Assembly: GCA_951813535.1 (NCBI GenBank) | Contig: OX638345.1 | Span: forward strand, 4,022,608-4,086,607 | DNA: 64,000 nt | Reading direction: 5' to 3' | Origin: an uncultured Dehalococcoidia bacterium | Lineage (GTDB): Bacteria; Chloroflexota; Dehalococcoidia; Lucifugimonadales; UBA3495 | In this document: positions 1-64,000 of the stretch, in pieces | How positions within the stretch are numbered: the stretch's first letter is position 1 | Layout of the letters: each line of letters begins with the position of its first letter | The notes under the pieces: model-generated | Seen by the model: only the letters and a program-made list of their open reading frames with translations | Told to the model about the DNA's origin: nothing | The model's database searches: none | Position numbers and translations under genes: made by a program

Positions 1-47
1 ACCTTGTCGTGGGCGGGTACGATTGTGTGATCCAATTGCAACGGCAT
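1..47 (-). CDS. VOC-family (glyoxalase-like) protein, 5' end only
   Basis: Only the first 15 codons lie in the window (MPLQLDHTIVPAHDK). The gene runs off the left edge on the minus strand. A strong AGGAGGA Shine-Dalgarno sits a few bases before the ATG at 47. The pattern of a hydrophobic beta strand with DHT(I/V)VPA soon after the start is typical of the first strand of vicinal-oxygen-chelate proteins, where the His is a metal ligand. The family call rests on this short stretch alone, so the specific function is unknown. It is divided from the next minus-strand gene by about 100 bases. Confidence 0.5.
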   Translation of the reverse strand, partial: MPLQLDHTIVPAHDK

Positions 48-150
48 GGCTGTCCTCCTCTTGTGAGACTGTAACGAACGTCGTTGTTCCAACGCCGGTT
101 CATCTTGAGATGGTTTCAGAGTGCGATGCACATCAAGCACACCGACCAAT

Positions 151-2139
151 TCAGCATCGCTCGCCGTCTCCGGCCCAGTAGTCATACTTCCGCCCCGCCA
201 GTTCCACCATCTCGGCCACGTCCTCGTCGAGCAGGTAGCCCTCATCCACCAGGCCCATCGCAGCGCGAGTCACCTGCTCCACATAGTCCTCGCGGTCAGA
301 ATACAACTCCTCGATGGATGATCGCGGATCGCCGGAGGCCTCCCTTTCGGCCCGGGTCGCCGGCAGCGGCAGAGACCAGCCGGCCAGGCCGCCGGTGATC
401 CCGATGAACAGGTTGGAGTTGCCGATGCTCTCGTCCCGCAGGTTCCACCCGGTGTAGGTTGCCACCGGCACCGTCAGGTCGGGCAGGCAGATGCCCCGCC
501 GTTCGTTGAACGTCTCGTCGATGTCGGCCACCAGCGCCGGGAACTCCTCCCCCTCGTCGGCCGGCAGGTTTATCGTGCGGCCCAGGTGTGCCTCCGGCCC
601 GTAGTCCAGCCGGATCGCCCGGGTGGTCTCCGTGGGCACGCGCACGCCGGGCAGCTTGGCGAACCGCTCCAGCAGCGTGTGCGACTCCACCGCCGTGCCA
701 TCGTCCAGGCTGGGATGGCGGCTGGCGGGAGGTTCCTCACCAGTGGTGACCCACCGGTCCAGGTTGTCCAGCGCCGCCCGCAGCAGCGGCGCGTAGTCCA
801 CGCTGTTGAAGGGAAGCTGGCCCTTGATACCGTCGTTGGCCCGGATCTCGATCGGCGGGAACTCCCCCGAACCGTGCATGCAGCCGGCGAAGTGGTACCG
901 GCGCACCGATGCGGATTCCGCCGCGTCGGTCAGCGTTTCCAGGTCGGTGTGGATCAGCGCCGCGTCGCCACGCCAGTACTCGGCCGAGGTGTTGGTGAAC
1001 ATGATCTTGGGCACGGAGCCCCGCCGCTCAATCGAATCGAGCAGGGAGCCCTGCGCCCCCGTCACCGGGTCGGTCTGCGTGGTGTCCGTGAAGGGGAACA
1101 TCTCCGGAATGATGTAGCAAACGTCCTTGGAGGGTTGTCCGAAACGCAGGTTGAACTCGCCGCGCATCGCCCCCGCCACGTGGGGGATGATCCCGTCCAG
1201 CGCCGGCCGGTCATCTTCGTCTTCGTTGATGCCCACGTGGATGTACTGGCGCAGGAAACGGCCGCTCTGGGAACGGCCCATGGCGTAGGCATAGTCGATT
1301 GCGCCGGCGCATGGATTGCCGGCTGCTGCCGGGGCGTGCTTCAGGAACGAGACGGCGTCCCGCATGGCGGCGAACCCCAGCCCCACGATCCGACTGCCCG
1401 TGGTGGTGTAGACCAGCTGGTAGATCCTTCCCGGCTCGAATCCGGAGGGCATGTAGATGTGGTTGTGCTGCGGTTCCAGGTCGGCGTCCTCCACCCGAAC
1501 AAAGGACCACTGGTCGCGGTCGACCGGTGTGGCCGGACTGTTGGGCAGGTCCCGCACCGTCAGGGTCGCCTCCGCTTCCTCCGGATCAGCGGCGGGATTG
1601 GGCAGGTGCTGCCGGTCGGCCAGCAGGAACACCTGGGTCGGTTCGTTGCACTGGAACTGGCACATGATCCGGCCCGTCAGCGGCCCCTGGGGTCCGATGG
1701 CTTCCGGCGCGTGCAGCCCGATCAGCCCCGGCGTCGGCGGCACGTCGGCCTGCCAGCCGCCCCAGACCACGGTGTAGCCCCGACGCATCAGGTAGCCGTT
1801 GCCAGCCTCCAGGGGAGACGTCGGGTCGTTGGCCGTGGGCACGCTGTTCAGGCTCAGCGCGGTTTTGCGGCCCCGGTTCACCACGTCGAACAGGATGCGG
1901 CGGTTGCCCCGGTCAGCGTTCGCCGGCTGGAGCATGGCGAAGTCCGACGAGAACTCCACCAGGCCCGCGGCGTTGCGCGGCGCCAGGTCGAGGTCCGTGA
2001 TCCCCTGGTTTCGGGGATGCGACGGGTCCACCGCGTAGTGGGCAGTGCCCTCCAGCAGTTCATACGCGCCCACGTCGCCGAAGCTCTCGCCGGACGCGAA
2101 ACTGGTCCTCTTGGTGATATCCAGTTGTGTAATTGCCAA
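151..2139 (-). CDS. alpha/beta hydrolase domain-containing protein (Abhydrolase_10-like)
   Basis: A 662-residue protein with the nucleophile elbow GRSQSG at about residues 288-293 (Ser near 290), inside a region typical of the large 'alpha/beta hydrolase domain' family. The predicted start is TTG at 2139, preceded at short spacing by GGAGG. No signal peptide or membrane segment is visible, so it is probably cytoplasmic. A late GCMHGSGEF segment is a plausible place for the catalytic His, but I cannot assign the full triad. Substrate unknown; such proteins sit beside catabolic amidohydrolases, as this one does (the next gene upstream is an amidohydrolase on the same strand). Family call fairly sure, reaction not. 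Confidence 0.75.
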   Translation of the reverse strand: MAITQLDITKRTSFASGESFGDVGAYELLEGTAHYAVDPSHPRNQGITDLDLAPRNAAGLVEFSSDFAMLQPANADRGNRRILFDVVNRGRKTALSLNSVPTANDPTSPLEAGNGYLMRRGYTVVWGGWQADVPPTPGLIGLHAPEAIGPQGPLTGRIMCQFQCNEPTQVFLLADRQHLPNPAADPEEAEATLTVRDLPNSPATPVDRDQWSFVRVEDADLEPQHNHIYMPSGFEPGRIYQLVYTTTGSRIVGLGFAAMRDAVSFLKHAPAAAGNPCAGAIDYAYAMGRSQSGRFLRQYIHVGINEDEDDRPALDGIIPHVAGAMRGEFNLRFGQPSKDVCYIIPEMFPFTDTTQTDPVTGAQGSLLDSIERRGSVPKIMFTNTSAEYWRGDAALIHTDLETLTDAAESASVRRYHFAGCMHGSGEFPPIEIRANDGIKGQLPFNSVDYAPLLRAALDNLDRWVTTGEEPPASRHPSLDDGTAVESHTLLERFAKLPGVRVPTETTRAIRLDYGPEAHLGRTINLPADEGEEFPALVADIDETFNERRGICLPDLTVPVATYTGWNLRDESIGNSNLFIGITGGLAGWSLPLPATRAEREASGDPRSSIEELYSDREDYVEQVTRAAMGLVDEGYLLDEDVAEMVELAGRKYDYWAGDGERC

Positions 2140-2292
2140 GATGCCTCCGGTGGGCCGATGGCCGATAGTAAGTGCGGTACGCGCTGAATGTGGCGTTGAA
2201 TTCTCAGGATGATATTAGCACTGGTGAACACCTCCTGGGGCGCAATTGCTACCCGCAGGTTGGATAGCGAGATCGCACCGGGCAGGAGCGCT

Positions 2293-3843
2293 TCAGGAAC
2301 GGGCGTTGTACGCGGTGAAGGGCTGGGAGTCCTGCGGCATCGTGCCGCTGTAGAACCGTCGCAGGTGGGGCTCCACCAGCGAAGCCAACTCGCGCCGCTC
2401 TTCCTCCTGGGCTGTCAGAGGCCGGTCCAGTGCGCCCTTGATCTCTCGGAACAGGTCGGCTTTGTCCACCCGGGTGTGTTGGCCGTCGCGCAGTATCACT
2501 TCACCGTCCACCAGCACTGTGTCAACGTCGATGCCCCGCGCCCGGTGCACCAGCGCGTCCACCACTGACACGCGCGGATCCAGGAAGGGCTCCTCGATGT
2601 TCCGCATGTCCACCAGCGTCATGTCCGCCCGCTTCCCCGGCTCCAGGGTGCCGATGCGGTCGCCGAACCAACTGGCATAGGCTCCGTTCACCGTTGCCAT
2701 CTCCAGCACCTGGTTCGAGGTGGGAGGCTCCAGGTCGATGCCGGGCACCCGGTGAAGCTTGAGCACCAACCGCATCTCCTGGAACAGGTCCTTGTCGTCG
2801 TTCAGGCCGGCCTCGTCGCTGCCGATGGCCACCTTGATGCCGGCCGCCAGGATGCGACCCATTGGCGCGATCCCGCTCTGCAAGCGCAGGTTGGAACTGG
2901 CGTTGTGGCAGATGTTGGTTCCGGTGGCCGCCATTATGCTGAGGTCTTCTTCAGTGGCCCACACGCTGTGGCCGCAAACCACTTCTGGCCCCAGGAAACC
3001 TATTTCGTGTAGGTGCTGCAGCGGCGTCTTGCCATAGGCGGTGTGGCCGTACAGCTTCTGGTAAACGGTCTCCTGCAGGTGGATGTGGATGCCGGTGCTG
3101 TGGCGTCCCGCCAACTCCTTGATGGCCATGAGCAGCTCGTCAGAGCATCGATGCACGTTGCTGGGAGCCATCGTGACCTGCACCCGTTCGTGCTGGTTGT
3201 CGCCATATTTCCGGCAGATCTCCTCCAGCACGGGCATGATCTCGGCCACGGGCCGGTAGCCGGCCGCCATGAAGGATCGGTACCGCTCGGCCAGTTCGGA
3301 AGGCATCTGCGCCCCAAAATCGGCCTCGCCGCCGCCCGGGCCGGCAACCATCGAATTCTGGTCCACCACGGACGGGGCATAGGAGACCCGCATCCCGGAG
3401 GTCTGGTACGCGCCGACGACCTTGTCCGCTATCTCCATGCTCACCGGCCCGGTCCCGCGAGGGGTCGAGTGTATCGCCTGCACCGTGGTGGTGCCGGTCT
3501 CGATCATCTGGACCGCGCCGTAAAGCTGGTCCAGGTAGGGGTCAATGGCCCGAACGCCGATGCGGTGCAGGCTCCACATTTCCAGCGGCAGGTCCGGCGC
3601 CCCCATCTGGAAGGGCGTCAGTCCCACGTGAAAGTGGTCGTTGACCATGCCGGGCATGACGATGTGGTTGCCGGAACCGATGACCTCAGCGTCAGGGTGT
3701 TGACGGCTGAGTTCCCGGTAGTCGCCCACCGCTTCGATGACTCCGTCGCGCTGCAGCACCGCCCCGTCGGCTACCACCTCCGCCGAGTTGGAACCGGTGA
3801 CCTTGCAGACGACGTGCTTGCCCCGTATCAGAGATAGCGCCAT
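2293..3843 (-). CDS. amidohydrolase family protein (MTA/SAH deaminase / chlorohydrolase-like)
   Basis: 516 residues, metal-dependent hydrolase of the amidohydrolase superfamily. The first metal motif is seen as DHFHVG (His70 and His72) after a beta-sandwich N-terminus. HIHLQE near residue 255, GHSVW near 290 and a later SDEAG supply the third and fourth His ligands and the catalytic Asp. The C-terminal GTLEPGKRADMTLVD segment is the usual return to the beta-sandwich domain. This layout matches the cytosine-deaminase-like branch (5'-methylthioadenosine/SAH deaminase, atrazine chlorohydrolase). The start ATG at 3843 has GGGGAGG upstream. It could deaminate or dechlorinate an N-heterocycle; the substrate cannot be read from sequence. 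About 230 bases separate it from the divergent hydrolase gene. Confidence 0.82.
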   Translation of the reverse strand: MALSLIRGKHVVCKVTGSNSAEVVADGAVLQRDGVIEAVGDYRELSRQHPDAEVIGSGNHIVMPGMVNDHFHVGLTPFQMGAPDLPLEMWSLHRIGVRAIDPYLDQLYGAVQMIETGTTTVQAIHSTPRGTGPVSMEIADKVVGAYQTSGMRVSYAPSVVDQNSMVAGPGGGEADFGAQMPSELAERYRSFMAAGYRPVAEIMPVLEEICRKYGDNQHERVQVTMAPSNVHRCSDELLMAIKELAGRHSTGIHIHLQETVYQKLYGHTAYGKTPLQHLHEIGFLGPEVVCGHSVWATEEDLSIMAATGTNICHNASSNLRLQSGIAPMGRILAAGIKVAIGSDEAGLNDDKDLFQEMRLVLKLHRVPGIDLEPPTSNQVLEMATVNGAYASWFGDRIGTLEPGKRADMTLVDMRNIEEPFLDPRVSVVDALVHRARGIDVDTVLVDGEVILRDGQHTRVDKADLFREIKGALDRPLTAQEEERRELASLVEPHLRRFYSGTMPQDSQPFTAYNARS

Positions 3844-4075
3844 GACCGCCTCCCCGCGAATGCCTCGCGCAATGCTGGCCGAAGTCGGAACGTTTCCTGC
3901 CGCATTCTACACACCCTTCGCGACGGCGCCAGGGGACACCGTTCCGCAATTCTCCTGCGACCGGTCATGTCACCAACCATCCCATAGGATATGCTTGTCC
4001 CCAACGCCAGACGCCGTGGTTGCGCGGCCAACATCGGCTGAGGACGCGAATACATCGAAAATGTGCGGAGGAGCA

Positions 4076-4888
4076 ATGCCGATCCTCGATTTGAACGGCG
4101 ACGAATTTCACTATCACCTGGACGATTTTTCGGACCCCTGGCGCCATGACGCTCCGATCATGCTCCACCACGCCGCCGGCGGGAACCTGCACCGGTGGCG
4201 GCCCTGGGTTCCGACGCTGGCGCGGCATCGCCGGGTGGTACGGTTCGATATGCGAGGCCATGCCGGCACACGCAAGAGTCTCAGCCAACCGTTCGACCTG
4301 GCCGATCTGGCTGGCGATATCGCCCGCGTCATGGACGGGTTGGGAATGGACAAAACCCATCTGGTCGGCGCGTCGGCGGGCGGCATCGTCAGCCTCCGCT
4401 TCGCCCATGATTATCCCGACCGATTGCTGAGCCTGACCCTTGTGGCATCCACGCCGAAGCTGGCCCAGATGGGGGCCAACATGGACGCCGCGCCCTGGCG
4501 GGGAATCCTCGAACAGCAGGGAACGCGCGCCTGGCTGCTGGCCGACACCGACAAGAGGTTCGGCCCCGATACGCCCGACGAGGTGGTGCAGTGGTACGCG
4601 GATGAAGGCAGCAAGACCGCCGCGTCGGAGGTGATCGCGCTCCAGGGTTGCCTGCTGGCCGCAGACCTCACGCCCTTGCTGCCGGATATCGCCGTTCCGA
4701 CGCTGATCCTGGGCGCGTCACACGACGACATCACCCCCGTGGAGATCCAGCACTTGATGGCGCATCAGATGCCCGATGCGCAACTCGAACTGATCGACGG
4801 CGTGGGTCACAACATGAAGGTTGAGATCCCCGACGCCCTGGCCGGCCGTACTCTCCAGTTCATCAACGAGGTCGACGCGCGACTGTAG
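4076..4888 (+). CDS. alpha/beta fold hydrolase
   Basis: 270 residues, close to the usual size for this fold. The oxyanion region is HHAAGGN, the nucleophile elbow is GASAGG, the acid is probably in ASHDDITP and the catalytic His in DGVGHNM. I chose the ATG at 4076 because it follows GCGGAGGAGCA; the open frame extends upstream to 3737 but that part has no family similarity. It resembles 3-oxoadipate enol-lactonase and related C-C or ester hydrolases. Divergent from the amidohydrolase and convergent with the following aminotransferase. Likely cytoplasmic; substrate unknown. Confidence 0.82.
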   Translation: MPILDLNGDEFHYHLDDFSDPWRHDAPIMLHHAAGGNLHRWRPWVPTLARHRRVVRFDMRGHAGTRKSLSQPFDLADLAGDIARVMDGLGMDKTHLVGASAGGIVSLRFAHDYPDRLLSLTLVASTPKLAQMGANMDAAPWRGILEQQGTRAWLLADTDKRFGPDTPDEVVQWYADEGSKTAASEVIALQGCLLAADLTPLLPDIAVPTLILGASHDDITPVEIQHLMAHQMPDAQLELIDGVGHNMKVEIPDALAGRTLQFINEVDARL

Positions 4889-4946
4889 GTTTCTCGGTCG
4901 CGACCGGCAACTGTCGGAACGGGCCGGCCGGCGACCGATCCGCCGA

Positions 4947-6152
4947 TCAGGGCAGCGCGCCCTCCCGGCGGAACACATCGGCCAGCTTTTCCACCCCCTC
5001 CCGGATCTCTTCCTCGGACGGCAGGGCGAAGCAGAGCCGGATGTAGCCGGCCGCCGCGTCGGGGTCCGCTGACCAGTCCGGCCCGGGGTTGAACGCGATG
5101 CCTTCGCGGAGAGCGGGTCCTTCCAGGTTACGGGAATCGACGCCGTCGGGCAGCTTGACCCACAGGTACATGCCGCCCCGGGGCACTTCAAACTCGACGC
5201 TGGGGCCAAAGGACTCGCGTAGCGCGCTGCCCAGCACGTCGCACTTGCGCTGCAATGAGGACCGGACCTCCAGGATGTGGTCCTCGTAGTGGTGGGTGAA
5301 ATAGTCGCCCACGATCATCTGGTCCATGACGCCGGTGCCGGCGTCGTTCTTGCGGGAGAGCAGGCGGCTCATCACGTCCCACGAAGCCACGACGTAGCCG
5401 AGGCGCGTTCCTGGCCCCAGGGTTTTCGAGAACGAGCCGATGTGCAGCACCCGGTTGCTGTCGTCCAGAGACCGGATCGCATTCTCGTACTCGCCCTCGA
5501 ATATGAGGTCGGCGTAGCACTCATCCTCGAAAATGGGCACGCCGTATTCCTCGCTCAGTTCCAGCATCCGCAACCGGCGGTCCATGGTCAACACGGTGCC
5601 GGTGGGGTTCTGCAGCGTCGGGATCGTGTAGATGTACTTGGGACGCACTCCCCGTTCGCGCAGGTCTTCCAGGGCCCGGGCCAGGTGGTCCATCCGCATC
5701 CCATCCTGGTCCACGTCGATGCCAACGATGTTGACCTTCCTGCGTCGCAGATTGCCCAGGGCGCCGGAGAAACTGAACGCTTCGACGATTGCCGTGTCGC
5801 CCTCCTCCAGCAGGATTTCGTTGATGAGTTCAATCCCCTGGCCGGAACCCGACGTGATCAGCACGTCGTCGATCGTCGTATTGATGCCTCGATGCTCACC
5901 CAGCTTTTCGACCAGGAACTCGCGTAACGGGAGGATGCCCTGCGGCCCGCCGGAGAAGTTGTACATGGAAATGTTCCGGGCGTCGCCGCGGAACACCCTC
6001 TCCGCCGACTCGATGAATTCTTCCGTCGGCACCATGTCGGGGTCGCTGTGGCCGCCGATGAAGTTGTACCGGGGGTGACCTCCCCACGGGGCCGCAGGAG
6101 GCGGCAGTTCGCGGTTGAATAGCGCGGAATAGTCCAAACCCTGCCCTGGCAT
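4947..6152 (-). CDS. PLP-dependent aminotransferase (class I/II, 2-aminoadipate/MocR-like)
   Basis: About 401 residues of fold-type I aminotransferase. Visible motifs: YNFSGGPQGILPLREFL near the N-terminus, the TSGSGQGIELI region that contacts the PLP phosphate, TLQNPTG with the conserved Asn, and the Schiff-base lysine in GSFSKTLGPGTRLG. This combination is typical of LysN/2-aminoadipate transaminases and of the catalytic domain of MocR regulators, but there is no DNA-binding domain here. A longer start at 6215 is possible; I prefer the ATG at 6152 because GGAGGATC lies just upstream. Probably an alpha-amino acid:2-oxoglutarate transaminase; the amino donor is unknown. Confidence 0.85.
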   Translation of the reverse strand: MPGQGLDYSALFNRELPPPAAPWGGHPRYNFIGGHSDPDMVPTEEFIESAERVFRGDARNISMYNFSGGPQGILPLREFLVEKLGEHRGINTTIDDVLITSGSGQGIELINEILLEEGDTAIVEAFSFSGALGNLRRRKVNIVGIDVDQDGMRMDHLARALEDLRERGVRPKYIYTIPTLQNPTGTVLTMDRRLRMLELSEEYGVPIFEDECYADLIFEGEYENAIRSLDDSNRVLHIGSFSKTLGPGTRLGYVVASWDVMSRLLSRKNDAGTGVMDQMIVGDYFTHHYEDHILEVRSSLQRKCDVLGSALRESFGPSVEFEVPRGGMYLWVKLPDGVDSRNLEGPALREGIAFNPGPDWSADPDAAAGYIRLCFALPSEEEIREGVEKLADVFRREGALP

Positions 6153-6267
6153 CGGTTGATCCTCCAATTCAGTGGGCGCGCTTTCTTTCAGTGAGGCCGG
6201 CGCGGTCGCGAGCATCCTAACACCGCCACCGCCGGGCGTCGACGGCCGGAGTCAAGTCCCTGTAGAG

Positions 6268-6433
6268 CTCACGCGTACCCACTTTGAGTAGTTCATCAGA
6301 ATCAGGATTTTCAGGATTATGGGATTGGCCCGATTGAGACCATTCAGGGCAGGGCGCTCCTGATCCTGATAATCCGTAAATCCGGCAAATCCTGATTCTG
6401 ACGATGCCGCTGCCCAAACTGGGTACGAGTCAG
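6268..6433. repeat. dispersed inverted-repeat element, type A, copy 1
   Basis: Outer ends CTCACGCGTACCC at 6268-6280 and GGGTACGAGTCAG at 6421-6433 form an inverted repeat. Inside them TCAGAATCAGGATTTTCAGG and AAATCCTGATTCTGA form a second inverted pair. The same internal pattern recurs at 14876-15040, 18397-18563 and 19395-19559. No coding content. It fills most of the gap between the aminotransferase start and the biotin-carrier stop. Confidence 0.7.
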
Positions 6434-6454
6434 CATGGCAACGGGCGCGATGCG

Positions 6455-7012
6455 TCAGCCGCCGTCTCCGGTGTCGCCCTCAGGGACCAGTTCCAGCAGG
6501 CGCATGCCCCGGTCGACCTGCTGGCCCGGCTCCACGGACACGCGCCGCACGACGCCGTCGCGTGGCGCGGTGATCACCAGCTCCATTTTCATGGACTCCA
6601 TCAGCACCACGGTCTGGTTGCGCTCCACGCGGTCCCCTTCGGCGACCAGCACCTCCAGCACCGCGCCGGGCATGGGAGCGAGGATATCTCCTTGCGCTTC
6701 TGCGGCCGCACCGCCCCCGCGTCGCCGCGATTCCTCCCGCTGGAACACGAACAGGCCGCCGTCCACCCACAGGTGAAGCTCGGCGCCGACCCAGGCCCAG
6801 GCAAACGGCAGGGTCTGATCCGATTCGTTCCGGAACAACCCCTCACCAGTCTGATGGGACTCGATGCTCAGGGTGATGGCGGCGTCCAGACCGGCCGCCC
6901 CATCGCCCTCCAGGCTGAAGGTGAAGGAGCCATCCCGCTCTTCCGCGCGGTAGCGATACACTTCGCCCTCCGCAGGGTAGGTTTCCCGCATCTGGCCCTG
7001 GCTCTGGGTCAT
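6455..7012 (-). CDS. biotin carboxyl carrier subunit (acyl-CoA carboxylase)
   Basis: 185 residues. The C-terminal 80 residues are a biotinyl/lipoyl domain with the biotinylation site MESMKME (Lys between the two Met). Before it lies a roughly 90-residue region like the BT linker of methylcrotonyl/propionyl-CoA carboxylase alpha chains. The ATG at 7012 overlaps the TGA of the biotin carboxylase gene (ATGA), so translation is probably coupled. In most MCC or PCC alpha subunits this part is fused to the biotin carboxylase; here it is a separate chain. The Lys carries CO2 from the carboxylase to the carboxyltransferase subunit. The much longer open frame up to 7501 is read-through in another frame and not part of the gene. 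Confidence 0.85.
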   Translation of the reverse strand: MTQSQGQMRETYPAEGEVYRYRAEERDGSFTFSLEGDGAAGLDAAITLSIESHQTGEGLFRNESDQTLPFAWAWVGAELHLWVDGGLFVFQREESRRRGGGAAAEAQGDILAPMPGAVLEVLVAEGDRVERNQTVVLMESMKMELVITAPRDGVVRRVSVEPGQQVDRGMRLLELVPEGDTGDGG

Positions 7013-8511
7013 GGGAGCCTTCGCTGCCCGGCGGTTTGCCAGGGACTGACCCTCACCCGATCCCGGGACGCGGTCGTCGGAGACGCTGGGCCAACCGGTT
7101 GCAGGGCTGCCCACGCCGCCAGCGCCCGGGCGTTCATGCGCGACTGGTCGGTCACCGCTGGCCTGGTGACGGCCGGGTTCCACTCCAAAAAGCCGGTGTC
7201 GTATTCGCCCCGCTGGAACTGGGCGTGTCCCATTATCGACCGCAACAGGGGAATGTTGGTGATCACGCCCAGCACCAGGAACCGCGACAGGGCCACATCC
7301 ATCCGGCGCAGGCTCAGGTCCCGGTCCAGCGCCCAGGCGATCAGCTTGGCCAGCATGGGGTCGTAGTAGATCGACACCTCCTGCCCCTCCTCCACTCCGC
7401 TGTCCAGCCGCAGTCCCGGTCCGCTGGGAGGACGCCAGCGCAGCAGGGGCCCGGTGGACGGCACGAAGTCGTGGTAGGGGTCTTCGGCGTAGATGCGGCA
7501 CTCAATAGCATGACCCCGGGGCTGGATGTCCTCCTGCTGCAGCGTCAGCGGCTCCCCGCCGGCGATGCGTACCTGCCACTCCACCATGTCCAGTCCCAGC
7601 ACGGCCTCGGTGACCGGGTGTTCCACCTGCAGGCGGGCGTTCATTTCCAGGAAGTAGAACTCGCCGGTGCGCGGGTCCAGCAGGAACTCCACCGTCCCGG
7701 CGTTGACGTATCCAGCCTCCCGGGCCACGGCGACGGCGGCATCACCCATGCGTTGGCGCAGTTCGGGCGTGATGGCCGGCGAGGGCGTCTCTTCGATGAT
7801 CTTCTGGTGGCGCCGCTGGATGCTGCATTCCCGCTCGCCCAGGTGGACGGTGTGCCCGTCGCCGTCGGCCAGCACCTGGATCTCGATATGACGCGGGTTG
7901 GAAACGTATCGCTCCAGGAACACGCGGCCGTCGCCGAAGGCGGCCTGGGCCTCCCGGCTCGCCACCTCCATGTCCGCGTCCAACCCCTGTGGCGCGCTGA
8001 CGACTCTCATTCCGCGCCCGCCGCCGCCCGCCGCCGCCTTGACCAGCAGGGGGAACCCCCAGCGCTCGGCGAACTCGACGGCCGCAGGATCGCCCGGCAG
8101 GCACTCGGCAGATCCGGGAACCACCGGCACCCCCGCCCGCTGGGCAATCTCCTTGGAACGCAGCTTGTCTCCCAGGAGCGCCATGCTGTCCGCGGATGGC
8201 CCGATAAAGGCGATCTGCGCTTCGCTGCAGGCCCGCGCAAACGCCGGATTTTCCGACAGGAAGCCATAGCCCGGGTGTATGGCATCGGCGCCGCAGTCCC
8301 GGGCGGCCTGCACAATCCGGTCGATGTTCAGGTAGGTCTCTTCAGCGGTATTGCCCGGTAGGGACACCGCCTGCTCCGCCGTCGTCACGTGCGGAGCGCC
8401 GGCGTCAGCCTCGGAATACACCGCCACGGGTGCAATCCCCATGGCGCGCAGGGTCTGGTTGATCCGGACCGCGATCTCCCCGCGATTGGCAACAAGAACT
8501 TTGGAGAACAT
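7009..8511 (-). CDS. biotin carboxylase subunit of an acyl-CoA carboxylase
   Basis: 500 residues. Start MFSKVLVANRGEIAVRI is the classic biotin carboxylase N-terminus. Then come HPGYGFLSEN, the glycine-rich ATP loop AAAGGGGRGMRVV, the HLGERECSIQRRHQKIIEE segment, EMNARLQVEHPVTE with metal and ATP ligands, and a C-terminal biotin-carb-C region. It makes carboxybiotin from ATP and bicarbonate on the carrier encoded just downstream, with which it overlaps by four bases. The final 50 residues after the carboxylase domain resemble the start of the BT linker of MCC alpha, so the pair looks like one alpha subunit split in two. Same operon as the carboxyltransferase at 9867-11474. Confidence 0.9.
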   Translation of the reverse strand: MFSKVLVANRGEIAVRINQTLRAMGIAPVAVYSEADAGAPHVTTAEQAVSLPGNTAEETYLNIDRIVQAARDCGADAIHPGYGFLSENPAFARACSEAQIAFIGPSADSMALLGDKLRSKEIAQRAGVPVVPGSAECLPGDPAAVEFAERWGFPLLVKAAAGGGGRGMRVVSAPQGLDADMEVASREAQAAFGDGRVFLERYVSNPRHIEIQVLADGDGHTVHLGERECSIQRRHQKIIEETPSPAITPELRQRMGDAAVAVAREAGYVNAGTVEFLLDPRTGEFYFLEMNARLQVEHPVTEAVLGLDMVEWQVRIAGGEPLTLQQEDIQPRGHAIECRIYAEDPYHDFVPSTGPLLRWRPPSGPGLRLDSGVEEGQEVSIYYDPMLAKLIAWALDRDLSLRRMDVALSRFLVLGVITNIPLLRSIMGHAQFQRGEYDTGFLEWNPAVTRPAVTDQSRMNARALAAWAALQPVGPASPTTASRDRVRVSPWQTAGQRRLP

Positions 8512-8624
8512 CAGCGAATATCAGTAGCGCGCCCGAGTTCGGTCTGTTGGTCGTTGAAGTGAGGCGATCGCACGTGGCATCCAAAACCGCCCCGGGGCAG
8601 AAGTGAGTTCAAACCGGCCCGATC

Positions 8625-9809
8625 CTATGGCTTTGGCGCCGGTCCCAGCACCCGGTATTTCCGGTCGGCGTCCCGCTCGGCAACGGGTAGAACTTCCACT
8701 ACCAGCCTTGACAGACCGACCACTTCCCCATCGGCGTCAAAACTGTAGTCGTCCCCGATGGCCCCGCTCCAGGTGATGTCGTACATGCAGTCGCGGAAGC
8801 CGTCCGCATCCTGGTCGTCGTCGGTCTTTTTGAGGCACTCCCCGGCGATATACACGTCGTCGTATGCCGAGCCCAGGTGCCACGGCAGGGTGATGTAATC
8901 GTATCGTTCCCGGAAGTTGGCCAGAACCTCCTGCGCTTTCGCGTTGTCGGGATCCAGGTCGGCCGTGATGGCCTTCATGCCGGTGGCGGCGGCGTCAGCA
9001 ATCTCCAGGGCGGTGGTGCCAACCGAGATCGTTTCAGCGTAGATGGGGCCGGTATATCCCAACTCACGCGCCTGTTTCACGATGGTGCCGGCCGCGAACT
9101 CGGATTGCGGAGCCAGGTGCAGCGCATCGGGATTTGCGTCGAACAGCTTGGTCAGCTGGGTCCGAAAATCGGTAATGTCAGACCCGTAATACTCCTCGGC
9201 CACCACCTCGCCGCCAAGTTTTTCGAACTGCGCCACCGAGGTTCGCCTGACGCCCTCCGCATAGTCGGTGGTTTCCGTGATGGTGGCGAGCCGGCGTATC
9301 CCGTCGGCCCACAGTTGGTTGCCGGTGTCGATGCCCACCTGGACGTCGCTGATCTGGGTTCTGAAGATGTAGTCGCCGGCGTTGGCAATGTCCGGGTTGC
9401 TGGCCAGGCCCGAAAATAGGATGACCCCGTCGGCCTCCGCCAGCGGAGCCGCGCCGAGCATCGCGCTGCTGCACGACGTGCCCAGGATGATTTTCACCCC
9501 GTCAACGTCCGTCAGCTTGGTGTAGGCCGCCACCGCCGCCTGGGCGCTGCACTGTGAGTCTTCAACCACCAGTTCCAGCCGACGCCCGTTGATGCCGCCG
9601 GCCGCGTTGATTTCGTCTGCGGCCATCTGCTTGGCCTGGCTGGCCACCGTGCCGTAGGTCTCACCAACCCCGGTCAGCGATTCCATGACGCCGATCCGAA
9701 ACGGGGCGTCCTGTTGAACCGCGCCACCGCCGCCGCAAGCCAGGGTTGCCAAAACCGGCAGGGCCGTCAAAACGAACACCAGACACCGTCGCCGTGTCAT
9801 CAACCGCAT
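8625..9809 (-). CDS. ABC transporter substrate-binding lipoprotein, branched-chain amino acid type
   Basis: 394 residues. N-terminal MRLMTRRRC, a hydrophobic stretch and the lipobox LATLAC predict an acylated Cys at about residue 25, so the protein is probably anchored outside the membrane. The mature part starts with FRIGVMESLTGVGETYG and has AADEINAAGGINGR, both typical of LivJ/LivK-type periplasmic binding proteins. GGAGAGAACG precedes the ATG at 9809. No Liv permease or ATPase gene is nearby, so the partner transporter must be elsewhere. Its position between the carboxyltransferase and biotin carboxylase genes, all on one strand, suggests uptake of the substrate (branched-chain amino acids or a related acid) that the carboxylase pathway degrades; that link is inference. 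Confidence 0.85.
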   Translation of the reverse strand: MRLMTRRRCLVFVLTALPVLATLACGGGGAVQQDAPFRIGVMESLTGVGETYGTVASQAKQMAADEINAAGGINGRRLELVVEDSQCSAQAAVAAYTKLTDVDGVKIILGTSCSSAMLGAAPLAEADGVILFSGLASNPDIANAGDYIFRTQISDVQVGIDTGNQLWADGIRRLATITETTDYAEGVRRTSVAQFEKLGGEVVAEEYYGSDITDFRTQLTKLFDANPDALHLAPQSEFAAGTIVKQARELGYTGPIYAETISVGTTALEIADAAATGMKAITADLDPDNAKAQEVLANFRERYDYITLPWHLGSAYDDVYIAGECLKKTDDDQDADGFRDCMYDITWSGAIGDDYSFDADGEVVGLSRLVVEVLPVAERDADRKYRVLGPAPKP

Positions 9810-9866
9810 GGTCGTTCTCTCCAGGCGCCCGTATGCGCCGGCCGCACCCGCAGGGGCGGCGGGGTT

Positions 9867-11474
9867 TTACATCCGGAACACGCCCCGCTTCTGCTCCGGG
9901 AAGGGGGCGTTGATGGACGCGGCAATCCCCAGACCGACCACGTCGCGCGTGTCCACCGGGTCGATGATGCCGTCGTCCCACAGGCGGGCGGTGCTGTAGT
10001 AGGGATCGCCCTCCTCCTCGTACTTTTGCAGGATGGGACGTTGCAACTCGTCCCGCTCTTCCTGTTCCAGTGTCCGGCCTTGCCGCTCCAGTTGTTGCAG
10101 CCGGATGGTGGCCAGCACTTCCGCCGCCTGCTGCCCTCCCATCACGGATATGCGGGCGTTGGGCCACGTCCACAGGAAGCGGGGCTGGTAGGCCCGGCCG
10201 CACATCCCGTAGTTGCCCGCCCCGAAGGAACTGCCGATGATCACGGTGAACTTGGGCACGGCGGCGTTGGACACCGCCATCACCATCTTCGCGCCGTCCT
10301 TGGCGATGCCGCCGGCCTCGTACTGGCTGCCCACCATGAATCCGGTGATGTTCTGCAAAAACAGCAGCGGTATCCCGCGCTGGCTGCACAATTCGATGAA
10401 GTGCGTGCCCTTCAGCGCGCTCTCGGAGAAGAGAACGCCATTGTTGGCTACCACACCCACCGGATACCCCCAGATGCGCGCGAAGCCGCAGACCAGCGTT
10501 TCCCCGTAAGCGGCCTTGAACTCGTGGAACCTGCTGCCGTCCACGACTCGGGCGATCACCTCGCGGACGTCGTACTGGCGCCGGTTGTCCGGGGATACGA
10601 TCCCGTACAGTTCCGCCGGGTCATGCGCCGGAGCCTCAGGGGCAGCCACTTCAAAGGGCGGGTCGCGCCGACGCACGAAATTTTCGACGATGTCCCGGGT
10701 GATGGCCAGGGCGTCCTCATCGTCGGCGGCCTGGTGATCGGCGACACCGGACACGCGGGTATGCACCTCGGAGCCGCCCAGTGTCTCCGGATCAACCTCC
10801 TCGCCGGTGGCGGCGCGCACCAGCGGCGGCCCGCCGAGGAAGATGGTGCCCTGCTGGCGCACCATCACCACCTCGTCGCTCATGGCCGGGATGTACGCCC
10901 CGCCGGCGGTGCACGACCCCATGACCACCGCCACCTGGGGAATGCCCAGGGCCGACATCTGCGCCTGGTTGTAGAAGATTCGCCCGAAGTGGTCGCGGTC
11001 GGGGAACACCTCGGCCTGGAGCGGCAGGAACGCGCCGCCGGAATCCACCAGGTAGATGCAGGGCAGGTGGTTCTCCAGGGCGATCTCCTGGGCGCGCAGG
11101 TGCTTCTTGACGGTTATCGGGTAGTAGGTGCCGCCCTTGACCGTGGCGTCGTTGGCCAGGATCACCACTTCCTTGCCCTGTACGACGCCCACGCCGGTCA
11201 CAATCCCGGCCGATGCCTCCTCGCCGTCGTACATTTCCCACGCCGCCAGGGGACTGAGTTCCAGGAAGGGCGTGTTGGGGTCCACCAGGCCGTCGATCCG
11301 CTCGTGGGCCAGCATTTTGCCGCGACTGCGGTGGAGGTCCACCGCCCGCTGGCCGCCGCCGGCGCGCACCTGCGTCAACCGGTCTTTCAGGTCGCGGACC
11401 AGCGCTTCCATGCGGGCCTGGTTGTCCGCGAAATCCCGGTCGCCGGTGCGGATGTTGGAACCGATTACTTCCAT
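9867..11474 (-). CDS. acyl-CoA carboxylase carboxyltransferase, methylcrotonyl-CoA carboxylase beta-like
   Basis: 535 residues, the expected size of MCC beta. Motifs include the crotonase-fold oxyanion glycines in [13 protein letters not shown] followed by [32 protein letters not shown], and in the C-terminal half [12 protein letters not shown] and [23 protein letters not shown]. The [14 protein letters not shown] and [13 protein letters not shown] segments are characteristic of 3-methylcrotonyl/geranyl-CoA carboxylases rather than propionyl-CoA carboxylases. It transfers CO2 from carboxybiotin to the acyl-CoA. First gene of the minus-strand run with the binding protein, biotin carboxylase and carrier; 57 bases separate it from the binding protein. 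Exact acyl-CoA is inferred from motif similarity. Confidence 0.88.
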
Positions 11475-11598
11475 GCTGATTTCACGCTATCGTCGCCAAG
11501 AGCTGGATCGCCGACTCGATACCCCATTATATGCGGACGTACACTCCCTGTCAGAGAGCGTGGGAATAGCGCTGCGCCCACATTCTCGCCGTTGTTCG

Positions 11599-13383
11599 TC
11601 AGATGCCCAGCGGCCATACCCACATGATCGCCGGGATGCAGACCGCGACGATGACGACCACCAGCGGAAGTCCCATTCTCAAGTAGTCCGCGAACCGGTA
11701 GCCGCCGGGTCCCATCACGATGGTGTTCGACTGGTGGCCGATGGGCGAAAGGAACGCCGACGACCCTCCGATGGCCACCGCCATCAGGAACGGGTCGATG
11801 GTCGCTCCGAGGTTTTCGGCCACTTTGATGCCGATGGGCGCCATCAGGATCACCGCGGCCGCGTTGTTGATCACCGCAGACAGCAGCATCGTCGTCACCA
11901 GCACAATCCCCAGCATCGCCCAGGGAGGCAGGGCGCCGCCCAGGTCGGCAAAGGTCGCCGCGATCCGCGCCGCGCCTCCCGTGGTCTCCAACGCTTCGCC
12001 CACCGGGATCATCGCGCCCAGGAGGACAATCACCGGCCAGTCGATGGCGTCGTAGGCTTCCTGCAGGCTGACGATTCGCGTCACCAGCAGGACGACCACG
12101 GCGGCCACAAAAGAGATCTGGACCGACAGGAGCCCGAACGACGTCAGCAGCAGGGCGCTGGCGAATACGGCGATGGGGAACAGCAGACGCCGGCGTTGCC
12201 CGATGCGCAGCTCGCGCTCGGCCAGCGGCAGCAGGCCAAGCCGGGGCAGCGCCGTTTGCACAACCTCCTCCTGTCCCTGGAGAAGCAGGACGTCGCCCAG
12301 CCTGAAGTTGATGTGGCCTAGCCGGCGGACGAATCGCTGCCCGCGCCGGGACACTCCCAGCAGGTTCACCCCGTATTCCGAATGCAGCCGCAGTTCTCGA
12401 GCGCTCCGGTCCTGCGCCAGGCCGCCGGGCGTCACGATGGCCTCGACTATCGACACATTCTCCGCGTCCAGCGTCTGGCTGATCTCCGTCTGCGCGTCGG
12501 CCGAACCGGTCAGCTCAAACCCGGTATTGACCACGAAAGCGGCCAGTTCCTCGGGGTCGGCCTCGATGATCAGGATGTCGTTGGCGTCTACGATCTGGTA
12601 GCTGGACGGCGCGCCGTACACGATGCCCCGGTGCAGGAGTCCGGCGATGGCGACATCCTCTTCGGCGAACTCTTCGATGTCCCGAAGGCGCTTGCCGACG
12701 AACCTCGAGTCCTCCGGCACCCGCACTTCGGTCATGTAGCTCTCGATGTCCACCGTGTCACCCAGGGAGAGGGGTGTCTGCCGTGATGGGATCAAGCGCC
12801 AACCCACCAGCACGATGAATGCGACTCCGGCCGCCGTTATCGCCAGGCCAACCAGCGTGAAGTCAAACATGTGGAACGGAACGCCCACCTGCTCCTCCCG
12901 AAAGTTGGAAATGATGACGTTCGGCGGCGTTCCGATCAGGGTGGTCATCCCTCCCAGCAGCGATGTGAAGGCCAGCGGCATGAGGAAGCGCGACGGCGGA
13001 TGCCCGCTCCGGTTCGATACCCGAATTGCCACCGGCAGCAAAAGGCTGACCGCGCCCACGTTGTTCATGAACGCCGAGAGGAACGCCGTCATGCCCGAAA
13101 GAGCCGCGATCCTGACCGTGAGGATTTCCGGTATTCGCGAGTACCACCCGGCAATCACGTCCACCACGCCGGAGTTGTACAGCGCCCGGCTCAGGACCAA
13201 AACTGCGGCCACGGTGATCACCGCCGGGTGGCCAAACCCCTTGTAAGCCTCTGAGGCGGGCACGATGCCAACGATCGCCAGCACGAGCAGGGCCAGGATC
13301 GCCACGATGTCATAGCGCCACTTGCCGACTACAAACAACACCAGCGAGAGCGCGAGGACCGCAAATACAATCGCCTCATTCAT
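11599..13383 (-). CDS. SLC13-family permease with two RCK_C domains
   Basis: 594 residues. About six membrane segments, then a soluble stretch of two TrkA-C (RCK_C) domains at about residues 205-375, then about six more membrane segments. The repeated SLC13/CitT signatures are visible: MNNVGAVSLLLPVAIR with TLIGTPPNVIISN in the first half, and INNAAAVILMAPIG with GGSSAFLSPIGHQSN in the second. Such proteins move anions (sulfate, dicarboxylates) with Na+, and the RCK_C pair is a common insertion in bacterial members. GAGGTAGAAC precedes the start at moderate spacing. Substrate cannot be assigned; it stands alone between the carboxylase operon and a repeat element. Confidence 0.87.
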   Translation of the reverse strand: MNEAIVFAVLALSLVLFVVGKWRYDIVAILALLVLAIVGIVPASEAYKGFGHPAVITVAAVLVLSRALYNSGVVDVIAGWYSRIPEILTVRIAALSGMTAFLSAFMNNVGAVSLLLPVAIRVSNRSGHPPSRFLMPLAFTSLLGGMTTLIGTPPNVIISNFREEQVGVPFHMFDFTLVGLAITAAGVAFIVLVGWRLIPSRQTPLSLGDTVDIESYMTEVRVPEDSRFVGKRLRDIEEFAEEDVAIAGLLHRGIVYGAPSSYQIVDANDILIIEADPEELAAFVVNTGFELTGSADAQTEISQTLDAENVSIVEAIVTPGGLAQDRSARELRLHSEYGVNLLGVSRRGQRFVRRLGHINFRLGDVLLLQGQEEVVQTALPRLGLLPLAERELRIGQRRRLLFPIAVFASALLLTSFGLLSVQISFVAAVVVLLVTRIVSLQEAYDAIDWPVIVLLGAMIPVGEALETTGGAARIAATFADLGGALPPWAMLGIVLVTTMLLSAVINNAAAVILMAPIGIKVAENLGATIDPFLMAVAIGGSSAFLSPIGHQSNTIVMGPGGYRFADYLRMGLPLVVVIVAVCIPAIMWVWPLGI

Positions 13384-13657
13384 CCGGTGTTCTACCTCGG
13401 AACCATGGCCACGCTCGGGTGGGGCCGGATTGACCCCGCTTCGGGCTCATCAGAGGCGACGGGCCGCGGCGGTCCACAGGTTTTTGGTCAATCCGGGGGC
13501 GACCGCATCGTACCGGCTGCTGGGTTCAAAACGCGCGGCCGCGTCGCGGATTATATAGCAACGCGCCCCCGGAACCTCTCCGCAAAACCTGGCCTGGCTA
13601 CCGGACGCGCAGTCCGACACGGTCGCCGGTTGTTGGCGGTATAGTGTATTCAACCCT
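13384..13657. other. intergenic, no gene recognised
   Basis: About 270 bases between the SLC13 start and the type B repeat. Short open frames here have no recognisable protein similarity. It presumably holds the promoter of the permease gene, but I see no convincing -35/-10 pair. Confidence 0.4.
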
Positions 13658-13666
13658 TGCATTTAT

Positions 13667-13912
13667 CTCACGCGTACCCGCTTTGCCACAGCAGGCGAAG
13701 ATTGCATGGATACACAGGATGGACATGATCGAATTGATGCGATGCTCCACATCAGTCCAGAGCGAAGGCGGATAGGACGAGCAAACAATAGGGTCCAATG
13801 GGATACTCAACAAGCTAACGAACCCCTCTCATCCACATTCCATCCCATTCATCCCATTCATCCTGTGTATCCATGCAAGTTGTCCTTCTTCGGTAAAATG
13901 GGTACGCGTGAG
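13667..13912. repeat. dispersed inverted-repeat element, type B, copy 1, with direct-repeat flanks
   Basis: The ends CTCACGCGTACCC (13667-13679) and GGGTACGCGTGAG (13900-13912) are perfect inverted repeats. Just inside, TTGCATGGATACACAGGATG (from about 13703) is mirrored by CATCCTGTGTATCCATGCAA (to about 13879). TGCATTTAT lies at 13658-13666 immediately before the element and again at 13914-13922 one base after it, as a target-site duplication would. The outer ends match those of the type A copies although the interior is different. No coding capacity is evident. Confidence 0.75.
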
Positions 13913-13975
13913 CTGCATTTATGCACGGCGAGGATCCTACGGCGCCACGCCATCACACCACCGATGGAGATCAGC

Positions 13976-14830
13976 ATGACCACCCAGGCCAGCCGCATCG
14001 ACCTGCTGGAATACGAAGCGCGAAAACTTCTCGACTTCCTTGGAGACCTCCCCCCGGACGCCTGGGCGACCGACAGCGCCTGCGCCGGCTGGACCGTCGC
14101 CGACGTCATCGGCCATCTCACCAGCGTCGACCTGTCCACCCGCCTGCTCCGCGGGCTCGACGGAGACTACTCCCCTCCCGAAGGCTCGCCCTCGCCGGAA
14201 CAGCACGACGAAGACGCCTTCGCTCGCAGCATCTACCAGCGGGCCGTCGACGCTAGCCAGCGGTTGGGCGCCGGGCTGCTGGAAGATTTCACCCTGCGCA
14301 TCGACGAGACCGTGGCTCTCTTCCGGCAGGTGCAGCCCGACCAGTGGAACAACCTGGTCTACTGGCCGGCCGGGCCCATGCGCATGGACACCCTCCTGAC
14401 CCAGCGCATCGCCGAGTTGACCATGCACGGGTGGGATATCCGCTCACGCCTGGAGGACAAATACCATCTCTCGGACGGCAGCGTCACCGCTCTCCTGGAT
14501 ACCGTTGACCGGGCCGCCCGTCGCGCCTTCCGCCCGGATCCGTTGCTGGCGGAGAGACCCCTGCGGTACCGGTTCAACATCGACCGACCCGAGCCGCGCG
14601 CGATTGACCTGGTCCTCAGCGATGGAGCCGCTGAGATCGTTGAAGAAGCGGCAGGCAACGCGCCGGCGGGACCGGCCGACGTCACCTTCCAGTGCGACGG
14701 CGAGACCTGCGTCCTGCTCCTCTACGGGCGACTGACCCCGCACGACGCCGTCGCGGCACGTCGGCTGTCCGTGGCAGACGGCGAGTCCTACCTGGCCGCG
14801 ACCTTCGGTGACCGTTTCGTGGGAGGGTGA
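13976..14830 (+). CDS. maleylpyruvate isomerase family (mycothiol-dependent, DinB-like) protein
   Basis: 284 residues. The N-terminal two thirds match the MDMPI/DinB-like four-helix fold: CAGWTVADVIGHL near residue 35 holds the helix with a conserved His, and TMHGWDI near 150 gives the later His of the metal site. The C-terminal part with VTFQCDGETCVLLLYGRL resembles the SCP2-like MDMPI_C domain. These proteins usually use a thiol cofactor (mycothiol or bacillithiol) for isomerase or transferase reactions. I chose the ATG at 13976, with GGAG eight bases upstream; the open frame continues upstream into the repeat and is not real coding. Substrate unknown. Confidence 0.75.
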   Translation: MTTQASRIDLLEYEARKLLDFLGDLPPDAWATDSACAGWTVADVIGHLTSVDLSTRLLRGLDGDYSPPEGSPSPEQHDEDAFARSIYQRAVDASQRLGAGLLEDFTLRIDETVALFRQVQPDQWNNLVYWPAGPMRMDTLLTQRIAELTMHGWDIRSRLEDKYHLSDGSVTALLDTVDRAARRAFRPDPLLAERPLRYRFNIDRPEPRAIDLVLSDGAAEIVEEAAGNAPAGPADVTFQCDGETCVLLLYGRLTPHDAVAARRLSVADGESYLAATFGDRFVGG

Positions 14831-14875
14831 GTCCAGGCTACCGGAAAACCAACCCGCTACGCCCGGTCTCGAATC

Positions 14876-15040
14876 CTCATGCGTGCCCGCGTTCGTAAAT
14901 CGACAGACGCAGAATGTGCGTGATTTTATGATCGGGCAGGATCGGGAGACCTCCATCACCAAACGGTTCCAATCCTGAAAATCCCAAAATCTTGAAAATC
15001 CTGATTCTGACGCTCCCCCGCCGCCAACCGGGTATGCATG
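14876..15040. repeat. dispersed inverted-repeat element, type A, copy 2 (diverged)
   Basis: Diverged ends CTCATGCGTGCCC and GGGTATGCATG. The right interior, with AATCCTGAAAATC and ATCCTGATTCTGAC at 14973-15011, matches the right arm of the other type A copies. It lies directly downstream of the MDMPI gene and before the typA stop. After its right end, up to 15131, there are further CATCCTGTGCATCCCG-like words reminiscent of type B, so two remnants may be joined here. Confidence 0.6.
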
Positions 15041-15131
15041 TGGGTTGCCCCGATTCCGATTGAATCAAAACATCCTGTGCATCCCGTCAATCCCGGCAAA
15101 TATTCGGCCTTGCCTTTAAGACTGGCTACGG

Positions 15132-16970
<1,839 letters not shown>

Positions 16971-17072
16971 AGCGTATTCACCTCGCGCGCAATCAAGGAT
17001 ATCATCCATTTCATCGAACACGCAGACCTAACGAGCGGGGTCACCCCCTCAGCAGACAGGAGTGCCAGACTC

Positions 17073-18308
17073 ATGACCAGCCGAAACGCGGAATCCAAGG
17101 ACGCGCTCGCCACCAGTTCCAACTCGACCATCGAAGCGTCGAAAGCGGAACTGTTCGACCTCTCCAAGGACGTTCATGCCCATCCGGAACTGAACTACCA
17201 GGAATTTTATTCCGCCGACGCCCTGGCCGGGTTCCTGGAGAAGCACAACCTCAACGTGGAGCGTGGCATCGGCGGGGTTGAAACGGCGTTCCGGGCCACC
17301 ATCCCCGGCGGCGCCGGCGCCGGCCCCACCATCGCGGTGCTGGCGGAATACGACGCGCTGCCCGAAATCGGCCACGGCTGCGGTCACAACCTCATCGCCA
17401 TGGCGGCAATGGGCGCAGCGCTGGGGCTGAAGGCCAACGCGGCCGACCTCCCCGGCCGGATCGAGATCATTGGCACGCCGGCCGAGGAGGGCGGCGGAGG
17501 CAAGATCCGCCTGCTCGAGGCCGGAGTATTCGACGGCGTCGACGCCACCCTCTCGTCCCACCCCTTCTCCAACCGCACCGTGATACCCGCGGCGTCGCCC
17601 AAGGGCGAGAGCTGGAGCCTGGCCATGGTCGGCTACCGCTACATGTTCCACGGCCGGGCCGCCCACGCCGCCGCCGCCCCCGAGGCCGGCATCAACGCGC
17701 TGAACGCCGTGATCCACCTGTTCACCGGCATCGACGCCCTGCGCCAGCACCTGCGGGACGACGTGCGGATGCACGGCGTGATCACCGACGGCGGTCTGGC
17801 GCCCAACGTCGTGCCCGAGTTTGCCGCCGCCAACTTCATGCTGCGCTCCCGGGACGGCCAGTACCTCAGCAACGAGGTGGTGGGCAAGGTGGCCGCCATC
17901 GCCGAGGGTGCGGCGGCCATGACCGGCGCGCGCCTGGAGGTCGAGGAGTTCTACCCCTTCTACGAGAACGTGCAGCCCAACGTGGTCCTGGCCCAGGCGG
18001 TGGCCGCCAACATCCAGGCCCTGGGCATCCGGCTGGACGAGCCCGTGGCCGGCCGCGCCGGCAGCGGCGCGTCCACCGATTTCGGCAACGTCAGCCAGGC
18101 GATGCCGGCCTTCGAGCTGCGGTACGCCGTCAGCGAGACGCCCGTGGCGTCGCACACCCGCGACATGTGCGAGACGGCGATCACGGACTTCGCTCTGTCC
18201 AACGCGCTTTCCGTCGCCAAAGCATTGAGCCTCACCGCCAGCGACCTGCTGCGTGACGTCACGCTCGTAGAGGCCGCCAAGAGCGAGTTCGCCGAGCGCA
18301 GCGCCTGA
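17073..18308 (+). CDS. M20-family metallohydrolase (amidohydrolase, AbgB-like)
   Basis: 411 residues. N-terminal DVHAHPELNYQE, ALPEIGHGCGHNLIAMAAMG with the metal-ligand His, and IGTPAEEGGGGK with the catalytic/metal Glu pair define the M20D group (aminoacylases, p-aminobenzoyl-glutamate hydrolase B). The dimerisation domain begins near SLAMVGYRYMFHGRAAHAAA and the closing metal region is ASHTRDM. It probably cleaves an N-acyl or amide bond of an amino acid conjugate in the cytoplasm. Start ATG 17073 has AGGAG about ten bases upstream; the open frame running from 16152 is antisense to typA and not used. A strong hairpin follows the stop. Confidence 0.87.
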   Translation: MTSRNAESKDALATSSNSTIEASKAELFDLSKDVHAHPELNYQEFYSADALAGFLEKHNLNVERGIGGVETAFRATIPGGAGAGPTIAVLAEYDALPEIGHGCGHNLIAMAAMGAALGLKANAADLPGRIEIIGTPAEEGGGGKIRLLEAGVFDGVDATLSSHPFSNRTVIPAASPKGESWSLAMVGYRYMFHGRAAHAAAAPEAGINALNAVIHLFTGIDALRQHLRDDVRMHGVITDGGLAPNVVPEFAAANFMLRSRDGQYLSNEVVGKVAAIAEGAAAMTGARLEVEEFYPFYENVQPNVVLAQAVAANIQALGIRLDEPVAGRAGSGASTDFGNVSQAMPAFELRYAVSETPVASHTRDMCETAITDFALSNALSVAKALSLTASDLLRDVTLVEAAKSEFAERSA

Positions 18309-18330
18309 CCGTGTGCCGGTATACAGCGTT

Positions 18331-18369
18331 TTCGGGCCGCGCGGGGATCATCGCCCGGCGCGGCCCGAA
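18331..18369 (+). terminator. GC-rich hairpin downstream of the M20 gene
   Basis: A perfect 12-bp stem, TTCGGGCCGCGC with GCGCGGCCCGAA, around a 15-base loop, starting 23 bases after the M20 stop. No T-run follows, so it is either a weak intrinsic terminator or an mRNA 3'-end stabiliser. Confidence 0.5.
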
Positions 18370-18396
18370 TTCGTGCGCGGGACCCGGATCGCCTGG

Positions 18397-18563
18397 CTCA
18401 TGCATTCCCAGCTTGGCGGGAGGGAAACGTCAGAATCGGAATTTTCCGCATTCATGGATTATCAGGATCAGGAGCGTTCTGCCCCGAACGGTCTCAATCC
18501 GGCCAATCCGTGAATCCTGCTAATCCCGATTCTGACAAACTACCCAAAGTGGATCCGCGTGAG
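18397..18563. repeat. dispersed inverted-repeat element, type A, copy 3, with direct-repeat flanks
   Basis: Ends CTCATGCATTCCC and GGATCCGCGTGAG, with internal arms CGTCAGAATCGGAATTTTCC and AATCCCGATTCTGAC as in the other type A copies. The flanks are GATCGCCTGG (18387-18396) and GATCGCCTAG (18564-18573), a 10-base direct repeat with one mismatch, consistent with a target duplication. The right duplicate contains the stop codon of the RidA gene, so insertion happened exactly at that gene's 3' end. Confidence 0.72.
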
Positions 18564-18569
18564 GATCGC

Positions 18570-19040
18570 CTAGTCGTTGACCTCGACGATCATCTCGATC
18601 TCGATGGGCATCCCGCCGGGCAGCGTGGCCATGCCCACGGCGGAGCGGGCGTGCCGTCCCCGGTCGCCGTACAGGCTGATCAGCAGATCCGATGCGCCGT
18701 TGGCCACCCTCGGCGTGTCGCCGAAGTCCGGCGTGGAGTTGACCATGGCCAGCAGCTTGACGATGTGGCTGACGTTGTCCAGGTCGCCGATGGCCCCTTT
18801 CAGAACGGTGAGCAGGTTCAGCATGGTCTGCCGCGCGCAGTCGTAGCCCTGCTCGACGCTCACGTCGCCGCCCAGCTTGCCCGTGTGCAGCAGCCCGCCC
18901 CCGGGCAGGCCCGGCCCGGTTCCCGACAGGAACACCAGGTTGCCGGTTCGCACGTAGGGGATGATGTTGCCGGCTCCCGGCGCCCGGGGCGGGGGCAGCT
19001 CGTAGCCCAGTTCCTTCAGCTTGTTCTCAATCTCCGGCAT
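18570..19040 (-). CDS. RidA family (YjgF/UK114) protein
   Basis: 156 residues, a little longer than classic RidA (about 130). VFLSGTGP near the N-terminus and the QGYDCARQTMLNLLTVLKGAIGDLDN helix match the family, and the end IEIEMIVEVND is the usual final strand. Here the Arg of the classic site sits within GRHARSAVGMATLPGGMPIEIE, so reactive enamine/imine deaminase activity is plausible. The sequence resembles the longer Rid subfamilies that sit in catabolic clusters. AAGGAG precedes the ATG. Likely cytosolic homotrimer. Its stop codon falls in the direct repeat of the neighbouring inserted element. Confidence 0.87.
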   Translation of the reverse strand: MPEIENKLKELGYELPPPRAPGAGNIIPYVRTGNLVFLSGTGPGLPGGGLLHTGKLGGDVSVEQGYDCARQTMLNLLTVLKGAIGDLDNVSHIVKLLAMVNSTPDFGDTPRVANGASDLLISLYGDRGRHARSAVGMATLPGGMPIEIEMIVEVND

Positions 19041-19202
19041 CGGATCGCTCCTTATCTATTCTGTCTTGTCGAATTTGGCCGACCGCCGTGTGCCACGAAA
19101 ATGGCAATCACCCGGCGGGTGCGCCAGATAGTACCACGGCTGCACCGGAACATTTTCTGTCGAATTGCGATAGGACTTACGCAGTGGGAAGTCTTTACAC
19201 TC

Positions 19203-19303
19203 GTCATTCCCGCGAAAGCGGGAATCCAGTGGCCGAAATCGATAACAGTGTTCCACATTCGTTCACTATAAAGTCTATGGATTCCTGCTTTCGCGGGAAT
19301 GAC
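19203..19303. repeat. paired palindromic repeat (ATTCCCGCGAAAGCGGGAAT type)
   Basis: GTCATTCCCGCGAAAGCGGG (continuing AATCCA) at the left is itself a palindrome, and an inverted copy, GGATTCCTGCTTTCGCGGGA (continuing ATGAC), closes the unit 100 bases on. The stretch between has no coding signal. The same two-arm arrangement recurs at 57006-57102. Palindromes with this core are common in many bacterial intergenic regions. Confidence 0.7.
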
Positions 19304-19394
19304 GGGTTTGTAATTTCCAGTGCGTAACTCCTATGTCATTGCGAGCGCAGCGCGGCAATCCCGCCGCCGTAGCAACGTACCTTCCCTGCACAGG

Positions 19395-19559
19395 CTCATG
19401 CGCACCCGCTTGTGGGGGTCGTCAGAATCAGGATTCTCAGGATTTAGGGATTGACAGGATTGGTCCTGTCCGATGGGAAAGAACCCCCAATCCCGAAAAT
19501 CCTCCAATCCAGCAAATCCTGCTTCTGACAACTTCGCGGCGCACGCTCGGTTCGCATGA
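19395..19559. repeat. dispersed inverted-repeat element, type A, copy 4
   Basis: Ends CTCATGCGCACCC and GGTTCGCATGA, interior arms CGTCAGAATCAGGATTCTCA and AAATCCTGCTTCTGAC. Same layout as the other three type A copies, with no matching direct repeat at the borders. It occupies the gap between RidA and the 186-residue hypothetical gene together with the paired palindrome. Confidence 0.65.
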
Positions 19560-19641
19560 AAGCGCCGCTCCGTCCCCGTCCGCAAGTTGTAGTACATTAC
19601 CCCCAGCAACCGACCGGACCCATCCCACCGGGAGCGACGCC

Positions 19642-20202
19642 ATGACCACCGCCCAGCCCCTGCCCCGCGGCGAGATCGTCCAGCAGATGGACGGCACCTA
19701 CGAGCTCTTCCCCGTGTCCACCGACCAGGACACCCTCCACGGCATCCTCACCGACTGCCTCGCCGAGTGGGAGCGCATCCGCATCGGCCTGCTGATCCCC
19801 GGCGCCGTGTGGGAGATCAAGCCGCCGCGCCCGCCCCGCACCGGCTTCCTCGACGGCTACCTCACCGTCGACTTCGAGGAGTGGCACCTGCACCTGTGCA
19901 TCGGCGAGCACACGTCCGCGCCGCCCGAGGTGGCCCGCCTGCGCCGCACCGCCCGCGCCGAGCTCTACCGCCGCCTCAACCCCGACCACCAGCCCACGTC
20001 CTGGGGCTTCCGCCTCTTCAACGGCGGCGGCCAGCAGCAGATCACCGTCCTCCTCCCCAACCCCCACCTCGACGAACACCAGCAATACGAAAAACAACCC
20101 GACTGGTCCCGCCTCTACCTCTGGGACCGCCTACGGGCAAAGTACCTGGGGCAGGGCGAGGACGCGACGGATCGGACGGCGGCGGGGTTTTGGCATGGGT
20201 GA
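19642..20202 (+). CDS. conserved-looking hypothetical protein, 186 residues
   Basis: Start ATG 19642 follows GGGAGCGACGCC; the frame is open upstream but runs into the repeat. The protein is soluble, rich in Pro and Trp, with EWERIRIGLLIPGAVWEIKPPR, a YLTVDFEEWHLHLCIGEH core and WSRLYLWDRLRAKYLG at the end. The paired His and Cys in WHLHLCIGEH could bind metal, but I do not recognise the family. Third codon positions are almost all C or G, as in well-expressed native genes, so it is likely real. It stands alone, followed by the AT-richer DUF262/FRG block in the opposite direction. Confidence 0.6.
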   Translation: MTTAQPLPRGEIVQQMDGTYELFPVSTDQDTLHGILTDCLAEWERIRIGLLIPGAVWEIKPPRPPRTGFLDGYLTVDFEEWHLHLCIGEHTSAPPEVARLRRTARAELYRRLNPDHQPTSWGFRLFNGGGQQQITVLLPNPHLDEHQQYEKQPDWSRLYLWDRLRAKYLGQGEDATDRTAAGFWHG

Positions 20203-20333
20203 TGCACGCGCCACGACAATTGGATGCACATTGCGGATCTCTCTGAGACTCCCTCCAAGATGAATCCCAATTCGTACACGTGCAAGATGCGGTTTTCTCG
20301 GCCTCCCCAAAAGAGTGTATGTTCTCTGATCGC

Positions 20334-21416
20334 TCATTTTGATCGGAAGTAATCCTCCCCATTCTTCAAGAACTGTATCAGAGTGGAGACTCTAAATTCG
20401 ATAGAAGTCTTGTCGTTTGATCCTTGCATGTGCATTCGGTCAAATTCAAGCAAGTCATACGAAGCTTGGGTCAAATCCTCCTCGGCGAGTTCCCGATTCC
20501 TTGACCTCATTTGTTCGAATGCGCTCAACTGTTGTCTGGTGATATTGTCGAACCATCCATCACTCATTGCGTCCTTGAACACTTGGAAGTATACCACTGT
20601 CATTGCCTGCGTCCTCAGAAGGCCATCGTTTTCTACAAACAAACTGTTCGCTTGATCGAGAACTCGCGTGACGTGTTGATAAACAGCCTGTGTTTCATCT
20701 TCCTTATCCTGTGAGTGGTAGTCGTCAACCATTTGGTCCAAGTAGGCCTTCTTTGTATCGCCGATATTAGCGTTCGTGGTTAGTAACAGGAATTTAGCAG
20801 CCACTTCCCTGTATTGATAACGGTTGTTGGAGAACGGTACGTTCTCGGCGAAAAACCTATGATTTGCGACATCGCGGATCACTCGGGCCATCACGCCACC
20901 TTTTGCGTTTCGCTTCTCCGCGGCGTTAAGCGGGACCGCTTCGTTTAGGCGGGAAAACATTTCCTCTACTAAATCTAGGTCGTCCGTGAGTACAGTAGTC
21001 ACCGGGATGGAGTACGAATCCAAGATCGTCTTTAGCAATGGATATTGTTTCCCCAAATCTTGGTAGGTCAGACCTCTGGCGTCCACCTGTGGATCTGCGA
21101 AATATGTGAAATCCTCCGCTAATCCGAACTTACCTTCGATGAAACCATAGATCGATTCCAACCGTTGGCGACCGTCGATCACCGCGTATTTGGCGGGCTT
21201 TCCGTCATCTGATGTTTTTGGGCTGTCGAACTCATGAAAGTACAATTTGGGCATGTCAAGTTCATTGAGAATGGTATCCATGAGGAGTTGGCGTTTATCC
21301 AAATTCCAGACGCCGCCCATGCGCTGGTAATCTGGATCAACCTGGATGTGATCTTTTTCAGCATACAACCGCAGGATCGAATTGTGCCTTAGTTCAGAAA
21401 TGCGCATGCTAGGCAT
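20334..21416 (-). CDS. DUF262 domain-containing protein (GmrSD-N/ParB-like NTPase fold)
   Basis: 360 residues. PDYQRMGGVW at 28-37 and IDGRQRLESIYGF at 80-92 are the two signatures of DUF262, the N-terminal nucleotide-binding module of the type IV restriction enzyme GmrSD. A FSRLNEAVPLNAAEKRNA segment further on is also typical. The protein ends in helical sequence; no DUF1524 HNH nuclease motif (H-x-x-P) is visible, so it is a stand-alone DUF262 protein. Its ATG shares a base with the stop of the FRG gene (TGATG), so the two are translationally coupled. Codon use and base composition are clearly more AT-rich than the flanks, which points to horizontal acquisition. Role unknown; defence is plausible. 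Confidence 0.82.
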   Translation of the reverse strand: MPSMRISELRHNSILRLYAEKDHIQVDPDYQRMGGVWNLDKRQLLMDTILNELDMPKLYFHEFDSPKTSDDGKPAKYAVIDGRQRLESIYGFIEGKFGLAEDFTYFADPQVDARGLTYQDLGKQYPLLKTILDSYSIPVTTVLTDDLDLVEEMFSRLNEAVPLNAAEKRNAKGGVMARVIRDVANHRFFAENVPFSNNRYQYREVAAKFLLLTTNANIGDTKKAYLDQMVDDYHSQDKEDETQAVYQHVTRVLDQANSLFVENDGLLRTQAMTVVYFQVFKDAMSDGWFDNITRQQLSAFEQMRSRNRELAEEDLTQASYDLLEFDRMHMQGSNDKTSIEFRVSTLIQFLKNGEDYFRSK

Positions 21417-22147
21417 CAGATCTCGCTCCTCAGAATGTCTCCTAAACTTTGGAGATCAGGGAACAATTGAAATTTGTTTAAGGACAGCGTTGACAATTCC
21501 TTTCGGATGTGGGACTTAGCATCACCGGGCACTCGAAACTTAGTGACATGCCGCCTCGCCCCGATACATTCGATCGGTTTCGCTTCTCGATGAATTACCG
21601 TGAACACCCCAAGTTGAGCTTGCATTCTGGGGTTGTTCCTAGGCCCTATGACGGCTATCGGATCAAGTTTGCTAAACCTTTCGGATTGCAACTTTTCAGG
21701 CAAATAGTTCTCTGTGAGTTCTTCACCCAAGTAAGGTATGTAGCCGTCGATATCAGGTTTGATATTACTCTCGAGGTTGAGTTGCGCCGGGTTCAATACC
21801 CACAGGCTGCCGTCTCTCGAGTCAGACTCATCAACCGCGAAATACAGAGCTACTAGCGGACTTTCTGTCCAGTCCAACAAACGTGTGGGCACACGATAAT
21901 GTTGCATGATGGTCAGCCATTCCCAGTCGTTCGCGGGCAATGGTTGCAATAGTAAGGAAGCGCTTTGCTTGAACCGTGCTATAAGGTTTGTCTCTTTGGC
22001 CAATGTTTCAGGTGTTCGTCCTAGACTTGGTAGCAACTTCCATTCGACGTAGGATTGACCACGGTACCAAATGTCAGAGGCCGCCCTGTGGTCTTGCAAT
22101 ACTTCTAATAAACCGGCGACGTTTGAAATGTCGGCTATGGGTGTCAT
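21416..22147 (-). CDS. FRG domain-containing protein
   Basis: 243 residues. WYRGQ at 27-31 and MQHYRVPTRLLDWTESP at 81-97 followed by ALYFAV are the defining motifs of the FRG domain, a small domain of unknown activity found in stand-alone proteins and near phage-defence genes. No membrane segment or signal peptide. It is the first gene of a two-gene unit with the DUF262 protein, sharing a TGATG junction. AT-richer than surrounding genes. AAGGA lies about eleven bases before the ATG. The order FRG then DUF262 suggests that one protein senses or processes a ligand for the other, but this is inference. Confidence 0.82.
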   Translation of the reverse strand: MTPIADISNVAGLLEVLQDHRAASDIWYRGQSYVEWKLLPSLGRTPETLAKETNLIARFKQSASLLLQPLPANDWEWLTIMQHYRVPTRLLDWTESPLVALYFAVDESDSRDGSLWVLNPAQLNLESNIKPDIDGYIPYLGEELTENYLPEKLQSERFSKLDPIAVIGPRNNPRMQAQLGVFTVIHREAKPIECIGARRHVTKFRVPGDAKSHIRKELSTLSLNKFQLFPDLQSLGDILRSEI

Positions 22148-22340
22148 GCGAAGGGTGTCCTTTTACTGGGAAGATGGATTGGGTACGCGGTTCGTTTCAG
22201 CGTCCCGGCGGATAGCTTAAGCGGTAAACTGGGCACGGTCAACGATTTTTCGACTAGTCTGGCTTTCACTGGGCATCGCCAACAGCCGCTACAGATCGGC
22301 GATCATGTTGTCATCCATGGCAATGCCTTTACCCTCCCGC

Positions 22341-22430
22341 CACATGATCGACGCCGACTTGGACCCCTTCTACGGCGCTGGAGAGCGGCTGGAAACCCCA
22401 AGTTCCGCGGCCTACCCGTGCTGCCACCCG
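22341..22430 (+). pseudogene. decayed 5' fragment of dinB
   Basis: About 90 bases that repeat the start of the intact dinB at about 22971-23060. In one frame it reads HMIDADLDPFYGAGERLE, against HIIHADLDAFYAAVEQLD in the intact gene. A one-base frameshift then gives KFRGLPVLP against DLRGLPVLV. It has no usable downstream reading frame. It looks like a truncated duplicate or what was left after an insertion at dinB. Confidence 0.7.
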
Positions 22431-22955
22431 CTCCCTCATCCATGCCCGCAACCCCTCCTTGGCAAACCCCGAACGTCTGTTCCATAATAAACCCCGTCAG
22501 GTGATAGATCGTTCCGCCAGAGCCATCCGGTCGTTCACGGCCAACCCGTTAGCACCAAAATCGCATACCGGCCATGGGACCACCCTGGACTGTCGTCGTC
22601 CCATCAACTCAGGCGCGCAGTCCGGTTGGGCACAGGAGCTGCTGCCTTCTCGGACGACCCGGCGTGCGCCCCCAGCGGTGCCATTCCGGTACCGTCAACA
22701 TCGGTAGTCAAAACCATGCGTACCACCCCCGGCCGTGGGGCTAACGAACGGCCAGCCGGCTCTGGCGGAGCGAAAATCAAATCACCGTACACCGAACCTG
22801 ACCGCAACGAGCAACCGACAGCATCCGACTCGGCGAGTGATGCAGCCATGAACCAAACCTGAACCGGTCATTCCGCGACCCGACCGCGATGCCTTTCCGC
22901 CACGTCTGGGGGTAAAATTGGGCCAATCGCTCAGCATTGGCCTGATCCTCACCCA
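22431..22955. other. intergenic, no gene recognised
   Basis: About 520 bases between the dinB fragment and intact dinB. Two short overlapping open frames on opposite strands (about 80 codons each) have no recognisable similarity and no convincing ribosome site. It may contain further decayed dinB or foreign DNA, but I cannot align it by eye. Confidence 0.4.
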
Positions 22956-24068
22956 ATGACGCCGCAGCATCGCCACATCATCCACGCCGACCTGGACGCC
23001 TTCTACGCCGCCGTGGAACAGCTGGACAACCCCGACCTGCGCGGCCTGCCCGTGCTGGTGGGCGGCCGGCCCGAGGGTCGCGGCGTGGTGGCCACGGCGT
23101 CCTACGAGGCGCGTAAGTTCGGCGTCCACTCGGCCATGCCCATGGCCACCGCAGTGCGGCAGTGTCCGGATGGGATCATCGTGCGGCCGCGCTTTGATCG
23201 CTACCGCGAGATGTCCGGCCAGGTGATGGACATCTTCCGCGACGTCACCGAGGTGATCCAGCCCGTGTCCCTAGACGAGGCCTACCTGGACGTCACCGAG
23301 GCCGCCGTAGACCGCTCGCCCATCGCCATTGCCATCGACATCAAGGAGCGCGTCGCCGCCGACACCGGCCTCACCGTCTCCGTGGGTCTCGGCACGGGCA
23401 AGACCGTCGCCAAGATCGCCTCGGACCTGCAGAAACCCGACGGACTGGTGGTCGTCCCCGTCGGCGGCGAGGCCGAGTTCCTGGCCCCGCTCGCCGTGGG
23501 AAAGCTGGTCGGCGTGGGTCCCAAGTCCGCCGCCCGCCTCCACGACGAGGGCGTGGACACCATCGGTCAGCTGGCCGAGATGCCCGACGCCTGGTTCGCC
23601 CGCCACTTCGGCAGGCGTGGCGACAGCATCCGCGACCGCGCCCGGGGCATCGACCACGATCCCGTCCAGACCTCCCGCGAGGCCAAGTCCATCAGCGCCG
23701 AAACCACCTTCGTCGACGACCTCTCCGGCAACTCCGACGCGGAGCGCGCCAACCTGCGGTCGATCATCGAGCGCCTGTCCGGCCGCGTCGCCGGCTCGCT
23801 GGCCGGCAAGGGGATCGTGGGCCGCACCGTCACCGTCAAGATGCGCCTCTCCGACTTCACCACCTTCACCCGCCAGACCACCCTGCCGTCGCCCACCGCC
23901 GAGGAATCGGCCATCGTGTCCACCGCGTGGATGCTGCTGGAGCGGGAACTGGCGCCCGACCGCGCCTTCCGACTCCTGGGCGTGGGCGTCTCCGGCTTCA
24001 CTCCAAAAGAGGGCCCCGACGACGCATCGCCGGAGCCCGCATTCGCCCAGCAGCGGCTGATCCTTTAG
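22956..24068 (+). CDS. dinB: DNA polymerase IV (Y family)
   Basis: 370 residues, standard length. HIIHADLDAFYAAVE carries the first catalytic Asp, ATASYEARKFGVHSAMPM is the fingers signature, and PVSLDEAYLDVT has the catalytic Asp-Glu pair. A helix-hairpin-helix (LVGVGPKSAARLHDEGVDTIGQL) and the little-finger domain follow. A C-terminal beta-clamp motif is not obvious; the end QRLIL may serve. Error-prone translesion synthesis is the expected role. No clear SOS box is visible. Monocistronic, with a decayed copy of its own 5' end about 600 bases upstream. Confidence 0.93.
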   Translation: MTPQHRHIIHADLDAFYAAVEQLDNPDLRGLPVLVGGRPEGRGVVATASYEARKFGVHSAMPMATAVRQCPDGIIVRPRFDRYREMSGQVMDIFRDVTEVIQPVSLDEAYLDVTEAAVDRSPIAIAIDIKERVAADTGLTVSVGLGTGKTVAKIASDLQKPDGLVVVPVGGEAEFLAPLAVGKLVGVGPKSAARLHDEGVDTIGQLAEMPDAWFARHFGRRGDSIRDRARGIDHDPVQTSREAKSISAETTFVDDLSGNSDAERANLRSIIERLSGRVAGSLAGKGIVGRTVTVKMRLSDFTTFTRQTTLPSPTAEESAIVSTAWMLLERELAPDRAFRLLGVGVSGFTPKEGPDDASPEPAFAQQRLIL

Positions 24069-24096
24069 GAACCTGTCGCCACGAGGTGGTTCGAGG

Positions 24097-25170
24097 CTAC
24101 CCTTGGAACGTCCCGGTCACCGGCTGGTGCCCCGCGTTCTCCGCGTAGGGTTCCTCCCGGTACAGCGCCATCTGCTTCATGATGGGGATGTCCTGGATGG
24201 AGAACAGGACTGCCTCATCGTCGGTGTCGTTGGCGTGCTCGTGCCACAGCCACGGCGGCACCACGAAGAAGTCGCCTTCGGTCCAGTCGAACCGCGTGCC
24301 GTCGATGACGCTGTGACCCTGCCCCTTGTACACCTGGTACACCGCGCAACTGGTCTGACGGTGCGCCCGGGTGGCGACCCCCGGCCGGATCATCTGTGCC
24401 CAACAGGTCATGGTCTTGAGCACGGGTCCGCCGGTCATCGGGTCGCTGAACTCCATGGCCACGTCGTCGAAGGGGCTGGCGTCGACTTTGGCCAACTGCT
24501 GCAGCGCCTCGTGGGTCTTGTCCCACTTGTAGTGCCACAGCGCCGAGTAGGGAGCAGAGGGCTCCTCCCAGGCCGGCCGCAGCGCGCCGGAGGCGAACTT
24601 GCGCTCCGACTCGGCCACGCCGACGATGGGCTGCTGGTCCTCGGGGTAGGCCTCGTAGAAGTTGGCCCGCAGGTAGCGCACCAACGGCACGTCCAGCCCA
24701 TCCAGCCAGACCATCGGCTCATCGCCCTCGTTGTTGTGGTCGTGCCACGTCCACGACGGCGTCAGCACCAGGTCGCCCGGCTCCATGTAGCACTTGTCGC
24801 CCTCCACCGTGGTATAGGCGCCCGTGCCCTTGAGCACCCAGCGAATGGCCGTGGGCGTGTGGCGATGCGCCGGCGCGTTCTCGCCGGGCAGCAGCAGTTG
24901 CAGCGCGGCCGTGATGGTATGGGTGGTGCCGCGGTCCAGCCCGGGCGTCGCCAGCCGCAGGGTGCGCCGCTCCACGTCCCGGTCGGGCGTCACCAGCTCG
25001 CCGCTCTTCATCACCAGCGGCTCCACCTCGGCCCAGCGCCACAGGTAGGGCTCCATCTCCGGCAGCGGCTGGCCCTCGCCCTGCAGCCAGCCCGGCTTGA
25101 CCTGGACCCGGCCGGCGGTTTCGTAATACTGCTGCTCCTCCTGCGTGTTCAACCGTTCCGTTGTCGCCAT
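24097..25170 (-). CDS. bicupin dioxygenase, gentisate 1,2-dioxygenase-like
   Basis: 357 residues with two cupin domains. The first has PAHRHTPTAIRWVLKGTGAY and WTWHDHNNEG, giving the two-His-one-Glu-like iron site and the later His. The second has RAHRQTSCAVYQVYKGQGHSV and WLWHEHAND. This matches gentisate 1,2-dioxygenase and 1-hydroxy-2-naphthoate/salicylate dioxygenases, which open aromatic rings with Fe(II) and O2. AGGAGGTGGCAGC precedes the ATG. The next gene, divergent, is a carboxymuconolactone-decarboxylase-like protein, so an aromatic-acid role is plausible, although neither substrate is proven. Confidence 0.85.
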   Translation of the reverse strand: MATTERLNTQEEQQYYETAGRVQVKPGWLQGEGQPLPEMEPYLWRWAEVEPLVMKSGELVTPDRDVERRTLRLATPGLDRGTTHTITAALQLLLPGENAPAHRHTPTAIRWVLKGTGAYTTVEGDKCYMEPGDLVLTPSWTWHDHNNEGDEPMVWLDGLDVPLVRYLRANFYEAYPEDQQPIVGVAESERKFASGALRPAWEEPSAPYSALWHYKWDKTHEALQQLAKVDASPFDDVAMEFSDPMTGGPVLKTMTCWAQMIRPGVATRAHRQTSCAVYQVYKGQGHSVIDGTRFDWTEGDFFVVPPWLWHEHANDTDDEAVLFSIQDIPIMKQMALYREEPYAENAGHQPVTGTFQG

Positions 25171-25324
25171 GCTGCCACCTCCTGCGTTCGGTTTCGTGTC
25201 TCGTTAGCCGCGATTGTAATCGCCATCGAACCATGTGTCATTCCGCCGCATGTCTGAATTGGCGCGAAGGGGGTGATACAATCGCAGGCAGACCCCAAAT
25301 CCCTTCCCCAAGTCGAGGAGAATC

Positions 25325-25885
25325 ATGGCCAGATTGCCCGTAGTAACCCGAGACATGGTGCCCGCAGATTTCGCCGATGCTTTCGACGAACTGACCAGAC
25401 CCACCGGAGGGACCATCACCGGCGGCCCCTATTCCATCGCGATCAACAGCCCCGAGATGGCGCGGCGGCGCAGCAGCCTCACCGGCTACCTGCGGTTCGA
25501 GAGCACCTTCTCCAAGCGCATCCAGGAGCTGGCGATCCTGGCCACCGCCCGCAATTTCGACTGCCCCTACATCTGGAACGCCCACGCGCCCGCCGCCCGC
25601 CGCGAGGGGGTCAGCGACGCCCTGGTCAACGCCATCCGCGATCGGCAGCCCCTGCCCGACATGGCCGCCGACGAACGGGCGATCATCAACTTCTGCAACG
25701 AGTTCTACGCCAGCCACCGCGTCTCCGCCTCCACCTTCCAGATCGCCCTGGAGCAGTTCGGCGCGCAGCACCTGGTGGAGATCACCGCGCTCATGGGCAA
25801 CTACGCTCAGACCGCCTTCTTCCTCAACGCCTTCGAGGTGGAACTCCCCGAGGACCGCACCGAGCCCGTGCTTCCGGTGTCGTGA
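25325..25885 (+). CDS. carboxymuconolactone decarboxylase family protein
   Basis: 186 residues, all helical. RIQELAILATARNFDCPYIWNAHAPAARREGVSD is the CMD/AhpD signature; in place of the CxxC of AhpD there is a single Cys, so the protein resembles 4-carboxymuconolactone decarboxylase-like members rather than peroxidases. GAGGAGAATC stands before the ATG. It faces the bicupin dioxygenase across a 150-base intergenic region, which suggests joint action on an aromatic intermediate. The downstream border is abrupt: an IS5 remnant starts within about 30 bases of the stop. Confidence 0.85.
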   Translation: MARLPVVTRDMVPADFADAFDELTRPTGGTITGGPYSIAINSPEMARRRSSLTGYLRFESTFSKRIQELAILATARNFDCPYIWNAHAPAARREGVSDALVNAIRDRQPLPDMAADERAIINFCNEFYASHRVSASTFQIALEQFGAQHLVEITALMGNYAQTAFFLNAFEVELPEDRTEPVLPVS

Positions 25886-25914
25886 CCCTGGCCGTCGTTG
25901 CCCCCTTGCTCAGC

Positions 25915-26684
25915 GTCACTTGTATGTTTACAAGGCCCTGCAACGCATCGCGCCGCACTTTCCCGTGCAGCGGGGCAACCTCAGCATCCCCAACTTGCTG
26001 GTGTTGAACGCCATCCTTTACGTCAATGAACACGGTTGCAAGTAGCGGGGATTGCCCGAACGCTTCGGCAACTGGCACAGGGTCTATACTCGGATGAACC
26101 GCTGGTCCAAAAGCGGCGTGCTGGATCGGGTTTTCGCCGCCATGCAGGAAGAAGCGATCATCCAGGTCAGGGTGGCGGTAATGGCCTTGGACAGCACCAG
26201 TGTAAAGGTGCATCCCGACGGGACGGGGGCGCCCAAAAAGGCGGGCTGCAAGCCATCGGCAAGTCCCGGGGAGGCTGGAAACCAAAATTCATCTGGTTGA
26301 CGCGTCTGAGCGAAATACGGTGACCTTTGCGCTGTCGCCTGGGGAAGCCCATGATGGGCCGGAGGGTCGGCGTCTGTTGGAAAGTCTGGGGCCGCAAGAG
26401 CATGATCCCAAGTTGCTAATGGATCGGGCCTATGAAGGCAACGCCACTCGCCGGTTGGCGGTCGAGTTGGGGTATGAGCCGGTGGTGCCGCCGTTGCGCA
26501 GTCGGAAGGAACCTTGGGAGTACGACCGGGAATTGTACAAAAGGCGGAACGAAGTTGAGCGGTTGTTCCGGCGGTTGAAAGGGTTCGCCGCATCTTCACG
26601 CGCTATGGCAAGCTGGATGTGATGTTCAGCGGCTTCATCCTGTTCGCCCTCATCTACGATGCCTTGCAATAGCGTGAACACGCC
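25915..26684 (+). pseudogene. IS5-family transposase remnant
   Basis: Readable in pieces across all three frames: LVLNAILYVNEHGCK, then a TAG where this family has Trp, then RGLPERFGNWHRVYTRMNRW, VMALDSTSVKVHPDG with the first DDE Asp, a frameshift, KSRGGWKPKF, another break, FALSPGEAHDGPEGR, LLMDRAYEGNATR with the second Asp, RRNEVERLFRRLKGF with the Glu, a third break, and FTRYGKLDVMFSGFILFALIYDAL. At least one nonsense and three frame breaks make it inactive. The left end is missing; the right end is AATAGCGTGAACACGCCC, where the IS630 copy begins. Confidence 0.8.
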
Positions 26685-26691
26685 CTAGTAC

Positions 26692-27887
26692 TCAGTCAAC
26701 GTTGGAAGGGCAGGGGTAGAAGCGATGGAGTTTGGTCCTGGCGTCGTCGGTTCCGAAGCGCCAGTTGATAGGGATGCACGCGGAGTTGCGTCGGGTCTCG
26801 TAGGCGGTGATGGCGCGTTGCAGGGCGTCGGCGTCGGGATTTCTCCCTTTGAGACAGGCGCGGCTCAACACACTGAACTCAATCTCCGCCATGTTGAGCC
26901 AGCTGGCGTGCTTGGGGGTGTGGTGAAACTCGAGACGTTTCACGATGCGCCTGGCTTCGGCGGCGGGGAAGGTCTCATATAGGGAAGCCATGCGGTGAGT
27001 TTTCAAGTTGTCCAGGACCACGCGGATGATGGTGGCGTGGGGATAGGCCACGTCCACGAGCCACCGCATCTGGTGGGCGAAGTCCACCATGGTGCGGCGT
27101 TCGGTGATAGCCTGATTGGTCAAGAGCCGCACGCGCCAGCCGGCCAGCGGCTCGCAGAACAGGAAGAGGTTGCGGGTGCCGCCGCGGCGGTACTCGTAAT
27201 CCTCACGTCGGGGCCGTCACGGCTGGGCCGGTAGTGGTTCCCGCACTTCAGCCAGCAGTTGAGTGGAGGTCTCGTCGAAGCACACCACCGGTCGGTTGGG
27301 ATCGTAGGGCTCGGCATACAGGTCGAGCACGTCCTCCATCGCCGCCACGAACTCCCCGTTCATCTGGGGGATGCACCACTGCTGCTTCCGCCAGGGCTTG
27401 AGGGTGTTTTTTTGAGCCGGAGCCTGACCGTCTCGTATGACAGGCTCTCCACCACGCCCAACTCAACCACCTTGTCGGCCAATAGGCGCAGGGTCCAATG
27501 GTCGTGGCCTTCGGGAGCGTCGCCGCACGCCAAGGCAATCAGAGCCTGCCCCGTACTGGATACGGGGTGGGCTTCCCCACGATCATCCAGCTTGCGATAC
27601 CGGTTGGCCTGGGGGTGGTCGTGGAGCACACCGTCCAATCCCTCCTCGGCGTACCGCCGCTTGGTGCGAAACACCGTGCGCTGCGACGTGTCCAGCGCCG
27701 CCGCCACCTGGGACGCGCTCCAGCCTGCATCGGTCTTGAGCAGGATGCGCGCCCGATTGATGACCCGAGCCGAGCGCTGGCCGCGACGGATCAACTGCTC
27801 CAGTTGGCTCCGATCTTCCGCTGACAACCGTACCGCAAATTTCTCTTGAGCCATGGACGCCGCACCTCCCGCACCGCTGTTTGCCAC
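26692..27887 (-). pseudogene. IS630-family transposase, frameshifted
   Basis: N-terminal part (27887 to about 27400) reads as a helix-turn-helix transposase: SRSQLEQLIRRGQRSARV-like region, SASQVAAALDTSQRTVFRTKRRY, and [18 protein letters not shown]. After a frame break come [10 protein letters not shown] with the first catalytic Asp, then a second break and VVLDNLKTH (Asp) and SWLNMAEIEFSVLSRACLKGR (Glu). A more likely start is the Met at 27851 (MAQEKFAVRLS). An in-frame 24-nt palindrome, encoding PVSSTGQA, interrupts the segment between GEAH and LIALAC, where the family has no residues. Not functional as read. Confidence 0.8.
27543..27566. repeat. 24-nt palindromic insert inside the IS630 transposase
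   Basis: Begins AGCCTGCCCCGTACTGGATA and ends CGGG; CCCCGTA at 27549-27555 pairs with TACGGGG at 27561-27567 around a 5-base loop. It adds exactly eight codons without shifting frame. An almost identical 24-nt unit lies at 28585-28608 in a different transposase. Confidence 0.75.
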
Positions 27888-27960
27888 TCACGGTAGCCAC
27901 CATGACCGGTTCTTTCTTATCTATGACGGTACAAGTTTGACTGAATACTAGACTGGGGCA

Positions 27961-38558: not shown

Positions 38559-39641
38559 TCAGGCGGACACGCTGGCCAGGGCCCGTTCCTGGTCGGCGGC
38601 GATCAGGCGATCGATGATGTCGCCGAGGCCCCCGTCCATCAGGCGCTGGACGCCGTGGACCGACAGCCCGATCCGGTGGTCCGTGATCCGGTCCTGCGGG
38701 TAGTTGTACGTGCGGATTTTCTCGCTGCGGTCTCCGCTTCCAATCTGCGCCTTGCGGCTGTTGGAGATGGCGGCCTGGTGTCGCTCCTGTTCCGCCGCAT
38801 ACAACCGGCTGCGCAGTATGGTCATGGCCTTGGACTTGTTCTTGTACTGCGAACGTTCATCCTGGCAGACCACCACCACACCGGTGGGCTCGTGGACGAT
38901 CCTGACCGCCGTTGCGACCTTGTTGACATTCTGGCCGCCGTGGCCGCCGGCGTGGAAGATGTCGATGCGGAGGTCGTCCTCCTTGATGGCCACCTCGACC
39001 TCGTCGGCCTGCGGCAGCACCGCCACGGTAACCGTGGAGGTATGGATGCGACCCTGGGTCTCGGTCTCGGGGACGCGCTGCACGCGGTGCACCCCGGCTT
39101 CGAACTTCAGTCGGCTGAAGGCGTTGTCCCCGTCAACGGAGAAGGCGATACGGCTGAATCCGCCCCGGTCCGACGGATTGGAGTCCAGTATCTCTACCGG
39201 CCAGCCCTGCTCCTGGGAGAAGCGCTGGTACATCCGGTACAGATCGCCGGCGAACAGGGAGGCTTCCTCGCCTCCGGCGGCGGCGTGGATCTCGACGATG
39301 ACGTCCCGCTCGTCGTTCGGGTCCTTCGGGAGCAGTGCGATCTTCAACTGCTGCTCCAACTTGGAGATCCGTTGCTCGACCTCATCCAGCTCCAGCTGGG
39401 CCATTTCCACCAACTCGGGATCGCCGCCCTCGCTCACCAGAGCCTTCAGGTCGGCTTGTTCTTCGAACAGCCTGCGCTGCCGGCTGTCGATGCCCACCAG
39501 CTCTTCCAAGCCGGATCGTTCCCGGTTCAGTTCGCGGAGCCTGGCATAGTCTGCTGCAACTTCCGGTCGCCCCATCTCGTCTTCGATGGACCGGTAACGA
39601 TCCACGATAGGCTGCAACTTGTCGAATATATCTGCCATCAC
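38559..39641 (-). CDS. prfA: peptide chain release factor 1
   Basis: 360 residues, standard RF1 length. An N-terminal coiled-coil region leads to EIHAAAGGEEASLFAGDLYRMY, the HRVQRVPETETQGRIHTSTVTVAV domain signature and the catalytic loop GGHGGQNVNK. The last part ERSQYKNKSKAMTILRSRLY is also conserved. RF1 reads UAA and UAG and triggers peptide release; PrmC, encoded next, methylates its GGQ glutamine. Codon recognition depends on a PxT-type motif in domain 2 which I have not placed with certainty, but length and flanking gene support RF1 over RF2. Confidence 0.94.
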   Translation of the reverse strand: MMADIFDKLQPIVDRYRSIEDEMGRPEVAADYARLRELNRERSGLEELVGIDSRQRRLFEEQADLKALVSEGGDPELVEMAQLELDEVEQRISKLEQQLKIALLPKDPNDERDVIVEIHAAAGGEEASLFAGDLYRMYQRFSQEQGWPVEILDSNPSDRGGFSRIAFSVDGDNAFSRLKFEAGVHRVQRVPETETQGRIHTSTVTVAVLPQADEVEVAIKEDDLRIDIFHAGGHGGQNVNKVATAVRIVHEPTGVVVVCQDERSQYKNKSKAMTILRSRLYAAEQERHQAAISNSRKAQIGSGDRSEKIRTYNYPQDRITDHRIGLSVHGVQRLMDGGLGDIIDRLIAADQERALASVSA

Positions 39642-39797
39642 ACACCGCGCGAAATAGGAAACTGCAACGGGATTATAACTTAGCGCTTGTAACGTCTACA
39701 AGGCGATCATACTCGAAGTGTAAAACGGGTTCGACGTATGGATACAACAGGAGAGAGGACGACAGGGAAATCAACTCGGGATTGACGCGCCGGTACC

Positions 39798-40091
39798 TCA
39801 GTTGGACGGGTTGTTCCCATCCTCTGACTTGTCGTCGCCGCGGCTGCGCAGCCGCGTCACCAGGTCCCAAATGAATGCACCCACTTCGCTGCCCGCCGAT
39901 ACCAGGCCGGAGATCCGCGCCGCCGTATCGAGCATGAGGCACGACGAAGCCTCGAAATTGGTCGCCGCGCGCTTGATTTTGGGATAGATGTTCAGCGTCA
40001 CGACGGTTAGCGCCAATGCCGCTACGGCCACCATCACCGCCATTACGATAATTGCGATATCTCGGATAATCGACACGACGTCAGGCGACAT
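39798..40091 (-). CDS. small single-pass membrane protein
   Basis: 97 residues. One hydrophobic segment at about 10-35 (IAIIVMAVMVAVAALALTVVTL) is followed by a charged cytoplasmic-looking part and an acidic, Asn-rich tail. GGAAGGA lies nine bases before the ATG at 40091. I do not recognise a specific family; the layout resembles DUF948-type envelope proteins often paired with YtxH proteins, and the next gene upstream is YtxH-like. A clear terminator lies between the two, so they may be separately expressed. Confidence 0.6.
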   Translation of the reverse strand: MSPDVVSIIRDIAIIVMAVMVAVAALALTVVTLNIYPKIKRAATNFEASSCLMLDTAARISGLVSAGSEVGAFIWDLVTRLRSRGDDKSEDGNNPSN

Positions 40092-40118
40092 AAACTGCAG
40101 TCCTTCCCGTGTGGGCAC

Positions 40119-40160
40119 AAAAAGTGCCGGGACGACGATCCTTGAACCGTCGTCCCGGCA
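40119..40160 (-). terminator. intrinsic terminator after the YtxH-like gene
   Basis: TGCCGGGACGACG and CGTCGTCCCGGCA form a perfect 13-bp stem with a 10-base loop at 40125-40160. On the minus strand it is followed by CTTTTTG. It ends transcription from the 72-residue gene 12 bases upstream of the stem. Confidence 0.82.
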
Positions 40161-40171
40161 TGCGGCTCAGG

Positions 40172-40390
40172 CTAACCTTCGGTATCCAGTTCCGCGTCGG
40201 TGTCGCCGGCGGCGATACGGCTGCGTATGCGCTGCCAGTAATCGCGGCCGCGCTCGACGGCCTGGTTGGCGCCCTGCGTCAGCGCCTGGCGGGTTTCCCG
40301 TCCGCTGCGGGGCGCCAGCAGCATGCCGAGGCCAACCCCGATGCCGATGCCGGCGGCCAGCAGTATCAAATCACGTTGGGTGCGGTTCAT
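40172..40390 (-). CDS. YtxH-like small membrane protein
   Basis: 72 residues. LILLAAGIGIGVGLGMLLAPRSGRETR is the YtxH signature: a glycine-rich membrane helix ending in LLAP-x-SG-x-ETR. The remaining residues form an amphipathic helix and an acidic tail. AGGAGG stands six bases before the ATG at 40390, which rules out the longer open frame to 40507. YtxH proteins are general-stress membrane proteins of unclear function. Followed by a strong intrinsic terminator. Confidence 0.8.
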   Translation of the reverse strand: MNRTQRDLILLAAGIGIGVGLGMLLAPRSGRETRQALTQGANQAVERGRDYWQRIRSRIAAGDTDAELDTEG

Positions 40391-40414
40391 GTAAGACCTC
40401 CTGAAATTAATTGT

Positions 40415-40527
40415 CCGTACCCAATTATACAACGTGGGGTCGCCTTGGCCGGCGGGCCCATCGTCACCGTTGTTACCGAATTGAGGTCGCGCAGGGTCGA
40501 TTTGCATGTTGCTTCACTGGGTACGCG
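40415..40527. repeat. possible remnant of the dispersed inverted-repeat family
   Basis: TCCGTACCCA at the left and TGGGTACGCGA at the right are inverted and resemble the ends of the type A and B elements. The interior does not match either type. It lies in the otherwise empty 236-base gap between the YtxH-like gene and the MBL hydrolase. Confidence 0.35.
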
Positions 40528-40626
40528 ATCCATAATATATCGCATTAGCAAATACAGTATATTATGTTTAGAGATAAAAATCAACCGCACTTGTTGAGCG
40601 GGCTGCCCCTACCGGCGGGAGTGAAC

Positions 40627-41445
40627 TCAAATCTGTTGCTGCCAGCAGTCCTCTGCCACCGCCACCGGCCCGTCGTACACCGACCGCGCATCCGCCGCCA
40701 GCGGCTCGGTGTGGGTGTGGAACGCGTTGTCGATGTGCGTCAGGGTCAGGGACCCAACTCCGGCCATCTGGGCGATGCGCCCCGCCTCCGCAGCCGTGGC
40801 GTGCGCAACGTTGTCCGCCCGGCTGCGATCTTCCTCCGTGCAGAAGGCCTCGTGGATCAGCAGCGTTGCCCCTTGCGCCAACTCGGCCAACGCTGGACAC
40901 CACCGGGTGTCCCCTGAGAAGACCACCGCGTGCCCACCCGACTCGACCCGCCAGGCCAGCGCGCCGCCGATGTGGTTCACCTCGGTGCATTTCGCGCGCA
41001 CGTCCGGCGTCAGTTGGACCCAATCTCCCGGGGCAGTCGGCCGGAAGGTGATGGACCGGCGCCCATCCTGCCGCAGCGCGCCGTCGGCATCGACAACGAG
41101 CCCCCGCGTCGGCAGGGCCAGCAAGGTGCCGATGTCGCTCAACGCGCGCTCGGAGCCATAGAGCTGCATCGGCTGCTCGGCCGGATTGCGGCGGCTCCGT
41201 TGCATCTCCAGGTGAGGCAGCCCCTCGCAGTGGTCGGGATGGCTGTGGCTCAGGAGGCAGTGGTCGAAGTCGGTGGGCGACATGCCCAGCGCGTGGCCGT
41301 GGCGCAGCACCGTGTTGCCGGATGCAGCGTCCAACAGGATCCGCTCGCCGGTTGGGCAATCCAAAACAATGGCGGTGTGGTTGCGCATGATGCAGCCGCC
41401 CGCTCCGGTGCCCAGGTAGCTTATGGTAAAACCCGCTTCAGCCAT
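40627..41445 (-). CDS. MBL-fold metal-dependent hydrolase (RNase Z-like branch)
   Basis: 272 residues. SHSHPDHCEGL at 66-76 is the HxHxDH zinc motif; VNHIGGALAWRVESGGHAVVFSGDTRWC holds the later His and Asp ligands, and LTHID near the end gives the last His. The domain order fits the RNase Z / arylsulfatase / phosphonate PhnP branch rather than the beta-lactamases. No exosite of tRNase Z is seen, so tRNA processing is not likely. Substrate unknown. Same strand as the dehydrogenase ahead of it, 48 bases apart. Confidence 0.82.
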   Translation of the reverse strand: MAEAGFTISYLGTGAGGCIMRNHTAIVLDCPTGERILLDAASGNTVLRHGHALGMSPTDFDHCLLSHSHPDHCEGLPHLEMQRSRRNPAEQPMQLYGSERALSDIGTLLALPTRGLVVDADGALRQDGRRSITFRPTAPGDWVQLTPDVRAKCTEVNHIGGALAWRVESGGHAVVFSGDTRWCPALAELAQGATLLIHEAFCTEEDRSRADNVAHATAAEAGRIAQMAGVGSLTLTHIDNAFHTHTEPLAADARSVYDGPVAVAEDCWQQQI

Positions 41446-41493
41446 TTCACCCTCCAGTCAAATCCCGTATATCCCGTGCATCGATGTGGACAA

Positions 41494-42501
41494 TCAAGCC
41501 AGCGTGACCCGCGAGTGAGGCAGCACCCCCGGGTTCACCAGGAACTCCGGCATCCGCCCCTGCAGCACGTCCACCGTGGCCCGCGCCGTGCGCACCTCCA
41601 GTTCCAGCACCGACTGCTGGGACAGGAAGGCGACGTGGGGCGTGGCGATCACGTTGTCCATCCCGAACAGCGGATGGTCCGCTGGCGGCGCGGACGATTC
41701 CATCACGTCCAGGCCGGCGCCGGCGATCTGGCCACCTTGCAGCGCGTCGATCAACGCCGGCTCGTCGATGATGGGCCCCCGCGCGCAGTTGATGATGTAC
41801 GCCGACGGTTTCATGAGCCTGAACGCGGTCGCGCCGATGAGTCCCCGAGTCTGCTCGTTCAGGGGAGTGTGTACGGTGACGTAGTCGGACGCAGCCAGCA
41901 GGTCCTCTAGGGCAACGACGCTGACGCCGTCGGGTAGTTGGGCGTCGGACGGCAGGTAGGGGTCGTGGGTCACCACGTTCAGCCCGAAGGCGCGGGCCTT
42001 GTCCGCCACGGCGCGGCCGATGCGCCCGAAACCCACGATGCCGATGGTCTGACCGCGCAGGCGGGTGAGCGGGTGCGGCGAGGGCGTGCCGTCCCAGCGT
42101 CCGGCTTTGGCCACGTTGTCGTAGAACCCCACCTGCCGGTTCCAGGTGAGCAGCAGCGCCATGACGTGGTCGCTGACCTCGTCGACGCAGTAGTCGGGAA
42201 CGTAGGTGACGGGGATGCCCAGCTCGGTGGCCACGTCCACGGCGATGTTGTCCACGCCCACGCCGTACCGGCTGATGACGCGGCACCGCTCCGCCGCCCG
42301 CACCACCTTCGGCGTAACCTGCGCAAAGCAGGTCATGATGCCGTCGCAGTCGGCCGCCAGCGCGGCCAGCGTCGCCTCCGATCCGTCCGGCGCCTCCACC
42401 ACCTCAACGCCATCGCCCAGGCCGGCCACCAGCGCCTCCCGCTCCGGCGCGGTGGAGGGCCAGACGAAGTCGGTGATGAGGATGCGGAACGATTTGTTCA
42501 T
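41494..42501 (-). CDS. D-isomer-specific 2-hydroxyacid dehydrogenase (CtBP-like)
   Basis: 335 residues. The NAD-binding Rossmann motif is GIVGFGRIGRAVADKARAFG. INCARGPIIDEPAL has the substrate-binding Arg, GLDVMESSAPP carries the catalytic Glu, and ATPHVAFLSQQS carries the catalytic His. SRYGVGVDNIAVDVATELGIPVTYVPDYCVDEVSDH is typical of the C-terminal-binding-protein group. It likely reduces a 2-oxo acid or oxidises a D-2-hydroxy acid with NAD(H). Its ATG overlaps the stop of the HicB-like gene ahead (ATGA), so the two are coupled. Confidence 0.88.
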   Translation of the reverse strand: MNKSFRILITDFVWPSTAPEREALVAGLGDGVEVVEAPDGSEATLAALAADCDGIMTCFAQVTPKVVRAAERCRVISRYGVGVDNIAVDVATELGIPVTYVPDYCVDEVSDHVMALLLTWNRQVGFYDNVAKAGRWDGTPSPHPLTRLRGQTIGIVGFGRIGRAVADKARAFGLNVVTHDPYLPSDAQLPDGVSVVALEDLLAASDYVTVHTPLNEQTRGLIGATAFRLMKPSAYIINCARGPIIDEPALIDALQGGQIAGAGLDVMESSAPPADHPLFGMDNVIATPHVAFLSQQSVLELEVRTARATVDVLQGRMPEFLVNPGVLPHSRVTLA

Positions 42502-42713
42502 ACCGCTACGACCATCGTTTCAAACCGCTCCTCGGGAACCGGCAAGCCACCTTCTTCAAGGACGGCGATGCAGAGTTTTATCGCTTCCTTGATGTTGGCA
42601 ATGGCTTCCTGCCGCGTTTCGCCCTGGCTCACGCAGCCGGGAAGACTGGGGCATTCCACCACCCAAAAGCCATCTTCTCCCGGATAAAGCACTACCTGGC
42701 GCATCGTTATCAC
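42498..42713 (-). CDS. HicB-like protein (type II antitoxin fold)
   Basis: 71 residues. VVLYPGEDGFWVVECPSLPGCVSQGETRQEAIANIKEAIKLCI is the HicB-like RNase H-like fold: a beta hairpin ending in PGC, then a helix. No DNA-binding tail is present, so this is the short form that is widespread outside toxin-antitoxin pairs. No HicA toxin gene (short dsRBD-like with catalytic His) is adjacent. It overlaps the dehydrogenase start and follows another HicB-like gene by nine bases. Confidence 0.82.
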   Translation of the reverse strand: MITMRQVVLYPGEDGFWVVECPSLPGCVSQGETRQEAIANIKEAIKLCIAVLEEGGLPVPEERFETMVVAV

Positions 42714-42722
42714 ATCCTGCGG

Positions 42723-42974
42723 CTACGACAGCCGTCGCAGCACCTCTTCGGCAGAGGCCACCTCGGAAAACAGTTCCACCGCCTCGATGAGATTGTCGCG
42801 CGCCTCGGCTACGGTGTCACCCTGGCTGGCGATGTCCAACTCGGGGCAGAGGGCGACGTAGCCGTCGCCTTCGCGTTCAATGATGGTAGTTAGCGCTTGC
42901 ACCGGCGCGTCGCTCCTATCCGTCATAATTTTTGATATCCACCTGTTGGTTTCAGGCTCCCCAAATCTCATCAA
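42723..42974 (-). CDS. second HicB-like protein
   Basis: 83 residues from the longest start, 67 from the ATG at 42926 (MTDRSDAPVQ), which I slightly prefer because it does not overlap the ATPase gene. TTIIEREGDGYVALCPELDIASQGDTVAEARDNLIEAVELFSE is again the HicB-like fold, with PELDIASQG in place of PGC. Two HicB-like genes in tandem without a HicA are seen here. The AAA ATPase upstream ends within 30 bases or overlaps by 23, depending on the start. Confidence 0.78.
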   Translation of the reverse strand: MMRFGEPETNRWISKIMTDRSDAPVQALTTIIEREGDGYVALCPELDIASQGDTVAEARDNLIEAVELFSEVASAEEVLRRLS

Positions 42975-44784
42975 GAAGTTCGAATATCACGGAAAAGCCT
43001 GCAAAATCGTTAGCATCACCGTTGGCACAAAGCCAATCGCACAGATTGGTCTTCTCGTCGGCGTTGACGACCCATTGTTCCGGGATCGTGACAGGATCAC
43101 CGCGCAGCGTTGACGGGTGCTCAGGAGTGACGTCGATGAATGCCGGTTTATCGTGCATGGCCTTTTTGAGCGTGCTGTGGCTGAAAAGATTTTCGACTCC
43201 TCTTTTGATTGGGTTTTCAGGTGCAATGGGAACCACTCGCCTAAAAACGTTGCCTTCCGCGTCGTTGGTCGCCCTGCTGTCGCAATCGTGCAGGACTACA
43301 ACTTTTTCCGGTGTCAGATCCGCGCCAAGCAATTGAGTACTGTTCCAAATTTTTGTGAGTTGACTGTCCCCTCCAGCGGGCCGAAATTCGACGCGTTCTA
43401 TTGTCGATGATTTCCCTAGCAACTCAGCCGCTCTTTGGATGTACTTAACGTCTGTTACGCCATCAACAAACACCAAAGGTTTTTGGGACTCCTTGATTGC
43501 AGTCCTAACATCATTTGAGAACCTGATCGTTTCAGCAAAGGCTTGGTACGCAACTCCGAATTCGCTAAACTCCTCTGGACTGATTTGGTTCCCGTGCGGC
43601 AGCCTGTAAAGGCCAAAGCCATCGACCCCGAACTCCCGTTGCATTCCCAGAACAAACAGAGGCGAATGACTAGTTACGATAAACTGGACGTTCGGAAAAA
43701 GCTTTATCATCTTAGGAAGTACGTCGTATTGATGCATCGCGTGTAGGTGGAGATCGACCTCGTCCACCACTACAATGCCTTTCACGTCTCCCAGTGAAAC
43801 GAACGAGCCATCGCATAGGTCAAAATCGCGTAGTATAGATAGAAATATGTTCAGCAAAGACGTTTCGCCAGAAGACAATTGAAAAATGTTCGGGACAATT
43901 ATTTGCTCATCTCTTACAATAGAAACGGTCCGGTTTGATCTCCTACCGATACCAAGACGAATATTAGGGCCCCCATTGATAACGAGCCTGACAATTTCTA
44001 AGGCATTCCGATAAGTGGTCTCGGATTGGCCAGAGTAACCCAGGAAAAGCGGAAGCGCGATCGTTCGGGTAGTGTCGTCCTGTTGAACGGGAACGTCATA
44101 GTTTTGAATTTGCATTTCAAAAGCGGCACGATCATAAATCACCTCAAACAGCCAATTCTGATTATCTCGCAGTGGGGAATAATTGGTTATCACCCTGTCA
44201 GGGTAACCTGTAGTGTGATGCAGGTTCATGTATTCTGCTTTGGTGTTCAGGTTTTGTTCGTTTAACCAAGCTGGTTCCTCGTATCGATTTGGGGGAAAAT
44301 AAAGAGCGCAGTTTGCTCTCATTGCATCTCTGATCTTCACCTCGTCAAGGGCATCCTTCGTTGGCCCAGAGAAGTAGTCACTTTCCCCTGACTGTATTGC
44401 ACTCCAAGCTACCTGCGCATCGCTATGTTCTATGTTGGACGGTACTGGCGCTCCATGCGGTTTTCTGACCCGAATTCGCATTTCTCTGATCGAGATTTCT
44501 CCGCTGTAATCGACTTGAGCAAAATAGTAATCCCGTTGGAAACGGATGTAAGCGTTGCTTCGCAATTTGAACACTTTCCCGGATTGAACATCGGGGTTCT
44601 CCGGGAATGCGACACTCCGCGCTGATATCAATCCATTGACGATGTGGGACAACGCTATGCTTTTGCCCGCCCCGGTTTCCCCTACGAAAATCACGGGTTT
44701 TGGTTGCTCACCGTCGAACGGGAATGAGATATCGATATTCTCAATCGGCCCGTAGTTGATGAGTTGGATTCTAGTCGCGTACAT
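42952..44784 (-). CDS. AAA-family ATPase with OLD/TOPRIM-like C-terminus
   Basis: 610 residues. Walker A is GETGAGKS near residue 36, the ABC-type signature is LSSGETSLLNI, the Walker B is GIVVVDEVDLHLHAM, and the switch His is in VTSHSP. The C-terminal 170 residues begin KPLVFVDGVTDVKYIQRA and contain VVLHDCDS, a TOPRIM-like acidic arrangement, as in OLD-family nucleases and retron/PARIS-type ATPases. The DNA is visibly AT-richer than its neighbours and the gene is not syntenic with them. No second gene of a known defence pair is next to it. Probably an acquired defence or DNA-processing protein; activity unproven. Confidence 0.8.
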   Translation of the reverse strand: MYATRIQLINYGPIENIDISFPFDGEQPKPVIFVGETGAGKSIALSHIVNGLISARSVAFPENPDVQSGKVFKLRSNAYIRFQRDYYFAQVDYSGEISIREMRIRVRKPHGAPVPSNIEHSDAQVAWSAIQSGESDYFSGPTKDALDEVKIRDAMRANCALYFPPNRYEEPAWLNEQNLNTKAEYMNLHHTTGYPDRVITNYSPLRDNQNWLFEVIYDRAAFEMQIQNYDVPVQQDDTTRTIALPLFLGYSGQSETTYRNALEIVRLVINGGPNIRLGIGRRSNRTVSIVRDEQIIVPNIFQLSSGETSLLNIFLSILRDFDLCDGSFVSLGDVKGIVVVDEVDLHLHAMHQYDVLPKMIKLFPNVQFIVTSHSPLFVLGMQREFGVDGFGLYRLPHGNQISPEEFSEFGVAYQAFAETIRFSNDVRTAIKESQKPLVFVDGVTDVKYIQRAAELLGKSSTIERVEFRPAGGDSQLTKIWNSTQLLGADLTPEKVVVLHDCDSRATNDAEGNVFRRVVPIAPENPIKRGVENLFSHSTLKKAMHDKPAFIDVTPEHPSTLRGDPVTIPEQWVVNADEKTNLCDWLCANGDANDFAGFSVIFELLDEIWGA

Positions 44785-44871
44785 GGATATTGTGTCCGTT
44801 GTGCTGTATTTGAGTGTCCGAGCGTTTCGCCATCAATGTTATCAGGCAGTAACTCAAGACGCAGATGGCAC

Positions 44872-46479
44872 CTACGTAAACGGCGTCGGCATCATGCTCA
44901 CCGGCACCTCGATGAGGCTGGGGGCGTCGGCGGCCAGGGCTTCGCGGAGGGCCGACTCCAAGGCCTCCGGTCCCTCGGCGCGGGCGGCGCGGACGCCGTA
45001 GGCCTCGGCCAGTTTGACGAAGTCGGGGTTGTGCAGCTCGGCACCCACCGCGCGGCCGTTGAACTGGTTCACCTGGTCGCGCAGCACGTTGCCGTAGGCG
45101 CTGTCGTTGAATACCACCGCCACCGCGTTGATGCCGTGCTGCACTGCCGTGGCCAACTCCTGCGAGTTGAACAGGAACCCGCCGTCGCCGCACAGGGCCA
45201 CCACCGGCCGGTCCGGCTGCGCCACCTTGGCCCCCAACGCCGTGGGGTAGGCGTAGCCCAGGTTGCCCGAGTAGCTGGACGTGATGAAGGTGCGCGGCTC
45301 GTAGGTGGGCCAGAAAGCGCGGGCGTAGTAGCCCAGCTGGGTCATGCCCGACACCAGGATGCCGTCTTCCGGCACCGCGGCGCGCACCGCCGCCAGGTAA
45401 GACTCCTGGGGCTCGGGCCGAATTGCGCTCTCCGCTCGCCGCCGGCGCAGGGCATCGGTCTCGGCCGCAAAGGACGGGCGCGATCCCAAATCGATGCTCT
45501 CGGCCAGCTTGGCGTCCACCTGCTCCATCACCGTGCGGGCGTCGCCGGCGATGCCGTAGGTGTTCTCCCAGTTGCGGCCCAGCTCGTCGGCGTCGATATC
45601 GATCTGCACCACCCGCTGTCCGTCGAGCCACATGGGGAAGGCCATGCGGCTGCCCACGCCCAGGATGACGTCGAAGTTGGGTTCCTCCTTGGCCACGGGG
45701 TCATTGCGCAGCCGCAACGCGCCCAGCGCCAGGGGATGCCGGTCGTCGATGACGCCCTTGCCCTCTGCGGTGGTGATCACCGGCGCCTGCAACCGCTCGG
45801 CCAGCCGCACCAGCGCCTGCGAGCCTTCCGACGATATGACGCCGCCGCCGGCCCAGATCAAAGGACGTCGCGCGCCGGCCAGGATGCGGGCCGCTTCGGC
45901 CACCTGCTCGTCCGATGCTGCAGGCCGTGGGTAGCCCTCCGCCTCGATAAGAGAGACCTCGCGCTGTTCCGCCATGGTCTCCGGCGGCATCTCGATCTCC
46001 ACGGGACGGGGCCTGCCGGTGGTCAGCTGCCGGAAGGCCTCGTGCACCGCCTCGGGCGCTTCCTCCGCGGTCATCATCCGCCGCACGTACTTGGTGATGG
46101 GGCGGATGCAGTCCTGCTGGTCGTTAACCTCGTGCAGGATGCCCCGGTCCGCGCCGATCAGGTCGCGCTCGATCTGGCCCGATACCACCAGCACCGGCGA
46201 CGACGCCGAGTAGGCCGTGCTGATCGCCGCCGAGGCGTTCAGCAACCCAGGGCCCGGCACCATGAGCGCGGTGCCCACACCGCCGCTGGCCCGGGCGTAG
46301 CCGTCGGCCATGTACGCGGTGGCCTGCTCGTGCCGCGTGGTGATCAGGCGGATGCCCGGCACGTCGTTCAGCGCGTCCAGCGCGTGGTAGAGCTGCACGC
46401 CGGGCAGCCCGAAGATGACGCGCACCCCCTCCAGGTACAGAGAGCGCATGAGAGCCTGGCCGCCGGTCATGGTGGGCAT
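44872..46479 (-). CDS. thiamine pyrophosphate-dependent enzyme (acetolactate synthase-like)
   Basis: About 535 residues. The N-terminal Pyr domain has GVRVIFGLPGVQ and RHEQATAYMADGYARASG with the catalytic Glu. The middle domain has WAGGGVISS, and the PP domain has the TPP/Mg motif GDGGFLFNSQELATAVQHG through NDSAYG. Such proteins decarboxylate 2-oxo acids (acetolactate synthase, benzoylformate decarboxylase, glyoxylate carboligase group). I chose ATG 46479, with AGGAAGG seven bases upstream; the frame is open to 46626. A stand-alone gene without the ilvN regulatory subunit, so catabolic use seems more likely than isoleucine/valine synthesis. Confidence 0.87.
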   Translation of the reverse strand: MPTMTGGQALMRSLYLEGVRVIFGLPGVQLYHALDALNDVPGIRLITTRHEQATAYMADGYARASGGVGTALMVPGPGLLNASAAISTAYSASSPVLVVSGQIERDLIGADRGILHEVNDQQDCIRPITKYVRRMMTAEEAPEAVHEAFRQLTTGRPRPVEIEMPPETMAEQREVSLIEAEGYPRPAASDEQVAEAARILAGARRPLIWAGGGVISSEGSQALVRLAERLQAPVITTAEGKGVIDDRHPLALGALRLRNDPVAKEEPNFDVILGVGSRMAFPMWLDGQRVVQIDIDADELGRNWENTYGIAGDARTVMEQVDAKLAESIDLGSRPSFAAETDALRRRRAESAIRPEPQESYLAAVRAAVPEDGILVSGMTQLGYYARAFWPTYEPRTFITSSYSGNLGYAYPTALGAKVAQPDRPVVALCGDGGFLFNSQELATAVQHGINAVAVVFNDSAYGNVLRDQVNQFNGRAVGAELHNPDFVKLAEAYGVRAARAEGPEALESALREALAADAPSLIEVPVSMMPTPFT

Positions 46480-46555
46480 GATGAAACCTTCCTGAATGCA
46501 ATGATTGAGCCCGACGCAGCGGGCCAACTTACGATAGCACAGCGCTCCCGGCCTG

Positions 46556-46774
46556 TCATTTGAGCGCGCCAGTTGTGGTCGGAGCCAGGGCGTCCAGCAG
46601 GGTCCGAGTGGCCAATGCCACGTCATCCACTGCCTGGTCGAATGCCGGCGCGTTGGCGCGAGACGGCTGCCGGTACCCGCTGATCTTGCGGACGAACTGC
46701 AGCGCCGCCTCTCTCACCTCGATATCGGTGGCCAGAGTGTCGGCTCTTCGCAGGGTCTTGATGCTTCGGCACAT
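46556..46774 (-). CDS. DUF2277 family protein
   Basis: 72 residues. The start MCRSIKTLRRAD, the helix EVREAALQFVRKISGYRQPSRAN and the end VDDVALATRTLLDAL match DUF2277 very well. AAAGGAGATAATCAC precedes the ATG. A small all-helical cytoplasmic protein of unknown function, common in actinobacteria and Chloroflexota. Divergent from the tautomerase-like pair. Confidence 0.85.
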   Translation of the reverse strand: MCRSIKTLRRADTLATDIEVREAALQFVRKISGYRQPSRANAPAFDQAVDDVALATRTLLDALAPTTTGALK

Positions 46775-46870
46775 GTGATTATCTCCTTTGATTGGGAAAG
46801 CGCGATTGCCGCGTCGCTCGTGCCTATGTTACCCTTCCGCAACAATCATCTGTCGCGTTCGGAAGGGTCG

Positions 46871-47200
46871 ATGATCACGTTCAACTGCACCGTCCAGGAG
46901 GGGATTGTCCCCGAAGATCTGCGCCCCCGGCTGGCTTCCGAGTTGGCCCGCATCACCACAGGTTTCGTGGGCGGCAACCCCGACGAGGTATCGGTCAACT
47001 GGATCGAGATTCCCCATGGTTTCGGCTTCCGCGGCGGCCGGTTGTCCACCACGTCCGCCGTGCGTGGAGAGATCCCGCCCGGCCTGCAGCAGGAAACCCG
47101 CGTGGAACTCATGAAGTCCCTCCAGGATATGTGGATGGACCTCACCGGCTGCACCACCGACGAGTTGGTCGTGTCCGCCCGCGACCGACGCGACAACTAG
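46871..47200 (+). CDS. tautomerase-superfamily-like protein lacking Pro1
   Basis: 109 residues from ATG 46871, which follows GGAAGGGTCG. FNCTVQEGIVPEDLRPRLASELARITTGFVGGNPDEVSVNWIEIP has the beta-alpha-beta layout of the MIF/4-oxalocrotonate tautomerase fold, and the second half repeats it. After Met comes Ile, not the Pro1 that serves as the catalytic base. It is 28 bases ahead of another tautomerase-like gene that does have Pro1, so the two may form a heteromer, as in some alpha/beta hexameric tautomerases. Function unknown. Confidence 0.65.
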   Translation: MITFNCTVQEGIVPEDLRPRLASELARITTGFVGGNPDEVSVNWIEIPHGFGFRGGRLSTTSAVRGEIPPGLQQETRVELMKSLQDMWMDLTGCTTDELVVSARDRRDN

Positions 47201-47228
47201 CCCAACAATCCGGCACAAGGAGCAGACC

Positions 47229-47627
47229 ATGCCTAACTACCGCTGTTTCATCCCCAAGGACGCCCTGTCCTTTGACCAGAGGCAGGAGATCGCCCTGGCC
47301 TTTACCGACATCCACTGCGGCTCCACCGGCGCCCCTCGCAGTTTCGTGTCGGTGACGTTCCTGGAGACTCCGGAGGGCCAGACCCACGAGCATGGCCAGG
47401 GCTATTACCTCGACGGCGGCAACCGCGCCGGCCGGTCGGAGGAAGTCAAGCAGCAGCTCCTGTCCGACCTAACCCAGGCTTTCGCCAAAATCGCCAACGT
47501 TCCTGCCGACGACATCCCCGGCCGGATCACCGAGAACCCCGCGTCCTGGACCATGGAGGGTGGCTTCGTGCTGCCCGAGCCGGGCCAGGAGGGAGCGGAG
47601 TGGTACGCCGCCGCCGCGGCCGACTAG
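47229..47627 (+). CDS. tautomerase family protein (cis-CaaD/MSAD-like)
   Basis: 132 residues. The mature N-terminus would be Pro (MPNYRCFIP), the catalytic Pro1 of this superfamily. LTQAFAKIANVPADDIPGRITENPASWTMEGG is the second repeat. The length of the monomer fits the fused, trimeric branch that includes cis-3-chloroacrylic acid dehalogenase and malonate semialdehyde decarboxylase. AAGGAG precedes the ATG. It lies in a plausible operon with the Pro1-less protein. The substrate is probably an unsaturated or 2-oxo acid. Confidence 0.78.
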   Translation: MPNYRCFIPKDALSFDQRQEIALAFTDIHCGSTGAPRSFVSVTFLETPEGQTHEHGQGYYLDGGNRAGRSEEVKQQLLSDLTQAFAKIANVPADDIPGRITENPASWTMEGGFVLPEPGQEGAEWYAAAAAD

Positions 47628-47656
47628 CGCGTCGAACCGACGTCGCCTTGTCTGGA

Positions 47657-47683
47657 CAGGGGCAGGCTTCCAACCTGCCCCTG
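47657..47683 (+). terminator. hairpin after the tautomerase gene
   Basis: CAGGGGCAGG and CCTGCCCCTG form a perfect 10-bp stem with a 7-base loop, about 30 bases after the tautomerase stop. No T-run follows, so it may only be an mRNA end or a weak terminator. Confidence 0.5.
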
Positions 47684-47724
47684 ACTCATGGATGCGGGTA
47701 GGGCCATGCGCCCGCTGAGGCCTA

Positions 47725-48357
47725 TTGGTGCCTATTACGCTCAGGTTATACATCCTCGCCGGGACTCTGGTCGTAATCATAATTGCGACGGTCGCGTTAT
47801 CGGCCATCCCATCGTCCCAGAGCAGCACAGCGGCGCCGTTGACCTGCCCTTCGTTGCCGGAGAACGACGCGCTGGCGCGAGATGCCCAATTTTACGCAGC
47901 GGATTTCGGGGTCAGCGTCGAGGAAGCCATATGCCGGTTGATGATCCAGGACGAAATTGGCCCCTTGGGTCGCGCGATCAGATCCGGAGAACCCGAAACC
48001 TTTGCCGGATTGTGGATCCAGCACAAACCCGCATTCGGAGTGAACGTTTTGTTCACCAAAAACCCGCAAGCCACCCTGGCGCCTTATGTGAAGGACAGTC
48101 CCCTGGCGGGCATCATCCAAGCGCGCAAGGCCAAAGTGTCGCTGCGAAACCTGAATCAGGCCCAGGGCCAGGCCCACGCGGTCGCCGACGCCGCCGGCAT
48201 TCCGGCCGAATCGGGCATCAACGTCCCCGAAAATCGAGTGGAACTGTACGTGATGGACACCAGGGGTTTCACCAAGGCGCTCAGGGCCGCCGGGTTGCGG
48301 CTTCCCGATCACGTCAAGCTGATCCAGGTCGAGCAACACAGCTCACCAGCATCATGA
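47725..48357 (+). CDS. secreted or membrane-anchored protein of unknown function
   Basis: 210 residues from TTG 47725, or one less from the GTG next to it. A hydrophobic segment at about 8-28 is a signal peptide or anchor. The rest is soluble, with FGVSVEEAICRLMIQDEIGPLGRAI and VELYVMDTRGFTKALRAAGLRLPDHVKLIQVE. The latter resembles the pro-region that precedes chymotrypsin-like proteases in some Chloroflexota proteins, but no protease domain follows. Fifty bases downstream begins the DUF3179 lipoprotein, which is also exported. Family not certain. Confidence 0.6.
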   Translation: MVPITLRLYILAGTLVVIIIATVALSAIPSSQSSTAAPLTCPSLPENDALARDAQFYAADFGVSVEEAICRLMIQDEIGPLGRAIRSGEPETFAGLWIQHKPAFGVNVLFTKNPQATLAPYVKDSPLAGIIQARKAKVSLRNLNQAQGQAHAVADAAGIPAESGINVPENRVELYVMDTRGFTKALRAAGLRLPDHVKLIQVEQHSSPAS

Positions 48358-48406
48358 ACGCATCCCAGGCTCACGGCTTCAATCCGACATCTGCCCACGG
48401 CCTCGG

Positions 48407-49981
48407 GTGCTGCATAGGGTACTTCAGTTGATCAAAACGATCATTTACCTGCTGCTGTTGGTCGGTTTGCTCTCCGTGGCCTGCGCCCGCCAGGCGCCTC
48501 CGCAACCGGATGACCCCGCCTTAACTCTGCCGCCGCTCGCGCCAACCCGGGAACCGACGGCAACTGTCGCGGTTTCCACGGTCGAGCCGACAGCTTCCGG
48601 TCCGGCCCCGGTCGCTGAACCTACCGCTGTGACATACGACTCCAACCGTACCATGTTCGGCATCTGGCACGGTCTGGACCACCCTTCGGAGACGACACTC
48701 GCCGCGCTGGCGGACACGGAGGAGTACGGCGACAAGTCCCAGGTCGTGGTCATCCTTGAGGCGCTCAAGTTCTTCCGAAATCGGGATACGCTGCAACAGG
48801 GAATAGACACCCTGACGGCCCTCACCGGCCAGCACTTCGATTTTGACCGCCGTCTGTGGCGGGAGTGGATCGGTCCCCGCATGGACGAATATGCCCCTCC
48901 GTCCGAGTATCCCCGCTGGAAGGTGGACTCGCTTGCGCTGATCGACCCCGCCATCGGCGCGATCCTGGAACCGGGCATCACTCGCTCGCGGGTCGACCTC
49001 ACCGAGGTGGTCTGGGGCGGCGTGCGCCTGGACGGCATCCCACCGCTGGAGCAGGCTCCTCACATCCTGGCCGAGCAGGCGACCTGGCTGTGGCCCGGCG
49101 ATCGGGTCTTTGGCGTGTCCATCAACGGGGAGCACCGCGCGTATCCGCTGCGAGTGATGAATGCCCATGAGCTGGCCAACGACGTGCTGGGCGGCGAACC
49201 GATCTCGCTGGTGTATTGAACGCTGTGCGGCACCGGAATCGTGTATTCCGGCATCGTGAACGGCGAAGCGACCACTTTTGGCACCTCCGGTCTGCTTTAC
49301 CGCAGCAACAAGGTGATGTACGACCGCGCCACCCGGTCATTGTGGAACCAGTTCATCGGCGAACCGGTCATCGGGCCCCTGGCCGATTCGGGCATCAGGC
49401 AGCCATTCTTCCCATCGGTGGTGACCACCTGGGAAGAATGGTTGGAGGAACATCCGGACACCACGGTGCTGGATCGGAACACTGGCATCTACCCTCCCGA
49501 TTTCTACGTCCCCGAGAATGACCCGCGCGCAATCTATTACGACTATTTCACCTCGGACGAGGTGATGTTCCCGGTGTGGAATCGGGATGTCACGTTCGAC
49601 CCGAAAGAAGTGGTCGTGGGATTGTCCATCGCAGACAGTACCAAGGCCTACCGGGTGGCTGACCTGCAGGAAGTGCGGTTGATCAACGATACTCTGGGCG
49701 GTCTTAACGTGGTCGTCGTCGCGTCGCCCGACTCCAGGGCCGGCCGCATCTACGAGCGAGGTGACGCCACATTTGCCCTGCCGCCAACCGACGAACCGGA
49801 TGTCCCGCCGTCCGCCCTGGTTGACGAATCCGGCGCCGCTTGGCAAGTCACGGAGACCGGACTGGTCAATCAGTCCGATCCATCGGAGGTTTTGCCTCGC
49901 ATCCCCAGCCTGACCTCATTCTGGTTTGGATGGTTCCAGTACCACCCCGACACCGAGGTCTATCAGCCGGCCGCACAGTGA
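48407..49981 (+). CDS. DUF3179 lipoprotein with in-frame TGA: candidate selenoprotein
   Basis: 524 codons in one frame, start GTG 48407 (TTG 48428 possible). A hydrophobic leader and lipobox LLSVAC predict an outer-face lipoprotein; a Pro/Thr-rich linker follows. The DUF3179 domain runs from about residue 240 to the end: FGVSINGEHRAYPLRVMNAHELANDVLGG, ISLVY-(TGA)-TLCGTGIVYSG, TFGTSGLLYRSNKVMYDR and SLWNQFIGEPVIGPLA. The single TGA (49217-49219) stands exactly where the family has the first Cys of CxxC, giving UxxC, and a hairpin follows. The frame continues for 254 codons of perfect domain match. The other reading is a nonsense mutation that makes two fragments, 48407-49219 and 49241-49981. 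DUF3179 function is unknown. Confidence 0.75.
49233..49251 (+). promoter_or_regulatory. candidate bacterial SECIS stem-loop
   Basis: Starting 14 bases after the TGA, CCGGAAT (49233-49239) pairs perfectly with ATTCCGG (49245-49251) around the loop CGTGT. The loop is 20 bases from the TGA and has G as its second base. A short stem, small loop, G in the first two loop positions and this distance match the known consensus of bacterial SECIS elements. The stem also has to code for CGTGIVYSG, so some pairing could be chance. Confidence 0.5.
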
Positions 49982-50080
49982 CGGCGGTGGCGAGGGCACT
50001 GAACCGGGCGTGCTATAATTTCAGCCCGCCCGTCAGAGTTGTGCATGGTCCAGGTACGTTCCGAACGTCCGGACAGCTGC

Positions 50081-50170
50081 GGAGAGGTGCCAGAGTGGAC
50101 GAATGGGCGCGACTGGAAATCGCGTAGGGGTTAACGCCTCTCGCGGGTTCGAATCCCGCCCTCTCCGCCA
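50081..50170 (+). tRNA. tRNA-Ser (anticodon GGA)
   Basis: Acceptor GGAGAGG/CCTCTCC with discriminator G and encoded CCA (50168-50170). Anticodon stem CGCGA/TCGCG with loop CTGGAAA gives anticodon GGA at 50115-50117. A long variable arm and GGTTCGAATCC make a class II tRNA. Insertion-sequence remnants and a SIR2-HerA module follow downstream, as is common at tRNA-Ser integration sites. Confidence 0.94.
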
Positions 50171-50759
50171 TTGAATCCAAACAATGAGCATAAAACACCG
50201 AACCCCCCGGTATGGTTATCACTTTGATTGTCACTATTCCTACCGGTAACTGATCCTGTTTGACCGTCTCCAAGCTTCCATCTGGACTGCGGGTACGGTT
50301 TTTGCCTAACTGTCGGACTCGTGATTGTCGGAGCACGTGATAGTCGAGGACCCGGATCCTCTGTCCTCAAGAGGCAGTATGTCCTCGGTGTCAAAAGCCT
50401 ACTGCATATCCGTGCTGAGCCTGAGGACCACCTACCAGGAATTACAACGCACCGGAGGGTGTGTAGCCAGTCAGCGGATTCGGTAACGACTAAACCTGAA
50501 TCCACCGAAGGGTTGCGGTGGCGGCGGTCAGACGAGGAATGAGGTGTCAGGAAACAGGCTGGCGAGGACCTGATGCCGATAGAAATGGACGGTGCGGAGC
50601 GCGGCTGCCACGCCAGGGGGATTTTGACGGCCTGTGGTAGCGGCGCTGGGAGCGATTTTCAGTGCCGACCGCAGGCGGAGAGCGTCAAGGGTCCGGCCTG
50701 GGGGCTGATCGGCCAGGCGTGGGGCATCATCGTGGACAGGTCAAACGCCGAGGGCGCGG
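50171..50759. other. intergenic, no gene recognised
   Basis: About 590 bases between the tRNA and the IS1380 remnant. Short open frames on both strands lack any recognisable similarity. I found no second copy of the tRNA 3' end here. The composition is mixed and it may be degraded mobile DNA. Confidence 0.35.
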
Positions 50760-52716
<1,957 letters not shown>

Positions 52717-52910
52717 TCAAGGGCCGAGGCACTCATGCGAGACCCGATGCCTGATTCCCAACACCCGGCAAATGCACATCCCACCTTGGCTTTGGTTTAA
52801 TCTGTGCGGACACGATGGACGGATCAGAGGCCGACTGCTAGGATGTCGCGGCCAATTGCAAACCAGATGGAATGCCGGAAAAGCTACTTGAGGGGAGCCG
52901 GAGTTAGTAA

Positions 52911-54062
52911 ATGTGCGAAGTCGACGAACTATCAGTAGTACGCGAAGAGCCGCTCTCGGAAGCTATCACGCGATTCGTTAGGATTACAAACAGCAGCGAC
53001 GCCCTGGGGTTTTTGATCGGAGCCGGTTGCAGCCGATGTGCTGGGCTGCCTCTCATGAACGAGCTAACAGATCAAGCCTTGAATGCGGAAAACCTCGACC
53101 AATCGAGCAAGAAAATACTCACGGCTGTCAAAGCAAAATTTCAAGGAGGGAACGCGGCCAATATCGAAGATTACCTGAGCGAGATAGTGAATTTACTCGC
53201 TATCACTGACCGCAGAGCAGAACGTGGCGTCGAAGAGAACACCGTTGTCGTTGGGGTCGACTCATACTCCGCCGAACAACTTCGCCGGGCAATTAATCAA
53301 ATAAAGCAGGCCATCGCAACTGCCATCGGTAGGAAAGTAGGCATCAATTGGCACCAACAGTTCATCTCCGCGGTCCATCAACCGCTCCGGGTTGGTAGAC
53401 AAAATCTCTCACAGCCAGTTGATTATCTGGTTCTCAACTATGACACGATCATATAAGACGCACTTGCTATGGCGAAGATTCCCTATGCGGACGGCTTGAA
53501 CGGAGGAGCGACAGCTTGGTGGGATGCAAATGCATTTGACGTCGCTGGCGTTTCAGCGCGTGTCATTAAACTCCACGGCTCAATAAACTGGTACCAGTTC
53601 CCCGATGACCCGTTGCCTCGTCGGATTGGATCTGCCGTCGACCTCCCGGACGAACACGACATCCCGTTGCTCATCTGGCCTTCCGCAACCAAATACCAAG
53701 AAGCGCAACTTGACCCATTTGCTCAGCTACTGAACCGGGCACGTTCGGCTTTGCGCGCTGATTCAGGGTCCCAACGGGTGCTCGCCATATGTGGATATTC
53801 GTTTGGAGACAGACACATCAACCTAGACATTAACCGTGCCCTACGAGAATCAGCTGGCAATCTGACCGTGGCTGCCTTCACAGACAGAGATGAACCCACC
53901 GGACAGCTCAAGGATTGGCGTGACGATAGTTTAGTGCGCGACCAAGTGTTGATCTTTTGTAATCGAGGATTCTACCACGGGGACTTCGGACACGATTCCC
54001 CCAAAGACATCCCTTGGTGGAAGTTCGAGAATCTGACACGCATCTTGAACGGAGATGTATGA
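52911..54062 (+). pseudogene. SIR2-family defence protein with internal TAA
   Basis: Single frame broken by TAA at 53454. The N-terminal part has FLIGAGCSRCAGLPLMNEL (GAG-x-S NAD motif at 37-41) and ends VDYLVLNYDTII; the second part resumes DALAMAKIPYADGL, then KLHGSINWYQF with the catalytic-type His, and AICGYSFGDRHINLDI. In the family the codon after NYDTII is Glu, so one base change (GAA to TAA) explains the stop. Intact length would be 383 residues. SIR2 proteins next to HerA deplete NAD after phage infection. A start is seen at 52911 with GGAG upstream. AT-richer than the flanks. TAA cannot be selenocysteine; either a true null or a sequence error. Confidence 0.82.
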
Positions 54063-55783
54063 ACATGACCACAAATAGCTTGGGAGATCCAATCGAAAAC
54101 CTGGCGATCGGCAAGATCATCGAAGTCGACGGCACGCGTATAATCGCTGAGTTGAACTCAGACATTACAGAATTATCACGAATTTACGGCGGGGACGTTT
54201 ATCCTATTGGCCAGTTCGGTTCGATAGTGCGAGTGCATTTCGGCCGTCGCCTGATTTACGGGTTCGTCGGTCGACTGCGCATGAAGGCAGAGTACGAATT
54301 GGAACGTGGAATATCACCCTCGGGGTCTGCCGACGAGAGAATAATTGAGGCCGACCTGTTTGGAGAGGCGGAGTGGAAGCGGGTTGATGAGGATAACGCA
54401 CCAAGATTGGAGTTCGAACGCGGTGTGGCCACCTTCCCCTTGCCGCAGCAGACCCTCTATCTCACTCCCAAGTCAGACCTGCGATTCATTTACAGTCACA
54501 CCGGGGGCCCATCAATTCAGCTTGGCGAACACGTAGGATCCGGGGGCGCCCCTTGTCACGCGCATCTGAACGAATTGCTGGGTCAACACACAGCGATATT
54601 AGGTTCCACCGGGTCAGGAAAGTCTGCTGCGATGGCCGCTATCCTGCACAGCATCTTAGAGAGAGGCCAAGACCATAAGCACCAGACTTGGAATCCAAGG
54701 ATCGTGATCCTCGACCCTCACAACGAATACGGTTCGGCATTTCCTACGCATACACGATTATCATCTGACGACGGATCCCTCATGTTGCCGTATTGGCTTC
54801 TCAATTTGCAAGAGACTGTGTCTCTGTTGATCGGCAAGACCGAGTTCGTCGCCACATCACAGGCCAACATAGTGAAAGCGGCTCTTACAGCTGCCCGCAC
54901 CGAAGGAGCGCGTATTCTGGGGATAGACACAAACGCCATCACTGTGGATTCTCCTATACCTTATAGATTGGACGTCTTCCGCACCGCAGTGGACGCAGAT
55001 AAACCTTCACAGGCCAGCAGACAAGATTCTCATAACTCAATACTTCAAAAGTTGGACATCTTACGTGCTGATGGTCGCTTGAGGTTTTTGATGTCAGATT
55101 GGAATGAAGACGACGGAGACGCGTTTGCGACCATTATTCGTCAGATCATCGGAGGAGACGCTTCACCCAGGATAGTAGACCTATCGGGCGTTCCAAATGA
55201 AGTTGCAGGGGTGGCAAGTGCAGTGATAGCCAGGACATTGTTTAATTTGAAAGTCTGGCAAACGGAAGAAGAAAGAAATCTGGAGCCCGTGCTACTTGTG
55301 TGTGAAGAAGCGCATAGGTACGTTCCCAATAGCGGTGAAGCCCAGTATGAAGCCGCTCAGGAATCCATTAGAAGAATTGCAAAGGAGGGTCGAAAATACG
55401 GAGTGGGATTGTTCCTGGTTTCACAACGGCCGAGCGAGGTGGAATCGACTGTGCTTTCCCAGTGCAACTCGTGGATTGTTCTTCGTATAACCAACGAGTC
55501 CGATACACGTTACGTACGTGGCATCCTACCGGACTCACTCGAGGGCCTAACCAAGATGCTCTCAGGGTTACGTCGCCAAGAGGCTATTTTCGTCGGTCAA
55601 GCGACGACCTTACCATCACGCATCATGATTAGAAACCTGTCTGATCATCAGCTGCCGTCGTCCAGAGATATAGACTTCGACAAAGGTTGGCAATCTGTAG
55701 GCATAACCGATGCACAGTTGGCCAATGTCGCTGAACGTTGGCGATTACAAAGGCGAGAAAACGCCCATCAACTGCTGGAATGA
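54059..55783 (+). CDS. HerA-like ATPase of a SIR2-HerA antiphage system
   Basis: 574 residues. The N-terminal HAS barrel (IGKIIEVDGTRIIAELNSD, YPIGQFGSIVRVHFGRR) precedes the RecA-like motor with Walker A GSTGSGKS (182-189), ILDPHNEY, Walker B VLLVCEEAHRYVP and the sensor/Arg region LFLVSQRPSEVESTVLSQCN. DUF87/HerA proteins form hexameric DNA translocases. Its ATG at 54059 overlaps the SIR2 stop (ATGA), so the pair was one translation unit. Known SIR2-HerA systems couple both proteins in one complex that degrades NAD or DNA on infection. This copy is intact while its partner carries a stop codon. Confidence 0.9.
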   Translation: MNMTTNSLGDPIENLAIGKIIEVDGTRIIAELNSDITELSRIYGGDVYPIGQFGSIVRVHFGRRLIYGFVGRLRMKAEYELERGISPSGSADERIIEADLFGEAEWKRVDEDNAPRLEFERGVATFPLPQQTLYLTPKSDLRFIYSHTGGPSIQLGEHVGSGGAPCHAHLNELLGQHTAILGSTGSGKSAAMAAILHSILERGQDHKHQTWNPRIVILDPHNEYGSAFPTHTRLSSDDGSLMLPYWLLNLQETVSLLIGKTEFVATSQANIVKAALTAARTEGARILGIDTNAITVDSPIPYRLDVFRTAVDADKPSQASRQDSHNSILQKLDILRADGRLRFLMSDWNEDDGDAFATIIRQIIGGDASPRIVDLSGVPNEVAGVASAVIARTLFNLKVWQTEEERNLEPVLLVCEEAHRYVPNSGEAQYEAAQESIRRIAKEGRKYGVGLFLVSQRPSEVESTVLSQCNSWIVLRITNESDTRYVRGILPDSLEGLTKMLSGLRRQEAIFVGQATTLPSRIMIRNLSDHQLPSSRDIDFDKGWQSVGITDAQLANVAERWRLQRRENAHQLLE

Positions 55784-55849
55784 CGAGTATTCCTGTCGTT
55801 TGGACACGCAAGGTCAGTTAGCGAGCCTAGACGGTTCATATAGGGGACT

Positions 55850-56971
55850 TCACCCCATCACCCGCCGAAACAGCGCCAGCGCGTTCCCCCCTGCGATCTT
55901 CCGCACATCCTCCTCCGAATACCCCCTCGCAATCAGGCCGCGGATGATGTTCTTGCCGTCGGCAGGGGACTCCAGGCCGTCCACGTAGCGCGCCGGGGTG
56001 GGGCCGGGGCGTCCCATCACCGCCTCGCCGACGCCCACCGAGTCGCCGATGCTGGTGTCGGTGCCGATGGCCACGTGGTCGATGCCCACCAGGTTGACCA
56101 TGTAGTCATAGTGGTCCAGCACGCACTCGATGCTCTGCTCCGGGTCGTTGCTGAGCCGGTTGGCCACGGCGGTTATGCCGATGACGCCGCCCTTGCGCGC
56201 GCAGGCCAGCAGTTCCTCGTCCCGGCGCAGCCGGCGGGCCTGGAAGCTGTGGCTGGCCAGCGTGTAGGAACCGTCGTGGCTGAAGGTGACCGGAGCTTCC
56301 GACGCCTCAATGGCGTCCATGGCGGTGCGGAATGAGGCATGGGACACGTCGACGACCATGCCCAGCTCGTTCATGCGCTGGACGACCTCCAGCCCGAAGT
56401 CGCTGAGGCCGCCGTCGTTGCGCTCGAAGATGCCGTCCCCGATGTAGGCCTTGCGGCTGTAGGTCAGGCCGGCCAGGCGGATCCCCGCGTTGTAGAGCAC
56501 GTCCACCAGGTTCAGTTCGTTTCCGATGGCCAGGTGTTCCACCGTGGGGAAGAACCCCACCTTGCCCTGCGCCTTGGCCGCCTCGATCTCGTCCGCAGTG
56601 CTCACCTGCAGCACGTCGTCGTTTTGCGAGATGTCCGAGATCATCATGCTGACCTCCTCCAGCAGGTCGGAGAAGCGGATGAAGGACATTTCGTTGGTGT
56701 GCAGCATCCCGCGAAAGACGTTGGCCGTGCCCACCGCGGTGAACCCGCCGGCGCGCACCGCCTCGTAACCCCAGAGGTAGCGGTCGCTGCGCAGGTACTC
56801 CCAGTACTGGCTGAAGTCCTCGGGCAGCACCATAGGATGCTGGTGGAGGTCGATCATGATCGACTCTTCCATCAGCCGCTGGAACCGGAGTTCCTGCTGC
56901 GCGTCCAGGGGCACGGTCATGGAGGGCACGCGACCCACCTGGCTGACGAAATGAAAACGGCCTGGCGTCAT
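55850..56971 (-). CDS. membrane dipeptidase (peptidase M19 family)
   Basis: 373 residues. MIDLHQHPMVL carries the first zinc pair in an unusual DLHQHP form (family: DGHND). FFPTVEHLAIGNELNLVDVLYNAGIRLAGLTYSRK holds the bridging Glu, VVDVSHAS and TFSHDGSY supply the next His ligands, and IDHVAIGTDTSIGD is the closing conserved region. M19 enzymes cleave dipeptides and some D-amino acid or beta-lactam amides. No signal peptide is seen, so it is likely cytoplasmic, unlike renal dipeptidase. CGGAG is eight bases before the ATG. Confidence 0.88.
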   Translation of the reverse strand: MTPGRFHFVSQVGRVPSMTVPLDAQQELRFQRLMEESIMIDLHQHPMVLPEDFSQYWEYLRSDRYLWGYEAVRAGGFTAVGTANVFRGMLHTNEMSFIRFSDLLEEVSMMISDISQNDDVLQVSTADEIEAAKAQGKVGFFPTVEHLAIGNELNLVDVLYNAGIRLAGLTYSRKAYIGDGIFERNDGGLSDFGLEVVQRMNELGMVVDVSHASFRTAMDAIEASEAPVTFSHDGSYTLASHSFQARRLRRDEELLACARKGGVIGITAVANRLSNDPEQSIECVLDHYDYMVNLVGIDHVAIGTDTSIGDSVGVGEAVMGRPGPTPARYVDGLESPADGKNIIRGLIARGYSEEDVRKIAGGNALALFRRVMG

Positions 56972-57005
56972 GATGCAACTCCGTTCGGGGCGTGAGTACA
57001 GGTGT

Positions 57006-57102
57006 CGTCATTCCCGCTTTCGCGGAAATCCAGCGAGCGCAACACCCACCCAACATTCTTCTCGCAAAGGGTTTCTGGGTTCCTGCTTTCGCAGGAACGA
57101 CG
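57006..57102. repeat. paired palindromic repeat, second copy
   Basis: CGTCATTCCCGCTTTCGCGG at the left and TTCCTGCTTTCGCAGGAACG at the right, about 100 bases from end to end, repeat the arrangement at 19203-19303. Each arm is a palindrome. It lies between the M19 start and the phosphotriesterase-like stop. Confidence 0.65.
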
Positions 57103-57128
57103 CTGTGGTTGGCAAATTGCGGCAGGTG

Positions 57129-58088
57129 TTAGTCCGAGGGACGCACTCCCTCGAAGTACCGTCGGGGATTCTCGACCATCATGCGGTCGATGACCGCTTG
57201 GGGCACCCCCGACTCCATCAGTCGGGGGATGATGGCGCGGCTGAGCCAGAGGTACCCGTCAGGATTCTGGTCGCGGGTGGGGAAGCCCTCCGAGCTGACG
57301 CGGGACAGCACCACGTTCCAGTCGTGGGACAGCATCATGTTGGCGGCCAAGCCCTCGTCCAGCCGCTCCTTGAGGTAGTCGGTCCGCTCGGGCCACGCCG
57401 GCAGGTTGGGCCGGCCGCCGGGGTTGTTGATGTCCCAGCCCAGCCACACTCCCAGCCGGGCCAGCTCCCGGTGGTAATCAGGGTCGACGGTGTTGTTGAT
57501 GTGCCCCACGTAGATGTTGTGGGGTTCCACGCCCTCCTCCTTGAGGATGCGCACCTGCTCCTCGCCGATGCGCGACTGCGCCGGCGTGTGCGTGGTGATG
57601 GGAACGCCGGTGCGCAGGTGAGTCCGCGCCGACGCTCGCAGCATCAGCTCCTCGTGCTCGGTGATCGGGTCGCTGGTGGCCACCTTGATGATGCCGGCCC
57701 TGACGCCTGTGCCCTCGATCCCCTGCTCGATCTCCCGCACCCACAGGTCGGCGATGAAGTCCTTGTCCCGGCCCCAGAAACTGCGCGGCACGTCCAGCCA
57801 GCAGCCGGTGCAGCAGATGAAATTCACGCCTGTCCCCTCCGACACCTCCTTCATCAGGGCAACATCCCGCCCCAGGTCCATGGGCGAAACCTCGACGACG
57901 GTGTCGACCCCGCCGGCCTTGGCCTGCCCGAAGGACTCCAGGGCCATGCCCAGCGCCTGATCGCGAAATTCCAGCTCGGGGTACGTGTTGCGGATACCGG
58001 CGGTCGAGTCGATCAGGTGCTCATGGGGCAGCGTGAACCCCAGGTCCGCCGTGTCCAATGGGCCCAGCACCGAGTTTATGGTTGCCAT
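57129..58088 (-). CDS. phosphotriesterase-family hydrolase
   Basis: 319 residues. FTLPHEHLID (His pair of the binuclear site), GIIKVATSDP (the Lys that is carbamylated), TTHTPAQ, VGHINNTVDP and LSHDWN with the final Asp are all in the order of the phosphotriesterase/lactonase family. GGAGGTGGAAC precedes ATG 58088. An open frame continues upstream to 59411 opposite the M24 gene; it is not a fusion. Natural substrates are more likely lactones or esters than organophosphates. Divergent from the M24 gene by 150 bases. Confidence 0.88.
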   Translation of the reverse strand: MATINSVLGPLDTADLGFTLPHEHLIDSTAGIRNTYPELEFRDQALGMALESFGQAKAGGVDTVVEVSPMDLGRDVALMKEVSEGTGVNFICCTGCWLDVPRSFWGRDKDFIADLWVREIEQGIEGTGVRAGIIKVATSDPITEHEELMLRASARTHLRTGVPITTHTPAQSRIGEEQVRILKEEGVEPHNIYVGHINNTVDPDYHRELARLGVWLGWDINNPGGRPNLPAWPERTDYLKERLDEGLAANMMLSHDWNVVLSRVSSEGFPTRDQNPDGYLWLSRAIIPRLMESGVPQAVIDRMMVENPRRYFEGVRPSD

Positions 58089-58238
58089 GTTCCACCTCCG
58101 TTTGTTCCGTGCGGTCTTGACGGTGGGGATCCTTCTGGCCGGATTATACAAGTGAGGTCTCGCCCTGCGTGTTAGGATCGATGGATCACCGGCACAGCGT
58201 CCACATATTACGCTCCGCCGGCGCCAGGAGGGACCGAC

Positions 58239-59390
58239 ATGCCATTGCACTTCATCGAGGCGGAACTGGCCGGCCGCAGGGAGAAAGTCGCGTCGGAACT
58301 GCGGCAGCGGGGCCTGGCCGCCCTGCTGATCTTCCGGCAGGAAAGCATGTACTACCTGACGGGCTACGACACCACCGGCTATTCCCAGTTCCAGTGCCTC
58401 TACCTGGGAGCCGACGGCCGGCTGATCCTGCTCACCCGGTCCGCCGACCTGCGGCAGGCGCGGTTGACCTCGGTGATCGACGACATCCGTATCTGGGTCG
58501 ACAGTGCCGACAGCAACCCGGGCGAGGACCTGTGGCAGATCCTGGAGGAGCAGAGCTGCACCGGCCAGCGCCTGGGCATCGAGCTGGACGCATGGTGCCT
58601 CACCGGCGCCCGATGGGACTACGTGCGGGCTGCCATCGAAGATCACTGCGACTACGAGGACTGCAGCGAACTGGTGAGCCGGTTCCGCTTGGTCAAAAGC
58701 GACGCCGAGATCGAGTATGTCAGACGCGCGGCAGCCCTGGCCGACGATGCCCTGGCGGCGGCACAACAGCTGGCCAAAGCGGGCACGCCGGAGCAGGACG
58801 TGCTGGCCGGTATGCAGTCGGCGGTGTTCCAGGGTGGCGGCGACTACGCGGCCTCCCGCTTCATCATCGGCTCCGGCGAGAACGCCCTGATGGTGCGCAA
58901 TTTCACCGGCTATCGCACTCTGGAGGCCAGCGACCAACTGCAACTGGAGTTCGGCGGGGCCTACCGGCACTACCACTCCTGCCTGATGCGCACGATCCTC
59001 ACCGGCGAGCCCAGTGACCAGCAGATCGCCATGCACGCCGCCTGCTGCGACGCGCTGCAAGCCTGCAAGGACTCGGCCCGACCCGGCTCCACCTTCGGCG
59101 ACATTTTCGCCGCCCACGCCGACTCCCTGGACCGCTCCGGTTTCGGCGAACACCGGCTCAACGCGTGCGGCTACAGCCTGGGCGCGCTGTATCCGCCCAC
59201 CTGGATGGACTGGCCCATGATCTTCCGGGACAACCCGGTGGTCGTGCAGCCCAACATGGTCATCTTCATGCACATGGTCCTGCTGGACTGGGAGCGCAAG
59301 CTGTCCATGGCGGTGGGCGACACCGTGCTCGTCACGGCCGACGGTTGCGAGACCCTGACCAGGATGGGCACGGATTTGACGGTAAATTGA
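58239..59390 (+). CDS. M24-family protein, creatinase/ectoine-hydrolase-like, metal site lost
   Basis: 383 residues. The N-terminal creatinase domain (LIFRQESMYYLTGYDTTGYSQFQ) and a pita-bread C-terminal domain (SDAEIEYVRRAAALADDALAAA) are clear. Where aminopeptidase P has Asp-Asp-His-Glu-Glu, this protein reads LEFGGAYRHYHSCLMRT, CGYSLGALYPPTW, FMHMVL and LSMAVGDTVL, so none of the usual ligands is kept. That is as in creatinase and related C-N hydrolases. GGAGGGACCGAC precedes the ATG. Followed by an MBL hydrolase 44 bases on. The substrate is probably a guanidino, ectoine-like or amide compound. Confidence 0.8.
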   Translation: MPLHFIEAELAGRREKVASELRQRGLAALLIFRQESMYYLTGYDTTGYSQFQCLYLGADGRLILLTRSADLRQARLTSVIDDIRIWVDSADSNPGEDLWQILEEQSCTGQRLGIELDAWCLTGARWDYVRAAIEDHCDYEDCSELVSRFRLVKSDAEIEYVRRAAALADDALAAAQQLAKAGTPEQDVLAGMQSAVFQGGGDYAASRFIIGSGENALMVRNFTGYRTLEASDQLQLEFGGAYRHYHSCLMRTILTGEPSDQQIAMHAACCDALQACKDSARPGSTFGDIFAAHADSLDRSGFGEHRLNACGYSLGALYPPTWMDWPMIFRDNPVVVQPNMVIFMHMVLLDWERKLSMAVGDTVLVTADGCETLTRMGTDLTVN

Positions 59391-59434
59391 TCTACTCAAC
59401 CAGCAAACCAATCAGGATACGGTGAGGACAACAA

Positions 59435-60295
59435 ATGGCTGACATCTACACCCTGGGCGCCGGAACGCCGACGCCGACACCGACGCGCTTCGGAAGTTCC
59501 CATGTGCTCAAGCTCGGCGACCAGCACCTGATGTTCGACTGCGGGCCGGCCACCACGCACAAGTTGGTCAAGGCGGGCCTGTTCCCCACCCAGGTGGACC
59601 ACCTCTTCTTCACGCACCACCACTTCGACCACGATATCGACTACCCCTGCTTCCTGCTGTGCCGCTGGGACCAGAGCGTCGGCAAGGAGAACCAGTTGCA
59701 GGTCTTCGGCCCCGACCTCACGGAGAAGATCACCGAGGGCATCATCGGCGAAAACGGCCTGTTCTCCCACGACTGGAAGGCCCGGGTGAACCACCCCCTC
59801 AGCCAGGCGGTCTTTGTCAACCGCGGCGGCACCCTGCCCCGACCAGCGCCGTCAGTGTCGGCAACGGACGTCGGCCCGGGCAAGGTCTTCAGCGGGCCGG
59901 ACTGGGAGGTGATCGCCGCGCCGGCCGAGCACGTGCAGCCCTACCTGGATTCCCTGGCTTATCGGGTCGACACGCCCGACGGCAGCGTGATCTTCACCGG
60001 AGACACCCAGCCCTGCGACACGGTGACCGAGCTGGCCCGCGGCGCCGACATGATGCTCTGCATGTGCTGGGACGACCAGGCGGTGATGGACAGCAACGGC
60101 GAGGCCGGCGGCCAGTGCGGCACCACCGGCGCGGCCCGCATGGCCCAGGCCGCCGGCGTGAAGAAGCTGGTGCTGGTGCACATCGGCCCCCACCTGTCCG
60201 GCCACGGCCCCATGGAGCAGGGCATCGGCGACATCAGCCGCATCTACGACGGGGAGATCGTGTTCTCCGAAGAGTTGATGCGGATTTCGCTGTAG
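59435..60295 (+). CDS. MBL-fold metallohydrolase
   Basis: 286 residues. THHHFDHDIDYP at 60-71 is the HxHxDH zinc motif, AAPAEHVQPYLDSLAYRVDTPDGSVIFTGDTQPC has the next His and Asp, and LVLVHIGPHL the last His. It belongs to the RNase Z-like/aryl-sulfatase group, like the MBL gene at 40627. No signal peptide. The gene follows the M24 gene on the same strand and precedes the convergent amidohydrolase, within a block of catabolic enzymes. Substrate unknown. Confidence 0.83.
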   Translation: MADIYTLGAGTPTPTPTRFGSSHVLKLGDQHLMFDCGPATTHKLVKAGLFPTQVDHLFFTHHHFDHDIDYPCFLLCRWDQSVGKENQLQVFGPDLTEKITEGIIGENGLFSHDWKARVNHPLSQAVFVNRGGTLPRPAPSVSATDVGPGKVFSGPDWEVIAAPAEHVQPYLDSLAYRVDTPDGSVIFTGDTQPCDTVTELARGADMMLCMCWDDQAVMDSNGEAGGQCGTTGAARMAQAAGVKKLVLVHIGPHLSGHGPMEQGIGDISRIYDGEIVFSEELMRISL

Positions 60296-60310
60296 GCGCG
60301 GGCCGCTGGA

Positions 60311-61327
60311 TCAGTCGCTGATGCCGTACACCCGCATGGCGGTGTCGTGGAACAGTGCGGCGCGTTCTGTTGCCGTATAGCCGGCGGAGAGCCGCTTGAA
60401 GGCGTTGAACAGCACGTTGTAGGAGTATGACGGCTTGTCCACCGGGAAGTTGCTCTCGAACATGCAGCGGTCCGGTCCGAACTGCTCGATGCAGTAGTTC
60501 ATCAGCGGGCCCAGCGTCCCGGCCAGTTCCTCGGAGCCGATGGGTGTCTCCCGGTCGTCCCAGTTGTACCCGTAGCGGACCTGCCCGACACCGCCCAGCT
60601 TGATGACGACGTTCGGGCACTGGGCCACCTCGGCCACGCCACGTCGCCACGCGGGGAGCACCTCGTCATCCCGATTGGCGTAGGGGCCGACCCGAACCAG
60701 ACCCCCTATGTGGTTCAGGACGATGGTCAGGTCTGGCACGGCGCGGGCGAACTCTGCCAGCTCGGGCAGCTGCGGATGATACAGGGAGTTCTCCAGCACC
60801 AGGCCCATCTCGGCCATGACCCTGGCGCCGGCCCGGTAGCCGGCCGTGGAAAGGGCGCCCCGGATGTCCCGCTGCACCAACTCCGGGCTGGCGTCCCATC
60901 CCGTCGAGTGTCGGACGCCCCGGAACCGGCCCGGACTGGCGGCCACCATCGCTTCCAGCACGGGACGCGCGGCGTCGCCCAGCTTCAGGTCAGCGTGACC
61001 GATGATGGCGGCGGCGGCTTTCGTGGGCCCGTGGCTGCCGGTGGCGGCCTCGCCAGCGATGGTCTCGATATATTCGACCTCGCCCACCGGCCGCATCTCC
61101 TCCGGCCCGTCCTGGCGGTACTCGCAGCGCACCTCGATGAACACCGTGGAGCGGACGTTGTGCCCGCTGCCCACGTCGGCGGACAGCTCGGGCAGGAGGT
61201 ATCGCTGGTACGCGGGCGGCTCCGGGCGCGATACCCAGAAGTGGTGGTGCGTGTCGCAGATCGGTAGATCCGGCTCCAGCGTCTCCTCGACGGTTTGCGC
61301 CAGCCAATCCTCGCCTTTCAGTACCAT
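60311..61327 (-). CDS. amidohydrolase_2-family hydrolase or decarboxylase
   Basis: 338 residues from ATG 61327 (GAGGGGG upstream). CDTHHHFW holds the first metal pair, TVFIEVRCEYR and VRHSTGWDA the central region, IVLNHIGG the next His and RCMFESNFPVDKPSYSY the closing acidic motif. This pattern matches the amidohydrolase_2 group that includes L-fuconolactonase, 2-pyrone-4,6-dicarboxylate lactonase and ACMSD-like enzymes; the FESNFPVDK motif favours lactonases. The reading frame to 61432 is open but has no ribosome site. Confidence 0.83.
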   Translation of the reverse strand: MVLKGEDWLAQTVEETLEPDLPICDTHHHFWVSRPEPPAYQRYLLPELSADVGSGHNVRSTVFIEVRCEYRQDGPEEMRPVGEVEYIETIAGEAATGSHGPTKAAAAIIGHADLKLGDAARPVLEAMVAASPGRFRGVRHSTGWDASPELVQRDIRGALSTAGYRAGARVMAEMGLVLENSLYHPQLPELAEFARAVPDLTIVLNHIGGLVRVGPYANRDDEVLPAWRRGVAEVAQCPNVVIKLGGVGQVRYGYNWDDRETPIGSEELAGTLGPLMNYCIEQFGPDRCMFESNFPVDKPSYSYNVLFNAFKRLSAGYTATERAALFHDTAMRVYGISD

Positions 61328-61523
61328 GTCGTTCCCCCTCGGTGTTATCGGGTGATCCGATACTACCACGGGCGATTTTGCTTTCAGCCACCAACGGGGA
61401 AAGTTGCGGCACATCTTCCTTGCGCCACGCAAAAGGGGTAGCCGCCGCCGCCGTTGCGCCTATAATGGCGGCCAAACCGAGCCGAACGTCGAGCCGCGCG
61501 TTGTACGTGCCACAGGAGGCGAC

Positions 61524-61961
61524 ATGGCAGTCTTGAAAATTGAAGGCGTGACCCACTGGTCCATCCCGGTGAACGACCTGAACGAAGCCGAAGAGTTTTA
61601 CGGAGAGTTGCTGGGCCTGGAGCCCAAGGGCCGGCTGGGCAACAGCGTCATGTCGTGTTTCAACGTCGGCGACCACAACATCCTGCTGTGCGAGCGCTCC
61701 AGCGCAACGGACGGTTCGCTGGCCGATAACGGCGGCGCGCACCACTCGTTCACCGTATCGCCCGAGACCTTCGACGCGGCGTGCAAGGAGTTCCGCCGGA
61801 GGAGCATCAGGATCGACCACCTGACCTACCGCGGACAGGGCTTCTTCACTGGCCGAGAGCTGTATTTCTTCGACCCCAGCGGCAACCGGCTGGAACTGCG
61901 TGACCCCACCTGGACGGCAGGAATGCCCGAGCCACCGTTCGAGGAATTGGCCGGCGATTAG
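61524..61961 (+). CDS. VOC-family dioxygenase/glyoxalase-like protein
   Basis: 145 residues. VTHWSIPVNDLNEAEEFYGELLGL is the first beta-alpha-beta module; GAHHSFTVSPETFDAACKEF and LYFFDPSGNRLELRDP give the second, with the usual Glu ligand in the last strand. His in VTHW, His in AHHS and Glu in RLEL are likely metal ligands, as in extradiol dioxygenases and fosfomycin-resistance-type proteins. ACAGGAGGCGAC precedes the ATG. Substrate unknown; the setting is aromatic or amide catabolism. Confidence 0.85.
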   Translation: MAVLKIEGVTHWSIPVNDLNEAEEFYGELLGLEPKGRLGNSVMSCFNVGDHNILLCERSSATDGSLADNGGAHHSFTVSPETFDAACKEFRRRSIRIDHLTYRGQGFFTGRELYFFDPSGNRLELRDPTWTAGMPEPPFEELAGD

Positions 61962-61969
61962 GTGATGCA

Positions 61970-62103
61970 ACTCGCATGGATGGACAGGATGAACGGGATT
62001 GAGTTGATCGATTGTGATCACCACGACGCATATTGCCTCATCCCGTCTATCCTGTGTATCCATGCAAATTGCTTGATTTAGGTGTGCCAGTAAATACGTG
62101 TGA
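61970..62103. repeat. dispersed inverted-repeat element, type B, copy 2
   Basis: GCATGGATGGACAGGATGAA near the left and ATCCTGTGTATCCATGCAAA near the right match the interior arms of the type B copy at 13667. The right border TACGTGTGAG (62094-62103) resembles its end; the left border is diverged. It lies between the VOC and SnoaL-like genes. Confidence 0.6.
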
Positions 62104-62137
62104 GGCCGATGCGTGCATCGACGGAGGAACGTAAGCC

Positions 62138-62602
62138 ATGAGCCTGGAAGACATCGAACGCCGGCTGCGCGCCCTGGAGGACGTTGAGGAGATCAAGCGC
62201 CTCAAGGCCCGCTACTGCGCCTACTGCGACGACAACTACGACGCCGACGCAATCGCCAGCCTGTTCGTTGAGGACGCGGTCTGGGACGGCGGGATAAGGG
62301 GCAAGGCCGAAGGGCGCGATGGCATCCGCGAGTTCTTCATTAACGCACCCAACCGTCTGCCCTTCGCCGTCCACATGGTGACGAACCCCATCATCGAGGT
62401 GAATGGAGATACCGCCACCGGCATCTGGTACCTGTTTCAGCCGTGTACCTACGCTGACGGCAACCGGGCAGTCTGGGGTTCGGCCAGATACGACGAGGAA
62501 TACGTCAGGGTCGACGGTGTATGGATGTTCAAGAACCTGAAGCTGACGTCAAACTTCTGGACGCCCTTCGACCGGGGATGGGTCGAAGCGCAATTCGTGT
62601 AG
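62138..62602 (+). CDS. nuclear transport factor 2 (SnoaL-like) family protein
   Basis: 154 residues. LEDIERRLRALEDVEEIKRLKARYCAYCDDNYDADAIASLFVEDAVWDGG is the classical SnoaL_4-like N-terminus, and GREGIREFF-like (here GRDGIREFFINAP) and TATGIWYLFQPCTY follow. Such cone-shaped alpha+beta proteins are polyketide cyclases, dehydratases or small subunits of ring-hydroxylating enzymes. GGAGGAACGTAAGCC precedes the ATG. It is 93 bases ahead of an HpaB-type monooxygenase gene and may work with it. Cytoplasmic. Confidence 0.82.
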   Translation: MSLEDIERRLRALEDVEEIKRLKARYCAYCDDNYDADAIASLFVEDAVWDGGIRGKAEGRDGIREFFINAPNRLPFAVHMVTNPIIEVNGDTATGIWYLFQPCTYADGNRAVWGSARYDEEYVRVDGVWMFKNLKLTSNFWTPFDRGWVEAQFV

Positions 62603-62695
62603 TCAGGTTCACATCCAACCGCAGACATAGAGCAGTTGCAACGATCCAGGGCGAAAGCCGCCGATTGGATTTGCGCCATCGGGAGAAGGTGAGAT

Positions 62696-64000
62696 ATGCG
62701 GACCGGGGCTGATTACAAAGAGAGCCTGCGCGACGGGCGCGACGTCTGGGTGCTGGGCGAGGGTCGCGTCGAGGACGTCACCACCCACCCGGCCACGGCG
62801 GCCATGGTGGACGAGTACGTGGCCTGGTACGACCGCCACTTCGACCCCAACTGGCAGGACATCCTGCTGACTCCGCCGGATGCCAACGGCCAGCGACGTT
62901 CGGTCGCGATGACCCCGCCGCAGACTCCCGAGGATTTGAAGCGCCTCGGAAGGGAGATCAGCGCCGTCCATTTCATCACCGGCGGAAACATGACCCACAC
63001 GCCCGGCTACGGCGAGCTCATCTCCCTGGGCTTGCAGAACGTGATGAAGCGGCTGGACAACTCCTCTGAGGATATTGCCAAGGCGGAGGAGTACCTGGAG
63101 TACGTGTCCGACAGCGGCAGGTTCGTCACCTACGCCGGCGGTGGGCCGCTGATCGGCACCCGGCTCCGTCCTGATGAAAGCGAACGCGCGGCGCTCAAGC
63201 TGGTCAGCGAAACCGCCGACGGCATCGTGGTCAGCGGCAAAATCCAGATGCACACCAGCACGCCCTTCGCCGAGGACTTGCTGATCTCCACCCGGAACGA
63301 CATGCCAGCGGGCAGCGGGCGGCACCTCTGGTTCATCGTGCCGGTCAACGCGCCCGGCCTGCGGGTGGTGTCGCGCCGCGCCGCCGCCAGGCACAAGAAC
63401 CTGTTCATGTCGCCGCTCAGCGGCCGGTTTGACGAGCTGGACTCAATGGTCTGGATGGAGGACGTTTTCATCCCCCGCAACCGAGTATTCACGGGCGAGG
63501 CGTCGGACCGCAACCGGAAGCAATCGCTGGTGTGCTGGATGCTTTGGCACCACAGCTACGGGTGGCTGGCCAAGGCGGAGCTGACCCTTGGCCTCGGCCT
63601 GGCCCTGGCTGAGATCATGGGCCTCAAGGACAGTCCGCAGACCATCGAGCAACTCGTCGAGATGACCGTCAACGTCCAGACCTCTCGCACCTGCATGAGG
63701 GCGGCGGAATTGGATCAGGAAACGTCGGTCAGCGGGCATCCCCTGGCAAACCAGATCCATGTGGCCGCTGCCGGCGTCAACACCCTCAAAGTCCGCCAGC
63801 GCATGGGCGAAATCCTGCGCGGCCTGCCCGGTTCGTCGCTGATCAACGCGCCGGCCGACACCGACTTCGCGGACCCAGCAATGGCCGCTGAGTTGGAGGA
63901 CGCCTTCGGCGGCGGCGGCTACAACGCCATGCAACGGGCGGCGCTGCTGCAGTTGGCCTGGGACCAGGTGTCATCCGGCCTGGACGGACGCGAGGCGGCT
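62696..64000 (+). CDS. 4-hydroxyphenylacetate 3-monooxygenase family (HpaB-like), 3' end missing
   Basis: 435 codons lie in the window; the frame is still open at the right edge. The ATG at 62696 follows GGGAGAAGGTGAG. MRTGADYKESLRDGRDVWVLGEGRVEDVTTHPA is the HpaB N-terminal signature; DETADGIVVSGKIQMHTSTP-like sequence (SETADGIVVSGKIQMHTSTP), LWFIVPVNAPGL and VWMEDVFIPRNRVF match the acyl-CoA-dehydrogenase-like FADH2-binding fold, and a helical C-terminus follows. HpaB enzymes hydroxylate phenols ortho to OH with FADH2 from a partner reductase, not seen here; some relatives are 4-hydroxybutyryl-CoA dehydratases, but the Fe-S Cys set of those is not visible. Likely catabolic. Confidence 0.85.
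   Translation, partial: MRTGADYKESLRDGRDVWVLGEGRVEDVTTHPATAAMVDEYVAWYDRHFDPNWQDILLTPPDANGQRRSVAMTPPQTPEDLKRLGREISAVHFITGGNMTHTPGYGELISLGLQNVMKRLDNSSEDIAKAEEYLEYVSDSGRFVTYAGGGPLIGTRLRPDESERAALKLVSETADGIVVSGKIQMHTSTPFAEDLLISTRNDMPAGSGRHLWFIVPVNAPGLRVVSRRAAARHKNLFMSPLSGRFDELDSMVWMEDVFIPRNRVFTGEASDRNRKQSLVCWMLWHHSYGWLAKAELTLGLGLALAEIMGLKDSPQTIEQLVEMTVNVQTSRTCMRAAELDQETSVSGHPLANQIHVAAAGVNTLKVRQRMGEILRGLPGSSLINAPADTDFADPAMAAELEDAFGGGGYNAMQRAALLQLAWDQVSSGLDGREAA

Follow-up and report, generated by a model that had tools for sequence, protein, structure and literature searches.

Comparative evidence for selenocysteine decoding of an in-frame UGA in a DUF3179 gene of SAR202-type Chloroflexota

Introduction

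DUF3179 has already been given as a selenoprotein family with the motif UxxC/T, and its selenoproteins were credited to a study of Olavius algarvensis symbionts (PMC9312934; PMC13188914). At NCBI, members go by the name "DUF3179 domain-containing (seleno)protein". SAR202-type Chloroflexota are not named in the 2026 review (PMC13188914). The gene described here, located in a window of 64,000 nucleotides (the whole stretch of DNA analysed) from such a genome, is a new member of this recorded family. It shares with the listed DUF3179 selenoproteins the Pfam domain and a selenocysteine (Sec) at the first position of UxxC, and its U-T-L-C motif fits the UxxC/T pattern, with Sec first and Cys three residues on. 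It differs from them in carrying UTLC instead of the commoner UPLC, in its N-terminal anchor and helical domain, and in its SAR202-type host.

One further protein and one further family were compared. Halocatena marina WP_248910129.1, which bears this NCBI name, has a similar long architecture (the match covers query residues 134-520) but is encoded by one uninterrupted archaeal gene at about 30% identity. The Rcas_1661 thioredoxin-like UxxC family (NF041057) is alike in its redox selenolipoprotein-like N-terminus; membership in that family was rejected, as the score was 13 bits against an NCBIfam cut-off of 190 and covered the leader region only.

Results

The gene was contained in a plus-strand frame at 48407-49981, in which the TGA at 49217-49219 was the sole interruption. 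The first-pass annotation had described a frame of 524 codons, open save for this TGA; the frame stood, and the length was revised to 517 codons. In orthologs L088-L091 the conserved start was TTG at 48428, 21 bases downstream of the start first given, and a Shine-Dalgarno-like AGG upstream of this TTG was kept in all four. The gene therefore runs from 48428 to 49981 on the plus strand, ends with a TGA stop, and has the putative Sec as codon 264. The DUF3179 assignment was confirmed by PF11376, which matched residues 209-516 of the 525-residue translation across the TGA (E 1.2e-73; 248.5 bits against a Pfam gathering cut-off of 27) and over model positions 2-292 of 292.

Behind a short anchor and a disordered linker, the encoded protein had a helical domain and two DUF3179 repeats. 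The translation of 48428-48508 contained a predicted helix at residues 2-15 followed by disorder, which points to a membrane anchor or signal peptide, and a lipobox-like LSVAC. As LSVAC is no textbook lipobox, the earlier description as a lipoprotein is no more than likely. The helical, repeat-like domain (model residues 67-186; 48626-48985) had alpha-repeat proteins among the structural matches of its AlphaFold model, and had no Pfam match. The first DUF3179 repeat (49031-49480) carried the UxxC motif, and the second (model residues 402-507; 49631-49948) had the same fold in the model without the Cys/Sec pair. The two repeats were detectably similar in a BLASTP comparison of the halves (E 1e-7), with UxxC confined to the first. 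The TGA occupied the first Cys of the DUF3179 CxxC motif and the second Cys (49226-49228) was retained, as had been noted earlier; this second Cys was invariant in 54 of 54 aligned proteins.

The neighbouring genes encoded a TPP enzyme, a membrane-anchored protein, and a tautomerase-like protein, next to which lay a small unassigned ORF. The membrane-anchored protein was the upstream neighbour (47725-48357, plus strand), to which no function is assigned; it was 66-71% identical to the proteins encoded beside the orthologs in L088-L091, whereas the overlapping ORF at 47688-48431 was less conserved (41-46%). Downstream lay a tRNA-Ser (50081-50170), then two adjacent minus-strand transposase ORFs of DDE group 1 and IS110 type (50760-51599 and 51646-52716). 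When the window was scanned for read-through of the UxxC/CxxU type, five other weak hits were found besides the DUF3179 gene. The minus strand at 40169 held a perfect inverted repeat of 13 bp (TGCCGGGACGACG...CGTCGTCCCGGCA) directly past a TGA; it is probably a terminator or repeat, not a SECIS.

The genome containing the window (SAR202/Dehalococcoidia-type Chloroflexota; 4.38 Mb, single contig, 99.8% complete) encoded the complete Sec machinery. Searching it for selA, selB, selC, and selD, which had been proposed as a check on the candidate, recovered all four: SelA (542 bits), SelB (354.8 bits), SelD (370 bits), and a tRNA-Sec with anticodon TCA. The SelD gene (own genome C1:1105770-1106690, minus strand) itself has a TGA, in the context HCAG-U-AAK, and is a selenoprotein candidate; the U of HCAGUAAK stands at the catalytic position of SelD. 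Across the order, SelA was over the cut-off in 170 of 197 sampled genomes. By hand count, 63 of the 68 genomes with a TGA-bearing DUF3179 gene had a strong SelA, and the five in which clear SelA was missing were 60-88% complete. This co-occurrence is consistent with Sec decoding, weakly so because SelA is present in the majority of the order's genomes.

We then compared the TGA column across homologues. Every ortholog found in the genus carried TGA at the identical codon, and TGA stood in the same column in most of the family-level homologues fetched and in many further DUF3179 proteins from this order. Where records were named, these relatives were MAGs of SAR202, Dehalococcoidia or Chloroflexota. 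The site was TGC or TGT in 30 DUF3179 proteins from another clade, and DUF3179 proteins of other clades read either CPLC (TGC/TGT) or UPLC (TGA). Cys and TGA thus alternated in this column, which answers the earlier proposal to align homologues and look for such an exchange. The distribution of the Sec and Cys forms needed at least three changes on a tree built without the site. One Cys form, ortholog L096, which comes from a SAR202 MAG of the open ocean, had TGC at the site (LAYCVLCGTG) and was nested within the Sec clade. Its genome retained SelA, indicating that the switch between Sec and Cys arose in a Sec-using lineage. The TGA-bearing homologue L127 was kept out of the Sec forms, since it had Cys at the site and its TGA elsewhere.

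Three DUF3179 genes were present in the genome containing the window, two bearing TGA and one encoding CPLC. The second TGA-bearing gene (own genome C1:1145089-1146033, minus strand) likewise had its TGA in this column, together with a hairpin of its own (CCGCCT/AGGCGG) whose register was slightly shifted. In OX638324.1, the ortholog was preceded, at a distance of about 3.6 kb, by part of a second DUF3179 copy (L095 5-388).

The perfect 7-bp hairpin with loop CGTGT, described earlier as lying 14 bases past the TGA, was found exactly so. Bases 49233-49239 (CCGGAAT) paired with 49245-49251 (ATTCCGG) through seven Watson-Crick pairs, the loop occupied 49240-49244, and the first stem base was 14 nt after the TGA. 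Judged on its own sequence alone, the hairpin was only suggestive of a SECIS: an equally good one arose in 262 of 20,000 synonymous recodings of this gene alone (1.3%). With a single-gene chance of about 1%, the case for a SECIS rests on comparison. Watson-Crick stems of 5-9 bp were present at the site in 69 of 78 Sec sequences, and the stem was 3 bp or shorter in 32 of 32 Cys sequences, the compared sequences in these counts being kin and not independent events. Paired cells amounted to 87% among 70 distinct Sec sequences versus 42% in the Cys forms, and to 27-51% in the Sec sequences when the partner was slid out of register. Six of the seven stem pairs showed two-sided changes among the Sec forms, with stems such as CCGGAAT/ATTCCGG, CGGGCAT/ATGCCCG, and CTGGAAT/ATTCCAG interchanging. 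Within the genus, synonymous divergence was 0.04 in the SECIS codons versus 0.37 upstream, and the sole change in these codons, GGA to GGG, preserved a G-U pair. An Rfam search with the hairpin returned no matching family. Its fixed position, its covariation in the Sec forms, and its absence from the Cys forms identify the hairpin at 49233-49251, by comparative sequence analysis, as the SECIS. The compensatory changes, kept in the Sec forms only, thereby bore out its earlier designation.

Selection on the protein was measured against four orthologs of about 87% identity. The N-terminal part had a dN/dS of 0.11-0.16; the stretch of the DUF3179 domain up to the TGA had 0.05-0.06, and the sequence past the TGA 0.07-0.10. 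The low values past the TGA, a sign of strong purifying selection, indicated that the downstream part was translated and selected, and agreed with the earlier remark that this half shows no decay.

Structural models were used to consider the possible function. The AlphaFold models were confident, with pLDDT values of 90 and 94. With the first repeat alone, the best 50 VIA-align rows were all Rieske-domain proteins (Z up to 8.7), the ferredoxin rows aligning 91-98 of about 105 residues at an rmsd of about 2.5-3.3. Foldseek also ranked the Rieske group top for this repeat, though only at E 0.06, and the model of the second repeat matched a Rieske domain as well (Z 7.0). The whole-protein model gave no significant Foldseek match, and no sequence relative of the protein was found in the PDB. 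Rieske [2Fe-2S] domains (NirD and dioxygenase ferredoxins) may thus be alike in predicted fold, but they had no sequence match to DUF3179, and their CxH...CxxH ligands were absent from it: among the 54 aligned proteins, the only conserved Cys positions were 264 (Sec) and 267, and the only conserved His was 247. A correspondence of CPLC with the Rieske ligand motif CPLH was considered and rejected, as in the range-level structural alignment the Sec hairpin appeared to precede the CxH loop of the Rieske domains. We tentatively suggest, at somewhat less than even confidence, that two tandem copies of a Rieske-like fold, both lacking [2Fe-2S] ligands, make up DUF3179, and that the Cys/Sec-x-x-Cys of the first copy would sit on a beta-hairpin. 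In the TTG-start protein, the duplication so modelled spans residues 202-517 (49031-49978). In a separate observation, the DUF3179 domain model (49031-49480) matched the uncharacterised Indivirus ILV1 protein A0A1V0SD44 in Foldseek (E 1.5e-5, TM 0.68), followed by a Hokovirus HKV1 protein (E 0.02).

Discussion

Taken together, the UGA at 49217-49219 is almost certainly decoded as Sec, which would yield a full-length, membrane-anchored DUF3179 protein whose Sec-x-x-Cys pair is most likely redox active. From the complete machinery and the comparative evidence, we infer the following steps. SelA and SelD would provide the Sec-tRNA, and SelB with Sec-tRNA bound would recognise the SECIS hairpin, which lies within the coding sequence 14-32 nt past the UGA. 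The UGA would then be read as Sec and the full-length anchored protein made. In the predicted Rieske-like fold, the Sec-x-x-Cys pair would form a site that, as our hypothesis from the model, most likely performs selenol/thiol redox chemistry outside the cytoplasm.

Viewed in one genome only, a lone TGA within an open frame might suggest that the gene is decaying after a nonsense mutation or has been misread through a sequencing error. The same TGA nevertheless recurred in independent assemblies at 44-87% identity, which excludes a read error, and the sharing of the TGA by orthologs upholds the earlier judgement that it was not a chance nonsense mutation. Moreover, the constraint downstream of the TGA and the frozen SECIS codons were at odds with decay, and among about 74 matches listed for the order the interrupting stop was TGA throughout, save for one TAA; TAG did not occur (hand count). 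We consider this explanation extremely improbable. Genome-wide reassignment of UGA (to Trp or Cys, for instance), or its suppression without Sec, appears equally remote. Several genes did have an in-frame TGA, but TGA was also the commonest ordinary stop, ending 18 of the window's 28 long ORFs, which shows that the code is not reassigned; in addition, tRNA-Sec, SelA, SelB, SelD, and the SECIS were all in place.

Slightly less remote, yet still very unlikely, is that the TGA is a true stop which separates a short protein ending at residue 263 from a second protein starting at GTG 49241. The ORF at 49241-49981 does have this GTG start, and some termination at the UGA is likely, because Sec insertion in E. 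coli is leaky. Against two separate products, the domain, the fold, and the conserved UTLC motif all cross the stop, and the Cys homologues are one uninterrupted protein. Sec decoding of the UGA thus remained the reading that we strongly favour.

If the structural reading is true, DUF3179 would represent an extracytoplasmic thiol/selenol oxidoreductase family built on a Rieske-like scaffold, in contrast to the many UxxC selenoproteins that have a thioredoxin-like fold, and the model offers a testable idea on the function of DUF3179. For SAR202-type Chloroflexota, recognition of the Sec codon restores genes that would be cut in two at the TGA by standard annotation. As Sec forms of DUF3179 are common in these bacteria and SelA is present in most of the sampled genomes, the selenium use of this lineage may be under-counted.
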